This document shows, piece by piece, positions 1 through 64,000 of a DNA stretch of 64,000 nucleotides. Origin of the DNA: Candidatus Heimdallarchaeota archaeon (GTDB lineage: Archaea > Asgardarchaeota > Heimdallarchaeia > Heimdallarchaeales > Heimdallarchaeaceae); the NCBI GenBank assembly GCA_030603365.1, contig JAUVXV010000004.1, positions 197,569 to 261,568 on the forward strand, given 5' to 3'. The stretch's first letter is position 1. Every line of letters starts with the position of its first letter. The position numbers were made by a program, and so were the translations under genes. The notes beneath the pieces are model-generated. The model worked only from the letters and a program-made list of their open reading frames with translations, made no database searches and was not told the DNA's origin.

Positions 1-1009
1 CATTGTGGAAAGTTAATCTAATATCGGGAGTTATGTCTGTAACTTCACCATATTCCAATACTATTGTATGTAAAACCGATTCTCGTATGTCTTTTTGTTC
101 ATAAGGAAGTGTTTTACCTTCTTTTTGTGCAACATCAAGATAATCAATCTGTAGCATTGTCATTAAATCTCTTGTGGGTCTTGTAACATAAACAGCCCCC
201 TTATATCCATACTTGAATAGATAGGGAACAAATCCTGAATGATCAAGATGGGCGTGAGAAATGACCACTGCATCAAGATTTTCGATATCAAACTCAGGTA
301 GATCAAATCTTGGAAAAGTATTGTTCGGAGAATTGCTTCCAACATTTATACCACAATCTACCAAAATTCTGCTCTCTCCTGTTTGGATTAAGGAAGAACT
401 TCTACCTACTTCTGCATATCCTCCTAGAGCTGTTACACGGATTGTATCATCTCTATAGATTATTGGTCTATGAATTCTCTTGCCTATTAATCTGAGAATT
501 TCTTGTCTTTTCTTTGAATGCTCTTGATAAAGATGTCTTATTGTTTTAATAACTCGAGATTCTATTGGTGGTGTTCTCATAACTCTTGGGCGCCATAGTG
601 TTTTTGCTATTATTGTTCTAAGCATTTCACCAGCTTTACCAATTATAACACCTGGTTTCAAAGCCTCAATAATAACTTCACCTAGAAGTTCATCAAAATC
701 GATTGAAGTTATTTCTCCTTCTTTACCAACCAACTCATTTATGGTGAATATTGTTTCATCCTTTGGAAGTCTAACACTGGGGTCTGATCGTATAACTATC
801 CTCTTTCTAAGTTTTTTAGCCAGTTCTTTAACAATGGTTTCATCATCTACTAACACGCGTGGGTTTTTTGAGAAGACAGCAACTTCTGGTCCCTCAAATT
901 CAATTTGTGTAATTTCTGAATTCGACGGTAATTCTTTGTGAATATCTTTGGATATCTGTTTTAATACTTCTCTGAAGCTCAAGTTCTCCAACTCTGTATG
1001 CTTAATCAA
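1..1009 (-). CDS. aCPSF1, KH-domain beta-CASP ribonuclease (3' end outside window)
   Basis: The ORF runs off the left edge, so it is absent from the ORF track. Reading the minus strand from a TTG at 1009 gives an N-terminal KH region (FEGPEVAVF; the GKAGEML turn), then the metallo-beta-lactamase core with the zinc motif SHAHLDHSG. This order is that of archaeal aCPSF1/FttA, the nuclease that processes RNA 3' ends and terminates transcription. The beta-CASP half lies outside the window. No in-frame ATG exists upstream before a stop; TTG at 1009 or 1015 are the only reasonable starts. Family assignment is firm and the exact start is not. Confidence 0.93.
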   Translation of the reverse strand, partial: MIKHTELENLSFREVLKQISKDIHKELPSNSEITQIEFEGPEVAVFSKNPRVLVDDETIVKELAKKLRKRIVIRSDPSVRLPKDETIFTINELVGKEGEITSIDFDELLGEVIIEALKPGVIIGKAGEMLRTIIAKTLWRPRVMRTPPIESRVIKTIRHLYQEHSKKRQEILRLIGKRIHRPIIYRDDTIRVTALGGYAEVGRSSSLIQTGESRILVDCGINVGSNSPNNTFPRFDLPEFDIENLDAVVISHAHLDHSGFVPYLFKYGYKGAVYVTRPTRDLMTMLQIDYLDVAQKEGKTLPYEQKDIRESVLHTIVLEYGEVTDITPDIRLTFHN

Positions 1010-1169
1010 AGACAAATGTACAGCAAAATAAATTCATATATTTGCATATAACACGCTTTAAAACTAAATTACAACTCTGTAGATTATTTATATACTTTTT
1101 GATTTTGCTTGAAGTTCAAATTCTATCGTTAGAATATCAAAAAACCATTAAATAAGGGAAATTGTATTA

Positions 1170-1718
1170 TTAGTTTCCCCTACGTAAATACCATCCTCTA
1201 TCTAGTGGTTTATCTTTTAAACCCTTTACAAGAATTGTGTTTTGTTTAGCTTTATCAATATCTTTAGCTCCAATTTCTGCTTTTCCAATTCCATAATGTA
1301 GATTGTTTTTTCCTAAGATTATTAGATAATCACCTTTATCGAAATTGTAACTATAAGATTCAAGATTTTCTACAAAAATATGTTTTCCATATAAAAATTG
1401 ACTTGTTTTAATCTTAATCTTGTTGTTTGTAAAAGGTAGAATTAAGGAAGAACCTTCAATTTCTAATTGAAATTCGTTTTCCACTATACTCCCAATTGGA
1501 GTTCCTGCATAGTATATTTCTCCAGATAGTTTCAAAATAATTTTTTCTTGTTCTTCAGGAATCAAGAAAACTTCCTTTATTTTTCCTTCTTTTATCCATA
1601 AGTTTCCGTTAGATAAACTTTGTATGGTTTTGGAACCAAACATCTCCTTAAGGTGATTCAAAACTAAAGTCTCTTCCATTGCTGAAGATTTACGAAAAAC
1701 AAAATCGTTATTTTCCAT
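1170..1718 (-). CDS. NIP7-like PUA-domain RNA-binding protein
   Basis: About 182 residues starting at MENNDFVF. The ATG overlaps the TAA of the upstream methyltransferase by one base, which is why the longer track start at 1760 is not used. The N-terminal half resembles the pre-PUA domain of NIP7. The C-terminal half is a PUA domain (QFLYGKHIFVENLES, then GDYLIILGKNNLHYGIGKA, ending DRGWYLRRGN). NIP7-type proteins act in large-subunit rRNA processing in eukaryotes. Tight coupling to a Nop2/Sun methyltransferase suggests both act on rRNA or tRNA. No odd features were seen. Confidence 0.8.
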   Translation of the reverse strand: MENNDFVFRKSSAMEETLVLNHLKEMFGSKTIQSLSNGNLWIKEGKIKEVFLIPEEQEKIILKLSGEIYYAGTPIGSIVENEFQLEIEGSSLILPFTNNKIKIKTSQFLYGKHIFVENLESYSYNFDKGDYLIILGKNNLHYGIGKAEIGAKDIDKAKQNTILVKGLKDKPLDRGWYLRRGN

Positions 1719-2689
1719 TATTCTTTCACCATTTTTACAATAAAGAATCCTTCTCCACACGTTTTATGAGGATACAACCGTTTTGCTTTTACCATTTCTG
1801 AGTCAAAATTATAAGTTTCAAATTTTGTCAAACCGTTTTCTCCAATAATATTTATTTCTTCGATTTTCATATCTTTGGATTCCAGAACCTTAGTAATAAC
1901 AAGTTCATTCTCCTCAGGTTCAAGTGAACATGTGGAATACACTATCTCACCTTGAGTTCTTAGTACATTTATTGCATTTGTAAGTAATGATACTTGAAGT
2001 TCATGGTATTTTAGAAGGTCATCAATTGTTTTTGATATTTTTCTAGTTGGATCTGAAATAATGGTTCCAGAACCTGAACAAGGGGCATCAAGAAGGATTT
2101 TGTCAAATTCTAAATTTAAAGATTGTATATTTTGAGAGTCCATATTAATAACTATTGAATTTTGAACACCCATCCTTGCTAGATTAGATTTCAGACTTCT
2201 TGATCTGAACGCACTTATCTCAATTGCTACAATAGTTCCCCTGTTATTCATTAGCTGGGCAAGATGAGTTGTTTTTCCTCCTGGAGCCGCTGCAAGATCA
2301 CCAACCAATTCTCCATTTTTTGGATTCAATATGCTAGACGGATATAGAGAATTTTCACCTTGTAACATATAAAAGCCATTCAAATATTCCTCAGTTGCAC
2401 CAATGGGTACTGGTGACCTTATAACTCTTCTAGCTTCAGGAAAATTCTTGACTCGTTCCATTACAACTTGCTTTTTTTTCAGCAACATCTCTGTTTCCGC
2501 ATGAGGTTTTCTCAAGGAATTAAATCTTATTATCTGAGGAAGTTTAGTTTCATTAAACTGAAGAAGCTTTTTAGTTTCTTCCTCTCCAAGAATTGATATA
2601 TATCTTTCAATCATGTAAGGAAGATATCCAAGATCTTTGCCAAATTTACGTATATTTGTGGCTTCATTCAATGTGGACATATGCATCAT
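1718..2689 (-). CDS. Nop2/Sun-family RNA (cytosine-5) methyltransferase
   Basis: A SAM-dependent m5C methyltransferase of 323 residues. Visible motifs are the SAM-binding loop DLAAAPGGKTTHLA, motif IV DAPCSGSG and motif VI YSTCSLEPEENE; the two cysteines are the general-base/release and nucleophile pair of the RsmB/Nop2 class. The ending GEGFFIVKM is typical. Three in-frame ATGs lie at the start (MMHMSTL), so the start is uncertain by three residues. It is translationally coupled to the NIP7-like gene. Whether it modifies rRNA or tRNA cannot be told from the sequence. Confidence 0.92.
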   Translation of the reverse strand: MMHMSTLNEATNIRKFGKDLGYLPYMIERYISILGEEETKKLLQFNETKLPQIIRFNSLRKPHAETEMLLKKKQVVMERVKNFPEARRVIRSPVPIGATEEYLNGFYMLQGENSLYPSSILNPKNGELVGDLAAAPGGKTTHLAQLMNNRGTIVAIEISAFRSRSLKSNLARMGVQNSIVINMDSQNIQSLNLEFDKILLDAPCSGSGTIISDPTRKISKTIDDLLKYHELQVSLLTNAINVLRTQGEIVYSTCSLEPEENELVITKVLESKDMKIEEINIIGENGLTKFETYNFDSEMVKAKRLYPHKTCGEGFFIVKMVKE

Positions 2690-2752
2690 TCAGCTAATTT
2701 GTAATGTTTTTAGTTAAAATATAAAAGCAACCTATTAAAATACATCTTTGAG

Positions 2753-3820
2753 ATGAACAGTGTTATAAATGAGTACAAATTCATTGAGCTTCCTACTCTT
2801 CTCTGTTTAGGAGCAGATATGCTCAATAGTGTTCCAGAAGTAATAAAACGACTTTCCTTAGGGAAAAAAGTATTATTATTGACTGATGAATTTCTTAGAA
2901 CAAGGATTGCAAAAGACGTTGAAAATATCCTAATAGATGGTAATATAGAAGTTTTCACTAACACCATCCAGGATAGTACAATGGATGAAGTAAATAAACA
3001 AATTGAATTTCATAAGGAAATTAAACCAGATTTCGTCATTGGTTTGGGAGGAGGAAGACCTATAGATATCGCAAAATCTGTATCTTTCCAAGTTAACCAA
3101 AGATTCATCTCTGTACCAACCATTGCAAGTCATGATGGGGTCGCCAGTTCTAGAGCTTCAATCATGGGTTCTAAAAAGAGACATTCTATACAGGCTCTCC
3201 CCCCTATTGCTGTAGTGGCTGATACTGTTATCCTTGATAAATCTCCATACAGGTTTACAGCATCTGGATGTGGTGATTTAATAGCTAAAAGAACTGCAAT
3301 TGCAGATTGGATGCTTTCTCATCGATTGAAGAATGAACTAATTAGTGAATATTCAATCGCTTTATCTGATATGACTGCTCAACTCATTACTAAGAATGCT
3401 GATATAATTAGAAGTCAAGTTGAGGGCTATAGTCGAATTGTTGTCAAAGCACTTATCAGCAGTTCACTAGCAATGTGTGTTGCAGGTTCATCTAGACCTG
3501 GAAGTGGATCTGAACATATGTTCAGTCATGCTTTAGATTCATTTGCTGAAACCCCTGCTCTCCATGGAGAACAATGTGCTCTTGGAACTATTTTAATGGG
3601 CTATCTTCATGATCTTGATTGGGTAGAAATAAAAAATATTATGATTAATTTAGGATTACCTGTAACCTCTAGAAACTTAGGATTAAAGGATGAAGAAGTA
3701 ATCAAAGCACTAGAAATTGCTCATACCATAAGACCAGAACGATTCACTGTTTTAGGTAAAGAAGGATTAACAAGAGATGCAGCAATAAAAGCTGCGACTA
3801 TTACTGGTGTGATAAATTAA
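2753..3820 (+). CDS. egsA: sn-glycerol-1-phosphate dehydrogenase
   Basis: A 355-residue NAD(P)-dependent dehydrogenase that reduces dihydroxyacetone phosphate to sn-glycerol-1-phosphate, the backbone of archaeal ether lipids. The nucleotide-binding loop GLGGGRPIDIAK, the SHDGVASSRASI segment, the metal-ligand region around GSEHMFSHALDS and HGEQCALGTI are the family signature, and length is normal. It is divergent from the methyltransferase, with a short AT-rich gap carrying both promoters. This is one of the strongest indicators that the host is an archaeon. Confidence 0.96.
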   Translation: MNSVINEYKFIELPTLLCLGADMLNSVPEVIKRLSLGKKVLLLTDEFLRTRIAKDVENILIDGNIEVFTNTIQDSTMDEVNKQIEFHKEIKPDFVIGLGGGRPIDIAKSVSFQVNQRFISVPTIASHDGVASSRASIMGSKKRHSIQALPPIAVVADTVILDKSPYRFTASGCGDLIAKRTAIADWMLSHRLKNELISEYSIALSDMTAQLITKNADIIRSQVEGYSRIVVKALISSSLAMCVAGSSRPGSGSEHMFSHALDSFAETPALHGEQCALGTILMGYLHDLDWVEIKNIMINLGLPVTSRNLGLKDEEVIKALEIAHTIRPERFTVLGKEGLTRDAAIKAATITGVIN

Positions 3821-3869
3821 GCTCTACTTTGAGAATATTAAAAAACGCAATATCTTTACTTACTGCGAA

Positions 3870-4301
3870 ATGGTAATTTCTTTAATCCCTAAGAATGTTG
3901 CAAATAAAGGCTATCAATTTACACATCTTGGTGGTACTGAAACTTGTCAAAAATGCAAATTTCTCACTGTTTGTGTGAATTCACTAGAGGTTAATTTTAC
4001 CTATGAAGTTACGCAAATTAGGGAAAAAGAGCACCCATGTTTAATTGATAATAGTATGATGGTAGTTTGTGAAGTAAAAGAAATAAATGATATGCTATCA
4101 GTTAAACATCAGAAATATTTAGATGATGTAATTCTTACCAGAGAACCAATTGAGTGTGTAGAAATATTATGTGAAAACTATGATTTCTGTGTCTCTTCAA
4201 AATACAATAAACCAACCAAAATCAAAATTCTTAAAAATTTAGGAAAAATTGACTGCCCTCTTAGTTATCAACTTGTATTAGTAGAAGGTAAAAAGATATA
4301 A
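3870..4301 (+). CDS. UPF0179 family cysteine-rich protein
   Basis: A 143-residue protein of the archaeal UPF0179 family. The N-terminus carries GGTETCQKCKFLTVC; further cysteines (HPCLID, VVCEV, ECVEILCENYDFC, DCPLSY) suggest a metal site or iron-sulfur cluster, as usual for the family. The biochemical role is unknown. It follows egsA closely and may share its transcript. Confidence 0.85.
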   Translation: MVISLIPKNVANKGYQFTHLGGTETCQKCKFLTVCVNSLEVNFTYEVTQIREKEHPCLIDNSMMVVCEVKEINDMLSVKHQKYLDDVILTREPIECVEILCENYDFCVSSKYNKPTKIKILKNLGKIDCPLSYQLVLVEGKKI

Positions 4302-4322
4302 TGATATAGTTAGATTGAATCA

Positions 4323-5018
4323 TTACTTCTTTTCTATATCATAATGCTCAATAAATGTTATCCTATCAAATTTATTTGAAATCTCCCCTAAATCTCTTGA
4401 AACTCCATTTCTAATAAATTGTATGTATTCCATAAATCGAGTATCTTTGGGTAATTCAACCTCAACAACTTTGTTTCTTATATTAATTTTTGTTGATGAA
4501 AAATCTACTCCTGGTAATCTCTTTTCAAGTAAGCAGACAAATTGTTCTTTAATGTCTGTAACTTTTTTTACAATCTCAACATCATATATTAATTCCAATC
4601 CTGCTAGGTCGTGATTAAAATCAACTTTTACTCTACTACTTGATACTTTAAGGATTCTACCCGTTTGACCACCTATCTCTACTTTCATATCTTCCTTTGG
4701 TTTTATCTGGTGTCTCTGAAATTCTCTTCTTTGAATAAGTCTAATCTTCGAACGATCTCTAAGTCCAAATCCGTTTTTTGCATCAATCTCTATTGTTTTC
4801 TTGTCTCCCTCTTTCATACCCACAATTGCATCTTCCAAACCAACTGGCAACCAATTTTTACCAATAATTAATGTGAAAGGTCTGTAGATTATTTTTTCAT
4901 CAAAAATATCTTCTTTCTTTGCAATGCTTTCTATTGTAGTGTCAACTACTTTGTTATCTTCTTTAGTTCTACCAGTATAGTTTAAATTCACAATGTCGCC
5001 TTTATTGAGAGTGGTCAT
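4323..5018 (-). CDS. FKBP-type (SlyD-like) peptidyl-prolyl isomerase
   Basis: A 231-residue long-form archaeal FKBP. Residues 1-60 form the first half of the FKBP fold (LNKGDIVNLNYTGRTKEDNKVVDTT). After a short insertion, LPVGLEDAIVGMKEGDKKTIEI is the conserved core. The GFGLRDRSKIRLI and HDLAGLELIYDVEIV segments bracket the insert-in-flap domain, and about 80 extra C-terminal residues are typical of the long archaeal class. No signal peptide is seen, so a cytoplasmic folding helper is likely. It is convergent with UPF0179, with only about 20 bases between them. Confidence 0.9.
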   Translation of the reverse strand: MTTLNKGDIVNLNYTGRTKEDNKVVDTTIESIAKKEDIFDEKIIYRPFTLIIGKNWLPVGLEDAIVGMKEGDKKTIEIDAKNGFGLRDRSKIRLIQRREFQRHQIKPKEDMKVEIGGQTGRILKVSSSRVKVDFNHDLAGLELIYDVEIVKKVTDIKEQFVCLLEKRLPGVDFSSTKINIRNKVVEVELPKDTRFMEYIQFIRNGVSRDLGEISNKFDRITFIEHYDIEKK

Positions 5019-5099
5019 ATGTTCACCTAGTTCTACTCTTATTCAAGTTAAAAATATGATTTAAGGTATATTTAAAATTCTGCTTTTCTGCCATATAAT

Positions 5100-5762
5100 C
5101 TACAATCTATTCAATATTCTTTCAAAATCTGACTTTTCTTTCTCTGAATCTATGCCTTTAACAAACTCTAGTAGAATTCTTTCTCTTTCTTCAGCCATCC
5201 TTTTAGTTATAGGAAAATGCATCCTTGCTGATAATTTGAGAAGTTTGTTTTGAAAATGTTCTAAAGCTTCCTCAAGATTCAAACCTTTTTCAAAACTAAA
5301 ACTTAAAGTTCTGTAAAGACCCATAGCTCCTAAAGCATCGAGTGCATCAGCATCTTGGAGTATTTTAGCTTCTAGAGTGGAAGGTTCAATGTTCTTACTA
5401 TATCTATGTGATTTTATTGCATCGCAAACATCAGTTATTAATTCATCTAGTTTTTCTTGTTGTAAGAATAGTTTAGCTCTTTCTGCACCTACTTCAGCAT
5501 GACATCTGCCTGTCTTGATCTCAGTAGGTCTTCCTATATCATGAAACATTGATGCTAACACAACTATGTCTACAAATGCATTTAACTCTAAAGAAATAGT
5601 AAAACATGTATCTACAACTCTTAAAATGTGCTCAAATGAATGGGATCGTTTTCTGTTAAACGAACATAATTCTTCTTCTACTATTTTATAAGCTTTAGAG
5701 AGAATATCTCTTAGTTCTGACGATGATGAAATATGCTTCATTTTATATTCTTTGTTTACCAT
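5100..5762 (-). CDS. HD-domain phosphohydrolase
   Basis: A 220-residue HD-superfamily protein. Metal ligands are visible as SFEHILRV (first H), MFHDIGRPTE (HD pair), a downstream CHAEVGAE histidine, SHRYSK and the late DADALDALGAMG aspartate. This pattern fits the broad group of archaeal and bacterial HD hydrolases acting on nucleotides or phosphoesters; the substrate is unknown. It lies seven bases after a metallophosphoesterase gene on the same strand, so the two are probably one operon. Confidence 0.85.
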   Translation of the reverse strand: MVNKEYKMKHISSSSELRDILSKAYKIVEEELCSFNRKRSHSFEHILRVVDTCFTISLELNAFVDIVVLASMFHDIGRPTEIKTGRCHAEVGAERAKLFLQQEKLDELITDVCDAIKSHRYSKNIEPSTLEAKILQDADALDALGAMGLYRTLSFSFEKGLNLEEALEHFQNKLLKLSARMHFPITKRMAEERERILLEFVKGIDSEKEKSDFERILNRL

Positions 5763-5768
5763 TTCTTC

Positions 5769-6416
5769 TTACAACTCATATAAATTGAATATTTTTCCCT
5801 CAACATTAAAATCCTTATGAACCTCAATTATTGCAAAGTTACCTATAGTTACAGGTCCCGGATTTATAATTGTACAATTGTTTAATTTTGATATAGCGGG
5901 TGATTCATGAATGTGACCTGAAATTGATAAAAATATGTGTTCGTTCTTTTCTATGAACGCACGAAGATGTTTAGATCCTGTATGTCTGTTAAGAGAAACA
6001 ATATCTGTTGTAGTATTGAAAGGAGGTGCGTGAGTAAGAAGACATACTTTCTTGCCAACCTTATTCAATTTTTTTAACAATTTTTGATCCAATTGAGGTC
6101 TATGTGTTCCAAACCCTACAATTGAAAAGAAACCTATATTGTGTGGTTGTTTTTCCACGTTTATTGCTAAAGATTCAACGTTCTTGGATTTAACAAACGG
6201 ATCACAATTCCCTATAACGTAAAATGTATTCGGAATTCTACTTACTATTATGTTCAAAATGTTTCTCATGTCATCTGAGGTTCCGAAATTTGTTATATCT
6301 CCAGCTACTAAACAGAAATCTGGGGAGACACCCATTGTGTCTAAAGAATTTAAAATACTCTTCAATGTTATATCTTGATTGTGGATATCAGACAGTATTA
6401 ATAATTTTATAGACAA
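5769..6416 (-). CDS. Calcineurin-like metallophosphoesterase
   Basis: A 215-residue soluble phosphoesterase. The five metal-binding motifs are clear: LSDIHNQ, VAGDITNFG, VIGNCDPF, LLTHAPPF and SGHIHESPA, followed by the usual INPGPV turn. The domain fills the whole protein with no membrane anchor. The substrate is unknown; related small archaeal enzymes are phosphodiesterases. It is paired with the HD gene downstream and separated by about 10 bases from the membrane-protein operon upstream. Confidence 0.88.
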   Translation of the reverse strand: MSIKLLILSDIHNQDITLKSILNSLDTMGVSPDFCLVAGDITNFGTSDDMRNILNIIVSRIPNTFYVIGNCDPFVKSKNVESLAINVEKQPHNIGFFSIVGFGTHRPQLDQKLLKKLNKVGKKVCLLTHAPPFNTTTDIVSLNRHTGSKHLRAFIEKNEHIFLSISGHIHESPAISKLNNCTIINPGPVTIGNFAIIEVHKDFNVEGKIFNLYEL

Positions 6417-6426
6417 TCTTTGTCAC

Positions 6427-7062
6427 CTAATAATAGTACCATAATTGTAAGAAAGTGAAAATTCCAGAGTATTCAAAACTACTACTAGACGTATCAAATT
6501 CCCATAATTCAAAGACTATTTTCATATAATTATCCCCGTCCAGAATAGCTTCTAATTGTGCATTGGAAGATAAAACAACACTTATTGGACCCCAAATATA
6601 GTCTCCTGAAAAGACTCCACTTTCTCTTTTTTCTATTTCTGTTGCAGGAGAAAGAATTTTTTCATAGGTTTCATTCTCGTTTAGTAGATAGGAATTGAAT
6701 TCATCCAACGGATATTCAGCTGTTGCATTTTGAGAAATTTTTGTGGCTTTTATTTGAATTTGATAATACTTAATTTCATTTTCAAAATTCTTAACCATGA
6801 AGAAAAGAGATATATTTTCCCCAGATTCAAGTACATAGGGATATCCGTCTGCCTCAAATGTTTGTGATGTTTCATTATACATTAAGAGTGATAATTCACT
6901 AAAACCATTACTAGAAAAAGGGAAAAAAATACTCGAGGCTATTGATATTATAGTGATAATAAGAATAGAAAAGATTGTTATTGTGAAGAACCTCTTCTTT
7001 TTTACAGGTGATAGTTTCTTCTTGCTAAGTGAGGTAACAATGGTTTTTATTCTTTTATTCAT
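6427..7062 (-). CDS. DUF1616-like extracellular domain protein with one membrane anchor
   Basis: About 211 residues starting at MNKRIKTIV. The longer track start sits inside the upstream gene; the chosen ATG overlaps that gene by 8 bases. A basic N-terminus is followed by one strong membrane segment (FFTITIFSILIITIISIASSI), then an outside domain rich in Tyr, Asn and Ser. The core (YPYVLESGENISLFFMVKN, then YQIQIKATKI) resembles the outside beta domain normally found at the C-terminus of archaeal DUF1616 membrane proteins. Function is unknown. It is the last gene of a three-gene membrane operon. Confidence 0.6.
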   Translation of the reverse strand: MNKRIKTIVTSLSKKKLSPVKKKRFFTITIFSILIITIISIASSIFFPFSSNGFSELSLLMYNETSQTFEADGYPYVLESGENISLFFMVKNFENEIKYYQIQIKATKISQNATAEYPLDEFNSYLLNENETYEKILSPATEIEKRESGVFSGDYIWGPISVVLSSNAQLEAILDGDNYMKIVFELWEFDTSSSSFEYSGIFTFLQLWYYY

Positions 7063-7579
7063 TTTTAGCAACCTCTTCTTCTTTCTTATATTGTATTTCC
7101 AACTTACTATACTCTTCAATACGTTTTTCTAAATACCACGGATAAATTTTTTTAATGAATATAATGATAAACAAGATTGCTAGAATGGCAGAAAATACAC
7201 CGAGAAGTGAAAACAAAAGTATGTTATTCTGTTCTTTTTTATTTTCCCTTAATTCTAGTTCATTGATTACTGCAACAAGTTGTTCATTTGCATCATTCGC
7301 TTTCCCATAAGCTGCGGTATAGTTCGCTTCTTCGAATTCTTTCTTTGCATCTACAATTAGTTGTCGCGCAATGTCTGTGTTAATTACTAAATCTCGAATA
7401 TTTATGTTGGTTTTTGAAGCTTCCTCCAACAAAACTATAGTTTCGAATAATCTTTCATCAGCCTGTTGAATAGCAAGAAGAGCGTTTTGCTGGGTTTGTG
7501 AAGAAACAGACAATATCGTGGGTATTAGGAGAGAAAAACAAAAAACTGCAATTATGTTAAACTTAACCTTTTTTCTCAT
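7055..7579 (-). CDS. Secreted/anchored helical protein of unknown function
   Basis: 174 residues. Residues 1-25 look like a signal peptide (IIAVFCFSLLIPTILSVSS). Residues 28-110 are a predicted helical, coiled-coil-like outside domain (ADERLFETIVLLEEA, then KKEFEEANYTAAYGKANDANEQL). A membrane segment follows (ILLFSLLGVFSAILAILFIIIFI), with a charged inside tail. It overlaps both neighbours by 17 and 8 bases, so the three are translationally coupled and probably form one complex. No known family was recognised. Confidence 0.65.
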   Translation of the reverse strand: MRKKVKFNIIAVFCFSLLIPTILSVSSQTQQNALLAIQQADERLFETIVLLEEASKTNINIRDLVINTDIARQLIVDAKKEFEEANYTAAYGKANDANEQLVAVINELELRENKKEQNNILLFSLLGVFSAILAILFIIIFIKKIYPWYLEKRIEEYSKLEIQYKKEEEVAKNE

Positions 7580-8249
7580 CTAATTCACCCTTCTTGAATA
7601 TTTTACATCGTATTCTTAGATTTTCTAAAGATACCTTCTCTGAACCGATAATAATTCGTACTAATGCAGATAAGATTAATGCAATAATTGTAAGGGAACC
7701 AAGAGTAATCACAAATGCTAGATTTTCTATTGCCCAAATTTTATCTAAAATTAACCCTCCAAAAATCATAGCTCCAATATTGATCCCAATTGCTAATAAT
7801 GTTCTTTCAATTTGATCGATAGTTTCATAGAGTTTGGGAAATATGACGTTACTAATAGCCCAACCAGGTATCACAATTCCATAAATAATCCCCATAATAA
7901 CTCTTAGAAAATACAGAGGAGAATCTGTAGAAATTAGAAGAACAACTAAAAAGAAAATGATTGATAGACCAAACAAAATCCAAAATTCTAAGGAATAATA
8001 ATGAACCTCTAGGAAATACTGTTTGATTGTTTTAGGTAATTTTCTCTCAATTTTTGCAGATCCTAAATGTATCTCTCCTTTATTTTCCATTTCTCTAATT
8101 ATATTATATACAAATAATTTGTCTTTTTTTGAAAGCTCTATTACCCTTTCGGATAATTTTCTTACTGTTTTAGGTTTTTCTTCAGTCAAAATTTTTTGAA
8201 TTATCTGTTTGACTTTAGAGCTTTCATTTGCACACATGCTTTTGGACAT
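7563..8249 (-). CDS. Winged-helix plus four-membrane-segment protein (DUF1616 N-terminal half)
   Basis: 228 residues. The first 80 are soluble and helical and look like a winged-helix domain (KVKQIIQKILTEEKPKTVRKL, then YNIIREMENKGEIHLGS). Four membrane segments follow (FWILFGLSIIFFLVVLLIS; FLRVIMGIIYGIVIPGWAI; a long one after QIERTLLAIGINIGAM; LAFVITLGSLTIIALILSALV). The FLRV-x-G-x-Y-x-IPG turn is the DUF1616 hallmark, but the protein stops where that family usually has its outside domain. That domain appears two genes downstream. Confidence 0.65.
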   Translation of the reverse strand: MSKSMCANESSKVKQIIQKILTEEKPKTVRKLSERVIELSKKDKLFVYNIIREMENKGEIHLGSAKIERKLPKTIKQYFLEVHYYSLEFWILFGLSIIFFLVVLLISTDSPLYFLRVIMGIIYGIVIPGWAISNVIFPKLYETIDQIERTLLAIGINIGAMIFGGLILDKIWAIENLAFVITLGSLTIIALILSALVRIIIGSEKVSLENLRIRCKIFKKGELDEKKG

Positions 8250-8299
8250 AATAGTTTATAGATAAAAAATGTTTGTGAATAGAAAAATAATTAGATATT

Positions 8300-9469
8300 C
8301 TATTCCATGTTAAACGCTTTTCTCAATTCATTGATTCTATCAGTCTTTTCCCAAGAAAATTCAGGCAAATTTCTTCCAAAATGACCATAGCAAGATGTTT
8401 TTTTGTATATAGGTCTTCTCAGTTCAAGCTGATCAATTATTACTCCTGGTCTAAAATCAAATATTTCCAGAACAGTTTGTTGAAGTTTATCCCTATCTAC
8501 TTTTTCGGTCCCAAAGCACTCAACATTAACTGCTAGAGGATTTGGCTCTCCGATTGCATATGAAACTTGGATTTCACATTTATTTGCTAAACCTGCAGCT
8601 ACTACATTTTTTGCAACATATCTAGCAGCATAAGACGCAGAACGATCAACTTTGGAAGGATCCTTTCCAGAAAAAGCTCCTCCTCCATGAGAATCCACCC
8701 CACCATATGTGTCCACTATAATCTTCCTGCCAGTTAAACCAGCATCTCCATGCGGACCTCCTATCACAAATCTTCCTGTTCTGTTGATTAGAATTTTTGT
8801 ATTTTCATCAATTAGATTCTTATCAATAATGGGTTCAATAACTTCTTTTTTTATTCCCTCTTCTATTTCCTTCCTTGAAGCTTCTGGTTTGTGTTGTGCT
8901 GCAATTACAACTGCAGCAATTCTGAAAGGAACATCATTTTTGTATTCGACTGCTACCAAAGATTTACCATCTGGTCTTAGAAATGGTAATATTCCCTTTT
9001 TACGAACATCAGCCAGTTTTTGTGTAAGCTTATGAGCTAAAACAATTGGGAGGGGCATAAATTCTGGTGTTTCATCTGAAGCATATCCATACATTATGCC
9101 TTGGTCTCCAGCCCCTTGTTCCTGTATTTCTTCTTTTCTTACTCCTTGAGCAATGTCAGGGGATTGAGAGTGTATTGTATTTATAATTGCACACCCTCTA
9201 TAATCAAATCCTATCCTAGAATCATCATAACCAATTTCCTTGATTGTTGAGCGAACAATTTTTTCATAATCTATAATAACTGGTTTGGTGGTTGTTATCT
9301 CTCCACCTATTAGTACAAGTCCTGTAGTTACAAAACATTCGCAAGCAACATGGGCTTTAGAATCTTTTTCTAAAATCGCATCTAAAATTGCATCTGAAAT
9401 TTGATCACATATCTTATCCGGATGTCCCTCCGTTACTGATTCTGATGCAACTGTTCTAAATCTGTTCAA
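8300..9469 (-). CDS. metK: S-adenosylmethionine synthetase, bacterial/eukaryotic type
   Basis: A 389-residue enzyme making S-adenosylmethionine from methionine and ATP. Signature stretches are [58 protein letters not shown] and [16 protein letters not shown]. This is the PF00438/02772/02773 type, not the separate archaeal MAT (PF01941) found in most archaea, so it may have been acquired from bacteria. All key motifs are intact. It stands alone; no SAM riboswitch-like leader was seen upstream. Confidence 0.96.
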
Positions 9470-9576
9470 CTACTATCTCTCCAAAAATTAACTTTAAACA
9501 TTAGAAATATAGTTGATTATAAAATAATTGTGATAACAAAGTGTGATATAAAAAAAGACAACAAATTGATCTCACA

Positions 9577-10239
9577 CTAACCATTATTGGAAACTCCTGA
9601 ACTGATTTGTATTTCATTTAGCTTTGAAATTAGCTCTTCTTTAGTATGTTGATCATTAGGGTCATTACTTTTAGAAGCAAAAATCATTTTGGTTGACATC
9701 TTCTCTATTTCGTGCAATAGCATTGGACTCTTACCTTGTTCAAGAAAAACATCTCTTATTTCAAGTAATTGATTTGAAATCTTAAGATACTCATGTGACA
9801 AATCAGCACTTTCTTCTATTATGCTTCTAATAAAAGAAAAAGCTTCACTAACAGTAGATACATTAGGGCGTAGAGTTGAATGAAGATGTTCTGATATTTG
9901 TGAGACCAGATGATTTTCTAAATCTTCTTTTCTTGTTTCTGCTTCTTTGTATTTCTTTCCAAATACAACGTTGGTAAGGTGCTTGAGTGTTTTTTCAACT
10001 ACTTCTTGTGACTGTAATTCAGGTATAAGGTGAATAAGTTGGGTTTTCACCAAAACTCTTCTTTCGTTCTTCAGCAGATAATTATATTCGTCTTTTGTTA
10101 ATATCTCATCTGATACTAATTTTTTAACCTCTTCTCTGAAAGTTTGTCTATTCCCCCTGCCTTTCCAATAATATAATGCAATGTTATCTTTAAGCTTCTG
10201 TGAGATTTCATCCAACATTGATGTTCTAGACGCATCCAT
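9577..10239 (-). CDS. Hypothetical helical protein
   Basis: 220 residues, no recognised family. The protein is hydrophilic, predicted almost all-helical and has no membrane segment. The first third is basic and could bind nucleic acid (YYWKGRGNRQTFREEVKKLV). The rest has heptad-like leucines (VVEKTLKHLTNVVF; ESADLSHEYLKISNQLLEIRDVFLEQGK). It is transcribed away from the sugar nucleotidyltransferase through a shared gap of about 135 bases. Codon use looks like that of its neighbours, so it is probably a real gene. Confidence 0.6.
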   Translation of the reverse strand: MDASRTSMLDEISQKLKDNIALYYWKGRGNRQTFREEVKKLVSDEILTKDEYNYLLKNERRVLVKTQLIHLIPELQSQEVVEKTLKHLTNVVFGKKYKEAETRKEDLENHLVSQISEHLHSTLRPNVSTVSEAFSFIRSIIEESADLSHEYLKISNQLLEIRDVFLEQGKSPMLLHEIEKMSTKMIFASKSNDPNDQHTKEELISKLNEIQISSGVSNNG

Positions 10240-10375
10240 GATTAATATACATGGTTTCAGAGTTAATAAGAATTTCTTAAGCTGAAATCACTATGTTAAG
10301 TTTTTTCTCATCATCTAGTTTAAACATGTGCTAATCACAAGAAATATCAGTATCATAATTAATCTTCCATCTGAA

Positions 10376-11107
10376 ATGACAGATACGACAGGAGTTCTAT
10401 TTTGTGGTGGAGAAGGCACAAGAATGCGACCTTTAACTTATTACATGCAAAAGGTAATGTTGCCTATTGGAACAGACCAACAACCTTTACTCGAATATGT
10501 TCTGAAGCACTTTAAAAGGCATAAAATAAATGATGTAGTCTTATTAGTGAATTACAAAAAAGAACAAATTGAAGGTTATTTTGGGGAAGGTGACACGCTT
10601 GGTATGAACCTGACTTATGTCCCAGATAAACCTGGTCCTGTAGGTACAGGGACCGCTTTATTAAATGCTAGGGAATACTTAGAAAATAAGAGATTGTTAA
10701 TTTATTATTCAGATATTATTACAAATGTTGACTTTACTGATATGTTATCTTACCATCTCAAATTAGAAAAATGGGCTACAATATTGGTATCAAAAGGGTG
10801 GAAAATAAGGGTTGGAACAGCTAATATTGATCAAGATAATAAAGTGACAAAGTTTGTAGAAAAACCTGAGATTCCTCTTTTTGTAAACACTGGCATTAGT
10901 ATTTTGGAACCAATCATCTTTGAATATCTTGATGAATATGATGCAAATACTAGTGTAGATTTATCCAAAGATATATTTCCACAGTTTGTTAAACATGAAC
11001 AGATGTATGCTTATACACCTAAGGATGTTTATTGGGAAGATATAGGGTCCTTAGAACGTTATGAAAAATTGGATCATAGTTTTATTACATCAATTATGAA
11101 ACAATAA
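10376..11107 (+). CDS. Sugar-phosphate nucleotidyltransferase
   Basis: 243 residues from the ATG at 10376 (MTDTTGVLFCGGEGTRMRPLT). The track start at 10328 adds 16 residues not typical of the family. Motifs are the nucleotide-binding GGEGTRMRPLTYYMQKVMLPIG, LIYYSDIITN for the metal aspartate, VEKPEIP and the NTGISILEP segment. Such enzymes make NDP-sugars (glucose-1-P thymidylyl-, uridylyl- or mannose-1-P guanylyltransferases). Specificity cannot be read from sequence. There is no C-terminal left-handed helix domain, so this is the short form. It probably feeds the glycan genes 15 kb away. Confidence 0.9.
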   Translation: MTDTTGVLFCGGEGTRMRPLTYYMQKVMLPIGTDQQPLLEYVLKHFKRHKINDVVLLVNYKKEQIEGYFGEGDTLGMNLTYVPDKPGPVGTGTALLNAREYLENKRLLIYYSDIITNVDFTDMLSYHLKLEKWATILVSKGWKIRVGTANIDQDNKVTKFVEKPEIPLFVNTGISILEPIIFEYLDEYDANTSVDLSKDIFPQFVKHEQMYAYTPKDVYWEDIGSLERYEKLDHSFITSIMKQ

Positions 11108-11172
11108 CGTAGAAAAAATGGAAAGGATTTTTGACAGTAAAGTTATTAATCATGCTCTTCCAGAAAATAATA

Positions 11173-11580
11173 ATGAAACATAGATTGATGGATCTACTTG
11201 CTTGTCCTATTGATAAATCCTGGCCTTTAAAGTTAGAAATCTCTGAAGAAGTGAAGGAAATTGATACAATATCTCTACCTTTAGAAAATCCAAATACAGG
11301 AGTAGTGTGCGGATTCTACTGTAATTTTAAACAATATTCGTTAGTTATAGTAAATGATGCAGACGAAGAAGAAAATAAATCCATAAAAGAAATAAAAGAA
11401 AATGTTAAACTAGAAGATTGCCAAAAATGTTTTCAGATCGACATCCAAAGTGGAAAGCTTCATTGTAATATGGATAAAAGCCACGAGTATGAGATTAAAG
11501 AAGGAATTCCAGTTATGTTATCAAAGGAAAAAATTGAAGAAATCTATGGAAAAAGAAAGAGTAAAAGCAAGAAAAAATAA
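11173..11580 (+). CDS. Trm112-like zinc protein
   Basis: About 135 residues from MKHRLMDLLACPIDK at 11173. The track start is a TTG giving 14 unrelated residues. The opening LMDLLACP, a long insert, the CQKC pair, then HEYEIKEGIPVML are the Trm112 family layout: a small zinc-ribbon partner that stabilises methyltransferases acting on tRNA, rRNA or release factor. The C-terminus is a Lys-rich tail (GKRKSKSKKK). The second cysteine of the usual N-terminal CPxC is missing here (CPID), so zinc binding may differ. Confidence 0.75.
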   Translation: MKHRLMDLLACPIDKSWPLKLEISEEVKEIDTISLPLENPNTGVVCGFYCNFKQYSLVIVNDADEEENKSIKEIKENVKLEDCQKCFQIDIQSGKLHCNMDKSHEYEIKEGIPVMLSKEKIEEIYGKRKSKSKKK

Positions 11581-11586
11581 TCATTA

Positions 11587-11910
11587 TTAATCTTCTTTCG
11601 GAGCTTCTTTTTCATGTTCTTGGTTTTCGATTTCTGATATCTTGTTTTCTTTCTTGGGAGTTTCTTCTTTTCCTTGTCTATTAGTGTGCCAAATGAAATA
11701 TCCAAACTCAATTAGTAATCCAACACCTAGAAGGATATTGACAACTACAAGCTTTGATTGAGCGCCTTCAAAACTTGGCAGATACTTCTGGATAGATAGA
11801 AGTAAAATATAGGCAGCAAGTGTCATAAAAATCATCACAAGTTGAATCCCTGCAGCTCTGTCAATCTTATTCACGAATTCTTTCAACTTAATAACAACTT
11901 TATTTTCCAT
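11587..11910 (-). CDS. Small two-helix membrane protein
   Basis: 107 residues from ATG at 11910; a GTG at 11919 is also possible. Two membrane segments (GIQLVMIFMTLAAYILLLSI and LVVVNILLGVGLLIEFGYFIW) are followed by a highly charged, probably disordered tail (KKENKISEIENQEHEKEAPKED). No family was recognised. It begins about 10 bases after the mutL stop, so it may be the last gene of the mutS-mutL transcript, with no evident link to mismatch repair. Confidence 0.6.
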   Translation of the reverse strand: MENKVVIKLKEFVNKIDRAAGIQLVMIFMTLAAYILLLSIQKYLPSFEGAQSKLVVVNILLGVGLLIEFGYFIWHTNRQGKEETPKKENKISEIENQEHEKEAPKED

Positions 11911-11921
11911 ATCTCTCACGT

Positions 11922-13742
11922 TTATCTATAATCTCTTTTGAAAAGTTCTTCTATGTAATCTTCAATCAGAATTATGACAGTGGGTCTACCATGGGGACAA
12001 GTAAAAGGTTCTTCGAGTGAAAAAAGGTTCTTAAGTAGTGTCTCAGCTTGATCTATTGAAATCTTATCTCCTGCTTTAATCGACCTCCTACATGCAAAAA
12101 TGGATACTAAATCCTTAATGAAATTTAAATCTTCAATTTGAAGATTCTGTTTTATTTCTGAAATATTCTCCTTGATAATGTCAATGATGTCTTTTGCAAC
12201 AGTATAATCAACGGTAACACCCATAATCAATGGAATTGATCGTAATATGATTTCATTCTTACCGAATACATCAATATCAAAACCAAACAACCCAAGGTTC
12301 TCTCGAATTTCATCAAAAACCTCAAACTCAGATGGTTTAAGTGTAATGTTGACAGGAGCGAGTAATTGCTGTATGCTTACTTTCTTTTTCTTAAGCTGTT
12401 CAATGTATTTTTCATAATTGACCTTCTCATGAGCAGCATGTTGATCACATAAGAATAACCCTTCTTCAATCTCAGCTACAATGTAAGTATTCTTTATGAC
12501 CCCAAGAACTCTAATGTCTTTTTTATGTTGAATTATTTCTTCTATCTTAGATTCTGTTTCTCTAGAAGGAGGTAGAAAGGAATCAATACTCTGTTCTTTA
12601 CCTCTAGTAATCCGATATTCTGGTTGTTTTATTCTTCTAGTTGCGGTTGAGATTGTTTTTTTATCTGCTTCAACTTTAGATTTTACTCTGTCTATGTCTA
12701 CAAGAGTAGTAGGTTTGAATCTAGTTTCTAATGTTCTTTCAAATATCTCCAGACCAATATTTTCTAAAGACTCTATAATTGCAGATTCAATTAAGCTATA
12801 TACTTTTGAATCTTTACTGAATCTTACTTCCTTTTTGGTTGGATGAACATTAACATCTACTTCTTCAGTAGGTAGAGAAAGGTATAGAAAAATAACTGGA
12901 AATCTTCCATGTGGAACTGAAGTACCATATCCTCTTAATGTTGCATCTACAATAGTTTTATTGGAGATAGGTCTCATATTAACGAAAGTATAAAGATAAT
13001 CTCTTGATTTTCTAGAAAATTCCGGTTTTGTGATATATCCTTTGATTTGATAACCTTCTTCTTTTTTATCTATTGGGATACATCCTTTAGCAATCTGTTT
13101 GCCAAAAATCGCTGTAATTTGAGTAATTAGGTCACCTTTAGGTGCAGTAAGGATATCTTTTCTATTGTGAGTTAGAGAAAATGCTATTGCTGGTTGTGCA
13201 AGAGCTAAACGAGTGATAAATTCAGTTATGTGATTGATTTCGGTTGAAATTGTTTTGAGGAATTTTCTTCTAACTTGAACATTAAAGAACAGATTCTTTA
13301 CAATAATTCTTGTCCCTACAGCTGTAGATATTTGTTTATCTGTGATTACTTTTCCTCCCTCAATAACAAGGTGTGTGCCTAGTTCATCTTCTTTAGTTCT
13401 AGTAAATATCTCTACTTGAGCTACACTTACAATACTGGCTAAAGCTTCCCCTCTAAACCCTAAGCTATTGATAGAAAAAAGATCATCTGCACTCTTTATT
13501 TTGCTTGTTGTATGACGATTTATAGATAACAAAGCATCATCATGTGACATTCCAATACCATTGTCTATGATTTCGATAAGTTTCTTTCCTCCCTCTTGAA
13601 CATTAATTGTTATCTTGTTACTTTGAGCATCAATTGAGTTTTCTACAATTTCTTTAACTACCGAGGCAGGTCGTTCTATTACTTCTCCTGCTGCAATCTT
13701 ATTGATTGTAAGAGTATCAAGCTCAACTATCTTCATATTCAT
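11922..13742 (-). CDS. mutL: DNA mismatch repair protein MutL (endonuclease type)
   Basis: 606 residues. The N-terminal GHKL ATPase shows IAAGEVIERPASVVKEIVENSIDA, DNGIGM and GFRGEALASI. The C-terminal domain carries the full nicking-endonuclease set: DQHAAHEKVNYE (DQHA-x2-E-x4-E), the ACRRSIKAGD motif and CPHGRPT, so it should cut the nascent strand itself, as in organisms without MutH. A linker of about 100 residues separates the domains. It sits about 60 bases after mutS on the same strand. Length and motifs are normal. Confidence 0.96.
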   Translation of the reverse strand: MNMKIVELDTLTINKIAAGEVIERPASVVKEIVENSIDAQSNKITINVQEGGKKLIEIIDNGIGMSHDDALLSINRHTTSKIKSADDLFSINSLGFRGEALASIVSVAQVEIFTRTKEDELGTHLVIEGGKVITDKQISTAVGTRIIVKNLFFNVQVRRKFLKTISTEINHITEFITRLALAQPAIAFSLTHNRKDILTAPKGDLITQITAIFGKQIAKGCIPIDKKEEGYQIKGYITKPEFSRKSRDYLYTFVNMRPISNKTIVDATLRGYGTSVPHGRFPVIFLYLSLPTEEVDVNVHPTKKEVRFSKDSKVYSLIESAIIESLENIGLEIFERTLETRFKPTTLVDIDRVKSKVEADKKTISTATRRIKQPEYRITRGKEQSIDSFLPPSRETESKIEEIIQHKKDIRVLGVIKNTYIVAEIEEGLFLCDQHAAHEKVNYEKYIEQLKKKKVSIQQLLAPVNITLKPSEFEVFDEIRENLGLFGFDIDVFGKNEIILRSIPLIMGVTVDYTVAKDIIDIIKENISEIKQNLQIEDLNFIKDLVSIFACRRSIKAGDKISIDQAETLLKNLFSLEEPFTCPHGRPTVIILIEDYIEELFKRDYR

Positions 13743-13800
13743 AGAACCTCAGATAATTATTGTTTGTGTTAGGTTGAACACTTATTCCTAGTTCTTATTT

Positions 13801-16443
13801 TTATTTATCTTTTAGAACCTTTTTACTTCTTTCTGTAAGCTTATCTAAGATGTTTAACGCATCTATTGGTTTTAATTCATCCAAACTTATATCTGAAATT
13901 TCATTAATAAACTCTTCAAATTTATTCATCTTCTTTGAGGTGGAATCCTTATCAGTTATTGTTGATGGGATTATCTTCTCTTTTTCATCCTCTGCTCTGT
14001 GAAATTGTGAAAGCAATTTGTTGGAATTATCAATAACATCTTTTGGCAAACCTGCAAGTGATGCAACATGAATACCAAAACTTTCACTAATTCCTCCTTC
14101 TTTTAATTTATAGAGGAAATGGATGTCTCCATTCACATTTTTAATAGAAGCATGATAATTTTTAACTCTTGGAAGTTTGGTTTCTAATTCTATTAGCTCA
14201 TGATAATGAGTTGCAAATAAAGTTCTAGGACCTAACTTTCCAATTTTATTGTGCAGAAACTCAGTAATTGACCAAGCTATTGAAACACCATCGTATGTTG
14301 ATGTGCCTCTACCCACTTCATCGAGAATGACTAAACTTCTTTCAGTTGCGTTATTGAGAATATTTGCACATTCATACATCTCAACCATGAAAGTAGATCT
14401 GTGTTCAACCAACATATCATGAGCTCCAATACGAGTAAATATTCTATCGGTTAATCCTATTGTTGCTGAACTTGCAGGAACAAAACTACCTATTTGTGTC
14501 ATTAAAACAATAAGAGCAACTTGTCTCAAAATCGTGCTTTTTCCTCCCATGTTGGGACCTGTTATAATCAAAATCCTTTCTTTGTTTTTACTTAGACTAA
14601 TATCATTGGGGATAAAAACTGATTGGGAGAGTAATCTTTCAACTACAGGATGTCGTCCCTCTTCTATTTTGATAATATCATCCTTCGTTATATTTGGTTT
14701 TGTGTAATTATAATAAACTGCATTCTGAGCAAATGTGGATATTACATCTACCAATGCAATAAAATAAGCATCTTGCTGGATGATTGTTGCATATTCAGCT
14801 ATTTGCATTAATACATTGTAAAACAACTCCTCTTCCAAGACTAGAATCTTTTCTTCAGCATTAAGGATTTTTTCCTCATATTCCTTTAGTTCAGGGGTAA
14901 TATATCGCTCAGCGTTCACCAATGTTTGTTTTCTTTCATATTGTGTGGGAACCTTATCACTTGAGGCTTTTGGGACTTCAATATAATAGCCAAAAACTTT
15001 GTTAAAACGCACCTTTAGATTTTTAATCCCTGTTTCAACTCTCTCTCTAGCTTCTAAAGATGTTAAGAAAGTTTTACCTCCCTTTTGAATTTTTCTTAAT
15101 TCATCTAACTCTTCATTATAATCTCTACGAATAACATTTCCATCCTTAATGTTTGCGGGGACTTCATCTTCTATACCATTAGCAATAATTTCTACTACTT
15201 CTTCTAAGGGATCTAGGTTCTTGTGTATGTCTTTAAGAAGAGATGAAGTGAATTTTGATATAATAGAACGTATTCCTGGAATTAACTCTAGTGAGTTTTT
15301 TAGTGCAATTAAATCTCTTGGTTTGCTTCTTCCAAGACATATTCGTCCTGTAATTCTTTCTATATCACTAATGTTTGTTAATATGCTCCTGATTTCTTCT
15401 CTTGAAATGCTGTCATTCACTAATTCTTCAGTTGCATCTAATCTACCTTGAATTGTTGAGATATTCAAAATGGGTCTTAAAATTAAAGAAGTAAGAAGCC
15501 TGGATCCTGGAGGTGTTTTCGTATTGTCTAATACTTGTCTTAGAGTACCATGCTCTGTTCTAGCTTGCAAATTTTCAATGAGTTCCAAATTTCGTATTGT
15601 ACTCGAATCCAATATCATATAATCTTGACTTTTAAGTTGACTAATTTTAGTTATATTAGGAAATTTCTCTCTCATTTGTGTTTCTCTAATATATCTAAGA
15701 ACTGCTCCTGCAGCTCCAATAGAAGGGTAAGTCTCATTAACACCAAAACCATCTAAACTAAGAACTTCAAAGAGAGAACGGAGGTCCTTTGAGCCTTGTT
15801 CAATGTCAAAATAAAAGAAATCTCTATAGGTTCTTATTGTTCTACTTTGTTCTCCAAATTCCTTCAAATCAGTACTTAATTGTTCTTCCAATATTATTTC
15901 CGAAGGATTTAGACGAGTTAATTCAACGTTAAGAAGATTTAGAGCTTTTTTTCCCTCAAAATCTGAGACTAAGAATTCTCCTGTGGATAAGTCAAGAGCT
16001 GATAAACCATAGATATTGCTTACTTTATTTATTGCAACAAGATAATTATTTTGTCCCTTAGTAAGAGACTCAGGAAGAGTTATTGTTCCTTTTGTTACTA
16101 ACTGCACAACTCCACGCCTAACAATTTTCTTCGTTGCTTTAGCATCTTCAAGTTGTTCCACTATAGCGATTTTATACCCGTTTTCAACCATTTTAGCAAT
16201 GTAAGAATCTACTGCATGAAAAGGAACACCTGCTAATGGAAACCTTCTGTCTGCGATCGTTCTCGCTGTAAGTGTGATGTTCAAAACTTCTGAAGCAACT
16301 TTTGCATCCTCATTAAAAGTTTCATAAAAATCTCCTGCTCGAAAGAAAATGATATAATCTGGGTGTTGTTTCTTAATGTCCTGCCACTGTTGCATCATTG
16401 GAGTTAACTTAGGCTTAAGCTTCCGATCATCAAATTGCTTCAT
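13801..16443 (-). CDS. mutS: DNA mismatch repair protein MutS
   Basis: An 880-residue MutS1. The N-terminal mismatch-reading domain has the FFRAGDFYETF version of the FYE motif that stacks at the mismatch. The C-terminal ATPase has Walker A GPNMGGKSTILRQ, the Walker B region LVILDEVGRGTST and the switch histidine in FATHYHEL. The C-terminal helical tail is present. It forms an operon with mutL, and deoC lies just upstream. MutS1/MutL pairs are scattered among archaea and usually judged to have come from bacteria; that origin is an inference here. Confidence 0.96.
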   Translation of the reverse strand: MKQFDDRKLKPKLTPMMQQWQDIKKQHPDYIIFFRAGDFYETFNEDAKVASEVLNITLTARTIADRRFPLAGVPFHAVDSYIAKMVENGYKIAIVEQLEDAKATKKIVRRGVVQLVTKGTITLPESLTKGQNNYLVAINKVSNIYGLSALDLSTGEFLVSDFEGKKALNLLNVELTRLNPSEIILEEQLSTDLKEFGEQSRTIRTYRDFFYFDIEQGSKDLRSLFEVLSLDGFGVNETYPSIGAAGAVLRYIRETQMREKFPNITKISQLKSQDYMILDSSTIRNLELIENLQARTEHGTLRQVLDNTKTPPGSRLLTSLILRPILNISTIQGRLDATEELVNDSISREEIRSILTNISDIERITGRICLGRSKPRDLIALKNSLELIPGIRSIISKFTSSLLKDIHKNLDPLEEVVEIIANGIEDEVPANIKDGNVIRRDYNEELDELRKIQKGGKTFLTSLEARERVETGIKNLKVRFNKVFGYYIEVPKASSDKVPTQYERKQTLVNAERYITPELKEYEEKILNAEEKILVLEEELFYNVLMQIAEYATIIQQDAYFIALVDVISTFAQNAVYYNYTKPNITKDDIIKIEEGRHPVVERLLSQSVFIPNDISLSKNKERILIITGPNMGGKSTILRQVALIVLMTQIGSFVPASSATIGLTDRIFTRIGAHDMLVEHRSTFMVEMYECANILNNATERSLVILDEVGRGTSTYDGVSIAWSITEFLHNKIGKLGPRTLFATHYHELIELETKLPRVKNYHASIKNVNGDIHFLYKLKEGGISESFGIHVASLAGLPKDVIDNSNKLLSQFHRAEDEKEKIIPSTITDKDSTSKKMNKFEEFINEISDISLDELKPIDALNILDKLTERSKKVLKDK

Positions 16444-16460
16444 AATTCTTACTCTCTTAG

Positions 16461-17276
16461 CTAACTTTTCTTAAAATCTTTACTCTTTTGAATATAAAAA
16501 TCATATACATCTTTAGGTTGTTTTTTCAAGTCAGCAGCTCCCCAAGAGTATATGTTTTCAGGTTTATCTTCACTTGTAAGAAACCATCCACCTTCTTCTA
16601 TGATTTTAGATAACTGATTAACAATAGTTACTCCTGCACTAGCACCTAATCTGTCTGCACCAGCATTAATCAACCTAACAGCGGTTCTAGCATCTCGAAT
16701 CCCCCCAGCAGCTTTTACACCTAAATCTTTGCCAACTGCCTGACGCATCAGAACTATGTGATCATGAAAAGCTCCCATAGGACCAAAACCTGTTGAAGTT
16801 TTAACATAATGAGCTCCAGAATTCTTGGAAATTTCACATGCTTTTACAATTTGATCATCTGTTAAGAATCCTGTTTCAAAAATAACTTTGACACAAACAC
16901 CATTTGCTGACTGTACTACTTGTGCAATGTCATTACCAACAGCAAAATAGTTTCCTTCTCTGAAACTACCAATGTCCATAACCATATCAATCTCATTTGC
17001 ACCATTTTGTACAGCTTCAGCTGTCTCAAATGCCTTTGTTTTGGAAGTACATGCTCCTAATGGGAATCCTACAACAGCTGCTAAATCAACTTCTGATTTC
17101 TTCAGTATTTCTTTACAAAAAGAAACATGGTTTGAACTAACACACACAGCAGCAAAATTGTATTCAAGTGCTTCCACGCATAATTTATTGATGTTTTTCT
17201 TTGTAGAAAATGGTTTTAGATTGGTATGATCAATCATTCGAGCAAGTTTTTCTGGTGAAATTCTTAGGGAATACAC
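16461..17276 (-). CDS. deoC: Deoxyribose-phosphate aldolase
   Basis: A 271-residue class I aldolase splitting 2-deoxyribose-5-phosphate into glyceraldehyde-3-phosphate and acetaldehyde. The Schiff-base lysine is in YVKTSTGFGPMGA. The second conserved lysine is in VKAAGGIRD, and the phosphate loop is ADRLGASAG. It is somewhat longer than typical (about 220-250) because of a C-terminal tail (DFYIQKSKDFKKS). It lies directly upstream of mutS on the same strand, about 17 bases apart. Confidence 0.94.
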   Translation of the reverse strand: MYSLRISPEKLARMIDHTNLKPFSTKKNINKLCVEALEYNFAAVCVSSNHVSFCKEILKKSEVDLAAVVGFPLGACTSKTKAFETAEAVQNGANEIDMVMDIGSFREGNYFAVGNDIAQVVQSANGVCVKVIFETGFLTDDQIVKACEISKNSGAHYVKTSTGFGPMGAFHDHIVLMRQAVGKDLGVKAAGGIRDARTAVRLINAGADRLGASAGVTIVNQLSKIIEEGGWFLTSEDKPENIYSWGAADLKKQPKDVYDFYIQKSKDFKKS

Positions 17277-17338
17277 ATAATAGTGAAGTAATCTAAATAA
17301 AAAAAGATTACGAAAGTTTGGTAAAAGTAATTTTAAGA

Positions 17339-17743
17339 TTAAATGCTAGCTACATATTCTTTTTCTATTAATCTTCGAAATTCTTCGATTTTTTTATGGA
17401 TTGTAACAGCTTCCTTCTTGACGATGCTTGGTATTTTTCCAAAACCAAGAGCTTTTTCATAACATTTAGAGAAATAATTTAATTGAAAAACTAGTTGAAC
17501 AACTCTGGCATATTGAAATACTTGATCAGGATTAGTAACAAGTGCTACCTTTAAGGAGATTTCATTTTGTTCCTCTGGACTCAAATCAATGTTTAAACCT
17601 AATCGATTACATAAATCAAATAACTTATTGAGCATGAGTCTTCCTTTCTTTAGAACTTGCGCCAGCTCTGAAGCGACGTCAGAAAGTCCAGGTACTTCTT
17701 TGCCAATTGTTTCGGCACTCTCGGTTATACTTTCAAGATGCAT
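17339..17743 (-). CDS. Hypothetical helical protein
   Basis: 134 residues, predicted all-alpha, soluble, no recognised family. The middle is acidic to neutral (LNIDLSPEEQNEISLKVALVT) and the end is a charged helix (KKIEEFRRLIEKEY). It precedes deoC on the same strand with a gap of about 60 bases containing a short AT-rich stretch. Its regular start, spacing and codon use support a real gene. Confidence 0.55.
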   Translation of the reverse strand: MHLESITESAETIGKEVPGLSDVASELAQVLKKGRLMLNKLFDLCNRLGLNIDLSPEEQNEISLKVALVTNPDQVFQYARVVQLVFQLNYFSKCYEKALGFGKIPSIVKKEAVTIHKKIEEFRRLIEKEYVASI

Positions 17744-17847
17744 TTTTCACACTAACGTTTTGTAAATTAAAGTTATTGAAGGTTCTTATAAGTTTTTTTC
17801 AGATTACTTATGGTGATAAAAAAGAAAGAAGAAAAAAGAAAGAAAGA

Positions 17848-19938
17848 TTAAGGTTCTAAGAGCATTCTGAGATATAATAACTCACCATCAATATCATTTT
17901 TTAGTTTTTCAATGGTTTGTTGTCTATCTTGGAACATTTTAACATATGACTCTCTAGTCATAATAGTCTTCTTAACTCTGTATTCTTGTTGAAGCACACG
18001 TAGATTCCTTCGTTCTTCATAGAGTTTTCTTTCAGCAATTTCAATCTTCTGGACAGCTTGCTTGTATCTTCCACCATGTTTCACTAGAGTTTCTTTGGTC
18101 TGTTTTAGATTAACTTCTTCAGCTCTTAGACGTTTTTCTAGTTTAGCAATCAAATCCTTTCCTTCTTTAGCTTTCATTTTCTTTGAAGCGACTTTGATTC
18201 TAGTTTCTCTCAACCTTTCCTTAATTGAAAGAACCTCTTCATACTGTTTAACAAATTCTTCAATTTCATCAAATGGAATAAATTCTTTATCAGAATCGCT
18301 TATAACTAGATCTTTAGTTTTCTTTGATGACCATCTAATACCCAAATAAATAGCGAATACGACTCCAACTGTAATTACTTGGAAGAAATATGTGATAAGT
18401 ACATTTAATCTTGAATATGTAAATTCAATGATTAAGGGAGCATTATCATTCCCTGTAAAGGTAGTAAATGAAAAACTAAGGATTCTTCTGAAACCTAGAG
18501 AAACAAAATCGAATTTTTTATTGTAGTTAATAATCAAGTCTTGATAAGGATCGGGGTTATTGTATCTAATCTCGTGATATACTGCTCCTTTTGGAAGAAT
18601 TACATCTACATTTAATTTTTCTACGGTCCAATTAATGATTGAACAAGGCTCAAATCTCATCCTGTAATTTATACTTCCTTGTTCTTTCTGTAGATATACT
18701 TCCATAGGTACAGTATAAACAATTGTAAAAGTAAAATCTTCTCCATGGAATAAAGGAGTTCGTGGAAAAATGACTAATGCGTCATGACCAATAAATACAC
18801 TTGGTCGTTGATTATATGATCCAGGTTCGAAAATTAGATTATCATCTAGTTGATAATTTTGATTTAGTCCACCAACATCATCATAAAGTTCTAGAACCGT
18901 TGCATTCTTGGGTAATATAACTGGAAAAGAGTTCAGAGCCCACAATTTAAGGCTGTAAAGAGCCTCATTATCAGGTCTTTTAGGACCGAAGTAATAGAGT
19001 GATTGCTCTTCAGTAATCTTAATCAAACCAAAAGGATCAACCTCAATTCTTCGGTTTATCTCTGTTGCCTTGAACAGCATTGTATTGGCAGGATTTTCTA
19101 TATCTCCACCTGCTGCAATCGCTGTAAGATAGACATTCATGTGTACGTCGTCTTCATATGATTGTGAGTAATTGAAAGGTTGTCTTGTTATATTGTACCA
19201 TTTAACTAAACCTTGCTCATTATCAACTGTTTTGAAAATACCTCTCGTTCCATTGGTTGGAGTAATTCTGTCAGTTAAGAAAACATCTCCACCTTGTCTT
19301 TGCACCCATACTGAACAATTAATTATTGGTAAATTGTTAATTAATGGGTAAATTAGCTCTTGGTAATGAAGAACTTGTTCTCCCCCTTCTAACCAGTATG
19401 AATATGGGTATGCAAACTCAATGTAGGTATTAATGAATATTTCTTCACCTTGTCCATAGCTTGTTTCATTAACATGTAATGGAATGATAAAAGTTGTATA
19501 ATTTATTCCCTTTTGATAAGTATAAGTTCTCATAGATGTTGAGTTACCTATCGACTCATATGATTCATTTGAAACACGGAATCCTGCAAATGTAATGTTC
19601 TTGTTGTTAATATTAGGCAAGGTATAATTGAAGTAAGTTATATTCACATTTCCAATAATATCAAGTTTTATTGAGTCAACCAACGATAATACGCCAAAAG
19701 TTTGAATTTCAATAGTCCTGTTAACTGATGTTGTGGCATTCATCCCGTAATCATATACAAAATCACTTGTTAGAGACAATTCGTCTGTTGAGGGAACGGG
19801 TATGTTAATTCTATCTGGTTGAATAATTGGTAAATCTGTAGATTGATTTGCTTGTATTAGACCATACATTACTGAAAATGACATGGAAACTGCAAATAAT
19901 ATAGCTAAAGTAACAATTGTACTTCTTGTTTTCTTCAT
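17848..19938 (-). CDS. Ribophorin I (OST1)-like membrane glycoprotein
   Basis: 696 residues from ATG 19938, preceded by CGAGG; the track start is an upstream TTG. Residues 3-30 are a signal/anchor. Two outside beta-rich domains follow, each opening like OST1: TVNRTIEIQTFGVLSLVDSIKLD and INRRIEVDPFGLIKITEEQ. Family-like landmarks in the second are PLFHGEDFTFTIVYTVP, INYRMRFEP and VILPKGAVYHEI. A membrane segment at about 512-535 (YFFQVITVGVVFAIYLGI) is followed by about 160 residues of charged coiled coil ending IEKLKNDIDGELLYL, matching the cytosolic tail of animal ribophorin I. Many N-x-S/T sequons are present. OST1 is an oligosaccharyltransferase subunit in eukaryotes; the role here is inferred. 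Confidence 0.75.
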   Translation of the reverse strand: MKKTRSTIVTLAILFAVSMSFSVMYGLIQANQSTDLPIIQPDRINIPVPSTDELSLTSDFVYDYGMNATTSVNRTIEIQTFGVLSLVDSIKLDIIGNVNITYFNYTLPNINNKNITFAGFRVSNESYESIGNSTSMRTYTYQKGINYTTFIIPLHVNETSYGQGEEIFINTYIEFAYPYSYWLEGGEQVLHYQELIYPLINNLPIINCSVWVQRQGGDVFLTDRITPTNGTRGIFKTVDNEQGLVKWYNITRQPFNYSQSYEDDVHMNVYLTAIAAGGDIENPANTMLFKATEINRRIEVDPFGLIKITEEQSLYYFGPKRPDNEALYSLKLWALNSFPVILPKNATVLELYDDVGGLNQNYQLDDNLIFEPGSYNQRPSVFIGHDALVIFPRTPLFHGEDFTFTIVYTVPMEVYLQKEQGSINYRMRFEPCSIINWTVEKLNVDVILPKGAVYHEIRYNNPDPYQDLIINYNKKFDFVSLGFRRILSFSFTTFTGNDNAPLIIEFTYSRLNVLITYFFQVITVGVVFAIYLGIRWSSKKTKDLVISDSDKEFIPFDEIEEFVKQYEEVLSIKERLRETRIKVASKKMKAKEGKDLIAKLEKRLRAEEVNLKQTKETLVKHGGRYKQAVQKIEIAERKLYEERRNLRVLQQEYRVKKTIMTRESYVKMFQDRQQTIEKLKNDIDGELLYLRMLLEP

Positions 19939-20075
19939 TGTTGAAACCTCGTGTTTCTCGTCTTTGTGCAATTGATATGAAACGATTTTAAATATTTTGG
20001 CTTTTAATACATTTTATTTCTTAAATATCAGAAAGATTATTGAATTCTTATTTTATTTATAATTTGATTGACAAA

Positions 20076-20846
20076 ATGTTGGACGAAAGAGAACTCGAAA
20101 AATACAATCGTCAGATAATAATATCACATTTTGGAACTAAAGGACAAGTGGCACTAAAAACAAGTAAAGTGTGCGTAGTTGGATTAGGTGGTTTGGGTTC
20201 AAGTATTGTCTATTACTTAGCTGTAGCAGGGATAGGGTCCCTTGGGTTAATTGATCAAGACCAAGTTGAATTATCAAATTTAAACAGACAAATCTTGCAC
20301 TACGAGAGTGATAAAGGAAAATTAAAAACAAAATCTGCTTCAGAAAAGGTGACTAAACTTAATCCAGATATAAAAATAGTTGAGCATTCAATTATTCTAG
20401 ATTCATCTAATATTGAGGACTTATTATCTGGATATGATTTTGTTGTCGAAGCCAGTGATAACTTTGAAACTAAGTTTTTGGTGAATGACACTTGTTGTAA
20501 ACTTCGTATCCCTTTTGTTATTGGTGGTGTTTATCAGTTTGAAGGTCAGATGATGACAGTTATACCTGGTGAAACTGCATGTTATAGATGTATGTTTAAA
20601 GAAATTCCAACGCCTGGTTCATATCCTACAACGAGTGAAAATGGTGTGATGGGAACTACAGCTGGTTTGTTGGGGATTATTGAGGCTAATGAAGCGATTA
20701 AATACCTAGTCTTCAAAAATCATGAGAAACTGCTAGTAAACAAAATCTTGTATGCGGATTTACAATACAATTCATACGAAACCTTTCGTATTGAAAGAGA
20801 TAAAACATGCAAAAGCTGTTCTGAACTTCAGCTTGACCAAGCGTAG
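20076..20846 (+). CDS. E1-like (MoeB/ThiF/HesA) adenylyltransferase
   Basis: 256 residues from ATG 20076 (MLDERELEKYNRQI); the track start is a TTG 36 bases earlier. Motifs are the nucleotide loop GLGGLGSSIVYYLA, IDQDQVELSNLNRQ and EASDNFETKFLVND. Zinc is probably held by CYRC and CKSC. Where most MoeB/ThiF proteins have a cysteine in the crossover loop (P-x-C-x-E-x-G-V), this one has PTTSENGV, so a thioester mechanism at that site is unlikely. It probably activates a MoaD/ThiS-type sulfur carrier or a ubiquitin-like protein. The acetyltransferase gene follows after 35 bases. Confidence 0.88.
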   Translation: MLDERELEKYNRQIIISHFGTKGQVALKTSKVCVVGLGGLGSSIVYYLAVAGIGSLGLIDQDQVELSNLNRQILHYESDKGKLKTKSASEKVTKLNPDIKIVEHSIILDSSNIEDLLSGYDFVVEASDNFETKFLVNDTCCKLRIPFVIGGVYQFEGQMMTVIPGETACYRCMFKEIPTPGSYPTTSENGVMGTTAGLLGIIEANEAIKYLVFKNHEKLLVNKILYADLQYNSYETFRIERDKTCKSCSELQLDQA

Positions 20847-20881
20847 TAAACTTTTATATTGTTCATTTTGAATTTAAAATT

Positions 20882-21451
20882 ATGAGCGAAGAAAAGAACT
20901 ATTTTGTTCATCCTTCAGCTTTTGTTGAAGAAAATGTTACTATTGGTGAAAGAACCAAAATATGGCACTTAGTTCAAGTAAGAGGGGGCGCTAAAATAGG
21001 TGAAGATTGTAATTTTGGAAAATCAGTATTCATTGATTCAAACGTTTCTATTGGAAATAATGTTAAAATCCAAAACTTTGTCTCTGTCTATCAAGGAGTT
21101 ACTATTGAAGATGATGTTTTTATTGGACCTCATGTTTGCTTTACTAATGATTATCTTCCACGATCTTTCATTTCTGATTGGAAATTGGTTAAAACTGAAG
21201 TGAAAAAAGGTGCATCTATTGGTGCAAATGCAACCATTGTGTGTGGGATTACAATCGGTGAGTATGCGATGATTGGAGCAGGTAGTTTGGTTTCCAAAGA
21301 TGTACCTCATCATGCATTGGTTTATGGTAATCCTGCTAAGTTCAAGGGATATGTTTGTTCCTGTGGAAACATAGTGAAGAAAACTCAAGACTATTTACTA
21401 GAAGGGACAATATTGGAATGTGATAAATGTAACAAAACAGTCGTAATTTAG
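20882..21451 (+). CDS. Left-handed beta-helix N-acetyltransferase (WbpD/WlbB-like)
   Basis: 189 residues. Repeated hexapeptides (VTIGERTKI, AKIGEDCNF, VSIGNNVKI, VTIEDDVFIG) form a left-handed helix, followed by FIGPHVCFTND and the GASIGANATIVCGITIG stretch characteristic of sugar N-acetyltransferases making UDP-2,3-diacetamido sugars. After the helix comes a small cysteine-bearing tail (YVCSCGNIV, LECDKCNKTVVI) that looks like a zinc ribbon. It likely supplies an acetylated amino sugar for the nearby glycan genes. Confidence 0.87.
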   Translation: MSEEKNYFVHPSAFVEENVTIGERTKIWHLVQVRGGAKIGEDCNFGKSVFIDSNVSIGNNVKIQNFVSVYQGVTIEDDVFIGPHVCFTNDYLPRSFISDWKLVKTEVKKGASIGANATIVCGITIGEYAMIGAGSLVSKDVPHHALVYGNPAKFKGYVCSCGNIVKKTQDYLLEGTILECDKCNKTVVI

Positions 21452-21587
21452 CTTTCATTTTCTTCATTTTCTATTTCTCTATTGATTTTGTTAAATTGCG
21501 TTTTCTTCAACTAGGTTTTTATCGTCGGTGAGGTAAACCTTAAATAACATTTTCAGTTGGAGTTAAAATGCTGGGTATTCTAGACAA

Positions 21588-21626
21588 CTAGTGTTACAAA
21601 TCTATAAATGGGTTAACGAACACTAC
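21588..21626 (+). promoter_or_regulatory. TATA box bracketed by an inverted repeat, upstream of RHH gene
   Basis: TCTATAAATG at about 21601 fits an archaeal TATA box and would place a transcript start some 25 bases before the ATG at 21659. It is flanked by AGTGTT (21590-21595) and its complement AACACT (21619-21624), 23 bases apart. Ribbon-helix-helix proteins often repress their own promoters at such repeats. Spacing and function are inferred. Confidence 0.35.
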
Positions 21627-21658
21627 TAGATAATTTAATACTTGTATGGGGTTATCAA

Positions 21659-21868
21659 ATGAACTTAATTTCAATAAGGCTTCCGAGTGAATTTGTAGAG
21701 ATTTTGGATGAGATGGTTCTTCAGGGGCGATATGCTTCGAGGTCAGAGGCAATTAGATTAGCATTAAGAGATTTTTATAGAGAACATTATGCTTCAAAAC
21801 AATCAACAGACTTTCGTTTTCCAAATGTTGATTATACTTATAGCAATATAGTTTTTGAAGATGACTAA
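21659..21868 (+). CDS. Ribbon-helix-helix (CopG/NikR-like) DNA-binding protein
   Basis: 69 residues. The N-terminal 45 are a CopG-type ribbon-helix-helix: strand NLISIRLP, helix EFVEILDEMVLQG, turn RYASRSEAIR, helix LALRDFYREHY. The tail of about 20 residues is acidic and aromatic (FPNVDYTYSNIVFEDD). It binds DNA as a dimer. A shorter paralogue lies at 35830. Targets are unknown; an inverted repeat around its own TATA box suggests autoregulation. Confidence 0.85.
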   Translation: MNLISIRLPSEFVEILDEMVLQGRYASRSEAIRLALRDFYREHYASKQSTDFRFPNVDYTYSNIVFEDD

Positions 21869-21965
21869 TCTAATCTCATAATAAAAGCAGATATATGCCA
21901 TTTGAAGAAACGCTAGGTTTAACAAATGGGGAACCATAATTTTTAGTAATAAGTAGTTGATTCAA

Positions 21966-23045
21966 ATGACAGACATGGTTGATTCTAAAGGTAGTGACGA
22001 AGTACAAACTTCTACTGAAGAATTATCTGAAGACAAACCACAAACACCATTGTCAAGATTCATCTCAAAATCAAAAAGAGAGGTCTCAACTTTTTCATCT
22101 AAAGCATATCAGAAACTTGAACCAATCATTTTTCCTTTGAAAAATAAATATGTTAGGTATACTCTTTCTGCAATCCTTTTTGGTCTAGTTATTGCGCTCT
22201 ATGTTCTATATGAAACATATCCTGGAGTTGAAAATACTGCATTACGTGCTTTTCTTGTTCCGATAGGATTGGTTCTTGCAACAATTCTAGTCTTCTATAT
22301 AACTTGGGATGATCCCTATTTCAGAAAATATAGATCTCCAGGAATATATGTTGTAGTATTAACTACTATCTTTTACATTTTCATCTTTACAGACATTTCC
22401 GACCTATTGTTTAGCACAACACTTGCAACCTGGTTAACGAAATCTACTGGTTTTCTTACTTCTTCAATTGTAGAAGCTTTTGGGATAAACATATCTGATG
22501 TAGCTTGGCAATCTTTTCCCACATACGAGAAAGTAAATTGGATGAATAGAACTACATTCTTCCTTAGTTCACCTGAAGAATTAACATCGTATATGTCACT
22601 TGTGAGTATAAAATGGATGACTAGAATAGTATTCTTTAACGCCCCCAGTGAACAAGGATCTCTGTATATTGACGCTGCTTGTAGTGGTATTCATTCTTTA
22701 ACAGTTTTTACTGCTGTATTTCTTTTAATGCTTTTTGAGGCTCGTAAACGCCTTCAATGGACTTACACAACTATCTTAGTAACTCTGATTGGAATCATTG
22801 GAACCTACATCATGAATCTAATTAGAATTATGATAATAATCTCACTCTATTATTATCAAGGTTCCTCCATTGCTGGTCCAGTGCATAATTATCTGGGCTA
22901 TGTAATTTTGATTATTTGGCTTCCTATTTTCTGGTTATATGTTCTCCCTCTTGGTGAGAAGAAGGAAGTAAAACAAGAAAGAAAGTTAAGAAGACAAGAA
23001 AAGAAGGAACAAAAGAAGAAAAAGACAGATTTAGAGCAATTGTAG
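21966..23045 (+). CDS. Archaeosortase/exosortase family membrane protease
   Basis: 359 residues from ATG 21966; the track start is an upstream TTG. A soluble N-terminal region of about 60 residues precedes some seven membrane segments. The catalytic triad of the family is visible: Cys in IDAACSGIHSLT, Arg in YIMNLIRIMIII and His in GPVHNYLGYV. The C-terminus is a Lys/Glu-rich tail (RRQEKKEQKKKK). Archaeosortases cut and attach surface proteins bearing a C-terminal sorting signal. Residues 180-225 form an outside insertion. It sits beside the glycosyltransferase cluster, which fits a role in cell-surface assembly. No clear PGF-CTERM-type substrate lies in this window. Confidence 0.85.
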   Translation: MTDMVDSKGSDEVQTSTEELSEDKPQTPLSRFISKSKREVSTFSSKAYQKLEPIIFPLKNKYVRYTLSAILFGLVIALYVLYETYPGVENTALRAFLVPIGLVLATILVFYITWDDPYFRKYRSPGIYVVVLTTIFYIFIFTDISDLLFSTTLATWLTKSTGFLTSSIVEAFGINISDVAWQSFPTYEKVNWMNRTTFFLSSPEELTSYMSLVSIKWMTRIVFFNAPSEQGSLYIDAACSGIHSLTVFTAVFLLMLFEARKRLQWTYTTILVTLIGIIGTYIMNLIRIMIIISLYYYQGSSIAGPVHNYLGYVILIIWLPIFWLYVLPLGEKKEVKQERKLRRQEKKEQKKKKTDLEQL

Positions 23046-23046
23046 C

Positions 23047-24195
23047 TCATAGAAATTTTTCATAAACTTCAAGCGTTAATTTTGCAGTATTATCCCAGGT
23101 ATATTTCTTTGCTATTTCTCTTGAATTCTTTGCAATTGAGGATAATTGTTGTTTATTGTTCATTACTTCAACTATCTTCTCTGCAAAAGAGCTAACGGTT
23201 CTTTCTGTAGTGAGAATTGTATTATCATGTTCAAAAGTAACAGCTTCGGGGGCTGCTAGAATGGGGGTTTGGCAAGATAATGCCTCTAATAAAGTTAAAT
23301 TCATTCCTTCATAGTTTGAAGGAAGTAAGAACAAATCAACGGAGCTGAAGTAACTATTCTTCATATTGTCTTCAATATAACCTAGATCTATAACTGAATC
23401 GGTAAGATTATTTCTTTTCAAACCCTTTGTGAATATCTTTCTTTGTTTCAAATCATCGCCAGCAAATAGCAATTTAATGTTTGGATTTTTATTTTTCACT
23501 TCTTTTAGTAGTGGTATAAGCATTTCAGAACCCTTTCTAATCATCATTCTTCCAAGGAATCCTAAAACAAACTCCCCTTCCTTTTTTTCATAAATACACT
23601 TTTCATCCTTAGTGTATTTTGTTGTATCTACTCCATTAGGTACAACAGTGATTTTAGATTCTTCAATAGGATAATTTTCTACTATCTCTTGTTTTATTGG
23701 TTTACTAACAGCAATAAGATGATCTGCCTGTTTCATAAGCTTGTTTTCTATCCTTCTCAATAGGGGATAAGCAACAAGTAATCTTCTTTCAACCCAATTC
23801 AAAGTAGCAGATGGTTGTGCTATTATAGACCTTTGTTCTCCAAAAAAGGTTGTATGAACTGTTTCAATTCTAGGCGTTTTTGTTTTTATTTTCCTAGTAG
23901 AGAGCATTGGGAGATTACCATGTATTATTGAGGGGTTTATTGAATTTAAAACAGAATTAGTTCCCCTCCAATAGCTACTAGAATAAAAGAACCTTGAAGA
24001 AATTGTTTTGATGAATTCAATTTTAACGTCTGATTTTGTGGGTTTTGGAGTAAGTACTTCATCCCTTAAAGCAGTAACCAAAACAGGATTCCAACTGCTT
24101 TGTTTTATGATAGATTTTGCCAATTCTTCACTATAAATCCAGGTTGCTCCTCGTCTGTATTCCTGAGTAAGTATGCATGCAGTATTATTATTCAT
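23047..24195 (-). CDS. Glycosyltransferase, GT-B fold (family 4-like)
   Basis: 382 residues. The C-terminal nucleotide-sugar-binding half shows VPNGVDTTKY, VLGFLGRMMIRKGSEML and the acidic sugar-diphosphate motif in LLPSNYEGMNLTLLEALSCQTPILA (E-x7-E type). The N-terminal half is the acceptor domain. No membrane segment is visible, so it is probably a cytoplasmic enzyme at the membrane face. It overlaps the deacetylase stop by 8 bases and ends the minus-strand glycan operon. Confidence 0.9.
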   Translation of the reverse strand: MNNNTACILTQEYRRGATWIYSEELAKSIIKQSSWNPVLVTALRDEVLTPKPTKSDVKIEFIKTISSRFFYSSSYWRGTNSVLNSINPSIIHGNLPMLSTRKIKTKTPRIETVHTTFFGEQRSIIAQPSATLNWVERRLLVAYPLLRRIENKLMKQADHLIAVSKPIKQEIVENYPIEESKITVVPNGVDTTKYTKDEKCIYEKKEGEFVLGFLGRMMIRKGSEMLIPLLKEVKNKNPNIKLLFAGDDLKQRKIFTKGLKRNNLTDSVIDLGYIEDNMKNSYFSSVDLFLLPSNYEGMNLTLLEALSCQTPILAAPEAVTFEHDNTILTTERTVSSFAEKIVEVMNNKQQLSSIAKNSREIAKKYTWDNTAKLTLEVYEKFL

Positions 24196-25084
24196 TTTTC
24201 AAACCTCTAGTAAGTATATCATTTAAGTTAATTGTAGGATATTGATTCTTTTGATTATAAAATTCTGACTGACCTATTGGTTTCATGTCATATTGTACTA
24301 CCAATTCAAAAATGCTCTCCATCAATGAACGCAATTTAAGTGGTTCAAATACTGCATGAACGTATAAACAAACATAAGTGGCACTGCTATCAATATGCTC
24401 CTGAAACCGTTGTTTGTAGAATTGGATAATTTCGTTCTTTGTTTTTCCTTGGATCATTAATTCTTCAATCGTTATCTCAGTTACAGGTAACTGCACAATA
24501 GATTCATGAGAAGATTCATTCTCTTTATCAAATGTAAGTAGAAAAGGAGAATGATAAATAAAATCTGATGCGAATTTAAACTGCTTAGAAGTAAGCATTT
24601 TCAAATAAAATGGGTTCACAATGAAATTAGGGGCAGCATTTGATTGAGGTTGTTTTTCAAATATTCTGTTATACTCTCTTATGGTTAGATCTAGATACTC
24701 AGAAGTTTCATCCTTGTTGAACTGAGCAAAACGATTTGCCCAACGTATGTGATTGTATCCGTGAGGATGGAATTCAGTGAGTTTATTTGCTTCATACTCT
24801 CTTAGCTCCTTCATGATGCTTTCATCAATGTTCTTAGGTGGGAGCAAAACTCCTCGTAATAAATCTTTCCAGTGATTTCTCTTCCAGATTGGAATTCTTC
24901 TTTTAATTGGTTCTCTATTTTTGATTATTCTAAATATATTTCTTCCTGTAGCATATTTCCCTAAACTTAGATAGTAGGTGAAAGGAAATGAATATTTCTT
25001 AGAAAGGTTAATACTCTCAGGGAGAGCTTTATGTAACCCCTCCCATGTATCTATGTCGACTCTAAAGCAAAAATTCGTCTCCAC
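24188..25084 (-). CDS. NodB/polysaccharide deacetylase-like protein
   Basis: 298 residues if GTG 25084 is the start. An AAAGGAG Shine-Dalgarno match lies 11 bases upstream, inside the last codons of the preceding gene; the longer track ORF would overlap that gene by 86 bases. Features are CFRVDIDTWEGLHKALP (the metal aspartates), the FTYYLSLGK strand, HPHGYNHIRWANR (metal histidine) and the late YVCLYVHAVFEP. This is the ArnD-like, one-domain type that removes acetyl or formyl groups from lipid-linked sugars. Family fit is good though divergent. Confidence 0.75.
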   Translation of the reverse strand: METNFCFRVDIDTWEGLHKALPESINLSKKYSFPFTYYLSLGKYATGRNIFRIIKNREPIKRRIPIWKRNHWKDLLRGVLLPPKNIDESIMKELREYEANKLTEFHPHGYNHIRWANRFAQFNKDETSEYLDLTIREYNRIFEKQPQSNAAPNFIVNPFYLKMLTSKQFKFASDFIYHSPFLLTFDKENESSHESIVQLPVTEITIEELMIQGKTKNEIIQFYKQRFQEHIDSSATYVCLYVHAVFEPLKLRSLMESIFELVVQYDMKPIGQSEFYNQKNQYPTINLNDILTRGLKNE

Positions 25085-25091
25085 TTCTAAG

Positions 25092-26309
25092 TCAGCTCCT
25101 TTCAAGCACTCTCTTATAGAGTACCTCAGTATCTTCTGCTTTTTTCTCCCAACTGAATTCTTTAACAGCCATGTCATAACCTAATTTGGATAATTCAATT
25201 GAACGTTCTTCGGAATCTAGTAATTTCACAACCCCTTTAGCTAATTCTTTGGGGTTTTTAGGAGGAACGAGAACACAATTTTTTCCTTGGTCAGTTATCT
25301 CTCTTATACCAGGGATATCAGAAGCCACTATCGCTTTTCTCATCGCCATAGCTTCAAGTACACTTATACTGGATGCTTCAACTATACTTGGAACAACAAC
25401 TACATCTGCTAAAGCTAAATATGAGGGAATTTTCTTATTAGGTACCATCCCAATTAACTTGACGTTCTTTTGTAGTTCCCTTTGTTTTACTTCTTTTTCA
25501 ATCGAGAATCTTTCTGGACCATCACCTACAATGATCAATTTTGCAGTAGAATATTTTTTCAATATTTGTTCAAATCCACGAATCAGATGAATTACACCAT
25601 TTTTGACTACTAATCTTCTAGTGGTCATAATAATAGGTCCCTCTTCATTATTTATTTTGGCTTCAGGTAATATATCGGGTTTAAATATCTCTATGTCAAC
25701 TCCGTTTAAAATAGTGTGAATTTTCTCCTTTGTTTCTTCTTTACACCAACTTTTTACAATCTGAGCATAATCATAATCTGTGTGAATCTGACAGTCACTT
25801 TTTCTTGCTAAATAGGGAGCAAGCTTTCTTTCCATTTTTCTATAGAACCCAACTTTAAGACGGTTTTTTACCAGCTGATTCCAGTATTTGTAGTAGGATC
25901 CATGCATTGTATTGACTATTTTTTTATGATTTCTCTTTCCTAGAGATACCGCTACTAAACCAGAAGAATAAACATGACCATGAAAAAGGTCAAAATCACT
26001 ACCATCTATTTCACGTCTTAATAATGGTAAAGTATTTTTGAATAAGAAGAAGAGCTGACGAGAAAATTTTAGCTGTTGTGGATTATAACTATGCTTTATT
26101 GTAGATAACAAATCTAATCTTCTAATCTCTACTCCATCAATAGTTGTTTTCTTTTCATTGTTGGGTATAGAACCTGTGATATATGTCACTTTATGTCCTT
26201 TTTTTACTAGAGCTTTTGATAGGTTTAATGCATGAAGTTCCACGCCACCGCCTATTGAAGAATCGTCATGAGGGCCCAGTTCAAATATCATTGCAATGTT
26301 TAAGGACAT
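25092..26309 (-). CDS. Glycosyltransferase family 4 (GT-B)
   Basis: 405 residues. The N-terminal loop GGGVELHALNLSKALVKKGHKVTYITG binds the nucleotide sugar phosphates. The C-terminal half has ILNGVDIEIFKPD, the TTRRLVVKNGVIHLIRGFE stretch, IVGDGPERFSIEK and PSIVEASSISVLEAMAMRKAIVAS (E-x7-E). Of the window's GT4 enzymes this shows the most typical sequence. It lies in the operon GT2-GT4-deacetylase-GT with gaps of only 5-8 bases or overlaps. Confidence 0.92.
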   Translation of the reverse strand: MSLNIAMIFELGPHDDSSIGGGVELHALNLSKALVKKGHKVTYITGSIPNNEKKTTIDGVEIRRLDLLSTIKHSYNPQQLKFSRQLFFLFKNTLPLLRREIDGSDFDLFHGHVYSSGLVAVSLGKRNHKKIVNTMHGSYYKYWNQLVKNRLKVGFYRKMERKLAPYLARKSDCQIHTDYDYAQIVKSWCKEETKEKIHTILNGVDIEIFKPDILPEAKINNEEGPIIMTTRRLVVKNGVIHLIRGFEQILKKYSTAKLIIVGDGPERFSIEKEVKQRELQKNVKLIGMVPNKKIPSYLALADVVVVPSIVEASSISVLEAMAMRKAIVASDIPGIREITDQGKNCVLVPPKNPKELAKGVVKLLDSEERSIELSKLGYDMAVKEFSWEKKAEDTEVLYKRVLERS

Positions 26310-26314
26310 CTATA

Positions 26315-27304
26315 TCACTCTTCTTTCATTGGTTGAAAAATGGCTTGTAATATTCCAATACTCCATGAAATGTGCCCTTCGATAAACATGATAGGTAATA
26401 AAAAGATAAATTTCCATTGTTTAAATCTGTAAGCTTGAATCAAAGAAGTCAGTTTTATAGTTACTAAGTAAAGACCAAAATATGTTACTAATGCTGGCCA
26501 TATCCATAGACTAGCAAACAGTGCAAATACAAGAAAGATTCCTGTTATGAAGTAAAAAGTAGGTAATAAATGCCAAAGTTCTAGGCCTGTTTTATGCTCC
26601 TTAAAAAATTGTATCTTGCCTATAGCATATTTTCTTGACTTCGAGCGGAACGATCTGTGATTTTGCGGTCGTTGATGGTAAACAATGGCATCTGGTGTGA
26701 AATAAAGCTTAAAACCTTTTTTTAAGAGTTTGAAATTTATGTCAGTATCTTCAGCAGTTAATAATGCTTCATTAAATGGAAGAGCTTCTTTTAACACCTC
26801 TTTTCTATAAACTACGTTACATCCCGCTGCACTCTCGACAAATCTACCTTCTTTGTTAAATATACTCCTAGCTTGTTCAGACCACCCACCTCCTAGAAAA
26901 GTATTATAGATAGCTGTAACAGCTTTGCCAAACAAGCTCTCATTTGGGTATTCAATATTGGGACCAGTGATGCAAACAACGTTTTCCTCTTTCATCTCCT
27001 CTAAAGTAGAAACTAAAATTTCCAACCAATCTTCTTTTGCAATTACATCAGAATCTGTAAAAGCTATTATTTCCCCTTCAGCTATCTCAAGCGCAACATT
27101 ACAAGCAGCAGCCCTCGTTCCCCCTTCTTCATATACAATTTTACAATCAAACTCTTTTGCTATCTTAATAGTATCATCAATTGAATGACCATCAGCTATG
27201 ATTATTTCTGTTGGAGCTAAAGTTTGTTTCTTAATAGAATCTAAACAAGCTCTTAATGTAGGAGCGTTGTTATAGGTGGGGATTATAAGGGACACTGTGG
27301 TCAT
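26315..27304 (-). CDS. Glycosyltransferase family 2 with C-terminal membrane anchor
   Basis: 329 residues. The GT-A domain has IPTYNNAPTLRACLDSIKKQ, the metal site FTDSDVI and the catalytic-base region TAEDTDINFKLLKKGF. Two membrane segments follow at the C-terminus (FYFITGIFLVFALFASLWIW; VTYFGLYLVTIKLTSL) plus a shorter hydrophobic end. It probably moves a sugar onto a lipid carrier at the inner face of the membrane. It is upstream of the GT4 gene by 5 bases. Confidence 0.92.
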   Translation of the reverse strand: MTTVSLIIPTYNNAPTLRACLDSIKKQTLAPTEIIIADGHSIDDTIKIAKEFDCKIVYEEGGTRAAACNVALEIAEGEIIAFTDSDVIAKEDWLEILVSTLEEMKEENVVCITGPNIEYPNESLFGKAVTAIYNTFLGGGWSEQARSIFNKEGRFVESAAGCNVVYRKEVLKEALPFNEALLTAEDTDINFKLLKKGFKLYFTPDAIVYHQRPQNHRSFRSKSRKYAIGKIQFFKEHKTGLELWHLLPTFYFITGIFLVFALFASLWIWPALVTYFGLYLVTIKLTSLIQAYRFKQWKFIFLLPIMFIEGHISWSIGILQAIFQPMKEE

Positions 27305-27321
27305 GATTCCGGATCACTCTC

Positions 27322-27840
27322 TTATATCTTTAAACGTTCTTCCTTAAAGAAGTGTTTCTTTTTATACCCTTTAGAAATATGCATAGCTTCTTGATATTCA
27401 AAAATCTGATTTGGATTTTCCGAAAGCTTTGAGATTAGAAGTTTTTTAGCTTCTTTCTTAAGAGATTCAATACCCTTCTTTTCTGTTAACGGACAATACC
27501 ATACCAACCATTTAACTTCATATTCTCCTCTACTCACTTGTTTGATTTTAATGAATAAAGGAAATAACATGCAATCCAAAGGTCTGTCACTGTAAATGGC
27601 ACATACCCCATCATCTGATAGAAAAAAACAATCATCTGAGTCTTTTTGTTTTGCAACAACTAATGCTTTCTTTTGGTTTGTTTCTATAGTATTGTACCAA
27701 TTGCTTTCCTTATTCTTCTCACTTATCCTTTCAAAATCAATCTTGGTTAATGCGGGAGGAGTACTTCTGCAACATTTACTCTCACAATGTTTTGAACAAA
27801 TTTCAAGGCTATCAGAAGTTATTTTCATGTATTCCCCCAA
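27322..27840 (-). CDS. YkgJ-family cysteine cluster protein
   Basis: 172 residues. The N-terminal CSKHCESKCC and the later CFFLSDDGVCAIYSDRPLDC are the paired cysteine clusters of the YkgJ/UPF0153 family, thought to hold zinc or iron. Function is unknown. Its start overlaps the end of the PLP decarboxylase by 16 bases, so the two are translationally coupled. A protein of this family next to glycan genes has no evident explanation. Confidence 0.82.
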   Translation of the reverse strand: MGEYMKITSDSLEICSKHCESKCCRSTPPALTKIDFERISEKNKESNWYNTIETNQKKALVVAKQKDSDDCFFLSDDGVCAIYSDRPLDCMLFPLFIKIKQVSRGEYEVKWLVWYCPLTEKKGIESLKKEAKKLLISKLSENPNQIFEYQEAMHISKGYKKKHFFKEERLKI

Positions 27841-29099
27841 AAAGACTCTTTAACCATTTTCTCGATATCATCCGCAGGTTTGATCAATTCCATTTTCTTT
27901 TCTTGATTCAAAGCAAATACGGCAGGTCTTGGATATCCAAATTGCTCACTCATCGATATCGTGTATGCACCGCAATTCAAAACAACTAACAGATCTTCTT
28001 CATCTATCTCAAAGTCAACTGATTCATCAGTTAATACATCTACAGGAAGACACAAAGGGCCACCAACGTTTGTATATTGACCTTTGCCTTTATATCTCTC
28101 AGGAATTACTTTGTAATGAGTATATCTCATTGGAATAAGTGTATTTGCACCAATATCTGTAAAAGCCCACTTTCTTCCCCATGATTTTTTTGTTCTCAAA
28201 ACTTTTGTTATTGCAATAAAACTATCTTCTATCAGATATCTACCGGGTTCAAGAATTATCATTTTATCTTCAATATTATCGATTAAAGATGAGATTTGTT
28301 TACCTAATTTAGTGATTTGAAATCCGCTTTCATCTAAAGTAGACTTACTAGCCAAACCACCCCCAAGATTAAGGGTCTTAATTACAATACCTTGTTTCTT
28401 CTCTAAATCTTCAATGTATTTATTCAAAAAAACTAATAGTTCTTCATAAAATTCATGAGATGTTAGATTCGTACCTATGTGAGTATGAACACCTACAGGA
28501 TTAAGATTGACACTTTTCTTTGCATACTCAAATAATTTAATCCCTCTTGAGTAATCTATTCCAAGTTTGCTGTTTTTCTTAATCAACATCTTTTTTTCTG
28601 TTTTTTCATCTAATAAAGGATGAATGCGAATTGTTATTGGTTGAACTATCCCCTTCATTTTTGCTATTTTTTCAATTAGAACTAGTTCATTCATTGAATC
28701 GATATTAAGATATTCGATCTCATTATTAATCGCATATTCAAGTTCTTCTTTTGTCTTAGCAGGTCCATTAAAAATTATATCCTTGTTGGAAATTCCTGCT
28801 TCATGAGCCAATTTAAGCTCAAAGAGAGACATAACTTCTATTCCTAAACCTAATTGCTTTGCATTGTGTAAAATTCTACCCAGAAAGTTGGCCTTTATTG
28901 CATAAGATATAAACAAATTTGGTAAATTCTTCTTGAGATCTTTTTCTAACTCTAGAGCATTACTTCGAAATCTCTCCTCTAGATATACAAAAATTGGTGT
29001 TTTATTCTTTTCTAGAATTGAATCAACCATTTTGTTGTATATGTGAAGTTTATTGCTCTTGTACTCAAGATAAGGATAGTTTTTTACAGTATCTAACAT
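27825..29099 (-). CDS. Fold-type III PLP-dependent decarboxylase (LysA-like)
   Basis: 424 residues with the alanine-racemase/decarboxylase fold. The PLP lysine is in SYAIKANFLGRI. HIGTNLTSHEFY, NLGGGLASK and LEPGRYLIEDSF follow family order, and the C-terminus has NCGAYTISMSEQFGYPRPAVF. The substrate-binding cysteine motif, CESxD in true diaminopimelate decarboxylases, reads GPLCLPVDVL here, as in enzymes acting on other or carrier-bound amino acids. It is therefore probably not LysA. It heads the minus-strand operon and is divergent from bpsA. Confidence 0.85.
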   Translation of the reverse strand: MLDTVKNYPYLEYKSNKLHIYNKMVDSILEKNKTPIFVYLEERFRSNALELEKDLKKNLPNLFISYAIKANFLGRILHNAKQLGLGIEVMSLFELKLAHEAGISNKDIIFNGPAKTKEELEYAINNEIEYLNIDSMNELVLIEKIAKMKGIVQPITIRIHPLLDEKTEKKMLIKKNSKLGIDYSRGIKLFEYAKKSVNLNPVGVHTHIGTNLTSHEFYEELLVFLNKYIEDLEKKQGIVIKTLNLGGGLASKSTLDESGFQITKLGKQISSLIDNIEDKMIILEPGRYLIEDSFIAITKVLRTKKSWGRKWAFTDIGANTLIPMRYTHYKVIPERYKGKGQYTNVGGPLCLPVDVLTDESVDFEIDEEDLLVVLNCGAYTISMSEQFGYPRPAVFALNQEKKMELIKPADDIEKMVKESFWGNT

Positions 29100-29223
29100 A
29101 ACGCTCTTGCTCTTACAATATTCTTTACTTTAAAAAATATTATCACTATAAAACAAATATTAAGGTAAGTGAGTTATTTGTCAATATCCAGCATATTTTT
29201 GAATATATTATGAAACTTACTTT

Positions 29224-30384
29224 ATGGATAGAGATACAGTTTTTGCTTCATTCTCTGCAATCCAAAAGAATGTTGATTTAAAGGAAGGCATAAACGGATT
29301 AGTAAAACTTTTTGCAGCAATAGACAGATTCCCTTACTCTTCAACTCAAAAATTATCACAAGAAACTGGGTTTCCAATTCCTGTATGCGTTGCAATAAGA
29401 AATGAGATTGAGAAATTAGGGTGGTGTAAACGAGAAGATAAAGGAACTATAATGACCGCCCTAGGGAAAGAAGTTATTTCTTCTATATCTATCTTAAATG
29501 AGAATTTTTCTTGCCCAAACTGTACAAAACCAGGTTTATTGTTCCCACTTGAAGCATATAAGGAACAGTTATCCATTTTAGAAAAATACTCTGATTTGCG
29601 CGGAAAACCTAATACTGTAATTGACCAATCATTTGCTACATCAAAAACTAGTATTCTTCGAGTTCTTACTATGGGGAATAACTATGATTTGTTCTATGGT
29701 AATTATGCGCTTATTGGAGATAGTGATTTAACCTGTATATCATTAACTCTTTTCCTTCATCCTTCCTCCCGAATTGTTGTTTTTGATATTGATCCTAAAT
29801 TAAGAGAAATTATCAATTTAGTAAATAAAGAACTAAACTGTAAAATTGAATTTGTTGAACATGATCTTAGAAAGAACATCCCAGAAGAATTTCAAAATAA
29901 ATTTGATTGCTTTTTAACAGACCCACCCTATACTGTAGATGGGGTGAAACTATTTGTCTCTCGTGGTATTCAAATGCTTTCAAGTAAAAGAAATGGCACA
30001 TTCTATTTGTCGTTTGGAACAAAACCTCCAGATGATTTGTTGGCAATTCAAAAGGACTTAACTGATATGGGTTGTTTACTTACAGATATTTTACCCCGTT
30101 TCAATGAGTATATAGGGGCTCAAAAATTAGGCGGTGTTTCAACTTTCTATAGATTTCATGTGAGTTCTTCAGCTCAACCTCTAATTCTTGGCAACTATGA
30201 AGGACGATTATATACAGGTGATATGAATCCTTTAGTCAGAACATACATTTGTACAAAATGTAAAAGAGAATTTCTTGTTGGAAAAAATCAAGATTTCATA
30301 ACTATTGAATTGCTTAAGGAACATGGCTGTTCTCATTGTGATAATAATAAATTCCAAAAGATACGAGAGAAAAAGATGGAATGA
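29224..30384 (+). CDS. bpsA: N4-bis(aminopropyl)spermidine synthase (branched polyamine synthase)
   Basis: 386 residues. A winged-helix-like N-terminal domain (residues 20-85) and a CPNCTKPG zinc knuckle precede the catalytic core, with VIDQSFATSKTSILR, ALIGDSDLTCIS and LTDPPYTVDGVKLFVSRG, the signature of BpsA (DUF43). The enzyme adds aminopropyl groups to spermidine to give branched polyamines, known from thermophiles. After the core there is an extra tail with two CxxC pairs (YICTKCKREF, GCSHCDNN), which looks like a second zinc ribbon. It is divergent from the PLP decarboxylase. Confidence 0.9.
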   Translation: MDRDTVFASFSAIQKNVDLKEGINGLVKLFAAIDRFPYSSTQKLSQETGFPIPVCVAIRNEIEKLGWCKREDKGTIMTALGKEVISSISILNENFSCPNCTKPGLLFPLEAYKEQLSILEKYSDLRGKPNTVIDQSFATSKTSILRVLTMGNNYDLFYGNYALIGDSDLTCISLTLFLHPSSRIVVFDIDPKLREIINLVNKELNCKIEFVEHDLRKNIPEEFQNKFDCFLTDPPYTVDGVKLFVSRGIQMLSSKRNGTFYLSFGTKPPDDLLAIQKDLTDMGCLLTDILPRFNEYIGAQKLGGVSTFYRFHVSSSAQPLILGNYEGRLYTGDMNPLVRTYICTKCKREFLVGKNQDFITIELLKEHGCSHCDNNKFQKIREKKME

Positions 30385-30465
30385 TTTTAAAACTGGAAAT
30401 AATAATAAAAAGTAACTTGAACCTGAAAACGCCATAAAAGTTTATTTAGAATAATATAGTTAGGT

Positions 30466-32187
30466 GTGAATGTGGCTAAGAAATCCTTATTTGTTCCTAC
30501 TTTGATCATTGGGAAAATTCTACTCATTTTCCTTATACTCTATTTTAATCTAGGAATGTTTGGGTTTGATTCATACATTCATTTACAGTATATTGACGCA
30601 ATAATAGAAAATAAACACATATTTGAGTTCTCAATTTCTCCTTCATATTATGATTTTGCAGGTTTTCATATTCTTGCTTCTGGTATATCATTAATGACAG
30701 GTATAAGTTCAGAGATTCTTTATGAATTCATTAGTATAATAATTCCAATTCTTATATTTGATTTAACTATTGTAGCTTTCATACGTCATACTGAAAAGAA
30801 AAAAAAAGGTTACATTCCTAATAATATGAAATCCCAATATCTAGCTCTTATCCTTCTATTTCCAGCATTAATTGGGATTCAAATGTTTTTGGGGCGTCCT
30901 AATTCTTTAGGGATTAGCTTATTCAGTTTATGTTTGTTTCTGTATCTTTGCAAAACTGAAAGTTTCAGAGCTCAAATTGTAGCAAGCATTCTTGCAGTAG
31001 TTACAGTTCAAATTCATCATTTATCGGCTTTGTTTCTAGTTCCAATTATAATATTTGTAAGTTTATTCCTGATAAAAGATTTCAAATCAATAGTCTCCCT
31101 AACATATGCAATTCCTGTAGTTTTGATCATTGATACAATTTTAAAATCCCGTGAGTTTGAAAAAGTTAACTATTTCTTATCTCTTAATCCAGCTTATGAA
31201 AACATTTTCAACACTTTCATAAAAAATAAATTCATTTTCTTCTTTCTTTGGATGTCCTTCATCTTTGTTTCATACTTCTCACGGGTACACTTTAGAGATT
31301 ACATTACCAGAAAATATCGTAATTTAGTGAATAAATTTGAGCAAAATAAACATTATAGGGGATTTAGTAAGGTTTCAACAAAGATCAACTTAAACAGAAT
31401 TGCTTATCTTGGCATAATTGGGATTTTGATACTTGTTGAAATAATTGGTCTTTTTTCATATTCCACAAGTTTATCATCATGGTATATTTCTGTTGAATTA
31501 GTACTCCTTTTCATTCTAAGTGGACTTGCACTAATCTCAAGAAATACAGTTAAAATCTCCCTATTCATACTAGGTTTCTTCTTCTATGGAATGACTGTTG
31601 TTTTCTCGCTACTATTTTCTAGCGAACCAGAACTTTCTTGGGTTGCTCCTAGAACTTTTATATTTACTGTTATCTTTATCTCGCTATTGGCTTATCTAGT
31701 GATATCTGATTGGTTACCAAAACTTAGGAAATATTGGAAGATAATCTTTCTTTCCATTCTTGTTTTCAATTCTTATCTGAGTTTTGCTTATATAGGAAGC
31801 CAATATCTTCCTAATTACAATCTTACCAATAATTACCAGAATCTCACAATCGCAAAAACTATGGAATCATTAATAGATTTTAATGTTTCAACTTCCAGCA
31901 TACCTTTTTCTATATCCAAATTCATCAATGGAATCAATATATACACATTACCCATTATCTTAAGTTCAAGATTTACTATAGACGAAAATGCTTACCATCT
32001 TGTACACACGGGTTTCAAATACATCGTAATTGGAACTACTATGGATCAATGGTTGGGTTTGCCTTATCACTTAACTCAAGATGAGCTGACCTATCTTCTA
32101 AACATTTACTATTTTAATGACTTGTCATTTCATGTTGTGATAAGCAATGGTAATAGTTATTTGCTTTACAATCTGTGGTGGATCTGA
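30466..32187 (+). CDS. GT-C-like polytopic glycosyltransferase
   Basis: 573 residues starting at GTG. It has about 12 membrane segments. After the first comes an outside loop with GMFGFDSYIHLQYIDAI and SPSYYDFAGFHILASGISL, resembling the acidic/His loop of GT-C enzymes that use lipid-phosphate sugars. The last 150 residues form a soluble outside domain. No known subfamily was recognised; it is not STT3/AglB (no WWDYG-like motif seen). The TGATG overlap with the next gene couples it to a GT4 enzyme. Confidence 0.65.
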   Translation: MNVAKKSLFVPTLIIGKILLIFLILYFNLGMFGFDSYIHLQYIDAIIENKHIFEFSISPSYYDFAGFHILASGISLMTGISSEILYEFISIIIPILIFDLTIVAFIRHTEKKKKGYIPNNMKSQYLALILLFPALIGIQMFLGRPNSLGISLFSLCLFLYLCKTESFRAQIVASILAVVTVQIHHLSALFLVPIIIFVSLFLIKDFKSIVSLTYAIPVVLIIDTILKSREFEKVNYFLSLNPAYENIFNTFIKNKFIFFFLWMSFIFVSYFSRVHFRDYITRKYRNLVNKFEQNKHYRGFSKVSTKINLNRIAYLGIIGILILVEIIGLFSYSTSLSSWYISVELVLLFILSGLALISRNTVKISLFILGFFFYGMTVVFSLLFSSEPELSWVAPRTFIFTVIFISLLAYLVISDWLPKLRKYWKIIFLSILVFNSYLSFAYIGSQYLPNYNLTNNYQNLTIAKTMESLIDFNVSTSSIPFSISKFINGINIYTLPIILSSRFTIDENAYHLVHTGFKYIVIGTTMDQWLGLPYHLTQDELTYLLNIYYFNDLSFHVVISNGNSYLLYNLWWI

Positions 32188-33332
32188 TGCAATCTCTCAA
32201 TATAGTACAAGTTACGCCTTTCTTTGAATCGCAAAGTTATGGGGGGACTGAGAGATATGTAAGTCATTTATCGCGAGAATTGGTTAAGCGTGGTCACCAT
32301 CTCGATATCTTTACCACAAAGAATAGAACTGACATTCCATACCAGAGTTATTATGAAAATATGACTATTCATAGATTTTACAGCCCTTGGAACGTATTTG
32401 GAATTAATCCTGCATGTTTTATGCTTCATAAGATGCTTCAACTAAAGGAAGTGGATGTATTTCATGTTCATTCATATATCTACTTTACAACAATTCAAGC
32501 AGCATTAACTAAATTTCTCAGACGTATTCCAATGCTTTTACATGTTCATGGTGGTGTTGGGAGACCTCCTTATAAAACGGGTTTTCTTAAAGAATTTGCT
32601 AAGTTATTTTTTGATTATACTCTTGGACGTTTTGTAATTTCACAAGCTGATGCGATAGCTTCTGTGAGTAATTATGATGCTGGTTTACTCAAAGAAATTG
32701 TGCATTCTAATCCAGAAAGAATTACAATAATCAATAACGCAATAGACCCACAATTATTCAAAGAAATTGATCCAATTTTCTCAAAAGAGTGTATAATATC
32801 ATATGTTGGTGATTTAGAACCATGGAAAGGCATCCCATATTATGCTAGGGTTGTTCAAAGTCTCCTAAAACTTACAGATAAAGCTACTTTCTGGTTTGTA
32901 GGATACGGATCACTCTATGACTCATTGAAAGCAAAATTCGAAAATGAAAAACGAGTTAAGCTATTCGGTGCAGTTGAGCATTCACAAGTTCCAGATATCT
33001 TATCTCAAACCAATATACTTGTACAACCAAGTTTTTGGGAGGGTTCTCCTACTACTATTATTGAAGCAATGTCAATGGGTATTCCAGTTATTGGAGCTAG
33101 AATAGGTGATATTCCACGTTTGTTGGAGGATGGTAGAAGTGGGTTGTTGTTCAAAGCTGGGGATGAAAAAACTCTTGGGAAGTTAATTCTCGAAGCTATA
33201 GAAGATTATGATACTATAGCTAAAACTGCAAAGAAAGCTAGAACAAGAATACGAGAAGAGTTTTCTTTTGAAAGAATCACAGATAAAATTGAGCAATTGT
33301 ACTTTGAACTAGCTTCAGACAAGAATGGTTGA
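32187..33332 (+). CDS. Glycosyltransferase family 4 (GT-B)
   Basis: 381 residues from the ATG at 32187, which shares its A with the upstream TGA; the track begins at a GTG 12 bases earlier. The N-terminal SYGGTERYVSHLSRELVKRGHHLDIFT and the C-terminal INNAIDPQLFKE, YVGDLEPWKGIPYYA and PSFWEGSPTTIIEAMSMGIPVIGA mark a retaining GT4. It is paired with the GT-C-like protein, which suggests the two act on the same glycan on opposite sides of the membrane. Confidence 0.92.
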   Translation: MQSLNIVQVTPFFESQSYGGTERYVSHLSRELVKRGHHLDIFTTKNRTDIPYQSYYENMTIHRFYSPWNVFGINPACFMLHKMLQLKEVDVFHVHSYIYFTTIQAALTKFLRRIPMLLHVHGGVGRPPYKTGFLKEFAKLFFDYTLGRFVISQADAIASVSNYDAGLLKEIVHSNPERITIINNAIDPQLFKEIDPIFSKECIISYVGDLEPWKGIPYYARVVQSLLKLTDKATFWFVGYGSLYDSLKAKFENEKRVKLFGAVEHSQVPDILSQTNILVQPSFWEGSPTTIIEAMSMGIPVIGARIGDIPRLLEDGRSGLLFKAGDEKTLGKLILEAIEDYDTIAKTAKKARTRIREEFSFERITDKIEQLYFELASDKNG

Positions 33333-33578
33333 AAATAGAATCAATTAAGTTTTTAAATAATGAATAGGGGAGTTCTAGTGATGGTAAAGTGTTTTCGAGG
33401 GATCAAGAAATGGACTCCCATAAAGAGATTTGAACTCTTTTTATTGAATTTGATTAATGTGAAGTTTAAACCACCTTCAAATCCGGATTCTTTCCAAAAG
33501 ACACAAAAACCCTTAGTTTTTCTGAAGTCTACAGAAGAGAATCGGTGTACCTCAATAATATTTACTAGGTGATTAATA
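33333..33578 (+). other. metG leader: TATA-like site, hairpins, doubtful small ORF
   Basis: A stretch without a firm gene. TTTTAAATAA at 33351-33360 looks like a TATA box. Downstream, GGGAGT pairs with ACTCCC about 40 bases later, and next to it is AAAGAG-ATTTGAA-CTCTTT (33423-33441). A small ORF with SD GGGGAG could begin at ATG 33381 (63 codons, basic, no family), so this could be a structured leader or a small gene. An AGGTGA site precedes the metG ATG. Confidence 0.3.
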
Positions 33579-35630
33579 ATGTCTGAAGAAAAATGGGTAA
33601 TAACGGCTGCTTGGCCATACGTAAATAACGTTCCACATTTGGGAACCTTTTCCCAATTACTCTGGGGCGATGTAATTACTCGTTATCATAAATTAAGGAA
33701 ACATGATGTAGTCTATGTTAGTGGTTCTGATGCTCATGGAACCCCAATAGTGGTAGCTGCGGAATCTGAAGGTCTTACTCCTAAAGAACTTGCATTCAAA
33801 TACCACAACCAAGTTCTCCATCTTTTGAATGAGTGGAACATTGAATTTGATAAATACACAGTTACACATAATCCAACCCACATATCATTTGTTCAAAACT
33901 TTCATAAGAAAATCCATGAAAATGGATATTTTAATCTAAGAGAAACAGAACAGTTCTATTGTGAACACGATAATAGATTCCTTCCAGATAGGTTTGTGGA
34001 AGGAAGATGTCCAAAATGTGGTTTTGAAGGAGCAAGAGGGGATCAATGTACTAATCCAGAATGTGAAGTAATTCTAAAACCTACAGAATTAATCAATCCT
34101 TATTGTATAACTTGTAAAAGAGAACCATCACTTAGGAAGACTAGTCATTGGTATTTTGATCTTCCAGCATTTACAGAAGAGTTACAAAAATTTCTTTCTG
34201 AAAATAAACATATTCCTCCATTCGCAAAACAAAAACTTCTGAGTATGATTGATGAAGGATTAAAAGAACGACCAATATCCAGAGATATGACTTGGGGTAT
34301 TTCAATAGATCCAATTTTCGGTGAGGAATTTGCAAATAAGGTTCTTTATGTTTGGTTTGAAAATGTTCTTGGTTATATTAGCACTGTCAAATTACTTGCA
34401 GATGAACAAGGAAAACCTGAAAGATTTGAAGAATTTTGGTTTGATAAAAATACAAAAACTGTTTTCTGTATTGGAAAAGATAATATCATCTTCCATGCTC
34501 TGCTTTTTCCAGCAATGCTTTTAGCAACAAAAGATCCTTATCCTTTACCTTATGCTGTAGCAACTACGAATTTCATAAATTTCAAAGAAGGACCTTTTTC
34601 AAAATCGCAAGGTATAGGTATCTGGTGTGATGAAGCTATTGAAATACTTCCTGCTGATTATTGGAGATATTACTTAAGTGTAAATCGGGCAGAGCTCAAA
34701 GATTTCTACTTTGATTGGGACGTCTTTGCTTCAAATGTCAATGTTGATCTAAATGATGTTACTGGGAATTTCATTCACCGAACGATTACTTTCATTAATC
34801 AACATTTTGAAGGGAAAATACCTGAGAGAGGTGATTTACTCGAAGAAGAAAAACTATTGATTAAGAACATCAAAAATAGCCTTCTCGAATACATTGAAGC
34901 CATGGATAATTTCAAGATTAAAGATGCAACAAATATAGCCATAAATATTGCTCGTTTAGGTAATCAATATTTCTCCTCAACAGAACCCTGGCATCTAATC
35001 AAAAATAACAAGGAAAAAACAGCTACAGTTCTTAATATTTCAGCAAAAATAGCAGAAATAATATCGGTTCTACTTTGGCCAATAATTCCAGAAACATCAG
35101 AAAAAATCTGGACAGCTTTAGGATTTAATGGCAGTCCTACAAATAAAGGAATTGACCAAATAGATTTGGAAGAATTGAATGTAGGACAAAAAATTGAGAA
35201 AATTAAGCCAGTTTTCTATAAGATTAAAGCTGACGATACTCGAAAGAAACTAGAAGAGATAAGAGCTAAAACAAAGAAGAAAAAACAAAAAAGTGATACA
35301 AAAATGGACAGGATAAGTTTCGATGAATTCAAAAAGATTAACCTCAAAGTTGCGACTGTATTAGAGGCAGAATCAATTGAAAAAAGCAAGAATCTAATAA
35401 GACTTCAGATTGATTTAGGTGATGAGAAACGTCAAATTCTTGCTGGTATAAAGAAATACTACAAACCTGAAGATTTAGTTGGTAGACAAATAATTGTTGT
35501 TGTAAATTTAGTACCTGCTACTTTAATGGGTGAAAAATCTGATGGAATGCTTCTAGCAGCTGATATTAATGGGGAACCAATTTTACTAGATGTTGACAAA
35601 GAAGTTCCACCTGGAACAGGTATACAATAG
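33579..35630 (+). CDS. metG: Methionyl-tRNA synthetase with C-terminal tRNA-binding domain
   Basis: 683 residues. The class I core has NVPHLGTF (HIGH motif) and GPFSKSQGIGI (KMSKS variant). The zinc insertion is CPKCGFEGARGDQC and CTNPEC...CITC. An anticodon-binding helical domain follows, then a Lys-rich linker (RAKTKKKKQKSD). The C-terminus is a complete EMAP/Arc1-like tRNA-binding domain (FKKINLKVATVLEAESIEKSK ending in VPPGTGIQ). In many archaea that domain is a separate protein, so the fused form is worth noting. Confidence 0.96.
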   Translation: MSEEKWVITAAWPYVNNVPHLGTFSQLLWGDVITRYHKLRKHDVVYVSGSDAHGTPIVVAAESEGLTPKELAFKYHNQVLHLLNEWNIEFDKYTVTHNPTHISFVQNFHKKIHENGYFNLRETEQFYCEHDNRFLPDRFVEGRCPKCGFEGARGDQCTNPECEVILKPTELINPYCITCKREPSLRKTSHWYFDLPAFTEELQKFLSENKHIPPFAKQKLLSMIDEGLKERPISRDMTWGISIDPIFGEEFANKVLYVWFENVLGYISTVKLLADEQGKPERFEEFWFDKNTKTVFCIGKDNIIFHALLFPAMLLATKDPYPLPYAVATTNFINFKEGPFSKSQGIGIWCDEAIEILPADYWRYYLSVNRAELKDFYFDWDVFASNVNVDLNDVTGNFIHRTITFINQHFEGKIPERGDLLEEEKLLIKNIKNSLLEYIEAMDNFKIKDATNIAINIARLGNQYFSSTEPWHLIKNNKEKTATVLNISAKIAEIISVLLWPIIPETSEKIWTALGFNGSPTNKGIDQIDLEELNVGQKIEKIKPVFYKIKADDTRKKLEEIRAKTKKKKQKSDTKMDRISFDEFKKINLKVATVLEAESIEKSKNLIRLQIDLGDEKRQILAGIKKYYKPEDLVGRQIIVVVNLVPATLMGEKSDGMLLAADINGEPILLDVDKEVPPGTGIQ

Positions 35631-35684
35631 AAATAAAATTCAAGGTAATTTTGTAATATCTCTAAAACAATGACTTGTGCCAGT

Positions 35685-35720
35685 TATGGGATTTTTAAAC
35701 CCCTTCTCTTCCGTTTTTTT
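35685..35720 (+). terminator. Likely terminator region after metG
   Basis: GGGATTTTTAAACCCC could form a short G/C-closed hairpin and is followed by TTCTCTTCCG and a run of seven T (35714-35720). T-runs end archaeal transcripts. It lies about 55-90 bases past the metG stop, with no gene until the next promoter at 35787. Confidence 0.35.
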
Positions 35721-35786
35721 CTCACAAACACTATACCAGAAAAACACATGAAAATAGAGAAGTATATTTCCCTAATATTACATCTC

Positions 35787-35822
35787 CTTTAAATACAACT
35801 CGAGGTTGAAAATTCAGAGGTG
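35787..35822 (+). promoter_or_regulatory. Promoter and SD of the short RHH gene
   Basis: CTTTAAATAC (35787-35796) is a good archaeal TATA box. A transcript start about 25 bases on would give a leader of roughly 15 bases holding GAGGTG at 35817-35822, just ahead of the ATG at 35830. This supports a gene too short for the ORF track. Confidence 0.5.
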
Positions 35823-35829
35823 TAAAAGA

Positions 35830-35985
35830 ATGAAACTGGTCACAGTACATCTACCGGATGAATTCCTTCATGATCTGGATGAGCTTGTAAGATTAAAACG
35901 ATATCCTAATCGAAGTGAATGTATAAGAGTTGCAATTCGTGATTTATTAAAAGAAGAGATGTGGAATAAGACTAACGCCTTTTAG
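35830..35985 (+). CDS. Short ribbon-helix-helix DNA-binding protein
   Basis: 51 residues, below the cut-off of the ORF track. MKLVTVHLPDEFLHDLDEL forms the strand and first helix, RYPNRSECIRVAIRDLLKEE the turn and second helix. It is a paralogue of the RHH protein at 21659: both share LP-x-EF, LDE, RY-x-x-RSE and the IR-x-A-x-RD pattern, but this one lacks the acidic tail. Its own TATA box and SD are visible. Targets are unknown. Confidence 0.82.
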   Translation: MKLVTVHLPDEFLHDLDELVRLKRYPNRSECIRVAIRDLLKEEMWNKTNAF

Positions 35986-36015
35986 TTCCACTTCTAATTC
36001 TTCTTTATTAGAGTA

Positions 36016-36654
36016 TTAAAAGTGAATTTGAAAAGCTCTAATGAATTTTTCAGATAAAGTTAGATGTGTTCCACCGACTTGTGTTTTTCTCTTTCGAATT
36101 TGTTCAATAACCTCATCGATGTTTCTCACTTCATTTTCGAAAACAGTATAAGCCATACCTGTGTCCTTTACCCGGTGTGCATCTGATCCTCCGGTTATAG
36201 GTAAATTATTCTGCGCTGCCCATTTTCTTGCTTTTTCATTAAAATAATCAAATGGAGAGGAACCATTTAGTGTTTCAACAGTGATATCCTTTAAACCATA
36301 GATCTTTCTTCCAATTCCTTTTCGGGTAAAATCAAAAGGATGGGAAGCGATTGGCAAGCCGTTCAATTCGATAATTCTTTCAACAGTTTCTTCAGTAGAT
36401 AATCCTTTTTTTACAGATTCTTTAATACCCAGTCCAATGATATGACCGCTCTTTGTCGAAATCTCTACTCCTGGTAATATAAGTAATCTATCATCTTTGT
36501 AATTTTGGTGATGAAACTTTGTAGTATTGTGATCTGTAATTGCTAATCCAGATAATTTCATCTGAATTGCTTTTTTTATGATGTCTTTTGGATGACTCTT
36601 ACAATCCCTAGAATAGTGACTATGTGTGTGGAGGTCAAAAGTGTATCTTTTCAT
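36016..36654 (-). CDS. PHP-domain metal-dependent phosphoesterase
   Basis: 212 residues from ATG 36654 (MKRYTFDLHTHSHYS); the track start is a TTG. The PHP metal motifs are DLHTHSHYSRDC, AITDHNT, ILPGVEIST, IASHPFDFTR and GGSDAHRVKDTG. Length suits the small stand-alone PHP phosphatases (TrpH-like) that act on nucleotide or RNA ends. It follows the KH gene and belongs to the aIF1A-Rio1-KH operon. The substrate is not known. Confidence 0.88.
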   Translation of the reverse strand: MKRYTFDLHTHSHYSRDCKSHPKDIIKKAIQMKLSGLAITDHNTTKFHHQNYKDDRLLILPGVEISTKSGHIIGLGIKESVKKGLSTEETVERIIELNGLPIASHPFDFTRKGIGRKIYGLKDITVETLNGSSPFDYFNEKARKWAAQNNLPITGGSDAHRVKDTGMAYTVFENEVRNIDEVIEQIRKRKTQVGGTHLTLSEKFIRAFQIHF

Positions 36655-36671
36655 TTCAGAAGGACCTCTTC

Positions 36672-37325
36672 TCAATCTTGATTATCTTGATCTTCTTCTT
36701 CAAAAATCAGTCTTTCTAGTTCATCAAGATCTGTAATTCCAACTAAATCCTCTTCCTTGTCCTGAGAAACCCACAATTTATCTTTGTCTCCCTTTAAATC
36801 CCTCATTTTCTCTTCTAGATATTTGTATACAGTAGACTGCTTTGAACCGTTTATCAATCTGATAATACCCTCACGTATAATCTGTACTTTTCTTTGTTCT
36901 GAAATTATTCCAACTGTATTTCCAAAAACAGAAAGATAACATCCAGCTGTTTGTTCGATGATATGCCTTGTTCGTCCATTTTTTCCTATGAGTCTCGATT
37001 TTACTTCTCTTAGCGCATTAGGTGATGTTCCAACAAAGTCCCTGAGTTGCAGTAAATCGAATCCAAACCCTGAAATATTTATTTGTAAAGCCTTTTGAGG
37101 ACTAAATCCTCTACCAATTGCTTTAACCATATCTCTAGATTTCCATAAGCTAATTGGATCTTCTAACTCTTCATCTTCAACTATTATAATTACGTCTCCA
37201 CTTTGGCTGTCAACAAGTATTTTTGTATCTGTTAGTTCTTCGATCTTTTTCTTTGTGCTCCCCTTAGGACCGATAAGCACTGCAATTCTTTCCAAAGGAA
37301 TTCGCACGAGAAACTCACTAGGCAT
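36672..37325 (-). CDS. KH-domain pre-rRNA processing protein (Dim2/Pno1-like)
   Basis: 217 residues with two KH domains. The first has IPLERIAVLIGPKGSTKKKIEELT and the second SRLIGKNGRTRHIIEQTAG. The FGFDLLQLRDFVG segment between them is typical of the archaeal Dim2/Pno1/Krr1 family. In eukaryotes Dim2 binds the 3' end of pre-18S rRNA. Here the gene follows rio1, the order usual in archaea. An acidic tail (RLIFEEEDQDNQD) closes the protein. Confidence 0.92.
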   Translation of the reverse strand: MPSEFLVRIPLERIAVLIGPKGSTKKKIEELTDTKILVDSQSGDVIIIVEDEELEDPISLWKSRDMVKAIGRGFSPQKALQINISGFGFDLLQLRDFVGTSPNALREVKSRLIGKNGRTRHIIEQTAGCYLSVFGNTVGIISEQRKVQIIREGIIRLINGSKQSTVYKYLEEKMRDLKGDKDKLWVSQDKEEDLVGITDLDELERLIFEEEDQDNQD

Positions 37326-37335
37326 TTTATCACCA

Positions 37336-38145
37336 TTAAAATTCTATAGACTTTATTTTTGGACTTGGAACTGTTCCAGTTATCTGTTCATAAAGTTCGT
37401 CATTTGGTATAACTTCAACTCTAAGAGAACTAAAATATCTATTTATATTAAGAATATCTCTATACAGAAATACGGGGGCATAAGGGTGCCCTAGAAGTAC
37501 TGATTGAGAAACGTCGATAATAATTGGTTTCTTCTTGTAGAATAGAATGTTATACTCACTTAAATCAGCATGTACCATAGTAGCATCTTCATAAAGCTTG
37601 AAAAAGAAGTCAATAATATTCGAATAAATATTGTTTGGTTTACTAAGATTGACATCTTTGAGAAGAGGGGCTGCTTTTTCTTTCTTACCTATAAATTCCA
37701 TAACTAAAACATTTTTCTCAACTATAATAGGAACAGGGACTCTGATTTTTGCATTGTTCATGCGTTTTAGATTTTTATATTCTTTTCTCGCCCAAGTGTA
37801 AATAAAGGAATAAGTGCCTTTTTTATACCCTTTAAATCGTGGATCTCCTTCAACATACATCCAGTTTCTCTTGAATTCAGCTGTTGTGGTACGGTAGATT
37901 TTAATCGCTAACTCTTCTTTTTTATAACCAACACCATGATACACGTTAGCCTCTTTTCCAGTTGAAACACAAAAACCGATGTCTTTGATAATCCCTTTAT
38001 TCATAAGTTTAACAATTAACATACTAGTTTGAAAATCGAACACACTCTCAATTACTTTAAGGGTATCCCTATCTTTTTCGCGGATACGCTGTTTATCTAT
38101 TTTGTCATCTATTCTGCCAATTTCTTTGTCTGACATTGCCTTCAC
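37336..38145 (-). CDS. Rio1-type atypical serine kinase
   Basis: 269 residues. The N-terminal winged region is followed by the RIO kinase core: STGKEANVYHG (P-loop), LAIKIYRTT (lysine), FKGYKKGTYSF (flexible loop, Rio1 type), HADLSEYNILFY (catalytic loop) and IIDVSQSV (metal aspartate). Rio1 acts in the last steps of small-subunit maturation. Two starts are possible (MKAMSDK). A TATA-like site lies about 70 bases upstream, so it may be expressed apart from aIF1A. Confidence 0.94.
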   Translation of the reverse strand: MKAMSDKEIGRIDDKIDKQRIREKDRDTLKVIESVFDFQTSMLIVKLMNKGIIKDIGFCVSTGKEANVYHGVGYKKEELAIKIYRTTTAEFKRNWMYVEGDPRFKGYKKGTYSFIYTWARKEYKNLKRMNNAKIRVPVPIIVEKNVLVMEFIGKKEKAAPLLKDVNLSKPNNIYSNIIDFFFKLYEDATMVHADLSEYNILFYKKKPIIIDVSQSVLLGHPYAPVFLYRDILNINRYFSSLRVEVIPNDELYEQITGTVPSPKIKSIEF

Positions 38146-38208
38146 TGAAATTTATTTTGAGAGTGAGTTTTCGTTTACATAGAGTAAATAATCTAGGGGG
38201 CGATTGAA

Positions 38209-38223
38209 CGTTATATACCTTAA
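38209..38223 (-). promoter_or_regulatory. TATA-like promoter for the rio1 operon
   Basis: On the minus strand the sequence reads TAAGGTATATAACGT, a TATA element with a purine-rich BRE-like start. It lies in the 146-base gap between aIF1A and rio1 and would start transcription about 40 bases before the rio1 ATG. Confidence 0.4.
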
Positions 38224-38291
38224 AACAATATCATATAGAAGCTAAATAAGACTATTGTTGAAGCTTAAAGACAAGTGTAAAGATATTAATC

Positions 38292-38663
38292 TTACAGTAC
38301 AAAATCTTCAGGAATATGCTTGTTATTAACTAGCCATCTTACTTCATTCCTACGGAAGCGATGTACGAGTTCACCTTTTGCATCTGGATTCATCCCATAA
38401 AATGGCATGATGATTACTATATCCCCTATTCTGCACCATAGTCTCTTTCTATACTTTCCTGGAATTCTTATTTGTCTTGTAAATCCATCTAGACACTTAA
38501 CAAGAAGAATACTTGCACCTAAAATTTGGAGAACAATACCGAATATCTCTCCTTCCTTTGGAAGTTGAGCTCTGATTGCATCGGAGTCTGCAATAACCCA
38601 GTCTTTTGCTCCGGTTCCTTTTGGTCTTTTTCTTGGCTTTGTCGGTCTTTTCCTATTGCTCAA
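38292..38663 (-). CDS. Translation initiation factor aIF1A
   Basis: 123 residues with the S1/OB fold of eIF1A. Landmarks are a basic N-terminus (RKRPTKPRKRPKGTGAKD), EGEIFGIVLQILGAS, VKCLDGFTRQIRIPGKYRKRLWCRIGDIVII and the ending HRFRRNEVRWLVNN. It promotes 30S subunit scanning/initiation steps. It is divergent from aIF2-beta, from which about 130 bases separate it. Confidence 0.95.
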   Translation of the reverse strand: MSNRKRPTKPRKRPKGTGAKDWVIADSDAIRAQLPKEGEIFGIVLQILGASILLVKCLDGFTRQIRIPGKYRKRLWCRIGDIVIIMPFYGMNPDAKGELVHRFRRNEVRWLVNNKHIPEDFVL

Positions 38664-38794
38664 ACGCTAACCTCAATTTAGAGAACTAACTTAGGTTAAA
38701 ATAGTTTTTGATTAAAGGAATTCTCAAACATTTTAAAACATCCAGAACGAAACAAACAAAAAGGATAGAATGAAGAAAGGTTTGAGGTACAGAA

Positions 38795-39205
38795 ATGGAC
38801 TATAAAGACTTATACGATAGAGCTAGAAATCAACTTCCTGAGAAAGTATTTGAACAATCAAGATTAGAAATTCCTAAAATAAGCTCAGTAATTGAAGGAA
38901 ATAAAACCTTTATCGTAAATATTAGAGATGTTTTAACTACAATCAATAGAGAAGCTAATCATTTTCTTAAATTCTTTGCAGGAGAGTTAGCAACATCTGT
39001 TACTATGGAAGGAGTAAGGGCAGTTTTTGCAGGAAAACATGCAAAAGTAACACTTCAGAATCTATTAGAGCGATATGTCAAAGAATATGTTATCTGTGGT
39101 GAATGCAGTAAACCAGATACAGTTCTTGTCACCGAAGTTCGTATTCTAAGGAAGAGATGCGATGCTTGTGGAGCTTCTATGGCAGTAAAACCTCTAAGAA
39201 AGTAA
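38795..39205 (+). CDS. Translation initiation factor aIF2 subunit beta
   Basis: 136 residues: a helical N-terminal part (DYKDLYDRARNQLPEKVFE), the core domain (NHFLKFFAGELATSVTMEG, KHAKVTLQNLLERYVKEYVIC) and a C4 zinc ribbon (CGECSKPDT and RCDACGA). It is part of the heterotrimeric aIF2 that brings initiator tRNA to the ribosome. It starts the aIF2-beta, DUF424, NMD3 cluster that is conserved among archaea. Confidence 0.95.
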   Translation: MDYKDLYDRARNQLPEKVFEQSRLEIPKISSVIEGNKTFIVNIRDVLTTINREANHFLKFFAGELATSVTMEGVRAVFAGKHAKVTLQNLLERYVKEYVICGECSKPDTVLVTEVRILRKRCDACGASMAVKPLRK

Positions 39206-39229
39206 TATGTAAAAAGAGTGTGCATTCAT

Positions 39230-39547
39230 ATGACTGATTTCTTTATGAAAATAATAGAGCATCCAAGAGAGAAACTCATAGCAGCTTGTGATAAAGAAAT
39301 CATAGATTTAGAGCTGCTTTTTAATGGAGTTAAAATTAAAGCAAGTTCCACGTTCTATGGTAAAGAACTCGTAACAGAAAAAGAATTTTTAGACGCAGTT
39401 AAATACTGTACCTCAGCTAATGTAATTGGAATTAAAATTGTAAAACTACTAGTAAAGAATCGAATGATACACCAGGATGCCGTTTTGTGGATTGAACATC
39501 CTGATGATAAGAAGAAGAAGATCGGTCATGCGATTCTAATAACTTGA
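39230..39547 (+). CDS. DUF424 family protein
   Basis: 105 residues from ATG 39230; the track begins at GTG 39218. MKIIEHPREKLIAACDKEIIDLEL, the FYGKELVTEKEFLDAVKYC stretch and the long ANVIGIKIV helix are the DUF424 profile. The family sits between aIF2-beta and NMD3 in many archaea and is thought to be linked to translation or ribosome maturation, but has no proven role. The genomic place here is as expected. Confidence 0.88.
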   Translation: MTDFFMKIIEHPREKLIAACDKEIIDLELLFNGVKIKASSTFYGKELVTEKEFLDAVKYCTSANVIGIKIVKLLVKNRMIHQDAVLWIEHPDDKKKKIGHAILIT

Positions 39548-39593
39548 AGATACAAATGCTTATTTTACTGTAAGGGAAGGAATTTACTAGAAG

Positions 39594-40700
39594 GTGATTA
39601 AAATTTCGCAAAGAGGTCGTTTTTGTGCAGTATGTGGAACCATAACTGGTCCTTTCTTAAACAATCTTTGCGAGACGTGTTATAAAAAAGAACATCCCTT
39701 GGATATTGAAATTATTAAAATAATTAATGTAGAAATTTGTCCTTTATGTGGAAATCTAAAAATACAAGGAACTAATATATCTACATGGAATAAAGAAGAA
39801 GGGTTAGAATCTATAGTCCGTGAGGTTGTTAGAAGGGCTATTATGGAAAAAATTCAAACAGAATTATTTTATGATTGCGAGTTCGAAGATACCATAGAAG
39901 AAGATAAAATTATGAACTATGGAGTAAAAGAATTTGAGATTCGAACAACTATAACAGCAACTCCATTTGAAGAGTTCTCTAATTTTGAAAAGGAATTCAT
40001 AACAAGGATAAAATTACTTCGAATGAGCTGTGGGGAGTGTTCTAAATACAAATCAGGTTATTTTGAAGGTATTTTGCAAATCAGGGCAGATAATAGAAAA
40101 TTATACGAACGAGAAGTAGAAAGATTAGAAAGTCATATTGAAAAGATAATGGAAAGATATGCAGAATCTAATATGATGTATTTACTTGATTTTGAAATAG
40201 ATCAAGATGGAATAACCTGTAAAACTAGTACAAAATATCTCGCTGAAACTCTTGCTAGAGAAATAAAGAGCATTACAGCTGGAAAGTTATCTGTTGCTTA
40301 TGAATTGAAAACTATGGCGCGGGATGGTACTGATGTTTATCAAAACACCTACCTAGTTAGACTGCCACAATATACTGCTGGAGATATAGTTGAATTTGAA
40401 CGTATTTTTTGGGTTGTAAAACACATATCTGAAACAAAAATCAGATTAGAATCACTTGAAAATCGTGAGATAAAGAATTTTGCCAGAAAGATAGTTAAAG
40501 ACCGTGGATTAAAAAAAAGCGATTCAGTTGTGAGTCGTGAGTATATGTTTGTTTCCTCTGATGGAATCAATGCCGTAATTATGGCCTTAGATAACTATGA
40601 GAATTATGATGATGTGTTAAAGCGCTTACCACTAAACAAGGTAGCAGGAGATAACATCAAAGGATTCATCTATGAGGACAAAAACTACTATCTGGAATAG
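39594..40700 (+). CDS. NMD3-like ribosome export/biogenesis protein
   Basis: 368 residues from GTG 39594. The N-terminal zinc region has FCAVCGTITGPFLNNLCETCY and CPLCGNLKI, then CGECSKYKSGYFEGILQIR, the core NMD3 motif. Two OB/SH3-like domains follow up to the C-terminus. In eukaryotes NMD3 is the adaptor for export of the large subunit; the archaeal version, lacking nuclear signals, likely acts in late 50S maturation. Its place after DUF424 is conserved. Confidence 0.93.
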   Translation: MIKISQRGRFCAVCGTITGPFLNNLCETCYKKEHPLDIEIIKIINVEICPLCGNLKIQGTNISTWNKEEGLESIVREVVRRAIMEKIQTELFYDCEFEDTIEEDKIMNYGVKEFEIRTTITATPFEEFSNFEKEFITRIKLLRMSCGECSKYKSGYFEGILQIRADNRKLYEREVERLESHIEKIMERYAESNMMYLLDFEIDQDGITCKTSTKYLAETLAREIKSITAGKLSVAYELKTMARDGTDVYQNTYLVRLPQYTAGDIVEFERIFWVVKHISETKIRLESLENREIKNFARKIVKDRGLKKSDSVVSREYMFVSSDGINAVIMALDNYENYDDVLKRLPLNKVAGDNIKGFIYEDKNYYLE

Positions 40701-40769
40701 AAACTTACTAGACTTCTGTAAATCAGATAACTTTTTTACTTATTCATTTTCATTTCTTTTTGACTATAA

Positions 40770-42560
40770 ATGACACAAGAAGACATTGCTTGGGATTTAA
40801 GTGAAATGTTCAAAGGAGCAGAAGATCCCCAAATAGATGAATCAATGAAGGATTTAGATAAGAGGTCGGAGGAACTTAGCTCAAGATATAAGGGAAAAAT
40901 AAATACCTCTGATTTCACACCTGCAGATTTACTTGAACTTTTTCAGAAACAAGAACTGTTTATGTCCGATCTTTTTGAGTTAAGCCAATTTGCACGATTA
41001 TCTTTTGCAGGTAATATGACTAAAACAGAATACAAAACACTTCAGAACAAAGCAGAAGAATATACAACTAAAATAAGGAAGAAAATTACTTTTCTGGATT
41101 TAGAAATCAGTAAGTATGTTTATGAACATGACAATGTTTTACAAAATCCCATTCTGACCAATTACAAACACTCACTCGAAAGAATAAAGCGAGCATATCC
41201 TCATCAATTGACAGAAATTGAAGAACAAATTATATTAGAAAAAGATCAACACGGTATTGTAGCGTGGCAACAACTGCAATCAAAATGGTTGAACACACGC
41301 AAATTCAATGTGGAAGTGGAAGGAGAACTCAAAGTTTTAACTTACGGAGAAGCTAATGGTTTACTTGGTCATCCTGATAAGGCTACAAGGACTTCAGCTA
41401 ATAAAGCAATTTATGGTTCATTAGGTAGGGATCAAGAAATATTCTCCTCTGCCATGAAAAGCATCTGTGGAGATTGGATGAAGATTTCAGAAAGAAGAAA
41501 ATATGATTCTCCAATGCATCAGAGTTTAATTGCTAATGATGTTGATAAACAAACTATTGACAACCTTATGGTCGCAATAGAAGAACATGTGGAAATTTAT
41601 CGAAGATATCTGCGACTAAAAGCAAAATTACTTGATTTACCAAAACTAGGGTGTGAAGATGTGGTTGCACCTCTTCCAGACTCTCCAAATATTAAGTACA
41701 CTTGGGAACAAGCTCAAGATATAATACTAGAAGCTTATGGTAATTTTGATGAGGGTTTCCATTCGACTGTAAAGGATATGTTTGACCGTAATCATATTGA
41801 TGCAAGTCCTAGATTTGGGAAAAGAAATGGTGCGTTTTGCTCAACTTGGTATAATGGAAAAACCTCGTATATTTTACAGACCTTTACAGGAGCTTTATCT
41901 AATATTTACACTCTAGCTCATGAACTAGGACATGCTGTACATGGATACTTAGTCACAAGAGAACAGACTTTCAACAACACTCGCTATCCAATGGTAATAG
42001 CTGAAGTAGCTTCTATCTTCGGAGAGTTACTAGTTACAGATCTTCTATTATCAAAAGCTAAGTCAAACGAAGAGAAAAAGGCTATTTTGAGTAGGGTTTT
42101 AGATGGTGCAGGGATGGCTACTTTTCAAGTAAGTGCAAGAGTTTGGTTTGAGCAGAGCATGTATGAAGCAATAAAAGATGGAAAACTTTTGGATGGAAAA
42201 ACAATTTCAAAACTTTGGACTACTGCAAGAGACAGAATTTATGGAGACGAGGTGGAATGGTTTGAAGAGATGGACTGGGAATGGTCTATGAAACCTCATT
42301 ATTATAAATCTAATTTCAGGTTCTACAACTATCCCTATGTTTTTGCTCAAATGTTTGTTTATGCTATGTACCAATTATATCTTGAAGAAGGAGAAGGTTT
42401 CATTCCAAAATTGAAAGAAATCCTCGAATCTGGCAGCAGCAAATCACCAAAGGAATTTGGAGAGATAATGGGATTAGATATTACTCAACCTAATTTCTGG
42501 AAGTTAGGATTAAAGCAATACGAAAGATTTGTAGATGAACTAGAAAAAATAGTCAGTTGA
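40770..42560 (+). CDS. pepF: M3-family oligoendopeptidase F
   Basis: 596 residues. The zinc site is TLAHELGHAVHGYL with the third ligand in the helix around MVIAEVASIFGE. The N-terminal 180 residues are the helical cap of the M3B group, and the C-terminus ends LGLKQYERFVDELEKIV. It is a cytoplasmic peptidase cutting short peptides. It stands alone with about 70 bases on the left and 45 on the right. Confidence 0.94.
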   Translation: MTQEDIAWDLSEMFKGAEDPQIDESMKDLDKRSEELSSRYKGKINTSDFTPADLLELFQKQELFMSDLFELSQFARLSFAGNMTKTEYKTLQNKAEEYTTKIRKKITFLDLEISKYVYEHDNVLQNPILTNYKHSLERIKRAYPHQLTEIEEQIILEKDQHGIVAWQQLQSKWLNTRKFNVEVEGELKVLTYGEANGLLGHPDKATRTSANKAIYGSLGRDQEIFSSAMKSICGDWMKISERRKYDSPMHQSLIANDVDKQTIDNLMVAIEEHVEIYRRYLRLKAKLLDLPKLGCEDVVAPLPDSPNIKYTWEQAQDIILEAYGNFDEGFHSTVKDMFDRNHIDASPRFGKRNGAFCSTWYNGKTSYILQTFTGALSNIYTLAHELGHAVHGYLVTREQTFNNTRYPMVIAEVASIFGELLVTDLLLSKAKSNEEKKAILSRVLDGAGMATFQVSARVWFEQSMYEAIKDGKLLDGKTISKLWTTARDRIYGDEVEWFEEMDWEWSMKPHYYKSNFRFYNYPYVFAQMFVYAMYQLYLEEGEGFIPKLKEILESGSSKSPKEFGEIMGLDITQPNFWKLGLKQYERFVDELEKIVS

Positions 42561-42606
42561 AATACTATAATCACTTGTATGATTAAGAATGTGATGTGAA
42601 ACAATT

Positions 42607-43239
42607 ATGAAGTTAAAAGAACTGTATTTTATTCAAAAGAAAGATATAGAAAAAGCTACTGAAGTATTAATACGAGCTTTTCATGAAGATCCGCTAATTC
42701 AACTAATTTATCCAGATCCTTTGGAGAGAAAGAGATATTCCTCAGTTCTGTGGAAATTCATGATAAGAGATGGAATAACTTACGGGGAAGTTTATTCCCC
42801 TACAAGTAAAATAGAAGGAGTAGCAAAGTGGTTGCCTCCAGGAAAAGAACATATGGGAATATGGAGAACAATCAGAAGTGGGGGGTTAAAAATGGGTGTT
42901 GCTCTTGCAAAACAGAAGGATGAACGAAAACTTCCCCCTAGAAAAATTCAAGAAATTACAGATTATATTTTACAATCTCATAAAGAATTAATGAAAGAAC
43001 CTCACTGGTATTTGGCAAATATAGGTGTAGACCCAGATCATCAAGGAAAAGGATATGGTAGCAAGTTAATCAAACCTATGTTAGAAAGAATAGAAAAAGA
43101 AGGATACTCTGTATTTCTCGAAACAAACTTCGAAGGAAATGTGAGTTTATATGAACATCTAGGTTTTGAATTAGTAGATGAAATGAAAATTCCTGAAACA
43201 GAAATAATAAACTGGGCTATGATTAAGAAGATTGAATAA
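42607..43239 (+). CDS. GNAT-family acetyltransferase
   Basis: 210 residues. The acetyl-CoA-binding part is VDPDHQGKGYGSKLIKPMLER, followed by the LYEHLGFELVDE strand-helix ending. The N-terminal half (DIEKATEVLIRAFHEDPLIQLIYPDP) resembles the group of GNATs seen beside antibiotic and fungal toxin resistance genes, but the substrate is unknown. It precedes tRNA-Trp. Confidence 0.87.
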   Translation: MKLKELYFIQKKDIEKATEVLIRAFHEDPLIQLIYPDPLERKRYSSVLWKFMIRDGITYGEVYSPTSKIEGVAKWLPPGKEHMGIWRTIRSGGLKMGVALAKQKDERKLPPRKIQEITDYILQSHKELMKEPHWYLANIGVDPDHQGKGYGSKLIKPMLERIEKEGYSVFLETNFEGNVSLYEHLGFELVDEMKIPETEIINWAMIKKIE

Positions 43240-43297
43240 GCAATAGAATAAAGAAAACCTTAAAAGAACATAAACGAGAAAAAATCGAGCACTGGTC

Positions 43298-43406
43298 GGG
43301 GACTTGGCTCAGTCCGGTAGAGTGGTTGGCTCCAGAGAACATTGCTTAGGCAATGACCACCGAAGAAACCAATTGGTCGGGTGTTCAAATCACCCAGTCC
43401 CCACCA
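43298..43406 (+). tRNA. tRNA-Trp (CCA) with a 32-base intron
   Basis: A full cloverleaf can be drawn: acceptor GGGGACT/AGTCCCC, D-stem GCTC/GAGT with GG in the loop, anticodon stem GTTGG/CCAAT with loop CTCCAGA and T-arm GGGTG-TTCAAAT-CACCC. The discriminator is A (43403), followed by an encoded CCA (43404-43406). An intron of 32 bases (43336-43367) interrupts the loop after position 37, the canonical archaeal site. Within it ATTGC-TTAG-GCAAT makes the hairpin expected of a bulge-helix-bulge. The intron is too short to hold the C/D guide RNA found in many euryarchaeal tRNA-Trp introns. Confidence 0.95.
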
Positions 43407-43411
43407 ATAAC

Positions 43412-43438
43412 ACTTATTTTTTAGAACTGTTTACAGTT
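43412..43438 (+). terminator. T-run terminator after tRNA-Trp
   Basis: TTATTTTTT begins about 7 bases after the tRNA CCA, followed by the small hairpin AACTG-TTTA-CAGTT (43425-43438). A T-run fits intrinsic termination in archaea. Confidence 0.5.
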
Positions 43439-43450
43439 AGTTAAGTGCAT

Positions 43451-43567
43451 TCAAAATAGCTCTCAAAATGTATCTTGGTGAGTGATGATTTCAAATTGGT
43501 TAGATGATAAATATGATTCATCTCTGGAGAAATGAGCTCAACTAATACATGAGAAAAGCTATTTTGA
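43451..43567. repeat. Long inverted repeat, possible structured RNA
   Basis: TCAAAATAGCT (43451-43461) pairs perfectly with AGCTATTTTGA (43557-43567). Inside it CTC pairs with GAG and ATGTAT (43468-43473) with ATACAT (43545-43550), separated by AAA bulges on alternate sides, giving about 20 base pairs around a loop of about 70. The loop holds a second short hairpin (TCATCTC/GAGAAATGA) and two GATGAT motifs. It fills the 150-base gap between tRNA-Trp and a minus-strand gene. No known RNA family was recognised. Confidence 0.4.
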
Positions 43568-43588
43568 TTTCTACTTTTCATACATTAG

Positions 43589-43849
43589 TTATTCCACAAA
43601 AATCTTTTCACAACATTTCACAAAAGAATAAGGCATTTTTCTCTTTTCAGTATCTATCTCCCACATATAGCTGACATATTCTTGTAGTTCCTTTGGTAAT
43701 AGTTTGAAAAGAGGAGCTAGTAGAGAATAACCTATTTTTCTTTGTATAATATCATCTGCCTCTAGAAAAACTACAGCATATTTGTAACAGGGAAATTTAT
43801 CCTTGATTTCTTCTGATTCTAATATCTGCTTAGAAGCTTCTTCTTTCAT
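43589..43849 (-). CDS. Small hypothetical protein
   Basis: 86 residues, no recognised family. Predicted mixed helix/strand with an amphipathic middle (YSLLAPLFKLLPKELQEYV) and two adjacent cysteines near the end (VKCCEKIF). No signal peptide. It has its own start about 60 bases after the GNAT gene upstream. It is short but shows neighbour-like codon use, and its stop is next to the inverted repeat. Confidence 0.5.
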   Translation of the reverse strand: MKEEASKQILESEEIKDKFPCYKYAVVFLEADDIIQRKIGYSLLAPLFKLLPKELQEYVSYMWEIDTEKRKMPYSFVKCCEKIFVE

Positions 43850-43911
43850 CTACTATTAAATCTTAAAAATAGTATTTAAAGACAAAAGAAGTTAATCAGA
43901 TTATCTAAAGA

Positions 43912-44748
43912 TCAAACATCTTCCTTCATTTTTTTCATCATAACCCATAAATGGTGATGAAGCCTATACCCTCTTTTATCACAGAATTCAGATAAACCCT
44001 TGTTCCTGTCAAATGTGATCCGCAGATAATCTTTCGTTTTATATTCGTTTAGTCCAACGATGAAATCATCTAAGTATTCAATATCTGTAATCTCAAAAGG
44101 CCTACAACCCGGAAATTCAGGATTAAATCTACCATATACCATTAATCCATTTACTGTAAATAATCCAAGTGGGATAGATTCTCCACCACTCAATCCTTTT
44201 GTCTTAGGTCTGCTTAGATGAACTCTAAGCTCTTTACAATTGATGTCTGGAAAAGCTTTGACCATTGTATCAAAGTCCTCAGGAGTTAAGATTCGAATTT
44301 CTAGTTTTTCTTTATTTTGATAATTCTCTAGTATATTTCCAAACTGTTCTTCATTTATCCAATAGTGCCAAGATTCGAATTGTTTTTCAAATCCATACTT
44401 TTTGTAGAGAGAAATAGCTGTATTGTTTTTTGTTTCAACATATAATCCAATGTTTACAACGTCTTTCTCGCTATAATACTTGATTGCATGTTCCATAAGA
44501 TTATTTCCATAACCTTTGCCTCTTTCTGATTTTTCAACTGCTATTTGCCCCAGATGACCATATTCATCCATAAGTAACAATCTTAGATATCCAATCAATT
44601 TTCCATCTTTGAATGCACCAATTAAACCTTCGTCATCAAGTAACTGTAAGAAATTTTCTTTCTGAATATTCTCTCTAGCAAATGCTTCCATAGCTATCTC
44701 TTCAAAACTATTCCAATCCTTATCAGTAAACTTTCGGAAATTCAACAT
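43912..44748 (-). CDS. Two-domain GNAT acetyltransferase
   Basis: 278 residues. Residues 1-130 are a full GNAT domain: GQIAVEKSERGKGYGNNLMEHAIKY binds acetyl-CoA, and NTAISLYKKYGFEKQFESWHYW closes the domain. The C-terminal half (IRILTPEDFDTMVKAFPDI to the end) is a second, degenerate GNAT-like domain without the acetyl-CoA loop. The substrate is unknown. Confidence 0.85.
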   Translation of the reverse strand: MLNFRKFTDKDWNSFEEIAMEAFARENIQKENFLQLLDDEGLIGAFKDGKLIGYLRLLLMDEYGHLGQIAVEKSERGKGYGNNLMEHAIKYYSEKDVVNIGLYVETKNNTAISLYKKYGFEKQFESWHYWINEEQFGNILENYQNKEKLEIRILTPEDFDTMVKAFPDINCKELRVHLSRPKTKGLSGGESIPLGLFTVNGLMVYGRFNPEFPGCRPFEITDIEYLDDFIVGLNEYKTKDYLRITFDRNKGLSEFCDKRGYRLHHHLWVMMKKMKEDV

Positions 44749-44799
44749 AACTTCAACATATAACTAGAAATAAAATAGATTTTGATTTTGAACAGAAGT

Positions 44800-45117
44800 T
44801 TATTTCATCTCAAAATCTGTAGCAAATTCAATTTCATCATCAGTTACTTCAACCACCATATGGTGTAGTTGTTTATATAATTCAAAATATTGATATCCCC
44901 TGTTCGTACCAAGATATAATATGTTCGGACGTTTCTTAGGGTTTTCTTGTTTTAATATCAACCCTCTAGCTACCATAAATTCAACTAACCCTTTGGCTCG
45001 ATCAATAGGTAGGTTTGCCCTTCTGGCAATTTGAGATATGCCTGCCTCACCATAAAATTGCACAACAGAAATTATATCTGCATAGATATCATATCTTGAC
45101 CTATTAACAGCTGGCAT
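44800..45117 (-). CDS. Winged-helix DNA-binding protein
   Basis: 105 residues. The helix-turn-helix (SRYDIYADIISVVQFYGEAGISQIARRANLPIDRAKGLVEFMVARGLI) and a beta wing with LYLGTNRGYQYFELYKQL match the archaeal winged-helix group PF14947. The tail is acidic. It lies 80 bases downstream of the bactofilin-like gene on the same strand and may share its transcript, so it could regulate that gene or act with it. Confidence 0.82.
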   Translation of the reverse strand: MPAVNRSRYDIYADIISVVQFYGEAGISQIARRANLPIDRAKGLVEFMVARGLILKQENPKKRPNILYLGTNRGYQYFELYKQLHHMVVEVTDDEIEFATDFEMK

Positions 45118-45196
45118 TTTGATGACCTATATTGTTTAGAAAAAAGGGGAATATTAAGTCTCCGATTTTCAGAGACTTAAATTGTTGCTTCTCCTC

Positions 45197-46393
45197 TTAA
45201 GCAGTATTGAATTTTGCTGAAGAATCAGCATCAATATTTGCAGATTTTACTGTAGTAATTTTAGCTCCAGCTTCAATCCTCACTTTATCAGCAACTACAT
45301 GGTCAACTCTTGCATTTTCTTCGATGGTAACTTCTCCACCTATTAATTTTCCTCGAACTCGGGAATTCTCCTTAATTAGGATTGTTTCTCCCTTTGTCTC
45401 GGTACATTCAAGACCACCAGCAATTTCGATTTCTTTAGCTTGTATCAGATCTCCACTCAATTTACCATTTACAATTAATGCTTCATGTATTTTTAATGAG
45501 TCACTGGAAGCACAAGCGCCATTAACATGAAGATTGTCACCTATAGCATTGCTTCCAAAAGTGAATGCTCCATTAACATGGATGGTTTTAAACAGGAAGT
45601 TATCTCCAACTTTGGTAGCACCGTTTGCTTCCAACTTATCAATTTTGGAATCATCTCCGAAAACACAAGATCCTCCACAATTAACTACGTTTGCAGAAAA
45701 ACTCTCACTACATTTGAATGAACCACCAACTTTCAAGGCTTTTTGGATTTGACCAAATTCAATTTTTGCAGATCCTCCAATACCAATTTCCTCACATTTT
45801 ATTTCATTGCATTTTAAGGAGCCCCCAACACTGATCTCTTGAGCTTCTAAATCTCCTTCAATTTTTGCAGAACCCGATATTTCAAAATCGGAGCTGGAAG
45901 TAACATCTCCCTCAACTTTCAGAGAACCACTTACTTCAATATCGGTAGCAGTTAAATTCATGCCATGTTTGGCAGATCCACTTAAGTCATAGTCCTTAAC
46001 ATTTGTTTCTCCATGCACAATACAACTACCACTAATTTCAACATCTCCAGCTGTAAGGTCTTTGTCTACTTCTAAGCCACCATCGATGTCTATCTCTTCA
46101 CATCTTAATGAGCCTGTAATTATCAGTTTTGATCCATTGCTTGATCTTCTACTTGAAACACGTACATGTGATGCTTCAACATCACCGCCTATCTCAAGAT
46201 ATCCCCAGTCATGTTTGATATTATCAACCTTAACTGAGCCATTAATTATAATATCTCCCTTACTAATAAGATCTCCAGAAATTACTAGGGTACCAGTAGG
46301 AACAGTTATTGTTGCTCCATCTCCAACCTTTAGATTTCCATCAACCTTTGAAAGTTCGACGTTTTCATCTTCTTTTACGAGTATATCACCCAT
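45197..46393 (-). CDS. Bactofilin-like polymer-forming beta-solenoid protein
   Basis: 398 residues, nearly all made of repeats of about 18-20 residues with the pattern (I/V)-x-(V/I)-x-GS-x-K-(V/C)-x-G-D, for example IEVSGSLKVEGDVTSSSDFEISGS, quoted only in part. No signal peptide or membrane segment is present; ends are short and non-repetitive. This fits bactofilins and related polymer-forming cytoskeletal proteins, though it is two to three times longer than typical bactofilins. Several loops carry cysteines (SLKCNEIKC, SFKCSES, VNCGGSC). A clear TATA box and GGTGA SD precede it. Function inferred: cytoplasmic scaffold. Confidence 0.75.
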   Translation of the reverse strand: MGDILVKEDENVELSKVDGNLKVGDGATITVPTGTLVISGDLISKGDIIINGSVKVDNIKHDWGYLEIGGDVEASHVRVSSRRSSNGSKLIITGSLRCEEIDIDGGLEVDKDLTAGDVEISGSCIVHGETNVKDYDLSGSAKHGMNLTATDIEVSGSLKVEGDVTSSSDFEISGSAKIEGDLEAQEISVGGSLKCNEIKCEEIGIGGSAKIEFGQIQKALKVGGSFKCSESFSANVVNCGGSCVFGDDSKIDKLEANGATKVGDNFLFKTIHVNGAFTFGSNAIGDNLHVNGACASSDSLKIHEALIVNGKLSGDLIQAKEIEIAGGLECTETKGETILIKENSRVRGKLIGGEVTIEENARVDHVVADKVRIEAGAKITTVKSANIDADSSAKFNTA

Positions 46394-46434
46394 TTACTTC
46401 ACCAATTTATTGTTCTATCTTCTCCTTCTCCTCC

Positions 46435-46446
46435 ATATATAAAAAG
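46435..46446 (-). promoter_or_regulatory. Promoter of the bactofilin-like gene
   Basis: On the minus strand CTTTTTATATAT is a strong TATA box. It lies about 42 bases before the ATG at 46393, giving a short leader that ends in GGTGAAG, a ribosome-binding match. Confidence 0.5.
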
Positions 46447-46531
46447 AAAAAACACAAGTTGTGACCAAAAGGTGTACCTTTGTCACTAGTCATATAGTAA
46501 ATCTTTTCAAATTTCATGAAGACTTTAACCT

Positions 46532-48352
46532 ATGTCGGCAGAGCTAATTGAGAAAATTGCTCGCATTCCCCAATTCTACCTGACCAGCTTAAATCATTCT
46601 AAAGACAAAATTGCGTTTTACTGGGATATAACTGGTAGAGTTGAATTATATGTGATGGATCTCAAAACTAAGAAATATGATCAAATCAGTCACGGTGAGG
46701 TGCCAAGAGCTTTGAGAGCTGGTTTTGTCTGGACACGTGATAATAAGAATATAATATTTGCAAAAGACAAAGATGGAAACGAGCAACACGATCTCTATAT
46801 TATGAATTTAGAAACAAAAAAAGCAGAACAAATAACTGAAACCCCAAATTTCCAAGAACATGTTGCTCATACAAGCCCTGATGGTAAAGAACTTCTATTT
46901 ACTTCAACCAGAAACGGCCAAAGGAATATATTTAGTTATAACTTCAAGAGTAAAGAAATTCAAGAATTAACAAACTACAAACGACCGGTTCTTGGAGCAG
47001 TTTGGAGCCCCGCTAATGATTATATTGTTTTTGGGTATAATGACTCTGAAAATCTCCAAAATGGGGATATTTGGATTATGAACACAGATGGGTCAAATCA
47101 AAGAAAATTATTGAGTTTTAAGGATGGCTCTCAAGATGGAGTTACAGATATTTCAAAAGATGGAAAAATACTTGCTATAACCTCTGATTTCGATGGTAAT
47201 TCAAGAGCTGGGGTTTATAATTTTGAAATTGATGAGGTAAAATGGTTCGGAGATGGTTCATCAGAAGAGTATTCAGGTAAACTTTCCGAGGATGGGAAAT
47301 TTCTAGTTTGTGCTAGGAATTCAAATGCAGCTGTATACCCTATGATCTATGATATTAAAACAGGTAAGGAAAGAAAACTTGATTTTCCACCAGGAGTTGT
47401 AGCAGGCACAGCAATTACAAAAAACGATGAATTCTTGATTGTAACCTTGAATTCTTCTACAAGTCCAAGCAAATTAATTAAATATGATTTAAATAAAAAT
47501 GCTATTGACGAACTTATTCCTGCTGAACTTGGTGAGTTAAGTCCAGATTTCTTTGTTGATGATGATTATGTAGAATATCCTTCCACTAATAATCTCACAA
47601 TTGGTGCTATTTTGTATAAACCCAAGAACATAGAGCAAGGAAAGAAATTGCCAGCTCTTGTTCAAGTACATGGTGGTCCCACAGGTCAATATTTCAGAAA
47701 TTTCAGTATGTTTGACCAAATTTTAGTAAATAATGGATTTGTGGTTCTTAAGCCAAATTTCAGAGGTTCAACCGGATATGGGAGAGAGTTTCAAGATATG
47801 AACATTGAAGATATTGGTGGTGGAGACCTAGATGACATAGTTGCTGGTGTCGAATATCTGAAAACTCTCGATTGTGTAGATCAGAACCGAATTGGGATTT
47901 TTGGAGGTTCATATGGTGGGTATATGACATTCTGGGCAACAGTTAAAAGACCGGAACTATGGAAAGCAGGTGCTGCAAGTGTAGGAATAACAGACTGGAA
48001 GTTATTATACGAAGAAAGCATGCCACACTTTAAACATTATCTCCATATGATGTTTGGCAAACCTGAAGAAAAGGAAGATTTGTATAATGAAAGATCACCA
48101 ATAAATTTCGTAGAGAATCTAGATACTGCTCTATTGATAGTTCATGGAGCCCATGATCCTAGATGTCCAATTACTCAAGCAAGAATATACAGAGATAAAC
48201 TGCTGGAACTAGGTTGGAAAGAAGGTACTGAAGGAGAAAAAACCTTTGAGTATATCGAGCATACTGACATAGGTCATGGTGGATTCACAGATCAAACTTT
48301 TCGTATTAGATCCTTTAAAACCATTTTGGATTTCTTCAAAAGACGTCTTTAG
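46532..48352 (+). CDS. S9-family prolyl oligopeptidase-like peptidase
   Basis: 606 residues. Residues 1-340 are a beta-propeller of WD-like repeats (DKIAFYWDITGRVELYVMD; HTSPDGKELLFTSTRNGQ; VWSPANDYIVFG). The C-terminal hydrolase has the nucleophile in GGSYGGYMT, Asp in HGAHDPRCP and His in HTDIGHGGF. This is the acylaminoacyl-peptidase/DPP layout. There is no signal peptide, so it probably degrades peptides in the cytoplasm. It is divergent from the bactofilin-like gene. Confidence 0.93.
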   Translation: MSAELIEKIARIPQFYLTSLNHSKDKIAFYWDITGRVELYVMDLKTKKYDQISHGEVPRALRAGFVWTRDNKNIIFAKDKDGNEQHDLYIMNLETKKAEQITETPNFQEHVAHTSPDGKELLFTSTRNGQRNIFSYNFKSKEIQELTNYKRPVLGAVWSPANDYIVFGYNDSENLQNGDIWIMNTDGSNQRKLLSFKDGSQDGVTDISKDGKILAITSDFDGNSRAGVYNFEIDEVKWFGDGSSEEYSGKLSEDGKFLVCARNSNAAVYPMIYDIKTGKERKLDFPPGVVAGTAITKNDEFLIVTLNSSTSPSKLIKYDLNKNAIDELIPAELGELSPDFFVDDDYVEYPSTNNLTIGAILYKPKNIEQGKKLPALVQVHGGPTGQYFRNFSMFDQILVNNGFVVLKPNFRGSTGYGREFQDMNIEDIGGGDLDDIVAGVEYLKTLDCVDQNRIGIFGGSYGGYMTFWATVKRPELWKAGAASVGITDWKLLYEESMPHFKHYLHMMFGKPEEKEDLYNERSPINFVENLDTALLIVHGAHDPRCPITQARIYRDKLLELGWKEGTEGEKTFEYIEHTDIGHGGFTDQTFRIRSFKTILDFFKRRL

Positions 48353-48376
48353 TTGGGGTGCTACCCCTTTATTTTT

Positions 48377-50194
48377 CTAATCTGTTTGGGTTGTGAGAGA
48401 ATCTGTTCTTGTCTTGACAATCCTTTCTTCCCACAACCTTCTCATTTCTGTACTGATTTCTAGTAGGTCATCGAGCTTACCTTGAGCTTCTATTCTCCCA
48501 TCCTTTAGTACAATAACATTATCTGCTCTTCGCAAAGCAATGGGTCGATGAGATACTGCTAAACAAGTTGATGTTCCACTTCTTTCAAACACTCTTTTCC
48601 ATAACTTTTGCTCGGTTTCAACATCTAGAGCACTTGATAAATCATCAAAAATGAAAATCTCTGATTCATGAGCAAACATTCTTGCAGCTGCCAACCTTTG
48701 CCTCTGACCACCTGATAATTTAACACCCTTTGGTCCGATTATAGTATCCAACCCCTTCTCGAATTCTCCAACTTCTTCTTCAATTACAGCAAGTCTCAAG
48801 GCTTCTTCAATATCCACAGATTCTTCAGGTAATCCCATAAGAATATTTTCTTTGACTGTTTCACTAAAAAGTCTAGGAACTTGGGAAGTGTAAGCTGTTA
48901 TTGGAGGTACAAAGAATTCTGCTGGATCTTCAATACTCTCACCATTCCACAATAATTTCCCTTCATCCTTGGGTAGCAAACCCAGTAATGTTCTTAGAAG
49001 TGTTGTTTTACCTGAACCAATTCTACCAGTAATTACAGTAAATGATCCTTTTGCTATTGAAAAATTAACATCTGTGATCCCCTTATTAGAATCTTTATAT
49101 GAATAGGATAGGTTTCTGATGTCAAAGTTCACAAGCTTTTTTGAATCTTCGATTTTCAATGCAGGAATTGGTGGAAATGGTTCTTTGATATAGATGGGTC
49201 CATGTCTTACCAATTCAAACTCTGTAACTTCGATATCTTCTCTCTTTATTAGTTTGAACATCCTTTCAAGTGAAACTTTTGTACGAATGTATCTTGGAAC
49301 TAAATCTCCCATGTTCCAGATAAATTCTCCTAGTTCACCTAATAAGCTAACAAAAAAGGCTAGTTCTCCTACAGAGAATAAATTACCTTGCATATTGTTT
49401 CCAACAAGTAATAGAACAGTACCTATTCCTAAATAGATGGTAACACGGTAAATAGAATGAAGTAATTGATGGAAAAACTCGTCCTTTACTTCTGCTATTC
49501 GTCTTTTACGATTGATTTCTCCAAAATAATCGAGCACATAATCTTCAGCTACTGCAACTTTGATTGATTGAACAGACCTGAAGATTTCTCCAATTGTTCG
49601 AGTTACTGCTCCTGCGGCTTTTCTGCGGTTTTTTCTTAGTCTGGTAAAAACCGGTCTAGTGAAAAACACCATTATCATCATAAACAGAAATGGAATACTC
49701 ACGAATACTGTTACTTTCCAATTAATATTGCTCATTAAATAAAAGGAAATAGCAGTAAATATTCCCAGACTAAAGAAGGCAGTAAGATGGTAAGTAAACC
49801 ACATAAACTCTTCCGTATCTCCTCTAAACCTAGAGATTGCTTCTCCTGGAGAGTCAGGAAGTGCAACTGCACCAGGTTTTTTGAAAATGCCTATTAACAT
49901 GTTTTTTCGAAGTAAAACTCTACTGACCAGAGCAAAAACCCACATTGTAAAAACAAAAACAAAATCTCCAATGAGTCGCATACTGAGTGTAAGTGGAAGT
50001 ATTAGAAGTACAAGAACCCAGATATTTACGTCTATTTGCCATCCAGGAAAATCTTGGAGTTTGTTGAATATTTCCATTATAATAATACTGGCTGCTAAAG
50101 GTTGTAGAAAGAATAATATATCTGAGAGGAACCCAACAAATACCAATCCTGGCCTATATCTTATCATTCTCCAAGATAGTTTTAGCACTTTCAT
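48377..50194 (-). CDS. ABC exporter half-transporter, Walker B Asp variant
   Basis: 605 residues: six membrane segments then the ATPase. Walker [13 protein letters not shown], signature [15 protein letters not shown] and the Walker B region [12 protein letters not shown]. The usual catalytic Glu after the Walker B Asp is Asp here, so its own ATP site should be weak. Its start overlaps the partner's TGA (ATGA), so the two are made together and likely pair as a heterodimer. The substrate is unknown; peptide, lipid or drug export is possible. Confidence 0.93.
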
Positions 50195-52008
50195 TTCAAC
50201 AACTCCTCAATTTCACCTGTTTGTAATAACTGATAGAACTTTGATTGTGGATTTTGGGCTAATTCTTCTCTCCTCCCGTATTCAATGGTTTTTCCTTTAT
50301 CTATTATCAAAACATCATCAACTCTTTCAAGAGTTGCTAGTCGATGAGCAATTACTATCCCTGTTCTGTTAATTAGTAGTTTTTCAATTGCTAGATCAAG
50401 TAAGTTTTCAGTTGCTGGATCCAATCTTGATGATGCTTCATCCAAAACAACTAAATTAGGACTCTTAATGAATACTCGAGCAAGAGCTAATAATTGAGCT
50501 TCACCAGCTGAAATACCGTGTTCACTTGACGAGATGATTGTATCTAGTCCTTCTGGAAGTTTTTCTAACCAATCCCCTAAACCAATATCAAGAAGAATTG
50601 ATTCAATTCGAATGTCTGGTATCCTTTTATCAAATAGGGTTACATTATCTCTCACTGAAGCTTGAAATAGTTCCACATTTTGTGTTACATATGAGATTTT
50701 GTCTCTTAAGTCTAGAAGGGATAGATCTGTAATATTTGTGTCATTCACTCTAATGGTACCATCGTTCTGTTTCGCATCATATAATCTGAAAATCAATCTA
50801 GATATGGTTGTTTTCCCACTTCCAGTGTGACCTACAATCCCTAAAGTTTGTCCTGGTTCAAGTTTGAAAGAAATATTGTTAAGCACATAATCGTCTTCAT
50901 TGTAAGCGAAGCTTAATTTGTTAAATTCAATGTTAAGAGGACCAGGGGATAATTTTTCCAAACCTGTATCATGAATTTTAGTTTCTATCTCAAAAAGCTT
51001 GTTTATCCGATCAATTGATGCTCCTGCTATTTGAAGATCTTGCATTTGTCTTGTAATGACAAATATTGGTCGCAACAATATTCCAGCAAACATTTGAATT
51101 AGAAATACAGTAGGTAAATCTATCACACCGTTTCTAACTAAGGGAATGCTGGGTGCAAAAATCAATGTATTAATAATCGCAATAACTCCCCAAATTGCCA
51201 TCACAAAAACTTGTCCTCTTACTAATGCTCTTTTAAAGGCTTTGAAGTCCTTTCTTGAAGCATCAAAGAATTTTCGCATAGAATTCTTGATTCCTCTATT
51301 TGCACGGATATCCTCAATTGCACTCAAACTTTCTTCTATTGTTCCATACAAATCTGCACTGGTTTGTCTTTGTTTTTCCCATGCTTTAACAGAGAAGTTT
51401 CTAAGAATATACATTATTATTATTGCTAAAAATGTAAAAGCAGTAAATGATAAACCTATTATCCAATGTTTTGAGAACAACAAAGCTAAAGATCCGGTTA
51501 TTATAAGTAATGAAGTTACTAATTGAACAGAGAATTGTGATAAGAATGTAGCTAAAGTATTTACATCTCCATCAATTCTCTCAATCATTTCTCCTGGTTT
51601 ATGTTCATTATGAAATGTCATGTCCAAATTAATACAGTGCTTAGTCAAGTCGAATCTTAACATATTTGTTGATGACCAAGATAGAGTTTGACTCAAGTAT
51701 ACTGAGCCTAAAGTAATTATTTGTTGGATAACCATCAAAACAGTGAATATTGCCGCTAATAAGAGGAGTGTTTGATAGATATTACCAATGTCCAGTACTA
51801 GAATCGACTGTGACTCCCAATATATATTTGGATCTTGTAAAGGATGGCCATTTGTTGCTAGAAATATGAATCTTTCAATGAGTAAAGGGGAAAGAATTAG
51901 TAAAACAGTTCCACTACCCAATAGGAGAGCTAACAATAACACTCTTTTCTTGAAAGGTGCGAGGTACTTTTTCTGTACATCCCAATATTTCTGTAGTGGA
52001 ATTTTCAT
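50191..52008 (-). CDS. ABC exporter half-transporter, degenerate signature
   Basis: 605 residues with six membrane segments and an ATPase. Walker [13 protein letters not shown] and Walker [13 protein letters not shown] with the catalytic Glu are intact, but the signature LSGGQ is altered to ISAGEAQ. With its partner's Walker B Asp this makes one good site (this Walker A/B with the partner's LSGGQ) and one degenerate site, the pattern of heterodimeric exporters such as TM287/288. It is upstream in the operon. Confidence 0.93.
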
Positions 52009-52081
52009 TATTACGGGTACTTCTGCCTTAATGCATTTATAAATTTAAGTTTAAACGATTGTGCCCACAAAATTTGAAAGT

Positions 52082-52816
52082 TTATGAAATTTCACTAGTC
52101 TCTCCTTCTGGTAATCTTGGTCTAAGTGTGAGATAGATTAATCCTCCTATTAAAGGGATACAGAATAATATAAACAAGATATTATTTTTCCAGTTTCTTC
52201 TCTTCATGTCATCCCAAATTACGATGGGATAAAACAAACAAAGAAGTGAGAAGTCGATTGTCATTACATGAACAAAACTACTTTCCATAAACAAAGTACT
52301 ATAATTAGCCCAATCACCAATTAGGCTTCCCGCTATGATTCCATACAACGCTAATCCTAAAGTTAAAGCTGCTAGAATGATACCAAGAATACGAGAATCC
52401 ATAATTTTTGTAAACCAAGTTTTTTTTGTTTTAGGATTCTCTTTCCATACACCTCTTAAGGCAAAATATGGCATCAAAACATACATCCCCAAACCAAAGG
52501 CAGCTAAAACAAAAATCCAAGCAGGAATGAATCTCTCTCTACTTTCTATGAAGAGTATAGCGGCATATAACAGAGCCATTGCTCCAACAAGGTTAAACAA
52601 GCTCCAAGATACTGGTCCGACTACACTGATTTTGAAATCACCAAAGGAAAGACCTCGTTGATCTTCTGGTGCCCAAACGAATGAATACAGGAGGAAAAAA
52701 GTCCAGATAACGAGAAACAGTAAGTTAAAACTAAGAAATTCCTTCCAAGGTATTTTTATTTCTTTGATTGAAGCCAAGATTCCACTTTGTTTTTTTTCAG
52801 ATTCATTATTTTCCAT
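52082..52816 (-). CDS. Membrane protein of unknown function
   Basis: 244 residues with six hydrophobic segments (LLFLVIWTFFLLYSFVWA; LFNLVGAMALLYAAILFI; WIFVLAAFGLGMYVLM; ILGIILAALTLGLALYGII; VMTIDFSLLCLFYPIVIW; NILFILFCIPLIGGLIYLTL). A short Glu-rich inside N-terminus precedes them. The fifth segment contains an Asp before a short loop. No known family was recognised. UPRT precedes it on the same strand with about 20 bases between. Confidence 0.7.
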   Translation of the reverse strand: MENNESEKKQSGILASIKEIKIPWKEFLSFNLLFLVIWTFFLLYSFVWAPEDQRGLSFGDFKISVVGPVSWSLFNLVGAMALLYAAILFIESRERFIPAWIFVLAAFGLGMYVLMPYFALRGVWKENPKTKKTWFTKIMDSRILGIILAALTLGLALYGIIAGSLIGDWANYSTLFMESSFVHVMTIDFSLLCLFYPIVIWDDMKRRNWKNNILFILFCIPLIGGLIYLTLRPRLPEGETSEIS

Positions 52817-52836
52817 TTGTTCTCACGCCTTTGTTT

Positions 52837-53499
52837 TTATGTGTTAAATGCTCTATCCCCGGCATCACCCAAACCAGGTACAATGTATCCCTTCTCATCA
52901 AGTACCTGATCAATATCACCAGCGATAATTATCGTTTGAGGATATTTTTCTAAAATTCTATTTATAGCGTATTCTGTAGCAATTGCACACAGTACGATTA
53001 TACGTAAAGGCTTCTGATTTTTCAATTGCTGTAGCGTAAATAATAATGTTGAACCACTTGCTAACATTGGATCAACTACAATTGCTATTCTATTTTCAAG
53101 ATAGGGTACTTTAAAGTAGTCACTATCTATTCTAAAATCCCTACCATTTTCTTGAATCATTTTACCTCGTGCAGCAGATACGATTCCTACTTTTGCATTG
53201 GGGATTACTTCTAGAACACCTTCAGACATAGGTAAAGCTGCTCTAAGGATGGTTATGATTACAATCTCCTCGCTTATAGTTTCATATTCAGCCTCACCCA
53301 ATGGAGTTTCAGTTTTTACGCTAGATTTTCCAAAATACTTTGCAGCTTCATAAGTCAAAAAATTACCCAAACGTCGGAGATATTCTCTAAAATCTGCTGG
53401 AATTGTTTTTTTATCTCTTAATTTCCCAACAATCTCTGAAATGAGAACATTTGCTTCACTTGCATTAATACACATTCCAACTAAAGAAAGAGAGAACAT
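52837..53499 (-). CDS. upp: Uracil phosphoribosyltransferase
   Basis: 220 residues. It makes UMP from uracil and PRPP in pyrimidine salvage. The PRPP-binding loop is VVDPMLASGSTL; ITILRAALPMSEGV and GDAGDRAFNT at the C-terminus bind uracil. It lies at the start of a minus-strand pair with a membrane protein that might be a partner transporter, though no evidence supports that. ATGs at 53499 and 53475 are both possible starts. Confidence 0.93.
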   Translation of the reverse strand: MFSLSLVGMCINASEANVLISEIVGKLRDKKTIPADFREYLRRLGNFLTYEAAKYFGKSSVKTETPLGEAEYETISEEIVIITILRAALPMSEGVLEVIPNAKVGIVSAARGKMIQENGRDFRIDSDYFKVPYLENRIAIVVDPMLASGSTLLFTLQQLKNQKPLRIIVLCAIATEYAINRILEKYPQTIIIAGDIDQVLDEKGYIVPGLGDAGDRAFNT

Positions 53500-53604
53500 A
53501 ATTAAATATGTTATTCACTGCCAAATTTACAAACAAGGCAAGCGAAATTGCGCTATCTATTAAATATGGGCAAGATATATGAGTGTCAGTTATAAAAACA
53601 ATGC

Positions 53605-53887
53605 ATGTTTAAGTCAAGATTTTTCATATTATTTTTGTTATGATTATATTTTATTTCTTACTTCCAATTCAGAACAATCTTTCCTCAAACATCACTAAGA
53701 ATGATATTCAAACTCTAAAAGAAGAAGATTTCTTTGTGGATATTGTTTTTGTGGGATTTGATGAAGATATAGTCCTGGGAAATAATATCGAGTTTATAAT
53801 GGGAAGTATTATTTCGGATCCGTTGCTGTAGCTACTGTGGTATTTATTATGATTAAATTTGTTAAGTTTCCAATAAAGAAGAAGTAA
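53605..53887 (+). pseudogene. Remnant of a secreted, C-terminally anchored protein
   Basis: Three pieces in different frames read as one decayed gene. From ATG 53605 comes a signal-peptide start (MFKSRFFILFLL) ending in TGA. Shifting frame continues the hydrophobic stretch (IFYFLLPIQNNLSS) and a soluble part with EEDFFVDIVFVGFDEDIV. A second shift after 53800 opens KYYFGSVAVATVVFIMIKFVKFPIKKK, a C-terminal membrane anchor with a basic end. The middle of the protein is missing, so an internal deletion plus shifts is likely. This is the only content of the gap between upp and the tandem GNAT gene. Confidence 0.45.
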
Positions 53888-53938
53888 ATGCATACCTATA
53901 TAGAGACAAAAATGATAGATGGATATTAGGTAATCAGA

Positions 53939-55012
53939 ATGAAAGATGATTTTGATATCAATAGAATTGAAATAAATCCTGCAGATTTGCTGAATTATTC
54001 AAAAGAAGATTGGAGTTTGTATCATGAATTTAGAAAGAAAAGACACTTTCAGATATATCCAGATGATCCTTTTATAGACAATGATGCTTCTGAAAAATCC
54101 TTGAAAATGCAAGTAACTCATCCTGAATTTGTACTACACTTTTTTACTGTTATCGATAATTCAACCAAAAAGCTTGTAGGTCAATTTGTCTATGGCGGTT
54201 TTCGTGAAACATCTCCATCGTACGAAGGAAATAAACATCTCATTCAATTTGATTTAGCCCTTCTACCAGAGTATCGGAAGAAAGGAATAGGAACTTTAGT
54301 GCTGAAACAAGTATATGATTTTGCTAAAAAAAACAGTTATTCTCTTGTAATTTCAGGTTCTGAAGAAGAAGATGGTAAAGCTTTTCTAAAGGCTATTGGT
54401 GCTCAAACAGCTTTATCCGGTGTTGAAAATCGTTTAAAACTCGATGATGTTGATTGGGTTATGGTTGAAACTTGGGCTAAGGAGGGACCAGAACGTTCTC
54501 CCGAGTCAGAACTTAAGCTAGTTGATTCAATACCTGACAATATTATAGAAAAATATTGCAATGTTTACACTGAAACCCTTAATCAACAACCCTTAGGAGA
54601 TTTGGATATAAGCAATATGGTTTACTCTCCAGAGCTATTTAGAGAAATGGAGAAACGAAGAGCATCGCTAGGAAGAACACATATAACCTATTATACTCAA
54701 GAACCAAACGGAGATATTTCTGGTTTAACAGAGATGCTTTATATTCCAGAAAGAGACCATTTGATTGAACAACTACTTACAGGTGTTCAACAAGAGTACA
54801 GAGGTCGTGGTCTTGGGAAGTGGTTAAAAGCTGAAATGCTTCTAAAAACAAAAGAACAATTTCCGCAAGTAAAAATAATCTCTACAGGAAATGCTACAAC
54901 CAATAAACCCATGCTTTCTATCAATGATCGACTTGGATTTAAGCCACATAAAGAAGGAATAACTGCTCAACTTAAGCTAGAAGATTTAGAAAAATACTTG
55001 GCTGGAAAATAA
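53939..55012 (+). CDS. Tandem GNAT acetyltransferase
   Basis: 357 residues with two full GNAT domains. The first has LALLPEYRKKGIGTLVLKQVYDFA, the second TGVQQEYRGRGLGKWLKAEMLL, each the acetyl-CoA loop. The architecture is that of MshD-like and related archaeal tandem acetyltransferases. The second domain ends in the asparagine-rich NATTNKPMLSINDRLGF, common in this group. The substrate is not known. Confidence 0.87.
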   Translation: MKDDFDINRIEINPADLLNYSKEDWSLYHEFRKKRHFQIYPDDPFIDNDASEKSLKMQVTHPEFVLHFFTVIDNSTKKLVGQFVYGGFRETSPSYEGNKHLIQFDLALLPEYRKKGIGTLVLKQVYDFAKKNSYSLVISGSEEEDGKAFLKAIGAQTALSGVENRLKLDDVDWVMVETWAKEGPERSPESELKLVDSIPDNIIEKYCNVYTETLNQQPLGDLDISNMVYSPELFREMEKRRASLGRTHITYYTQEPNGDISGLTEMLYIPERDHLIEQLLTGVQQEYRGRGLGKWLKAEMLLKTKEQFPQVKIISTGNATTNKPMLSINDRLGFKPHKEGITAQLKLEDLEKYLAGK

Positions 55013-55172
55013 CCTTCTGTCCCCTTTTCTCTTTATTTTTTATGAATAGTGCATTCAAAGCTCTAAATTTGGGGAATTACGCTCCAGTAGCCCTTTGATA
55101 CTTTAACAGAATAAGATTTAACCACTCATTTAAAATTTATTAGAGATTGGGATAGAAGCTTACAGGTTGTAT

Positions 55173-56174
55173 TTAATTCTTGACTTTAACTTTCCCAAAT
55201 TTTGAAAGCCAATCATCTTCATCATATAAATCTAAGAAGAACAGATTCTCTAAATAATCTCTGAGAAAATATACTTCTTTACCGAGCTCCTCAGCAAATT
55301 TCACTTCTATATATGCCCCTTTGCCAACAAAATACTCATTATTATACTCCATCGCAGAGAAAATAACAATGTCGCTTTTACTCAAAAGATCAAGACATCT
55401 CTTCATAATTTCGTTTCTCGAAACATCTTTCCATTTCTTCTCATACTTGGCTGGATTTATGATTTCAGCTTCAGGAAAAGTTTTTTTAATTATCTTCAGT
55501 TCTCGTTTTTCGTGTTTTGTGCTATATATTTTCATTGAATGAGCATAATATATCTGAGGAATGATTCTATATTGCTTCCGCTTATACAGTTCTAGAAGTA
55601 TGCACGCAGTATAAAACGCATCATAGCTCGCTCGGTGTTCTTCGAACTCTCCAATTTTTTCTTCAAGTTCTTTGTTAGTAATAATGCTTTCCGTATTCTC
55701 ACTAAGAAGATTTTTTCTGGAATAAGCTAAACTGTAAATTCTCTTTTTGTATTTTCTACCTGAAGGTCTAAGATAATCTGAAGCTACCAACATGATACAG
55801 GGAGCTGTTTTTGTTTTACTACTTTTCTTGTTAATGTTCCATGGATCATGATTCAGAAACTTATCGAAATCAAATGCGTTGTTATATGCAGCAATATACT
55901 TACCTGAAAGAATTTGACGTACTTCCTCAACTACAGTAGGTAAATCTTTCTCAGCGTTTTGAATATCTTCAACTGACAGAACACCTTTGCGAAATATCCA
56001 TGAGTTATGAAGGTTGTCATCCCAAGTATCGGTTTCATAATGAATCAGTGAATGATAAACTTGACTAATTTTCTGTTTCAACACATTAGCTCGCATAATT
56101 GATATCTCAACAATAAGATCCTTTGGAAACCCATCAAGTCCCGTTGTTTCAATATCCAACACATAAATATCCAT
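55173..56174 (-). CDS. DEDDh exonuclease fused to a 2-deoxyribosyltransferase-like domain
   Basis: 333 residues. Residues 1-200 are a DnaQ-like 3'-5' exonuclease with all motifs: DIETTGL (Exo I), AYNNAFDFDKF (Exo II) and EHRASYDAFYTA (Exo III, His/Asp). Residues 205-333 (IPQIYYAHSMKIYSTKHEK, SDIVIFSAMEY, GKGAYIEVKFAEELGKEVYFLRD) resemble nucleoside 2-deoxyribosyltransferase/DUF4406-type Rossmann domains. A link between DNA or RNA degradation and base or nucleotide handling is suggested. The second half is less sure than the first. Confidence 0.8.
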   Translation of the reverse strand: MDIYVLDIETTGLDGFPKDLIVEISIMRANVLKQKISQVYHSLIHYETDTWDDNLHNSWIFRKGVLSVEDIQNAEKDLPTVVEEVRQILSGKYIAAYNNAFDFDKFLNHDPWNINKKSSKTKTAPCIMLVASDYLRPSGRKYKKRIYSLAYSRKNLLSENTESIITNKELEEKIGEFEEHRASYDAFYTACILLELYKRKQYRIIPQIYYAHSMKIYSTKHEKRELKIIKKTFPEAEIINPAKYEKKWKDVSRNEIMKRCLDLLSKSDIVIFSAMEYNNEYFVGKGAYIEVKFAEELGKEVYFLRDYLENLFFLDLYDEDDWLSKFGKVKVKN

Positions 56175-56248
56175 TAAGTTACAAAATATGCTAATCCTTT
56201 AAGTTTTTACCCCACCTAAAACAAAGTGAAAAAAACGATGAAGTATTA

Positions 56249-56791
56249 TTACGATGCTCTGTAGTCATCATATTTCTTTAATCCAGCAGGAATAGGAGTT
56301 TGTAGTATGTTTTCCTCGGGTACTTTGGTGCAGTTCCACAGATCATTGTATGCACATAACGGATTGTAAGCTTGATTGAAGTCCACTTCATATTTTCCTT
56401 TTGATACTCTTTCTATCTCTAAATACCTTCCCACGTAGTAGGTTTCTTCACCAGTAGTTGTGTCTTTGAATGGTAAGTAATAATAGTCACCTTCAAGAGG
56501 TTTGAAGACCGTAAGTTTATGCATTTGACCATCAATTTCAAATTCTATAGACGCAAATCTAGTATAATGTCTTATTTCATTCAGTGTCGTGGGAATTGCT
56601 ACTTCCTCTTGATTTTCGAATTCTTTTAACTCAACAATGAATCTATATTTCTCATCCATCGGAAAATAGGACAATCCTTTGAAATCTACTTTCTGTTCTG
56701 GAGTCAGAGGAGAATTTGGGGATTTTAGATAGAGTATATCTGTACGTTCTCTAATCCTGTCTATTTTCTCCTTATAGGTTTTCTCTGCCAT
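56249..56791 (-). CDS. DUF1684 family protein
   Basis: 180 residues. The family hallmark is clear: DFKGLSYFPMDEKYRF, the LPFKDTTTGEETYYVGRYLEIE stretch and the DFNQAYNPLCAYNDLWNCTKVPEENIL ending. DUF1684 proteins are widespread in bacteria and some archaea and have no agreed function; the conserved Asp, Glu and Cys residues hint at an enzyme. No signal peptide. Confidence 0.88.
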   Translation of the reverse strand: MAEKTYKEKIDRIRERTDILYLKSPNSPLTPEQKVDFKGLSYFPMDEKYRFIVELKEFENQEEVAIPTTLNEIRHYTRFASIEFEIDGQMHKLTVFKPLEGDYYYLPFKDTTTGEETYYVGRYLEIERVSKGKYEVDFNQAYNPLCAYNDLWNCTKVPEENILQTPIPAGLKKYDDYRAS

Positions 56792-56837
56792 AATGTAACT
56801 AGCGGTTCATTCTATTTTAAAGATGAGTTTGAACAAT

Positions 56838-57125
56838 TTATTCAGGCTTGTAATCCTTGTTGATTATTTCGAATATTTCATTTGCTAATTCTTGAGAACC
56901 ACTTGAATCATCCCAAACACCTGTTGGCGCAAAAATATACCATAACTTTGAAAGTTCTTCTAATTTTCCCCCTCTTGCCCTATCAGCTGCTTCTTTGATA
57001 TAATTACCCACATCAGCACAAGAGTCAAAAAATGTTAATGTGGATCTGTCTCCATAGGAAATCATCTCAGCTGCTGCTTTGTCTAGAAGTGAAAGAAGGC
57101 GTTGTATTTCTTCGTTGTTTGTCAC
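56838..57125 (-). CDS. Small hypothetical protein
   Basis: 95 residues, no recognised family. It is predicted mostly helical (EIQRLLSLLDKAAAEMI; CADVGNYIKEAADRAR) with an acidic C-terminus and no membrane segment. It sits just upstream of DUF1684 on the same strand, separated by about 50 bases, and is divergent from the surface-protein gene. Confidence 0.55.
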   Translation of the reverse strand: MTNNEEIQRLLSLLDKAAAEMISYGDRSTLTFFDSCADVGNYIKEAADRARGGKLEELSKLWYIFAPTGVWDDSSGSQELANEIFEIINKDYKPE

Positions 57126-57231
57126 TGGTATCAGTTATCTCCAAAGTATATTGATACTTATAAGGATAATCTATTAGAAACAATCTACATAGCTTTAAAT
57201 ATGCTTTTTCGCAAATATAATGTGATTGCTC

Positions 57232-58119
57232 ATGAGAGCAGCTTTGAAAAATTACTCTTATGGAATAGTACTAGTTTTGTTTTTGGTTTGTTCTAGTGGT
57301 ATTCAAACCCAAGGTGCTACTTGGGATAGTTATGCTTCAGAGTATGAATATACTCAATTGACAAAAGGAATCCTTTATCCAGGTGGAGAACCTCATGAGG
57401 TAACAATAGAGGATACATTCAAAGTGTGGAATGTAACTACAGTTAGTGATAAAGTGTATTTCAGAACGAATTTTACTCCTTACTTTATGGGATTGATGCA
57501 TTTTGAAAATCAAGAGGAGTATGATACTTATTTATCAGAACATTATTGGTACGATAATGATACCGATAGTATGTCCCTTGCATATTCAGTTGTAGGAACA
57601 AATTTCTACTTTGTAGATATGTTAGATTCTACTCTTCATTATAATGGAACAATGTCTGATTTTGATATTAGGTTAATTAAACATCATATGTATGGTTTGT
57701 TTTTACCTGTTAATCATCCATCTTTCAACTTCAAAACTGTTTATGCAACGAGTTTTCCTATTGAAGAACCACTACATGATGTAAACTTTCAGCAAAAAGA
57801 CACATTCACACTGGATAAGATGAGATATAATGGATATTATTTGTATTTGGAATATTCTTATTTCTCTACATTTATTCGAATTGATTATAGTATAGAGCTG
57901 ATGTATTCTTCTATAGGCGAGTTATATTTCTCCAAAATTACTATTTTTATGTATAATGAAGACTTTGAACAACCTGTGGAAGATTTTGAAGTTACATTTT
58001 CACTGAATCCAGAATACAGATTTAATGGTACTGAAGTTACTTGGGCAAGTTCATTAGTTATTCTAAGTTCACTCATGATTGTGACTTATGCATACATCAG
58101 ATTCAGAAGAGATCATTAG
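57232..58119 (+). CDS. Secreted surface protein with C-terminal membrane anchor
   Basis: 295 residues from ATG 57232; the track start is a TTG. Residues 1-28 are a signal peptide (YSYGIVLVLFLVCSSG). A Tyr/Asp/Asn-rich, beta-type outside domain with several N-x-S/T sites follows. The end is a membrane helix (WASSLVILSSLMIVTYAYI) with a short basic tail (RFRRDH), a layout also used by sortase-type sorting signals. No family was recognised. It is a candidate substrate for N-glycosylation. Confidence 0.7.
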   Translation: MRAALKNYSYGIVLVLFLVCSSGIQTQGATWDSYASEYEYTQLTKGILYPGGEPHEVTIEDTFKVWNVTTVSDKVYFRTNFTPYFMGLMHFENQEEYDTYLSEHYWYDNDTDSMSLAYSVVGTNFYFVDMLDSTLHYNGTMSDFDIRLIKHHMYGLFLPVNHPSFNFKTVYATSFPIEEPLHDVNFQQKDTFTLDKMRYNGYYLYLEYSYFSTFIRIDYSIELMYSSIGELYFSKITIFMYNEDFEQPVEDFEVTFSLNPEYRFNGTEVTWASSLVILSSLMIVTYAYIRFRRDH

Positions 58120-58264
58120 AACTCTTCTTTTCTATTTTTAATCCTATTTTAAACTGATTAAGAGAGCCTTGTATCTTTGCAGCAAGGTTATCTTCTTGTA
58201 AGTGCATCCTTTTTGGAAGAGTAATAAAACTCTTGTTTCTGAAGGGCTCTTTCTACCTTTTAGA

Positions 58265-58315
58265 AATTTGCACTATTGATATCTAACGACTTTAATTTGC
58301 ACTTTTAATACCTAA
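58265..58315. repeat. Two 22-base direct repeats upstream of the Tag-like genes
   Basis: AATTTGCACTATTGATATCTAA (58265-58286, first 20 bases decisive) recurs at 58294-58315 with three mismatches, a period of 29 bases. They lie 70-120 bases before the first Tag-like ATG and may be regulator sites. The rest of the 260-base gap holds the hairpin AAGAGT/ACTCTT and the TATA-like TTTATATAAGG at about 58355. Confidence 0.5.
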
Positions 58316-58386
58316 ACAAAATACAAATTAGGTTTCGGCTACTGTAATTACTTAATTTATATAAGGAAATACTAAGCTATAAGTAT

Positions 58387-58839
58387 ATGTCATCCGAAGA
58401 GGCTAGAACAGGGTGGCACTATCGCGAAAAAGATCCACCAAATGATGATGCATATTTTGAGAATATGTCGAGGATAACTTTCAAAGCAAGTTTAAATTGG
58501 CAATTTATTGAAGACCGATGGTCAGCTTTTAGGAAAGCCTTTCACAATTTCAATATTGGTATTGTCAGTGATTTTGATGAAGAAGATATTGAAGAATTAA
58601 TGTCTAACACAAAAATCATTAGAAGTAGAGCAAGAATAGAAGCAACTTTGTATAATGCAATAATTTTTCAGAAGATTATTGAAGAACATGGTTCTTTCAG
58701 AGATTATTTAGATAGTCTCGATAAATCAGAAGATTACAAGTATACTAAAGAAGAATTATGTAGGAAATTTGAAAGACTTACTGATGAAACTTCTACAATC
58801 TTCCTATATAGTGTTGGTGAAGATATTATTTTAACTTAA
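58387..58839 (+). CDS. Tag-like (3-methyladenine glycosylase I) protein, catalytic Glu missing
   Basis: 150 residues. The helix-hairpin-helix core is that of Tag: YFENMSRITFKASLNW, FRKAFHNFNIGIVSDFDEEDI and KIIRSRARIEATLYNA line up with the E. coli enzyme. The position of Tag Glu38 is Ile here, and the N-terminal Cys/His and C-terminal His/Cys zinc ligands are absent. The C-terminal helix (IFLYSVGEDI) is short. It is therefore a Tag-fold protein, perhaps a DNA-lesion binder without normal base removal. Its twin follows 35 bases downstream. Confidence 0.75.
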   Translation: MSSEEARTGWHYREKDPPNDDAYFENMSRITFKASLNWQFIEDRWSAFRKAFHNFNIGIVSDFDEEDIEELMSNTKIIRSRARIEATLYNAIIFQKIIEEHGSFRDYLDSLDKSEDYKYTKEELCRKFERLTDETSTIFLYSVGEDIILT

Positions 58840-58874
58840 CAAATATTGATATATGCTTTAGGGTATCTAGAACC

Positions 58875-59330
58875 ATGCCAGAAGATAATGCTCGAACTGG
58901 TTGGTTCTTTAGGGATGGAGCACCTCCAGATGATAATGCTTATTTTGAAAACATGACAAGATGTGTTTTTCAAGCTAGTTTAACTTGGAAACTTATTGCA
59001 GATCGTTGGCCTAATTTCAAAAAGGCATTCAAAGATTTCAACATTGAAATTGTAGCAGATTTTGATGAGGATGATATTGGGAGACTGTTGTCAGATTCAA
59101 GTATCTTAAGGAACAGAGCGAAAATAGAAGCTACTCTTGTTAATGCAATAGTATTTGTGAAGATAAAAGAGGAAATTGACACGTTCAGAAATTACATGGA
59201 TACTTTGGATAAATCTGAAAACTATAGATTTGTAAAGAAGGAGCTGGCAAAAAGATTTTCACGAATGGGTCCAAAATCAGCGATGGTTTTTCTCTATAGT
59301 ATTGGCGAAGATATAAAACACGAAGATTAA
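58875..59330 (+). CDS. Tag-like protein, paralogue of the preceding gene
   Basis: 151 residues, clearly a duplicate of the gene before it (shared ARTGW, PP-x-D, AYFENM-x-R, RW, FRKAF/FKKAF, FN, VADFDEDDI, RAKIEATL-x-NAI). At the place of Tag Glu38 it has Cys (NMTRCVFQASLTW). The fold motifs and the Trp are kept. The two may act as a heterodimer. It overlaps the stop of the convergent kinase gene by four bases. Confidence 0.75.
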   Translation: MPEDNARTGWFFRDGAPPDDNAYFENMTRCVFQASLTWKLIADRWPNFKKAFKDFNIEIVADFDEDDIGRLLSDSSILRNRAKIEATLVNAIVFVKIKEEIDTFRNYMDTLDKSENYRFVKKELAKRFSRMGPKSAMVFLYSIGEDIKHED

Positions 59331-60388
59331 ATTGATTCCTTAATCTTCTTCAAGAGCTTTTGTGTATTCTTTCGAAGGCTTTGTTCAATCTTTTTCATAT
59401 TGGGTAATACTGGCCAAATATCTTCCTCGAGTCCTTTAAAATCACTTTTTATTTGTTTCTTAGATGTTTCCTCGAAAATGATTCTATAAATCCAATCTGT
59501 TAAATCTTCTAGAGTTCTATAGTAAAACAGGAAAATAATAATATCTTCATTTAGTGTATTTATTTTACGGACATCTAAGTAGCTAGTGATGAGTTCAATA
59601 CTGTTTTTTTCATTTATATAGAACCAGATATCTTTCTCAAATGGTGCTAGCATTGCACCGTCCCAATCTATTAAGTGGATTTTTTCATTGTTATCAATTA
59701 TGATGTTGTGTCTTATTGAATCAGTATGACAGATTACAAGCTCAAGGTTTTTTTCTTTTTTCAGTTTCTCTGATAGTTCTTCTAAATATACTAAGGATGG
59801 TAAGATATAGTTCATATTTGATTTAATCAGTTTCTGGAGTTTGTTATAGTTCTTATCTTTAGAATCAGTGCACGCTGTTGCTTCTTTTATACAAATAAGC
59901 AGTTCCTTTCTAAAGTCAAGGTCAAAATTAAATTCCTGACCTCCTTCCAATTTCATTAAATCTGTTGCAGTATGGATCTTGCCCAATAATTCTCCTAGTT
60001 GAGTAAGAAAGTCTTCTGAACGACTTTGCACTTCGTTCACTATTTTTCCCTCAACAAAAGTCCATATCACCAGATCCATATCTTCAAATTTGGTTCTAAA
60101 ATCTCCTTTTCTTGATTTTATTGGATAAGTAACTTGATCAATGTTAGCTGTCTGATTTAATTGATAAGCAATGTCTAAAGAAAAATCTAATGTAGTTATT
60201 TTTGTTTTAGTTAAACGTGATTTCTCATAGAACTTAACCAAAAACCTATGTGATTTATCAGTTTGTAAAATATATGAATATGCAAATTCTCCTTCTGGAA
60301 CGAAAGTTAGTTTTTTGGTTTCTATTCCATATTCTAGTTTGATAAACTCTCTTAGCTTATCCATGTTGAGAGAAAGTTCTTGTTTCAT
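59327..60388 (-). CDS. APH/choline kinase-like phosphotransferase
   Basis: 353 residues. The catalytic loop CHTDSIRHNIII and the metal site HLIDWDGAMLAPFEKDIWF mark the aminoglycoside phosphotransferase superfamily. Upstream, FLVKFYEKSR holds the ATP-binding lysine. The usual HGD loop has HTD, a common variant. Related archaeal proteins phosphorylate small molecules; the substrate here is unknown. It is convergent with the Tag-like pair. Confidence 0.85.
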   Translation of the reverse strand: MKQELSLNMDKLREFIKLEYGIETKKLTFVPEGEFAYSYILQTDKSHRFLVKFYEKSRLTKTKITTLDFSLDIAYQLNQTANIDQVTYPIKSRKGDFRTKFEDMDLVIWTFVEGKIVNEVQSRSEDFLTQLGELLGKIHTATDLMKLEGGQEFNFDLDFRKELLICIKEATACTDSKDKNYNKLQKLIKSNMNYILPSLVYLEELSEKLKKEKNLELVICHTDSIRHNIIIDNNEKIHLIDWDGAMLAPFEKDIWFYINEKNSIELITSYLDVRKINTLNEDIIIFLFYYRTLEDLTDWIYRIIFEETSKKQIKSDFKGLEEDIWPVLPNMKKIEQSLRKNTQKLLKKIKESI

Positions 60389-60506
60389 GAATCACACACA
60401 ATACTGATTTTGTAAAGTTTTAAACTGTTATATGTAAGGCAAACATGCTAGTTTTAAATATGTTTAGCATTTTCAATTTCTATTCAAGAATATTTTTGGT
60501 GATGAT

Positions 60507-60932
60507 ATGAGTTCAACAAAATTTTGTACAAAATGTGGTGGTTCATTAAAAGAAACTGATAAGCTATGTGCGAACTGCGGTGTAACAATAGAAGAAACAC
60601 CTGTAAAAGCAGAAGAATCTGTTCAACAAGAAGGAGTTGCGACTCCTGCATCCAAATACAATCCACCTACTAAAGAAGAAAAAAACAAGCTAATTTTGTG
60701 GATGGTTTTATCTATTATAATACCCATAATTGGTATTGTTTTAGGTATTGTAATGTATAGTAAAAAAGATAAGACATCTGGGATGCATTATCTTCTATGT
60801 GGGTTCTCTAGTATAGCTTTTGCTTCTGGCGCATATTACTGGGCAGGATTCATTATTGGTGCTTTACTTATTTCAAGTGCAATTTATAATGGGCTAAGAC
60901 AGATTAATAGCGAGGAGATTAAGTTACCTTAA
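60507..60932 (+). CDS. Zinc-ribbon membrane protein
   Basis: 141 residues. The N-terminal zinc ribbon FCTKCGGSLKETDKLCANCG (C-x2-C...C-x2-C) is followed by a flexible linker of about 40 residues and two or three membrane segments (LILWMVLSIIIPIIGIVLGIVMY; CGFSSIAFASGAYYWAGFIIGALLI). Such zinc_ribbon_2 membrane proteins are common in archaea; function is unknown. Its end overlaps the MFS transporter stop by four bases. Confidence 0.8.
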   Translation: MSSTKFCTKCGGSLKETDKLCANCGVTIEETPVKAEESVQQEGVATPASKYNPPTKEEKNKLILWMVLSIIIPIIGIVLGIVMYSKKDKTSGMHYLLCGFSSIAFASGAYYWAGFIIGALLISSAIYNGLRQINSEEIKLP

Positions 60933-62377
60933 ACAATCTCTCTTTCTTCTTTTTTTTCCTTATTTTTGTTTCCTATAAAACGATAAACCAAGTAGATTAT
61001 CAAAACCGCTGAAATAATTACAATTGCTGTTATAAGAAAAATTCTTGGTAAAACATGACCCCAATCAATAGCTCCGTTGACTTCATTTGAGCTGATACTA
61101 ACTGGGATGAAGCTTATTGTTGAAACTGATCTTGATAATGAAACATAAAATCCCAACGCACCAAGAGCCATTCCTCTTTGCGTAGCTATTGCTTCTCGTG
61201 TTGTTCCTGTATTTACACCAATATAACTAGTCAAACTACTTGCACTGTAAATCATATAGACTACTATTAACCAGGGTAAAGATTTCACATAAATAAAAAG
61301 AATCAACATACAAGATGAGATTAGTAGTGTAAAGAATATAGGTCCTTTATAACCGATTTTATCTACAATCTTGCCTAGATAAGGTTTAAAGAAAATTAGT
61401 ACTCCCGATGTAATCCATGCTATCTGTGCAACCGTATCATACGGGAGACCTTTAACTTCTGATACCAGTATTGGCCAAAATGCAGTTACTGTATATTCAA
61501 GAAATGCAACAGCTAATTGTATCATATAAATAAAACTTAATTTTTTCTGTTTTGTGACAGTTGCAAGGGACTTGAACATTGAAATAAAAGATTCACCAAA
61601 AGCCTTCATTTTGGATTCGGTTTTTAATCTGTCCTCTTTCTTGAGTACTTCAGGCATGAATATCGCTATGCTAATTACACCAATGAGAGATATTCCTGCC
61701 CCCCATGCAAAGAGTATACGGAGTGGTGACAAAATATTTGCCATCTCTGGAATTATGGTTATGACTTTGATATTTGTAGTTAAGGTTTTACTAATTTGAA
61801 GGTTAGAAATTTTCAAGAGTAAAAATGCTAGTAAAGCTCCTGAGATGACTCCTAAATCAGTTCCTTGAAATAATCTTCCTTGAACTTTGCCGAGATTTGT
61901 TTCTTCTTCAACATCTCCAATATATGCAAAAATTATTGGCCAGAAACAGGACATACCGATAGCCATGAAAAACATAGCCGCAATTACTAAAGCCCAATGT
62001 GAAGATATAGCTAGAAAGACCAGACTTATTGTATAGAAACTAATTCCTGTTATAAGTAAAGGTTTCCTTCCAATCATTTGTGATAAGTTTCCCAATGGAA
62101 CTCTTAGGAATAATTGTGGGATATTCCTCAACGCAAAGATAAACAATATTAACCAAAAAACTGTATTTATATTTTCTAGATGCAAACCAACATAAGACAT
62201 GAAAATGGTCATGGAAAAACTACCTACTATGCCTAGAAGTATAGGTGAAAGACGTCGACGGTCATCTAGATATAATCGTGTCTTCACTTCCTTAAGTGTT
62301 CTAGGAAAAAGTTTACCATTATTATTCAACAGCTTCATGCCTTTTTTGCTAAAACTATGCAAAAACAATATAAACAT
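60929..62377 (-). CDS. Major facilitator superfamily transporter
   Basis: 482 residues, 12 membrane segments. The MFS loop between segments 2 and 3 is visible as LRVPLGNLSQMIGRKPLLITG; a second, weaker copy is KPYLGKIVDKIGYKGPI between 8 and 9. A hydrophilic middle loop (MPEVLKKEDRLKTESKMKA) separates the halves. No substrate can be assigned. An internal ATG at 62338 is an equally good start. Confidence 0.88.
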   Translation of the reverse strand: MFILFLHSFSKKGMKLLNNNGKLFPRTLKEVKTRLYLDDRRRLSPILLGIVGSFSMTIFMSYVGLHLENINTVFWLILFIFALRNIPQLFLRVPLGNLSQMIGRKPLLITGISFYTISLVFLAISSHWALVIAAMFFMAIGMSCFWPIIFAYIGDVEEETNLGKVQGRLFQGTDLGVISGALLAFLLLKISNLQISKTLTTNIKVITIIPEMANILSPLRILFAWGAGISLIGVISIAIFMPEVLKKEDRLKTESKMKAFGESFISMFKSLATVTKQKKLSFIYMIQLAVAFLEYTVTAFWPILVSEVKGLPYDTVAQIAWITSGVLIFFKPYLGKIVDKIGYKGPIFFTLLISSCMLILFIYVKSLPWLIVVYMIYSASSLTSYIGVNTGTTREAIATQRGMALGALGFYVSLSRSVSTISFIPVSISSNEVNGAIDWGHVLPRIFLITAIVIISAVLIIYLVYRFIGNKNKEKKEEREIV

Positions 62378-62486
62378 AATGGAACGAGCTGTAGGACTGA
62401 ATAGAACTCCTTTCCAGCAATGTGAATTGCCTTTTCCTTTTCCACAATTTTAAAATAATCTCTCTCCATAACTGACATAGGTAACT

Positions 62487-63176
62487 ATGTTTCCACATTC
62501 ACCCCAATCCTCGGTACCACCTGACAAACTTGTTCAGCAGATGATAGTTCAAGCTATTCAGGCATTCTATATTCAAGACTTTGAAACAGGAAAATATTTT
62601 CTTGAGCAGATTCGTTCAAATCTCCCAAGATTCATGTATCAACTAAATCCTCAACTAAGAAATCTTTGTAAAGAGATAGTTAAGTTGCTTCAAGATGGTA
62701 GTTTGGTACCAGATAGATCATCTGAAGAAGGAGTAGGTTCAGTAGCTGATACTCATCCAGGATTTGCAGAAACACCTTCAGAACAACTAGACCAACCAGT
62801 TCGTTCTGCACCTACAAGTTCTGAATCAGCTCGTGCTGAATCAGACCGACCCGAGATTTTTGAAGAAAGGGTTCAAGTAGCAGAAGAATTTGCTCAAATG
62901 GTTAAGGGTGAACCTGCTGTGGATATAGGAGATATTGAAGGAACTGAAATTGACACTTCAGAAGATCTTGAGTATGAGCCTCAATCGGAATCTCTCGATA
63001 CACCAGTGGAGGACATTCCTTCAGATAACTTTGATCCTGTGAGGGGAGAATTACCAAGTGATTTTGTTAGTGAGTTATCTTCCGCAGTAAATACCGTTAA
63101 AGACAAAAAGAAGAAAAAGAAAGATGATGGAAAAATGGTTGGTTCCATGGACGAGTTAGATGAGTTTGATTTCTAA
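62487..63176 (+). CDS. Hypothetical protein with acidic disordered tail
   Basis: 229 residues. Residues 1-75 form a helical domain (KLVQQMIVQAIQAFYIQDFETGKYFLEQIR; LRNLCKEIVKLLQDG) that may be TPR-like. The rest is low-complexity and acidic, rich in Ser, Pro and Glu. The end is a Lys run (KDKKKKKKDDGKM) followed by MDELDEFDF, a possible short binding motif. No known family was recognised. It is convergent with the Cys-rich regulator. Confidence 0.65.
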   Translation: MFPHSPQSSVPPDKLVQQMIVQAIQAFYIQDFETGKYFLEQIRSNLPRFMYQLNPQLRNLCKEIVKLLQDGSLVPDRSSEEGVGSVADTHPGFAETPSEQLDQPVRSAPTSSESARAESDRPEIFEERVQVAEEFAQMVKGEPAVDIGDIEGTEIDTSEDLEYEPQSESLDTPVEDIPSDNFDPVRGELPSDFVSELSSAVNTVKDKKKKKKDDGKMVGSMDELDEFDF

Positions 63177-63181
63177 CCTTC

Positions 63182-63610
63182 TTAATTATTTATAACCTTA
63201 ACAACAGTCCAATCTTGTTTGATTAGTGAATCAATCGCAGCTTCTACATCGCTCAAAGTTTCTTTTAACTTTTCTTTTAAAATTTCTTGAGGTATAGCCC
63301 CATAAATGTGCCTTATACCTCCATTAGGAAGCATTTCTTGCTCCTTATTGATCAATCCTTGTTTTATCATACTTTGTACTAATCTGACAGCGGTAGTACG
63401 GTCTCTTTTCACTCTTTCTGCAATCTCTTTTATTGTTCTGTTTTTTTGGAGTGTGTAGAAGTAGATGTTTACATGCGTGCATTTTAAACCAAAAAGAAAT
63501 TCAAATATTGGACAAACCTTAAACTCACATTCAAGAAACTCACATTTGCAAAAACCACTACTTAGGCTCTTTGAAATACTGTCAGACATATCTACTAAAC
63601 AAGGCTGCAT
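63182..63610 (-). CDS. Cys-rich winged-helix regulator, probable redox or metal sensor
   Basis: 142 residues from ATG 63610; a second ATG at 63589 would leave 135. The N-terminal 44 residues carry CKCEFLECEFKVC and another Cys (GLKC), a CxC-x4-C-x4-C array. A winged-helix domain follows (KNRTIKEIAERVKRDRTTAVRLVQSMIKQGLINKEQ, TrmB/MarR-like), then a C-terminal helix for dimerisation. It is divergent from a thioredoxin gene, and two matching inverted repeats lie between them, one just before its own start. A thiol- or metal-responsive repressor of thioredoxin and of itself is the likely role. Confidence 0.8.
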   Translation of the reverse strand: MQPCLVDMSDSISKSLSSGFCKCEFLECEFKVCPIFEFLFGLKCTHVNIYFYTLQKNRTIKEIAERVKRDRTTAVRLVQSMIKQGLINKEQEMLPNGGIRHIYGAIPQEILKEKLKETLSDVEAAIDSLIKQDWTVVKVINN

Positions 63611-63615
63611 TCGTC

Positions 63616-63634
63616 TGTGTATTTTCCTTACACA
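63616..63634. promoter_or_regulatory. Operator-like inverted repeat next to the regulator start
   Basis: TGTGTA-TTTTCCT-TACACA: six-base arms with a seven-base spacer, ending six bases before the regulator ATG at 63610. It matches the larger palindrome at 63683 in core sequence and spacing, which suggests autoregulation. Confidence 0.55.
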
Positions 63635-63682
63635 TAATAAATGTTATGTTTTTACAGAATCGCTCGATAGAACAATTTAAAA

Positions 63683-63707
63683 CTATGTGTGATAATAACA
63701 CACATAG
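63683..63707. promoter_or_regulatory. Palindromic operator in the thioredoxin promoter
   Basis: CTATGTGTG-ATAATAA-CACACATAG: a perfect nine-base inverted repeat with a seven-base spacer. It begins right after the TTTAAAA box (about 63676-63682) and covers the expected start of the thioredoxin transcript, so a bound protein should block it. A repeat of the same core and spacing lies at 63616. Confidence 0.7.
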
Positions 63708-63734
63708 CCTTTATCTACATTGTGGTGAATAAAA

Positions 63735-64000
63735 ATGGATGAAGAATTAGAACGTATAAAGAAGGAAAAGATGCTAAAGCTCATTAAAGAAGATGTACCA
63801 ACTGTTGGAAATTTCCCAGTTGCAGACGTTACAGAACTTGATGATAATTCAATGGAACCATTTGTAAAACAACAAGGAATTGTAGTAATAGACTGCTGGG
63901 CTGTTTGGTGTGGTCCTTGTAGAACCATGGAACCTATAATGCAACAACTTGCAAAAGAGTGGGTTGGTAAAGTTACTATTGGAAAACTCAATGTTGATCA
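63735..64000 (+). CDS. Thioredoxin (3' end outside window)
   Basis: 88 codons are present before the window edge, so it is missing from the ORF track. The active site is WAVWCGPCRTMEPI, with the preceding strand VVIDCW and the following VTIGKLNVD, all standard thioredoxin. An N-terminal helix of about 35 residues (MDEELERIKKEKMLKLIKED) precedes the fold, an extension typical of some archaeal thioredoxins. The promoter holds a palindromic operator. Confidence 0.93.
   Translation, partial: MDEELERIKKEKMLKLIKEDVPTVGNFPVADVTELDDNSMEPFVKQQGIVVIDCWAVWCGPCRTMEPIMQQLAKEWVGKVTIGKLNVD

Follow-up and report, generated by a model that had tools for sequence, protein, structure and literature searches.

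In human cells, OST1 (ribophorin I) partners the enzyme by which exported proteins receive their sugar chains. It is among the subunits that set the eukaryotic oligosaccharyltransferase (OST) apart from its single-chain counterpart in prokaryotes, and it ties glycosylation to the ribosome-bound translocon. Asgard archaea also encode OST1, as an earlier note on this DNA had stated and as the literature bears out: Eme et al. (2023; PMC10307638) list OST1 and five other OST subunits, and the protein of strain MK-D1 (Candidatus Prometheoarchaeum syntrophicum, WP_147663064.1) was reported in 2024 to localise to the ER in human cells, and its cytosolic tail crystallised as a four-helix bundle (PDB 8WHN) and bound human ribosomes in pull-down (PMC11417166). 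Because Asgard OST1 was already known before 2023, the identification made here is not new, and what this study adds to the known family is a description of its gene neighbourhoods and of a sequon coat. We found neither these neighbourhoods, nor a sequon-rich domain 1, nor the frequent acetyltransferase neighbour in any of the open-licence full texts searched (without supplements).

The window analysed here, a stretch of 64,000 nucleotides (C14:197569-261568), contains an OST1 gene whose product is built like MK-D1 OST1: a signal and an outer part, then one membrane helix, then a four-helix bundle in the cytosol. The MK-D1 protein is about 607 aa long and comes from another Asgard class, whereas the window protein has 696 aa and a sequon-rich domain 1. 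Human OST1 (PDB 6S7O, 8B6L) has the same plan and fold, including the tail bundle, but only about 15% identity, and belongs to an ER complex. Yeast Ost1 (PDB 6C26, 6EZN) shares the two outer domains and the membrane helix, but its solved chain (476 aa) stops past that helix and, unlike the window protein, has no tail bundle. The nearest named relative in a single-protein search, with 81% identity and nothing notable that differs, was OST1 of Candidatus Heimdallarchaeota MAG C4.bin.22 (JAAFKJ010000047.1, locus L035), and by this identity the source genome is a Heimdallarchaeota relative. Gene order around OST1 is common to the two genomes for about 18 kb; eukaryotic contamination as the source of the gene was ruled out by this shared archaeal gene order.

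The features considered below are collected in Table 1. The OST1 reading frame, with its stop codon counted in, begins at an ATG at position 19938. An alternative TTG start lies 33 bp upstream and would add 11 residues, but the ATG is favoured because close relatives share its position.

Table 1. Features of the OST1 gene, its product and its neighbours in the window.
Feature	Position	Strand	Basis
OST1 (ribophorin I) homologue, 696 aa	17848..19938	-	PF04597 E=8.6e-17; profile vs human OST1 E=5.7e-36; OST1 fold match
N-terminal hydrophobic signal (predicted), residues 1-30	19849..19938	-	hydropathy; model helix 2-31
Outer domain 1, about residues 66-275, sequon-rich	19114..19743	-	all-beta in model; human OST1 profile match; beyond PF04597
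Outer domain 2, about residues 286-508	18415..19083	-	PF04597 positions 194-435
Single membrane helix, about residues 510-535	18334..18411	-	hydropathy; model helix 510-540
Cytosolic four-helix bundle, residues 555-694	17857..18276	-	8whn profile E=3e-28; TM 0.86, rmsd 2.2
orf134, conserved 134-aa protein encoded immediately downstream of OST1	17339..17743	-	75-93% identical in genus, 56% in second genus
Hexapeptide sugar acetyltransferase, WlbB/WbpD-like	20882..21451	+	PF00132; closest solved protein 3mqg E=5.9e-49
Trm112-like zinc protein	11131..11580	+	PF03966

The earlier note had read the protein as a ribophorin I-like OST subunit and proposed a PF04597 search and a comparison of folds as checks. 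All of the motifs that it named (RTIEIQTFG, RRIEVDPFG, PLFHGED, YRMRFEP and ILPKGA) were found in the translation, and its reading was upheld by PF04597, by profile matches to human and yeast OST1, and by the predicted fold. With a score of 61.8 bits (cut-off 25), the PF04597 (Ribophorin_I) match placed residues 285-533 on profile positions 194-435, corresponding to the second outer domain, and a genome-wide profile search returned this gene as the only PF04597 gene in the source genome. When the single sequence was searched against the PDB, human OST1 was found weakly (E=0.00067). A profile built from the window protein and 23 Asgard relatives (24 sequences) matched human OST1 over human residues 36-582 (E=5.7e-36), yeast OST1 (E=4.5e-24) and the MK-D1 cytosolic domain 8WHN (E=3e-28). 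These matches to human OST1 and 8WHN indicate that domain 1 and the tail, which lie outside the reach of PF04597 here, are also OST1.

Hydropathy gave two hydrophobic stretches, the signal at about residues 5-30 and the membrane helix at about 510-535, and both were present in the AlphaFold2 model, as expected from the signal and the single membrane helix after the second outer domain that had been read from the letters. In the model (mean pLDDT 78.6, pTM 0.60), the outer domains are beta-rich, the membrane helix is long and the tail forms four helices. A Foldseek search of the PDB found the OST1 fold, with human and yeast OST1 occupying ranks 1-8 (E 1.7e-29 to 2.7e-21, target TM 0.59-0.77). 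The rmsd was about 20 against the human chains that carry a tail and 4.7 against the tail-less human chain; the larger value probably reflects differing placement of the tail in the model. Compared with 8WHN in Foldseek, the tail of the model gave a TM of 0.86 and an rmsd of 2.2, at 18% identity. The charged tail past the membrane helix spans about 156 aa, close to the 160 residues previously given for it, and its likeness to that of animal ribophorin I was confirmed by a profile alignment covering most of the human tail, but the simple coiled coil that had been proposed was replaced by four helices matching the known four-helix bundle.

By sequence and predicted fold, the window protein is a homologue of OST1/ribophorin I. 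We consider it, with a probability of roughly 0.85, to be a true homologue that most likely serves as an accessory subunit of the AglB/STT3 oligosaccharyltransferase at the Sec translocon. Two beta-rich domains would lie outside the membrane, followed by one crossing helix and a four-helix bundle in the cytosol. The bundle might hold the ribosome close to the Sec translocon, given the ribosome binding seen for the MK-D1 homologue, while the outer domains, placed beside AglB, could aid N-glycosylation by presenting nascent exported chains. OST1 would presumably form a complex with AglB and influence glycosylation, by binding or stimulating it.

A partner for such a complex is encoded in the same genome. 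The single STT3/AglB match in the genome, carrying WWDYG and SVSE motifs, was at C14:41154-42347 (E=1.7e-50), on the same contig and about 173 kb from OST1. The statement that the window holds no STT3/AglB was accordingly correct, and the proposed check for association with AglB gave a divided answer, since a WWDYG-bearing AglB is present but is not adjacent to OST1. Among the matches listed across the phylum, the distance between the two genes was tens of kilobases at best where one contig has both. Other OST subunits were also sought in the source genome. The C-terminal part of OST3/6 gave a match below the cut-off (E=1.1e-5), a TRAP-beta match was present, and OST48/WBP1, DAD1 and OST5 had no Pfam match in this genome, in searches run without a positive control, so that their absence is not shown.

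The lack of adjacency between AglB and OST1 is one of the observations in favour of a different use of the protein in Asgard archaea, in which it would serve mainly to dock ribosomes at the Sec translocon and have no role in N-glycosylation. The ribosome binding of the MK-D1 tail (PMC11417166) agrees with this, as does the arrangement in one Heimdall genus, where all six fetched loci that reach SecY have it divergent from OST1 and 0.5 kb away (L045:8245-12354, L046, L062, L074, L076 and L078), the coordinates of a seventh genome agreeing; SecY was present in 0/20 random loci. In three genomes of this genus, STT3 was 36-39 kb away. We nonetheless consider a docking role without glycosylation unlikely, because large outer domains have been retained that a mere ribosome anchor would not need, and because genes of glycan synthesis lie beside OST1 in other Asgard families.

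DPAGT1/Alg7 starts the synthesis of the lipid-linked glycan. A comparison covering the OST1 loci of 17 Asgard families and 20 random Asgard loci placed a PF00953 transferase close to OST1 in six families, all other than that of the window, and no random locus had one; its best solved match was human DPAGT1 (E=7.7e-13), ahead of bacterial MraY. Since the neighbour families were picked after some of the loci had been viewed, only held-out counts should be weighed. With the source family of the profile left out, the DPAGT1-like transferase was near OST1 in 5/16 families compared with 0/20 random loci (Fisher p=0.012). A Trm112-like gene was also near OST1 in six Asgard families, with held-out counts of 3/14 families and 0/20 random loci (p=0.06). 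It is directly downstream of OST1 in L052, L053, L066-L068, L071, L072, L077 and other loci, and in its product a large insertion interrupts the zinc domain (216 aa for family f8). A hexapeptide acetyltransferase was near OST1 in eight Asgard families versus 1/20 random loci; these neighbours vary in length and may not all be orthologues. Like the DPAGT1-like transferase, the sugar acetyltransferases and glycosyltransferases often found beside OST1 argue against a protein confined to ribosome docking. The proximity of OST1 to N-glycosylation and translocon genes in relatives supports its involvement in N-glycosylation at the translocon; this genetic support, from the DPAGT1-like, SecY, acetyltransferase and Trm112-like neighbourhoods, is independent of sequence similarity. 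The Trm112-like gene is a candidate for a new N-glycosylation factor, open to testing.

In the window genome, the acetyltransferase is 0.9 kb and the Trm112-like gene 6 kb from OST1, and the DPAGT1-like and SecY genes sit on another contig. The further surroundings of OST1 comprise orf134, DeoC, MutS, MutL, a ThiF protein, an exosortase-like protein and several glycosyltransferases. The small protein orf134, which had no Pfam or NCBIfam match, adjoins OST1 in the genus and is better conserved there than OST1; it is on the same strand, and the two genes are possibly co-transcribed. The adjoining MutL and MutS homologues (window 11922-16443, minus strand) are downstream of OST1 and DeoC and are kept in the genus, and the exosortase/archaeosortase family protein (TIGR04178; window 21957-23045, plus strand) is near the glycosyltransferases.

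The distribution of N-X-S/T sequons along OST1 fits its predicted orientation, with 16 ahead of the membrane helix and none in the tail behind it. Domain 1 (residues 65-285) contained 13 of these, compared with 3.5 expected by shuffling. The excess was seen in every class member tested and in one further family (f17), and was weaker or absent in the remaining tested families. The sequons at N67, N146, N229 and N256, and at N436 in domain 2, were retained in 17-19 of the 24 sequences, a set with many close kin. No excess was seen in window proteins that lack membrane segments (56 sequons observed, 58.6 expected). A predicted exported protein of 297 aa in the window (57226-58119, plus strand) had 6 sequons where 2.6 were expected. 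The conserved excess suggests, at the level of sequence, that Heimdallarchaeia OST1 is itself a multi-site target of AglB, and from the sequons we infer that domain 1 may be heavily glycosylated.

A sequon content that is kept across the class and far exceeds that of other window proteins also raises the possibility that in Heimdallarchaeia this OST1 descendant has left the oligosaccharyltransferase and become a heavily glycosylated surface or substrate-capturing protein. The failure of PF04597 to recognise domain 1 in most class members would agree with such a change. We think this very improbable, since the tail, the membrane helix and domain 2 are all retained as in OST1, and the class forms a clade that tracks kinship, suggesting one role inherited vertically. 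Least credible of all is a chance resemblance, the protein being an unrelated Ig-like surface protein that ends in a coiled-coil tail; the model does match other beta-sandwich proteins too, but with much weaker E-values, and the idea is refuted by the profile match to human OST1, spanning domain 1 into the tail, and by the eight OST1 structures ranked first.

The sequons and the neighbourhoods might be joined in a wider proposal, which we put forward tentatively and consider less likely than not. Heimdallarchaeia OST1 would be a major glycoprotein, with about a dozen N-glycans forming a conserved coat on domain 1 and shaping the encounter of AglB with the nascent chain. Asgard archaea would also retain an ancestral unit on the chromosome, made up of OST1, the DPAGT1-like starter enzyme and the Trm112-like zinc protein, the last of these being an unrecognised N-glycosylation factor.

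PF04597 was matched in 106 of 196 Asgard genomes, and most of the Asgard genomes searched have STT3. The lack of a PF04597 match in about half of the genomes weighs against the subunit reading and implies that OST1 is either often too diverged to detect or dispensable. In a tree of OST1 proteins, the class formed one clade (support 96/98) with branching that follows kinship, a pattern which suggests vertical inheritance. Human and yeast OST1 attached with weak support (69/69), beside a very long branch, and we therefore make no claim on which Asgard lineage stands nearest to eukaryotes. A further clear Heimdall OST1, with a form conserved across the class, helps to date the rise of the multi-subunit oligosaccharyltransferase. 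Across the phylum sample, PF04597 matched most strongly in family f14 (L002:1294-2634, E=2.4e-41), in a gene within which the contig ends. Alignments showed that the sequon at position 299 of human OST1 is absent from the window protein but present in several other Asgard OST1s, which, like the f14 protein, have a G-N-[LIV]-[ST] sequon at the position of human N299.
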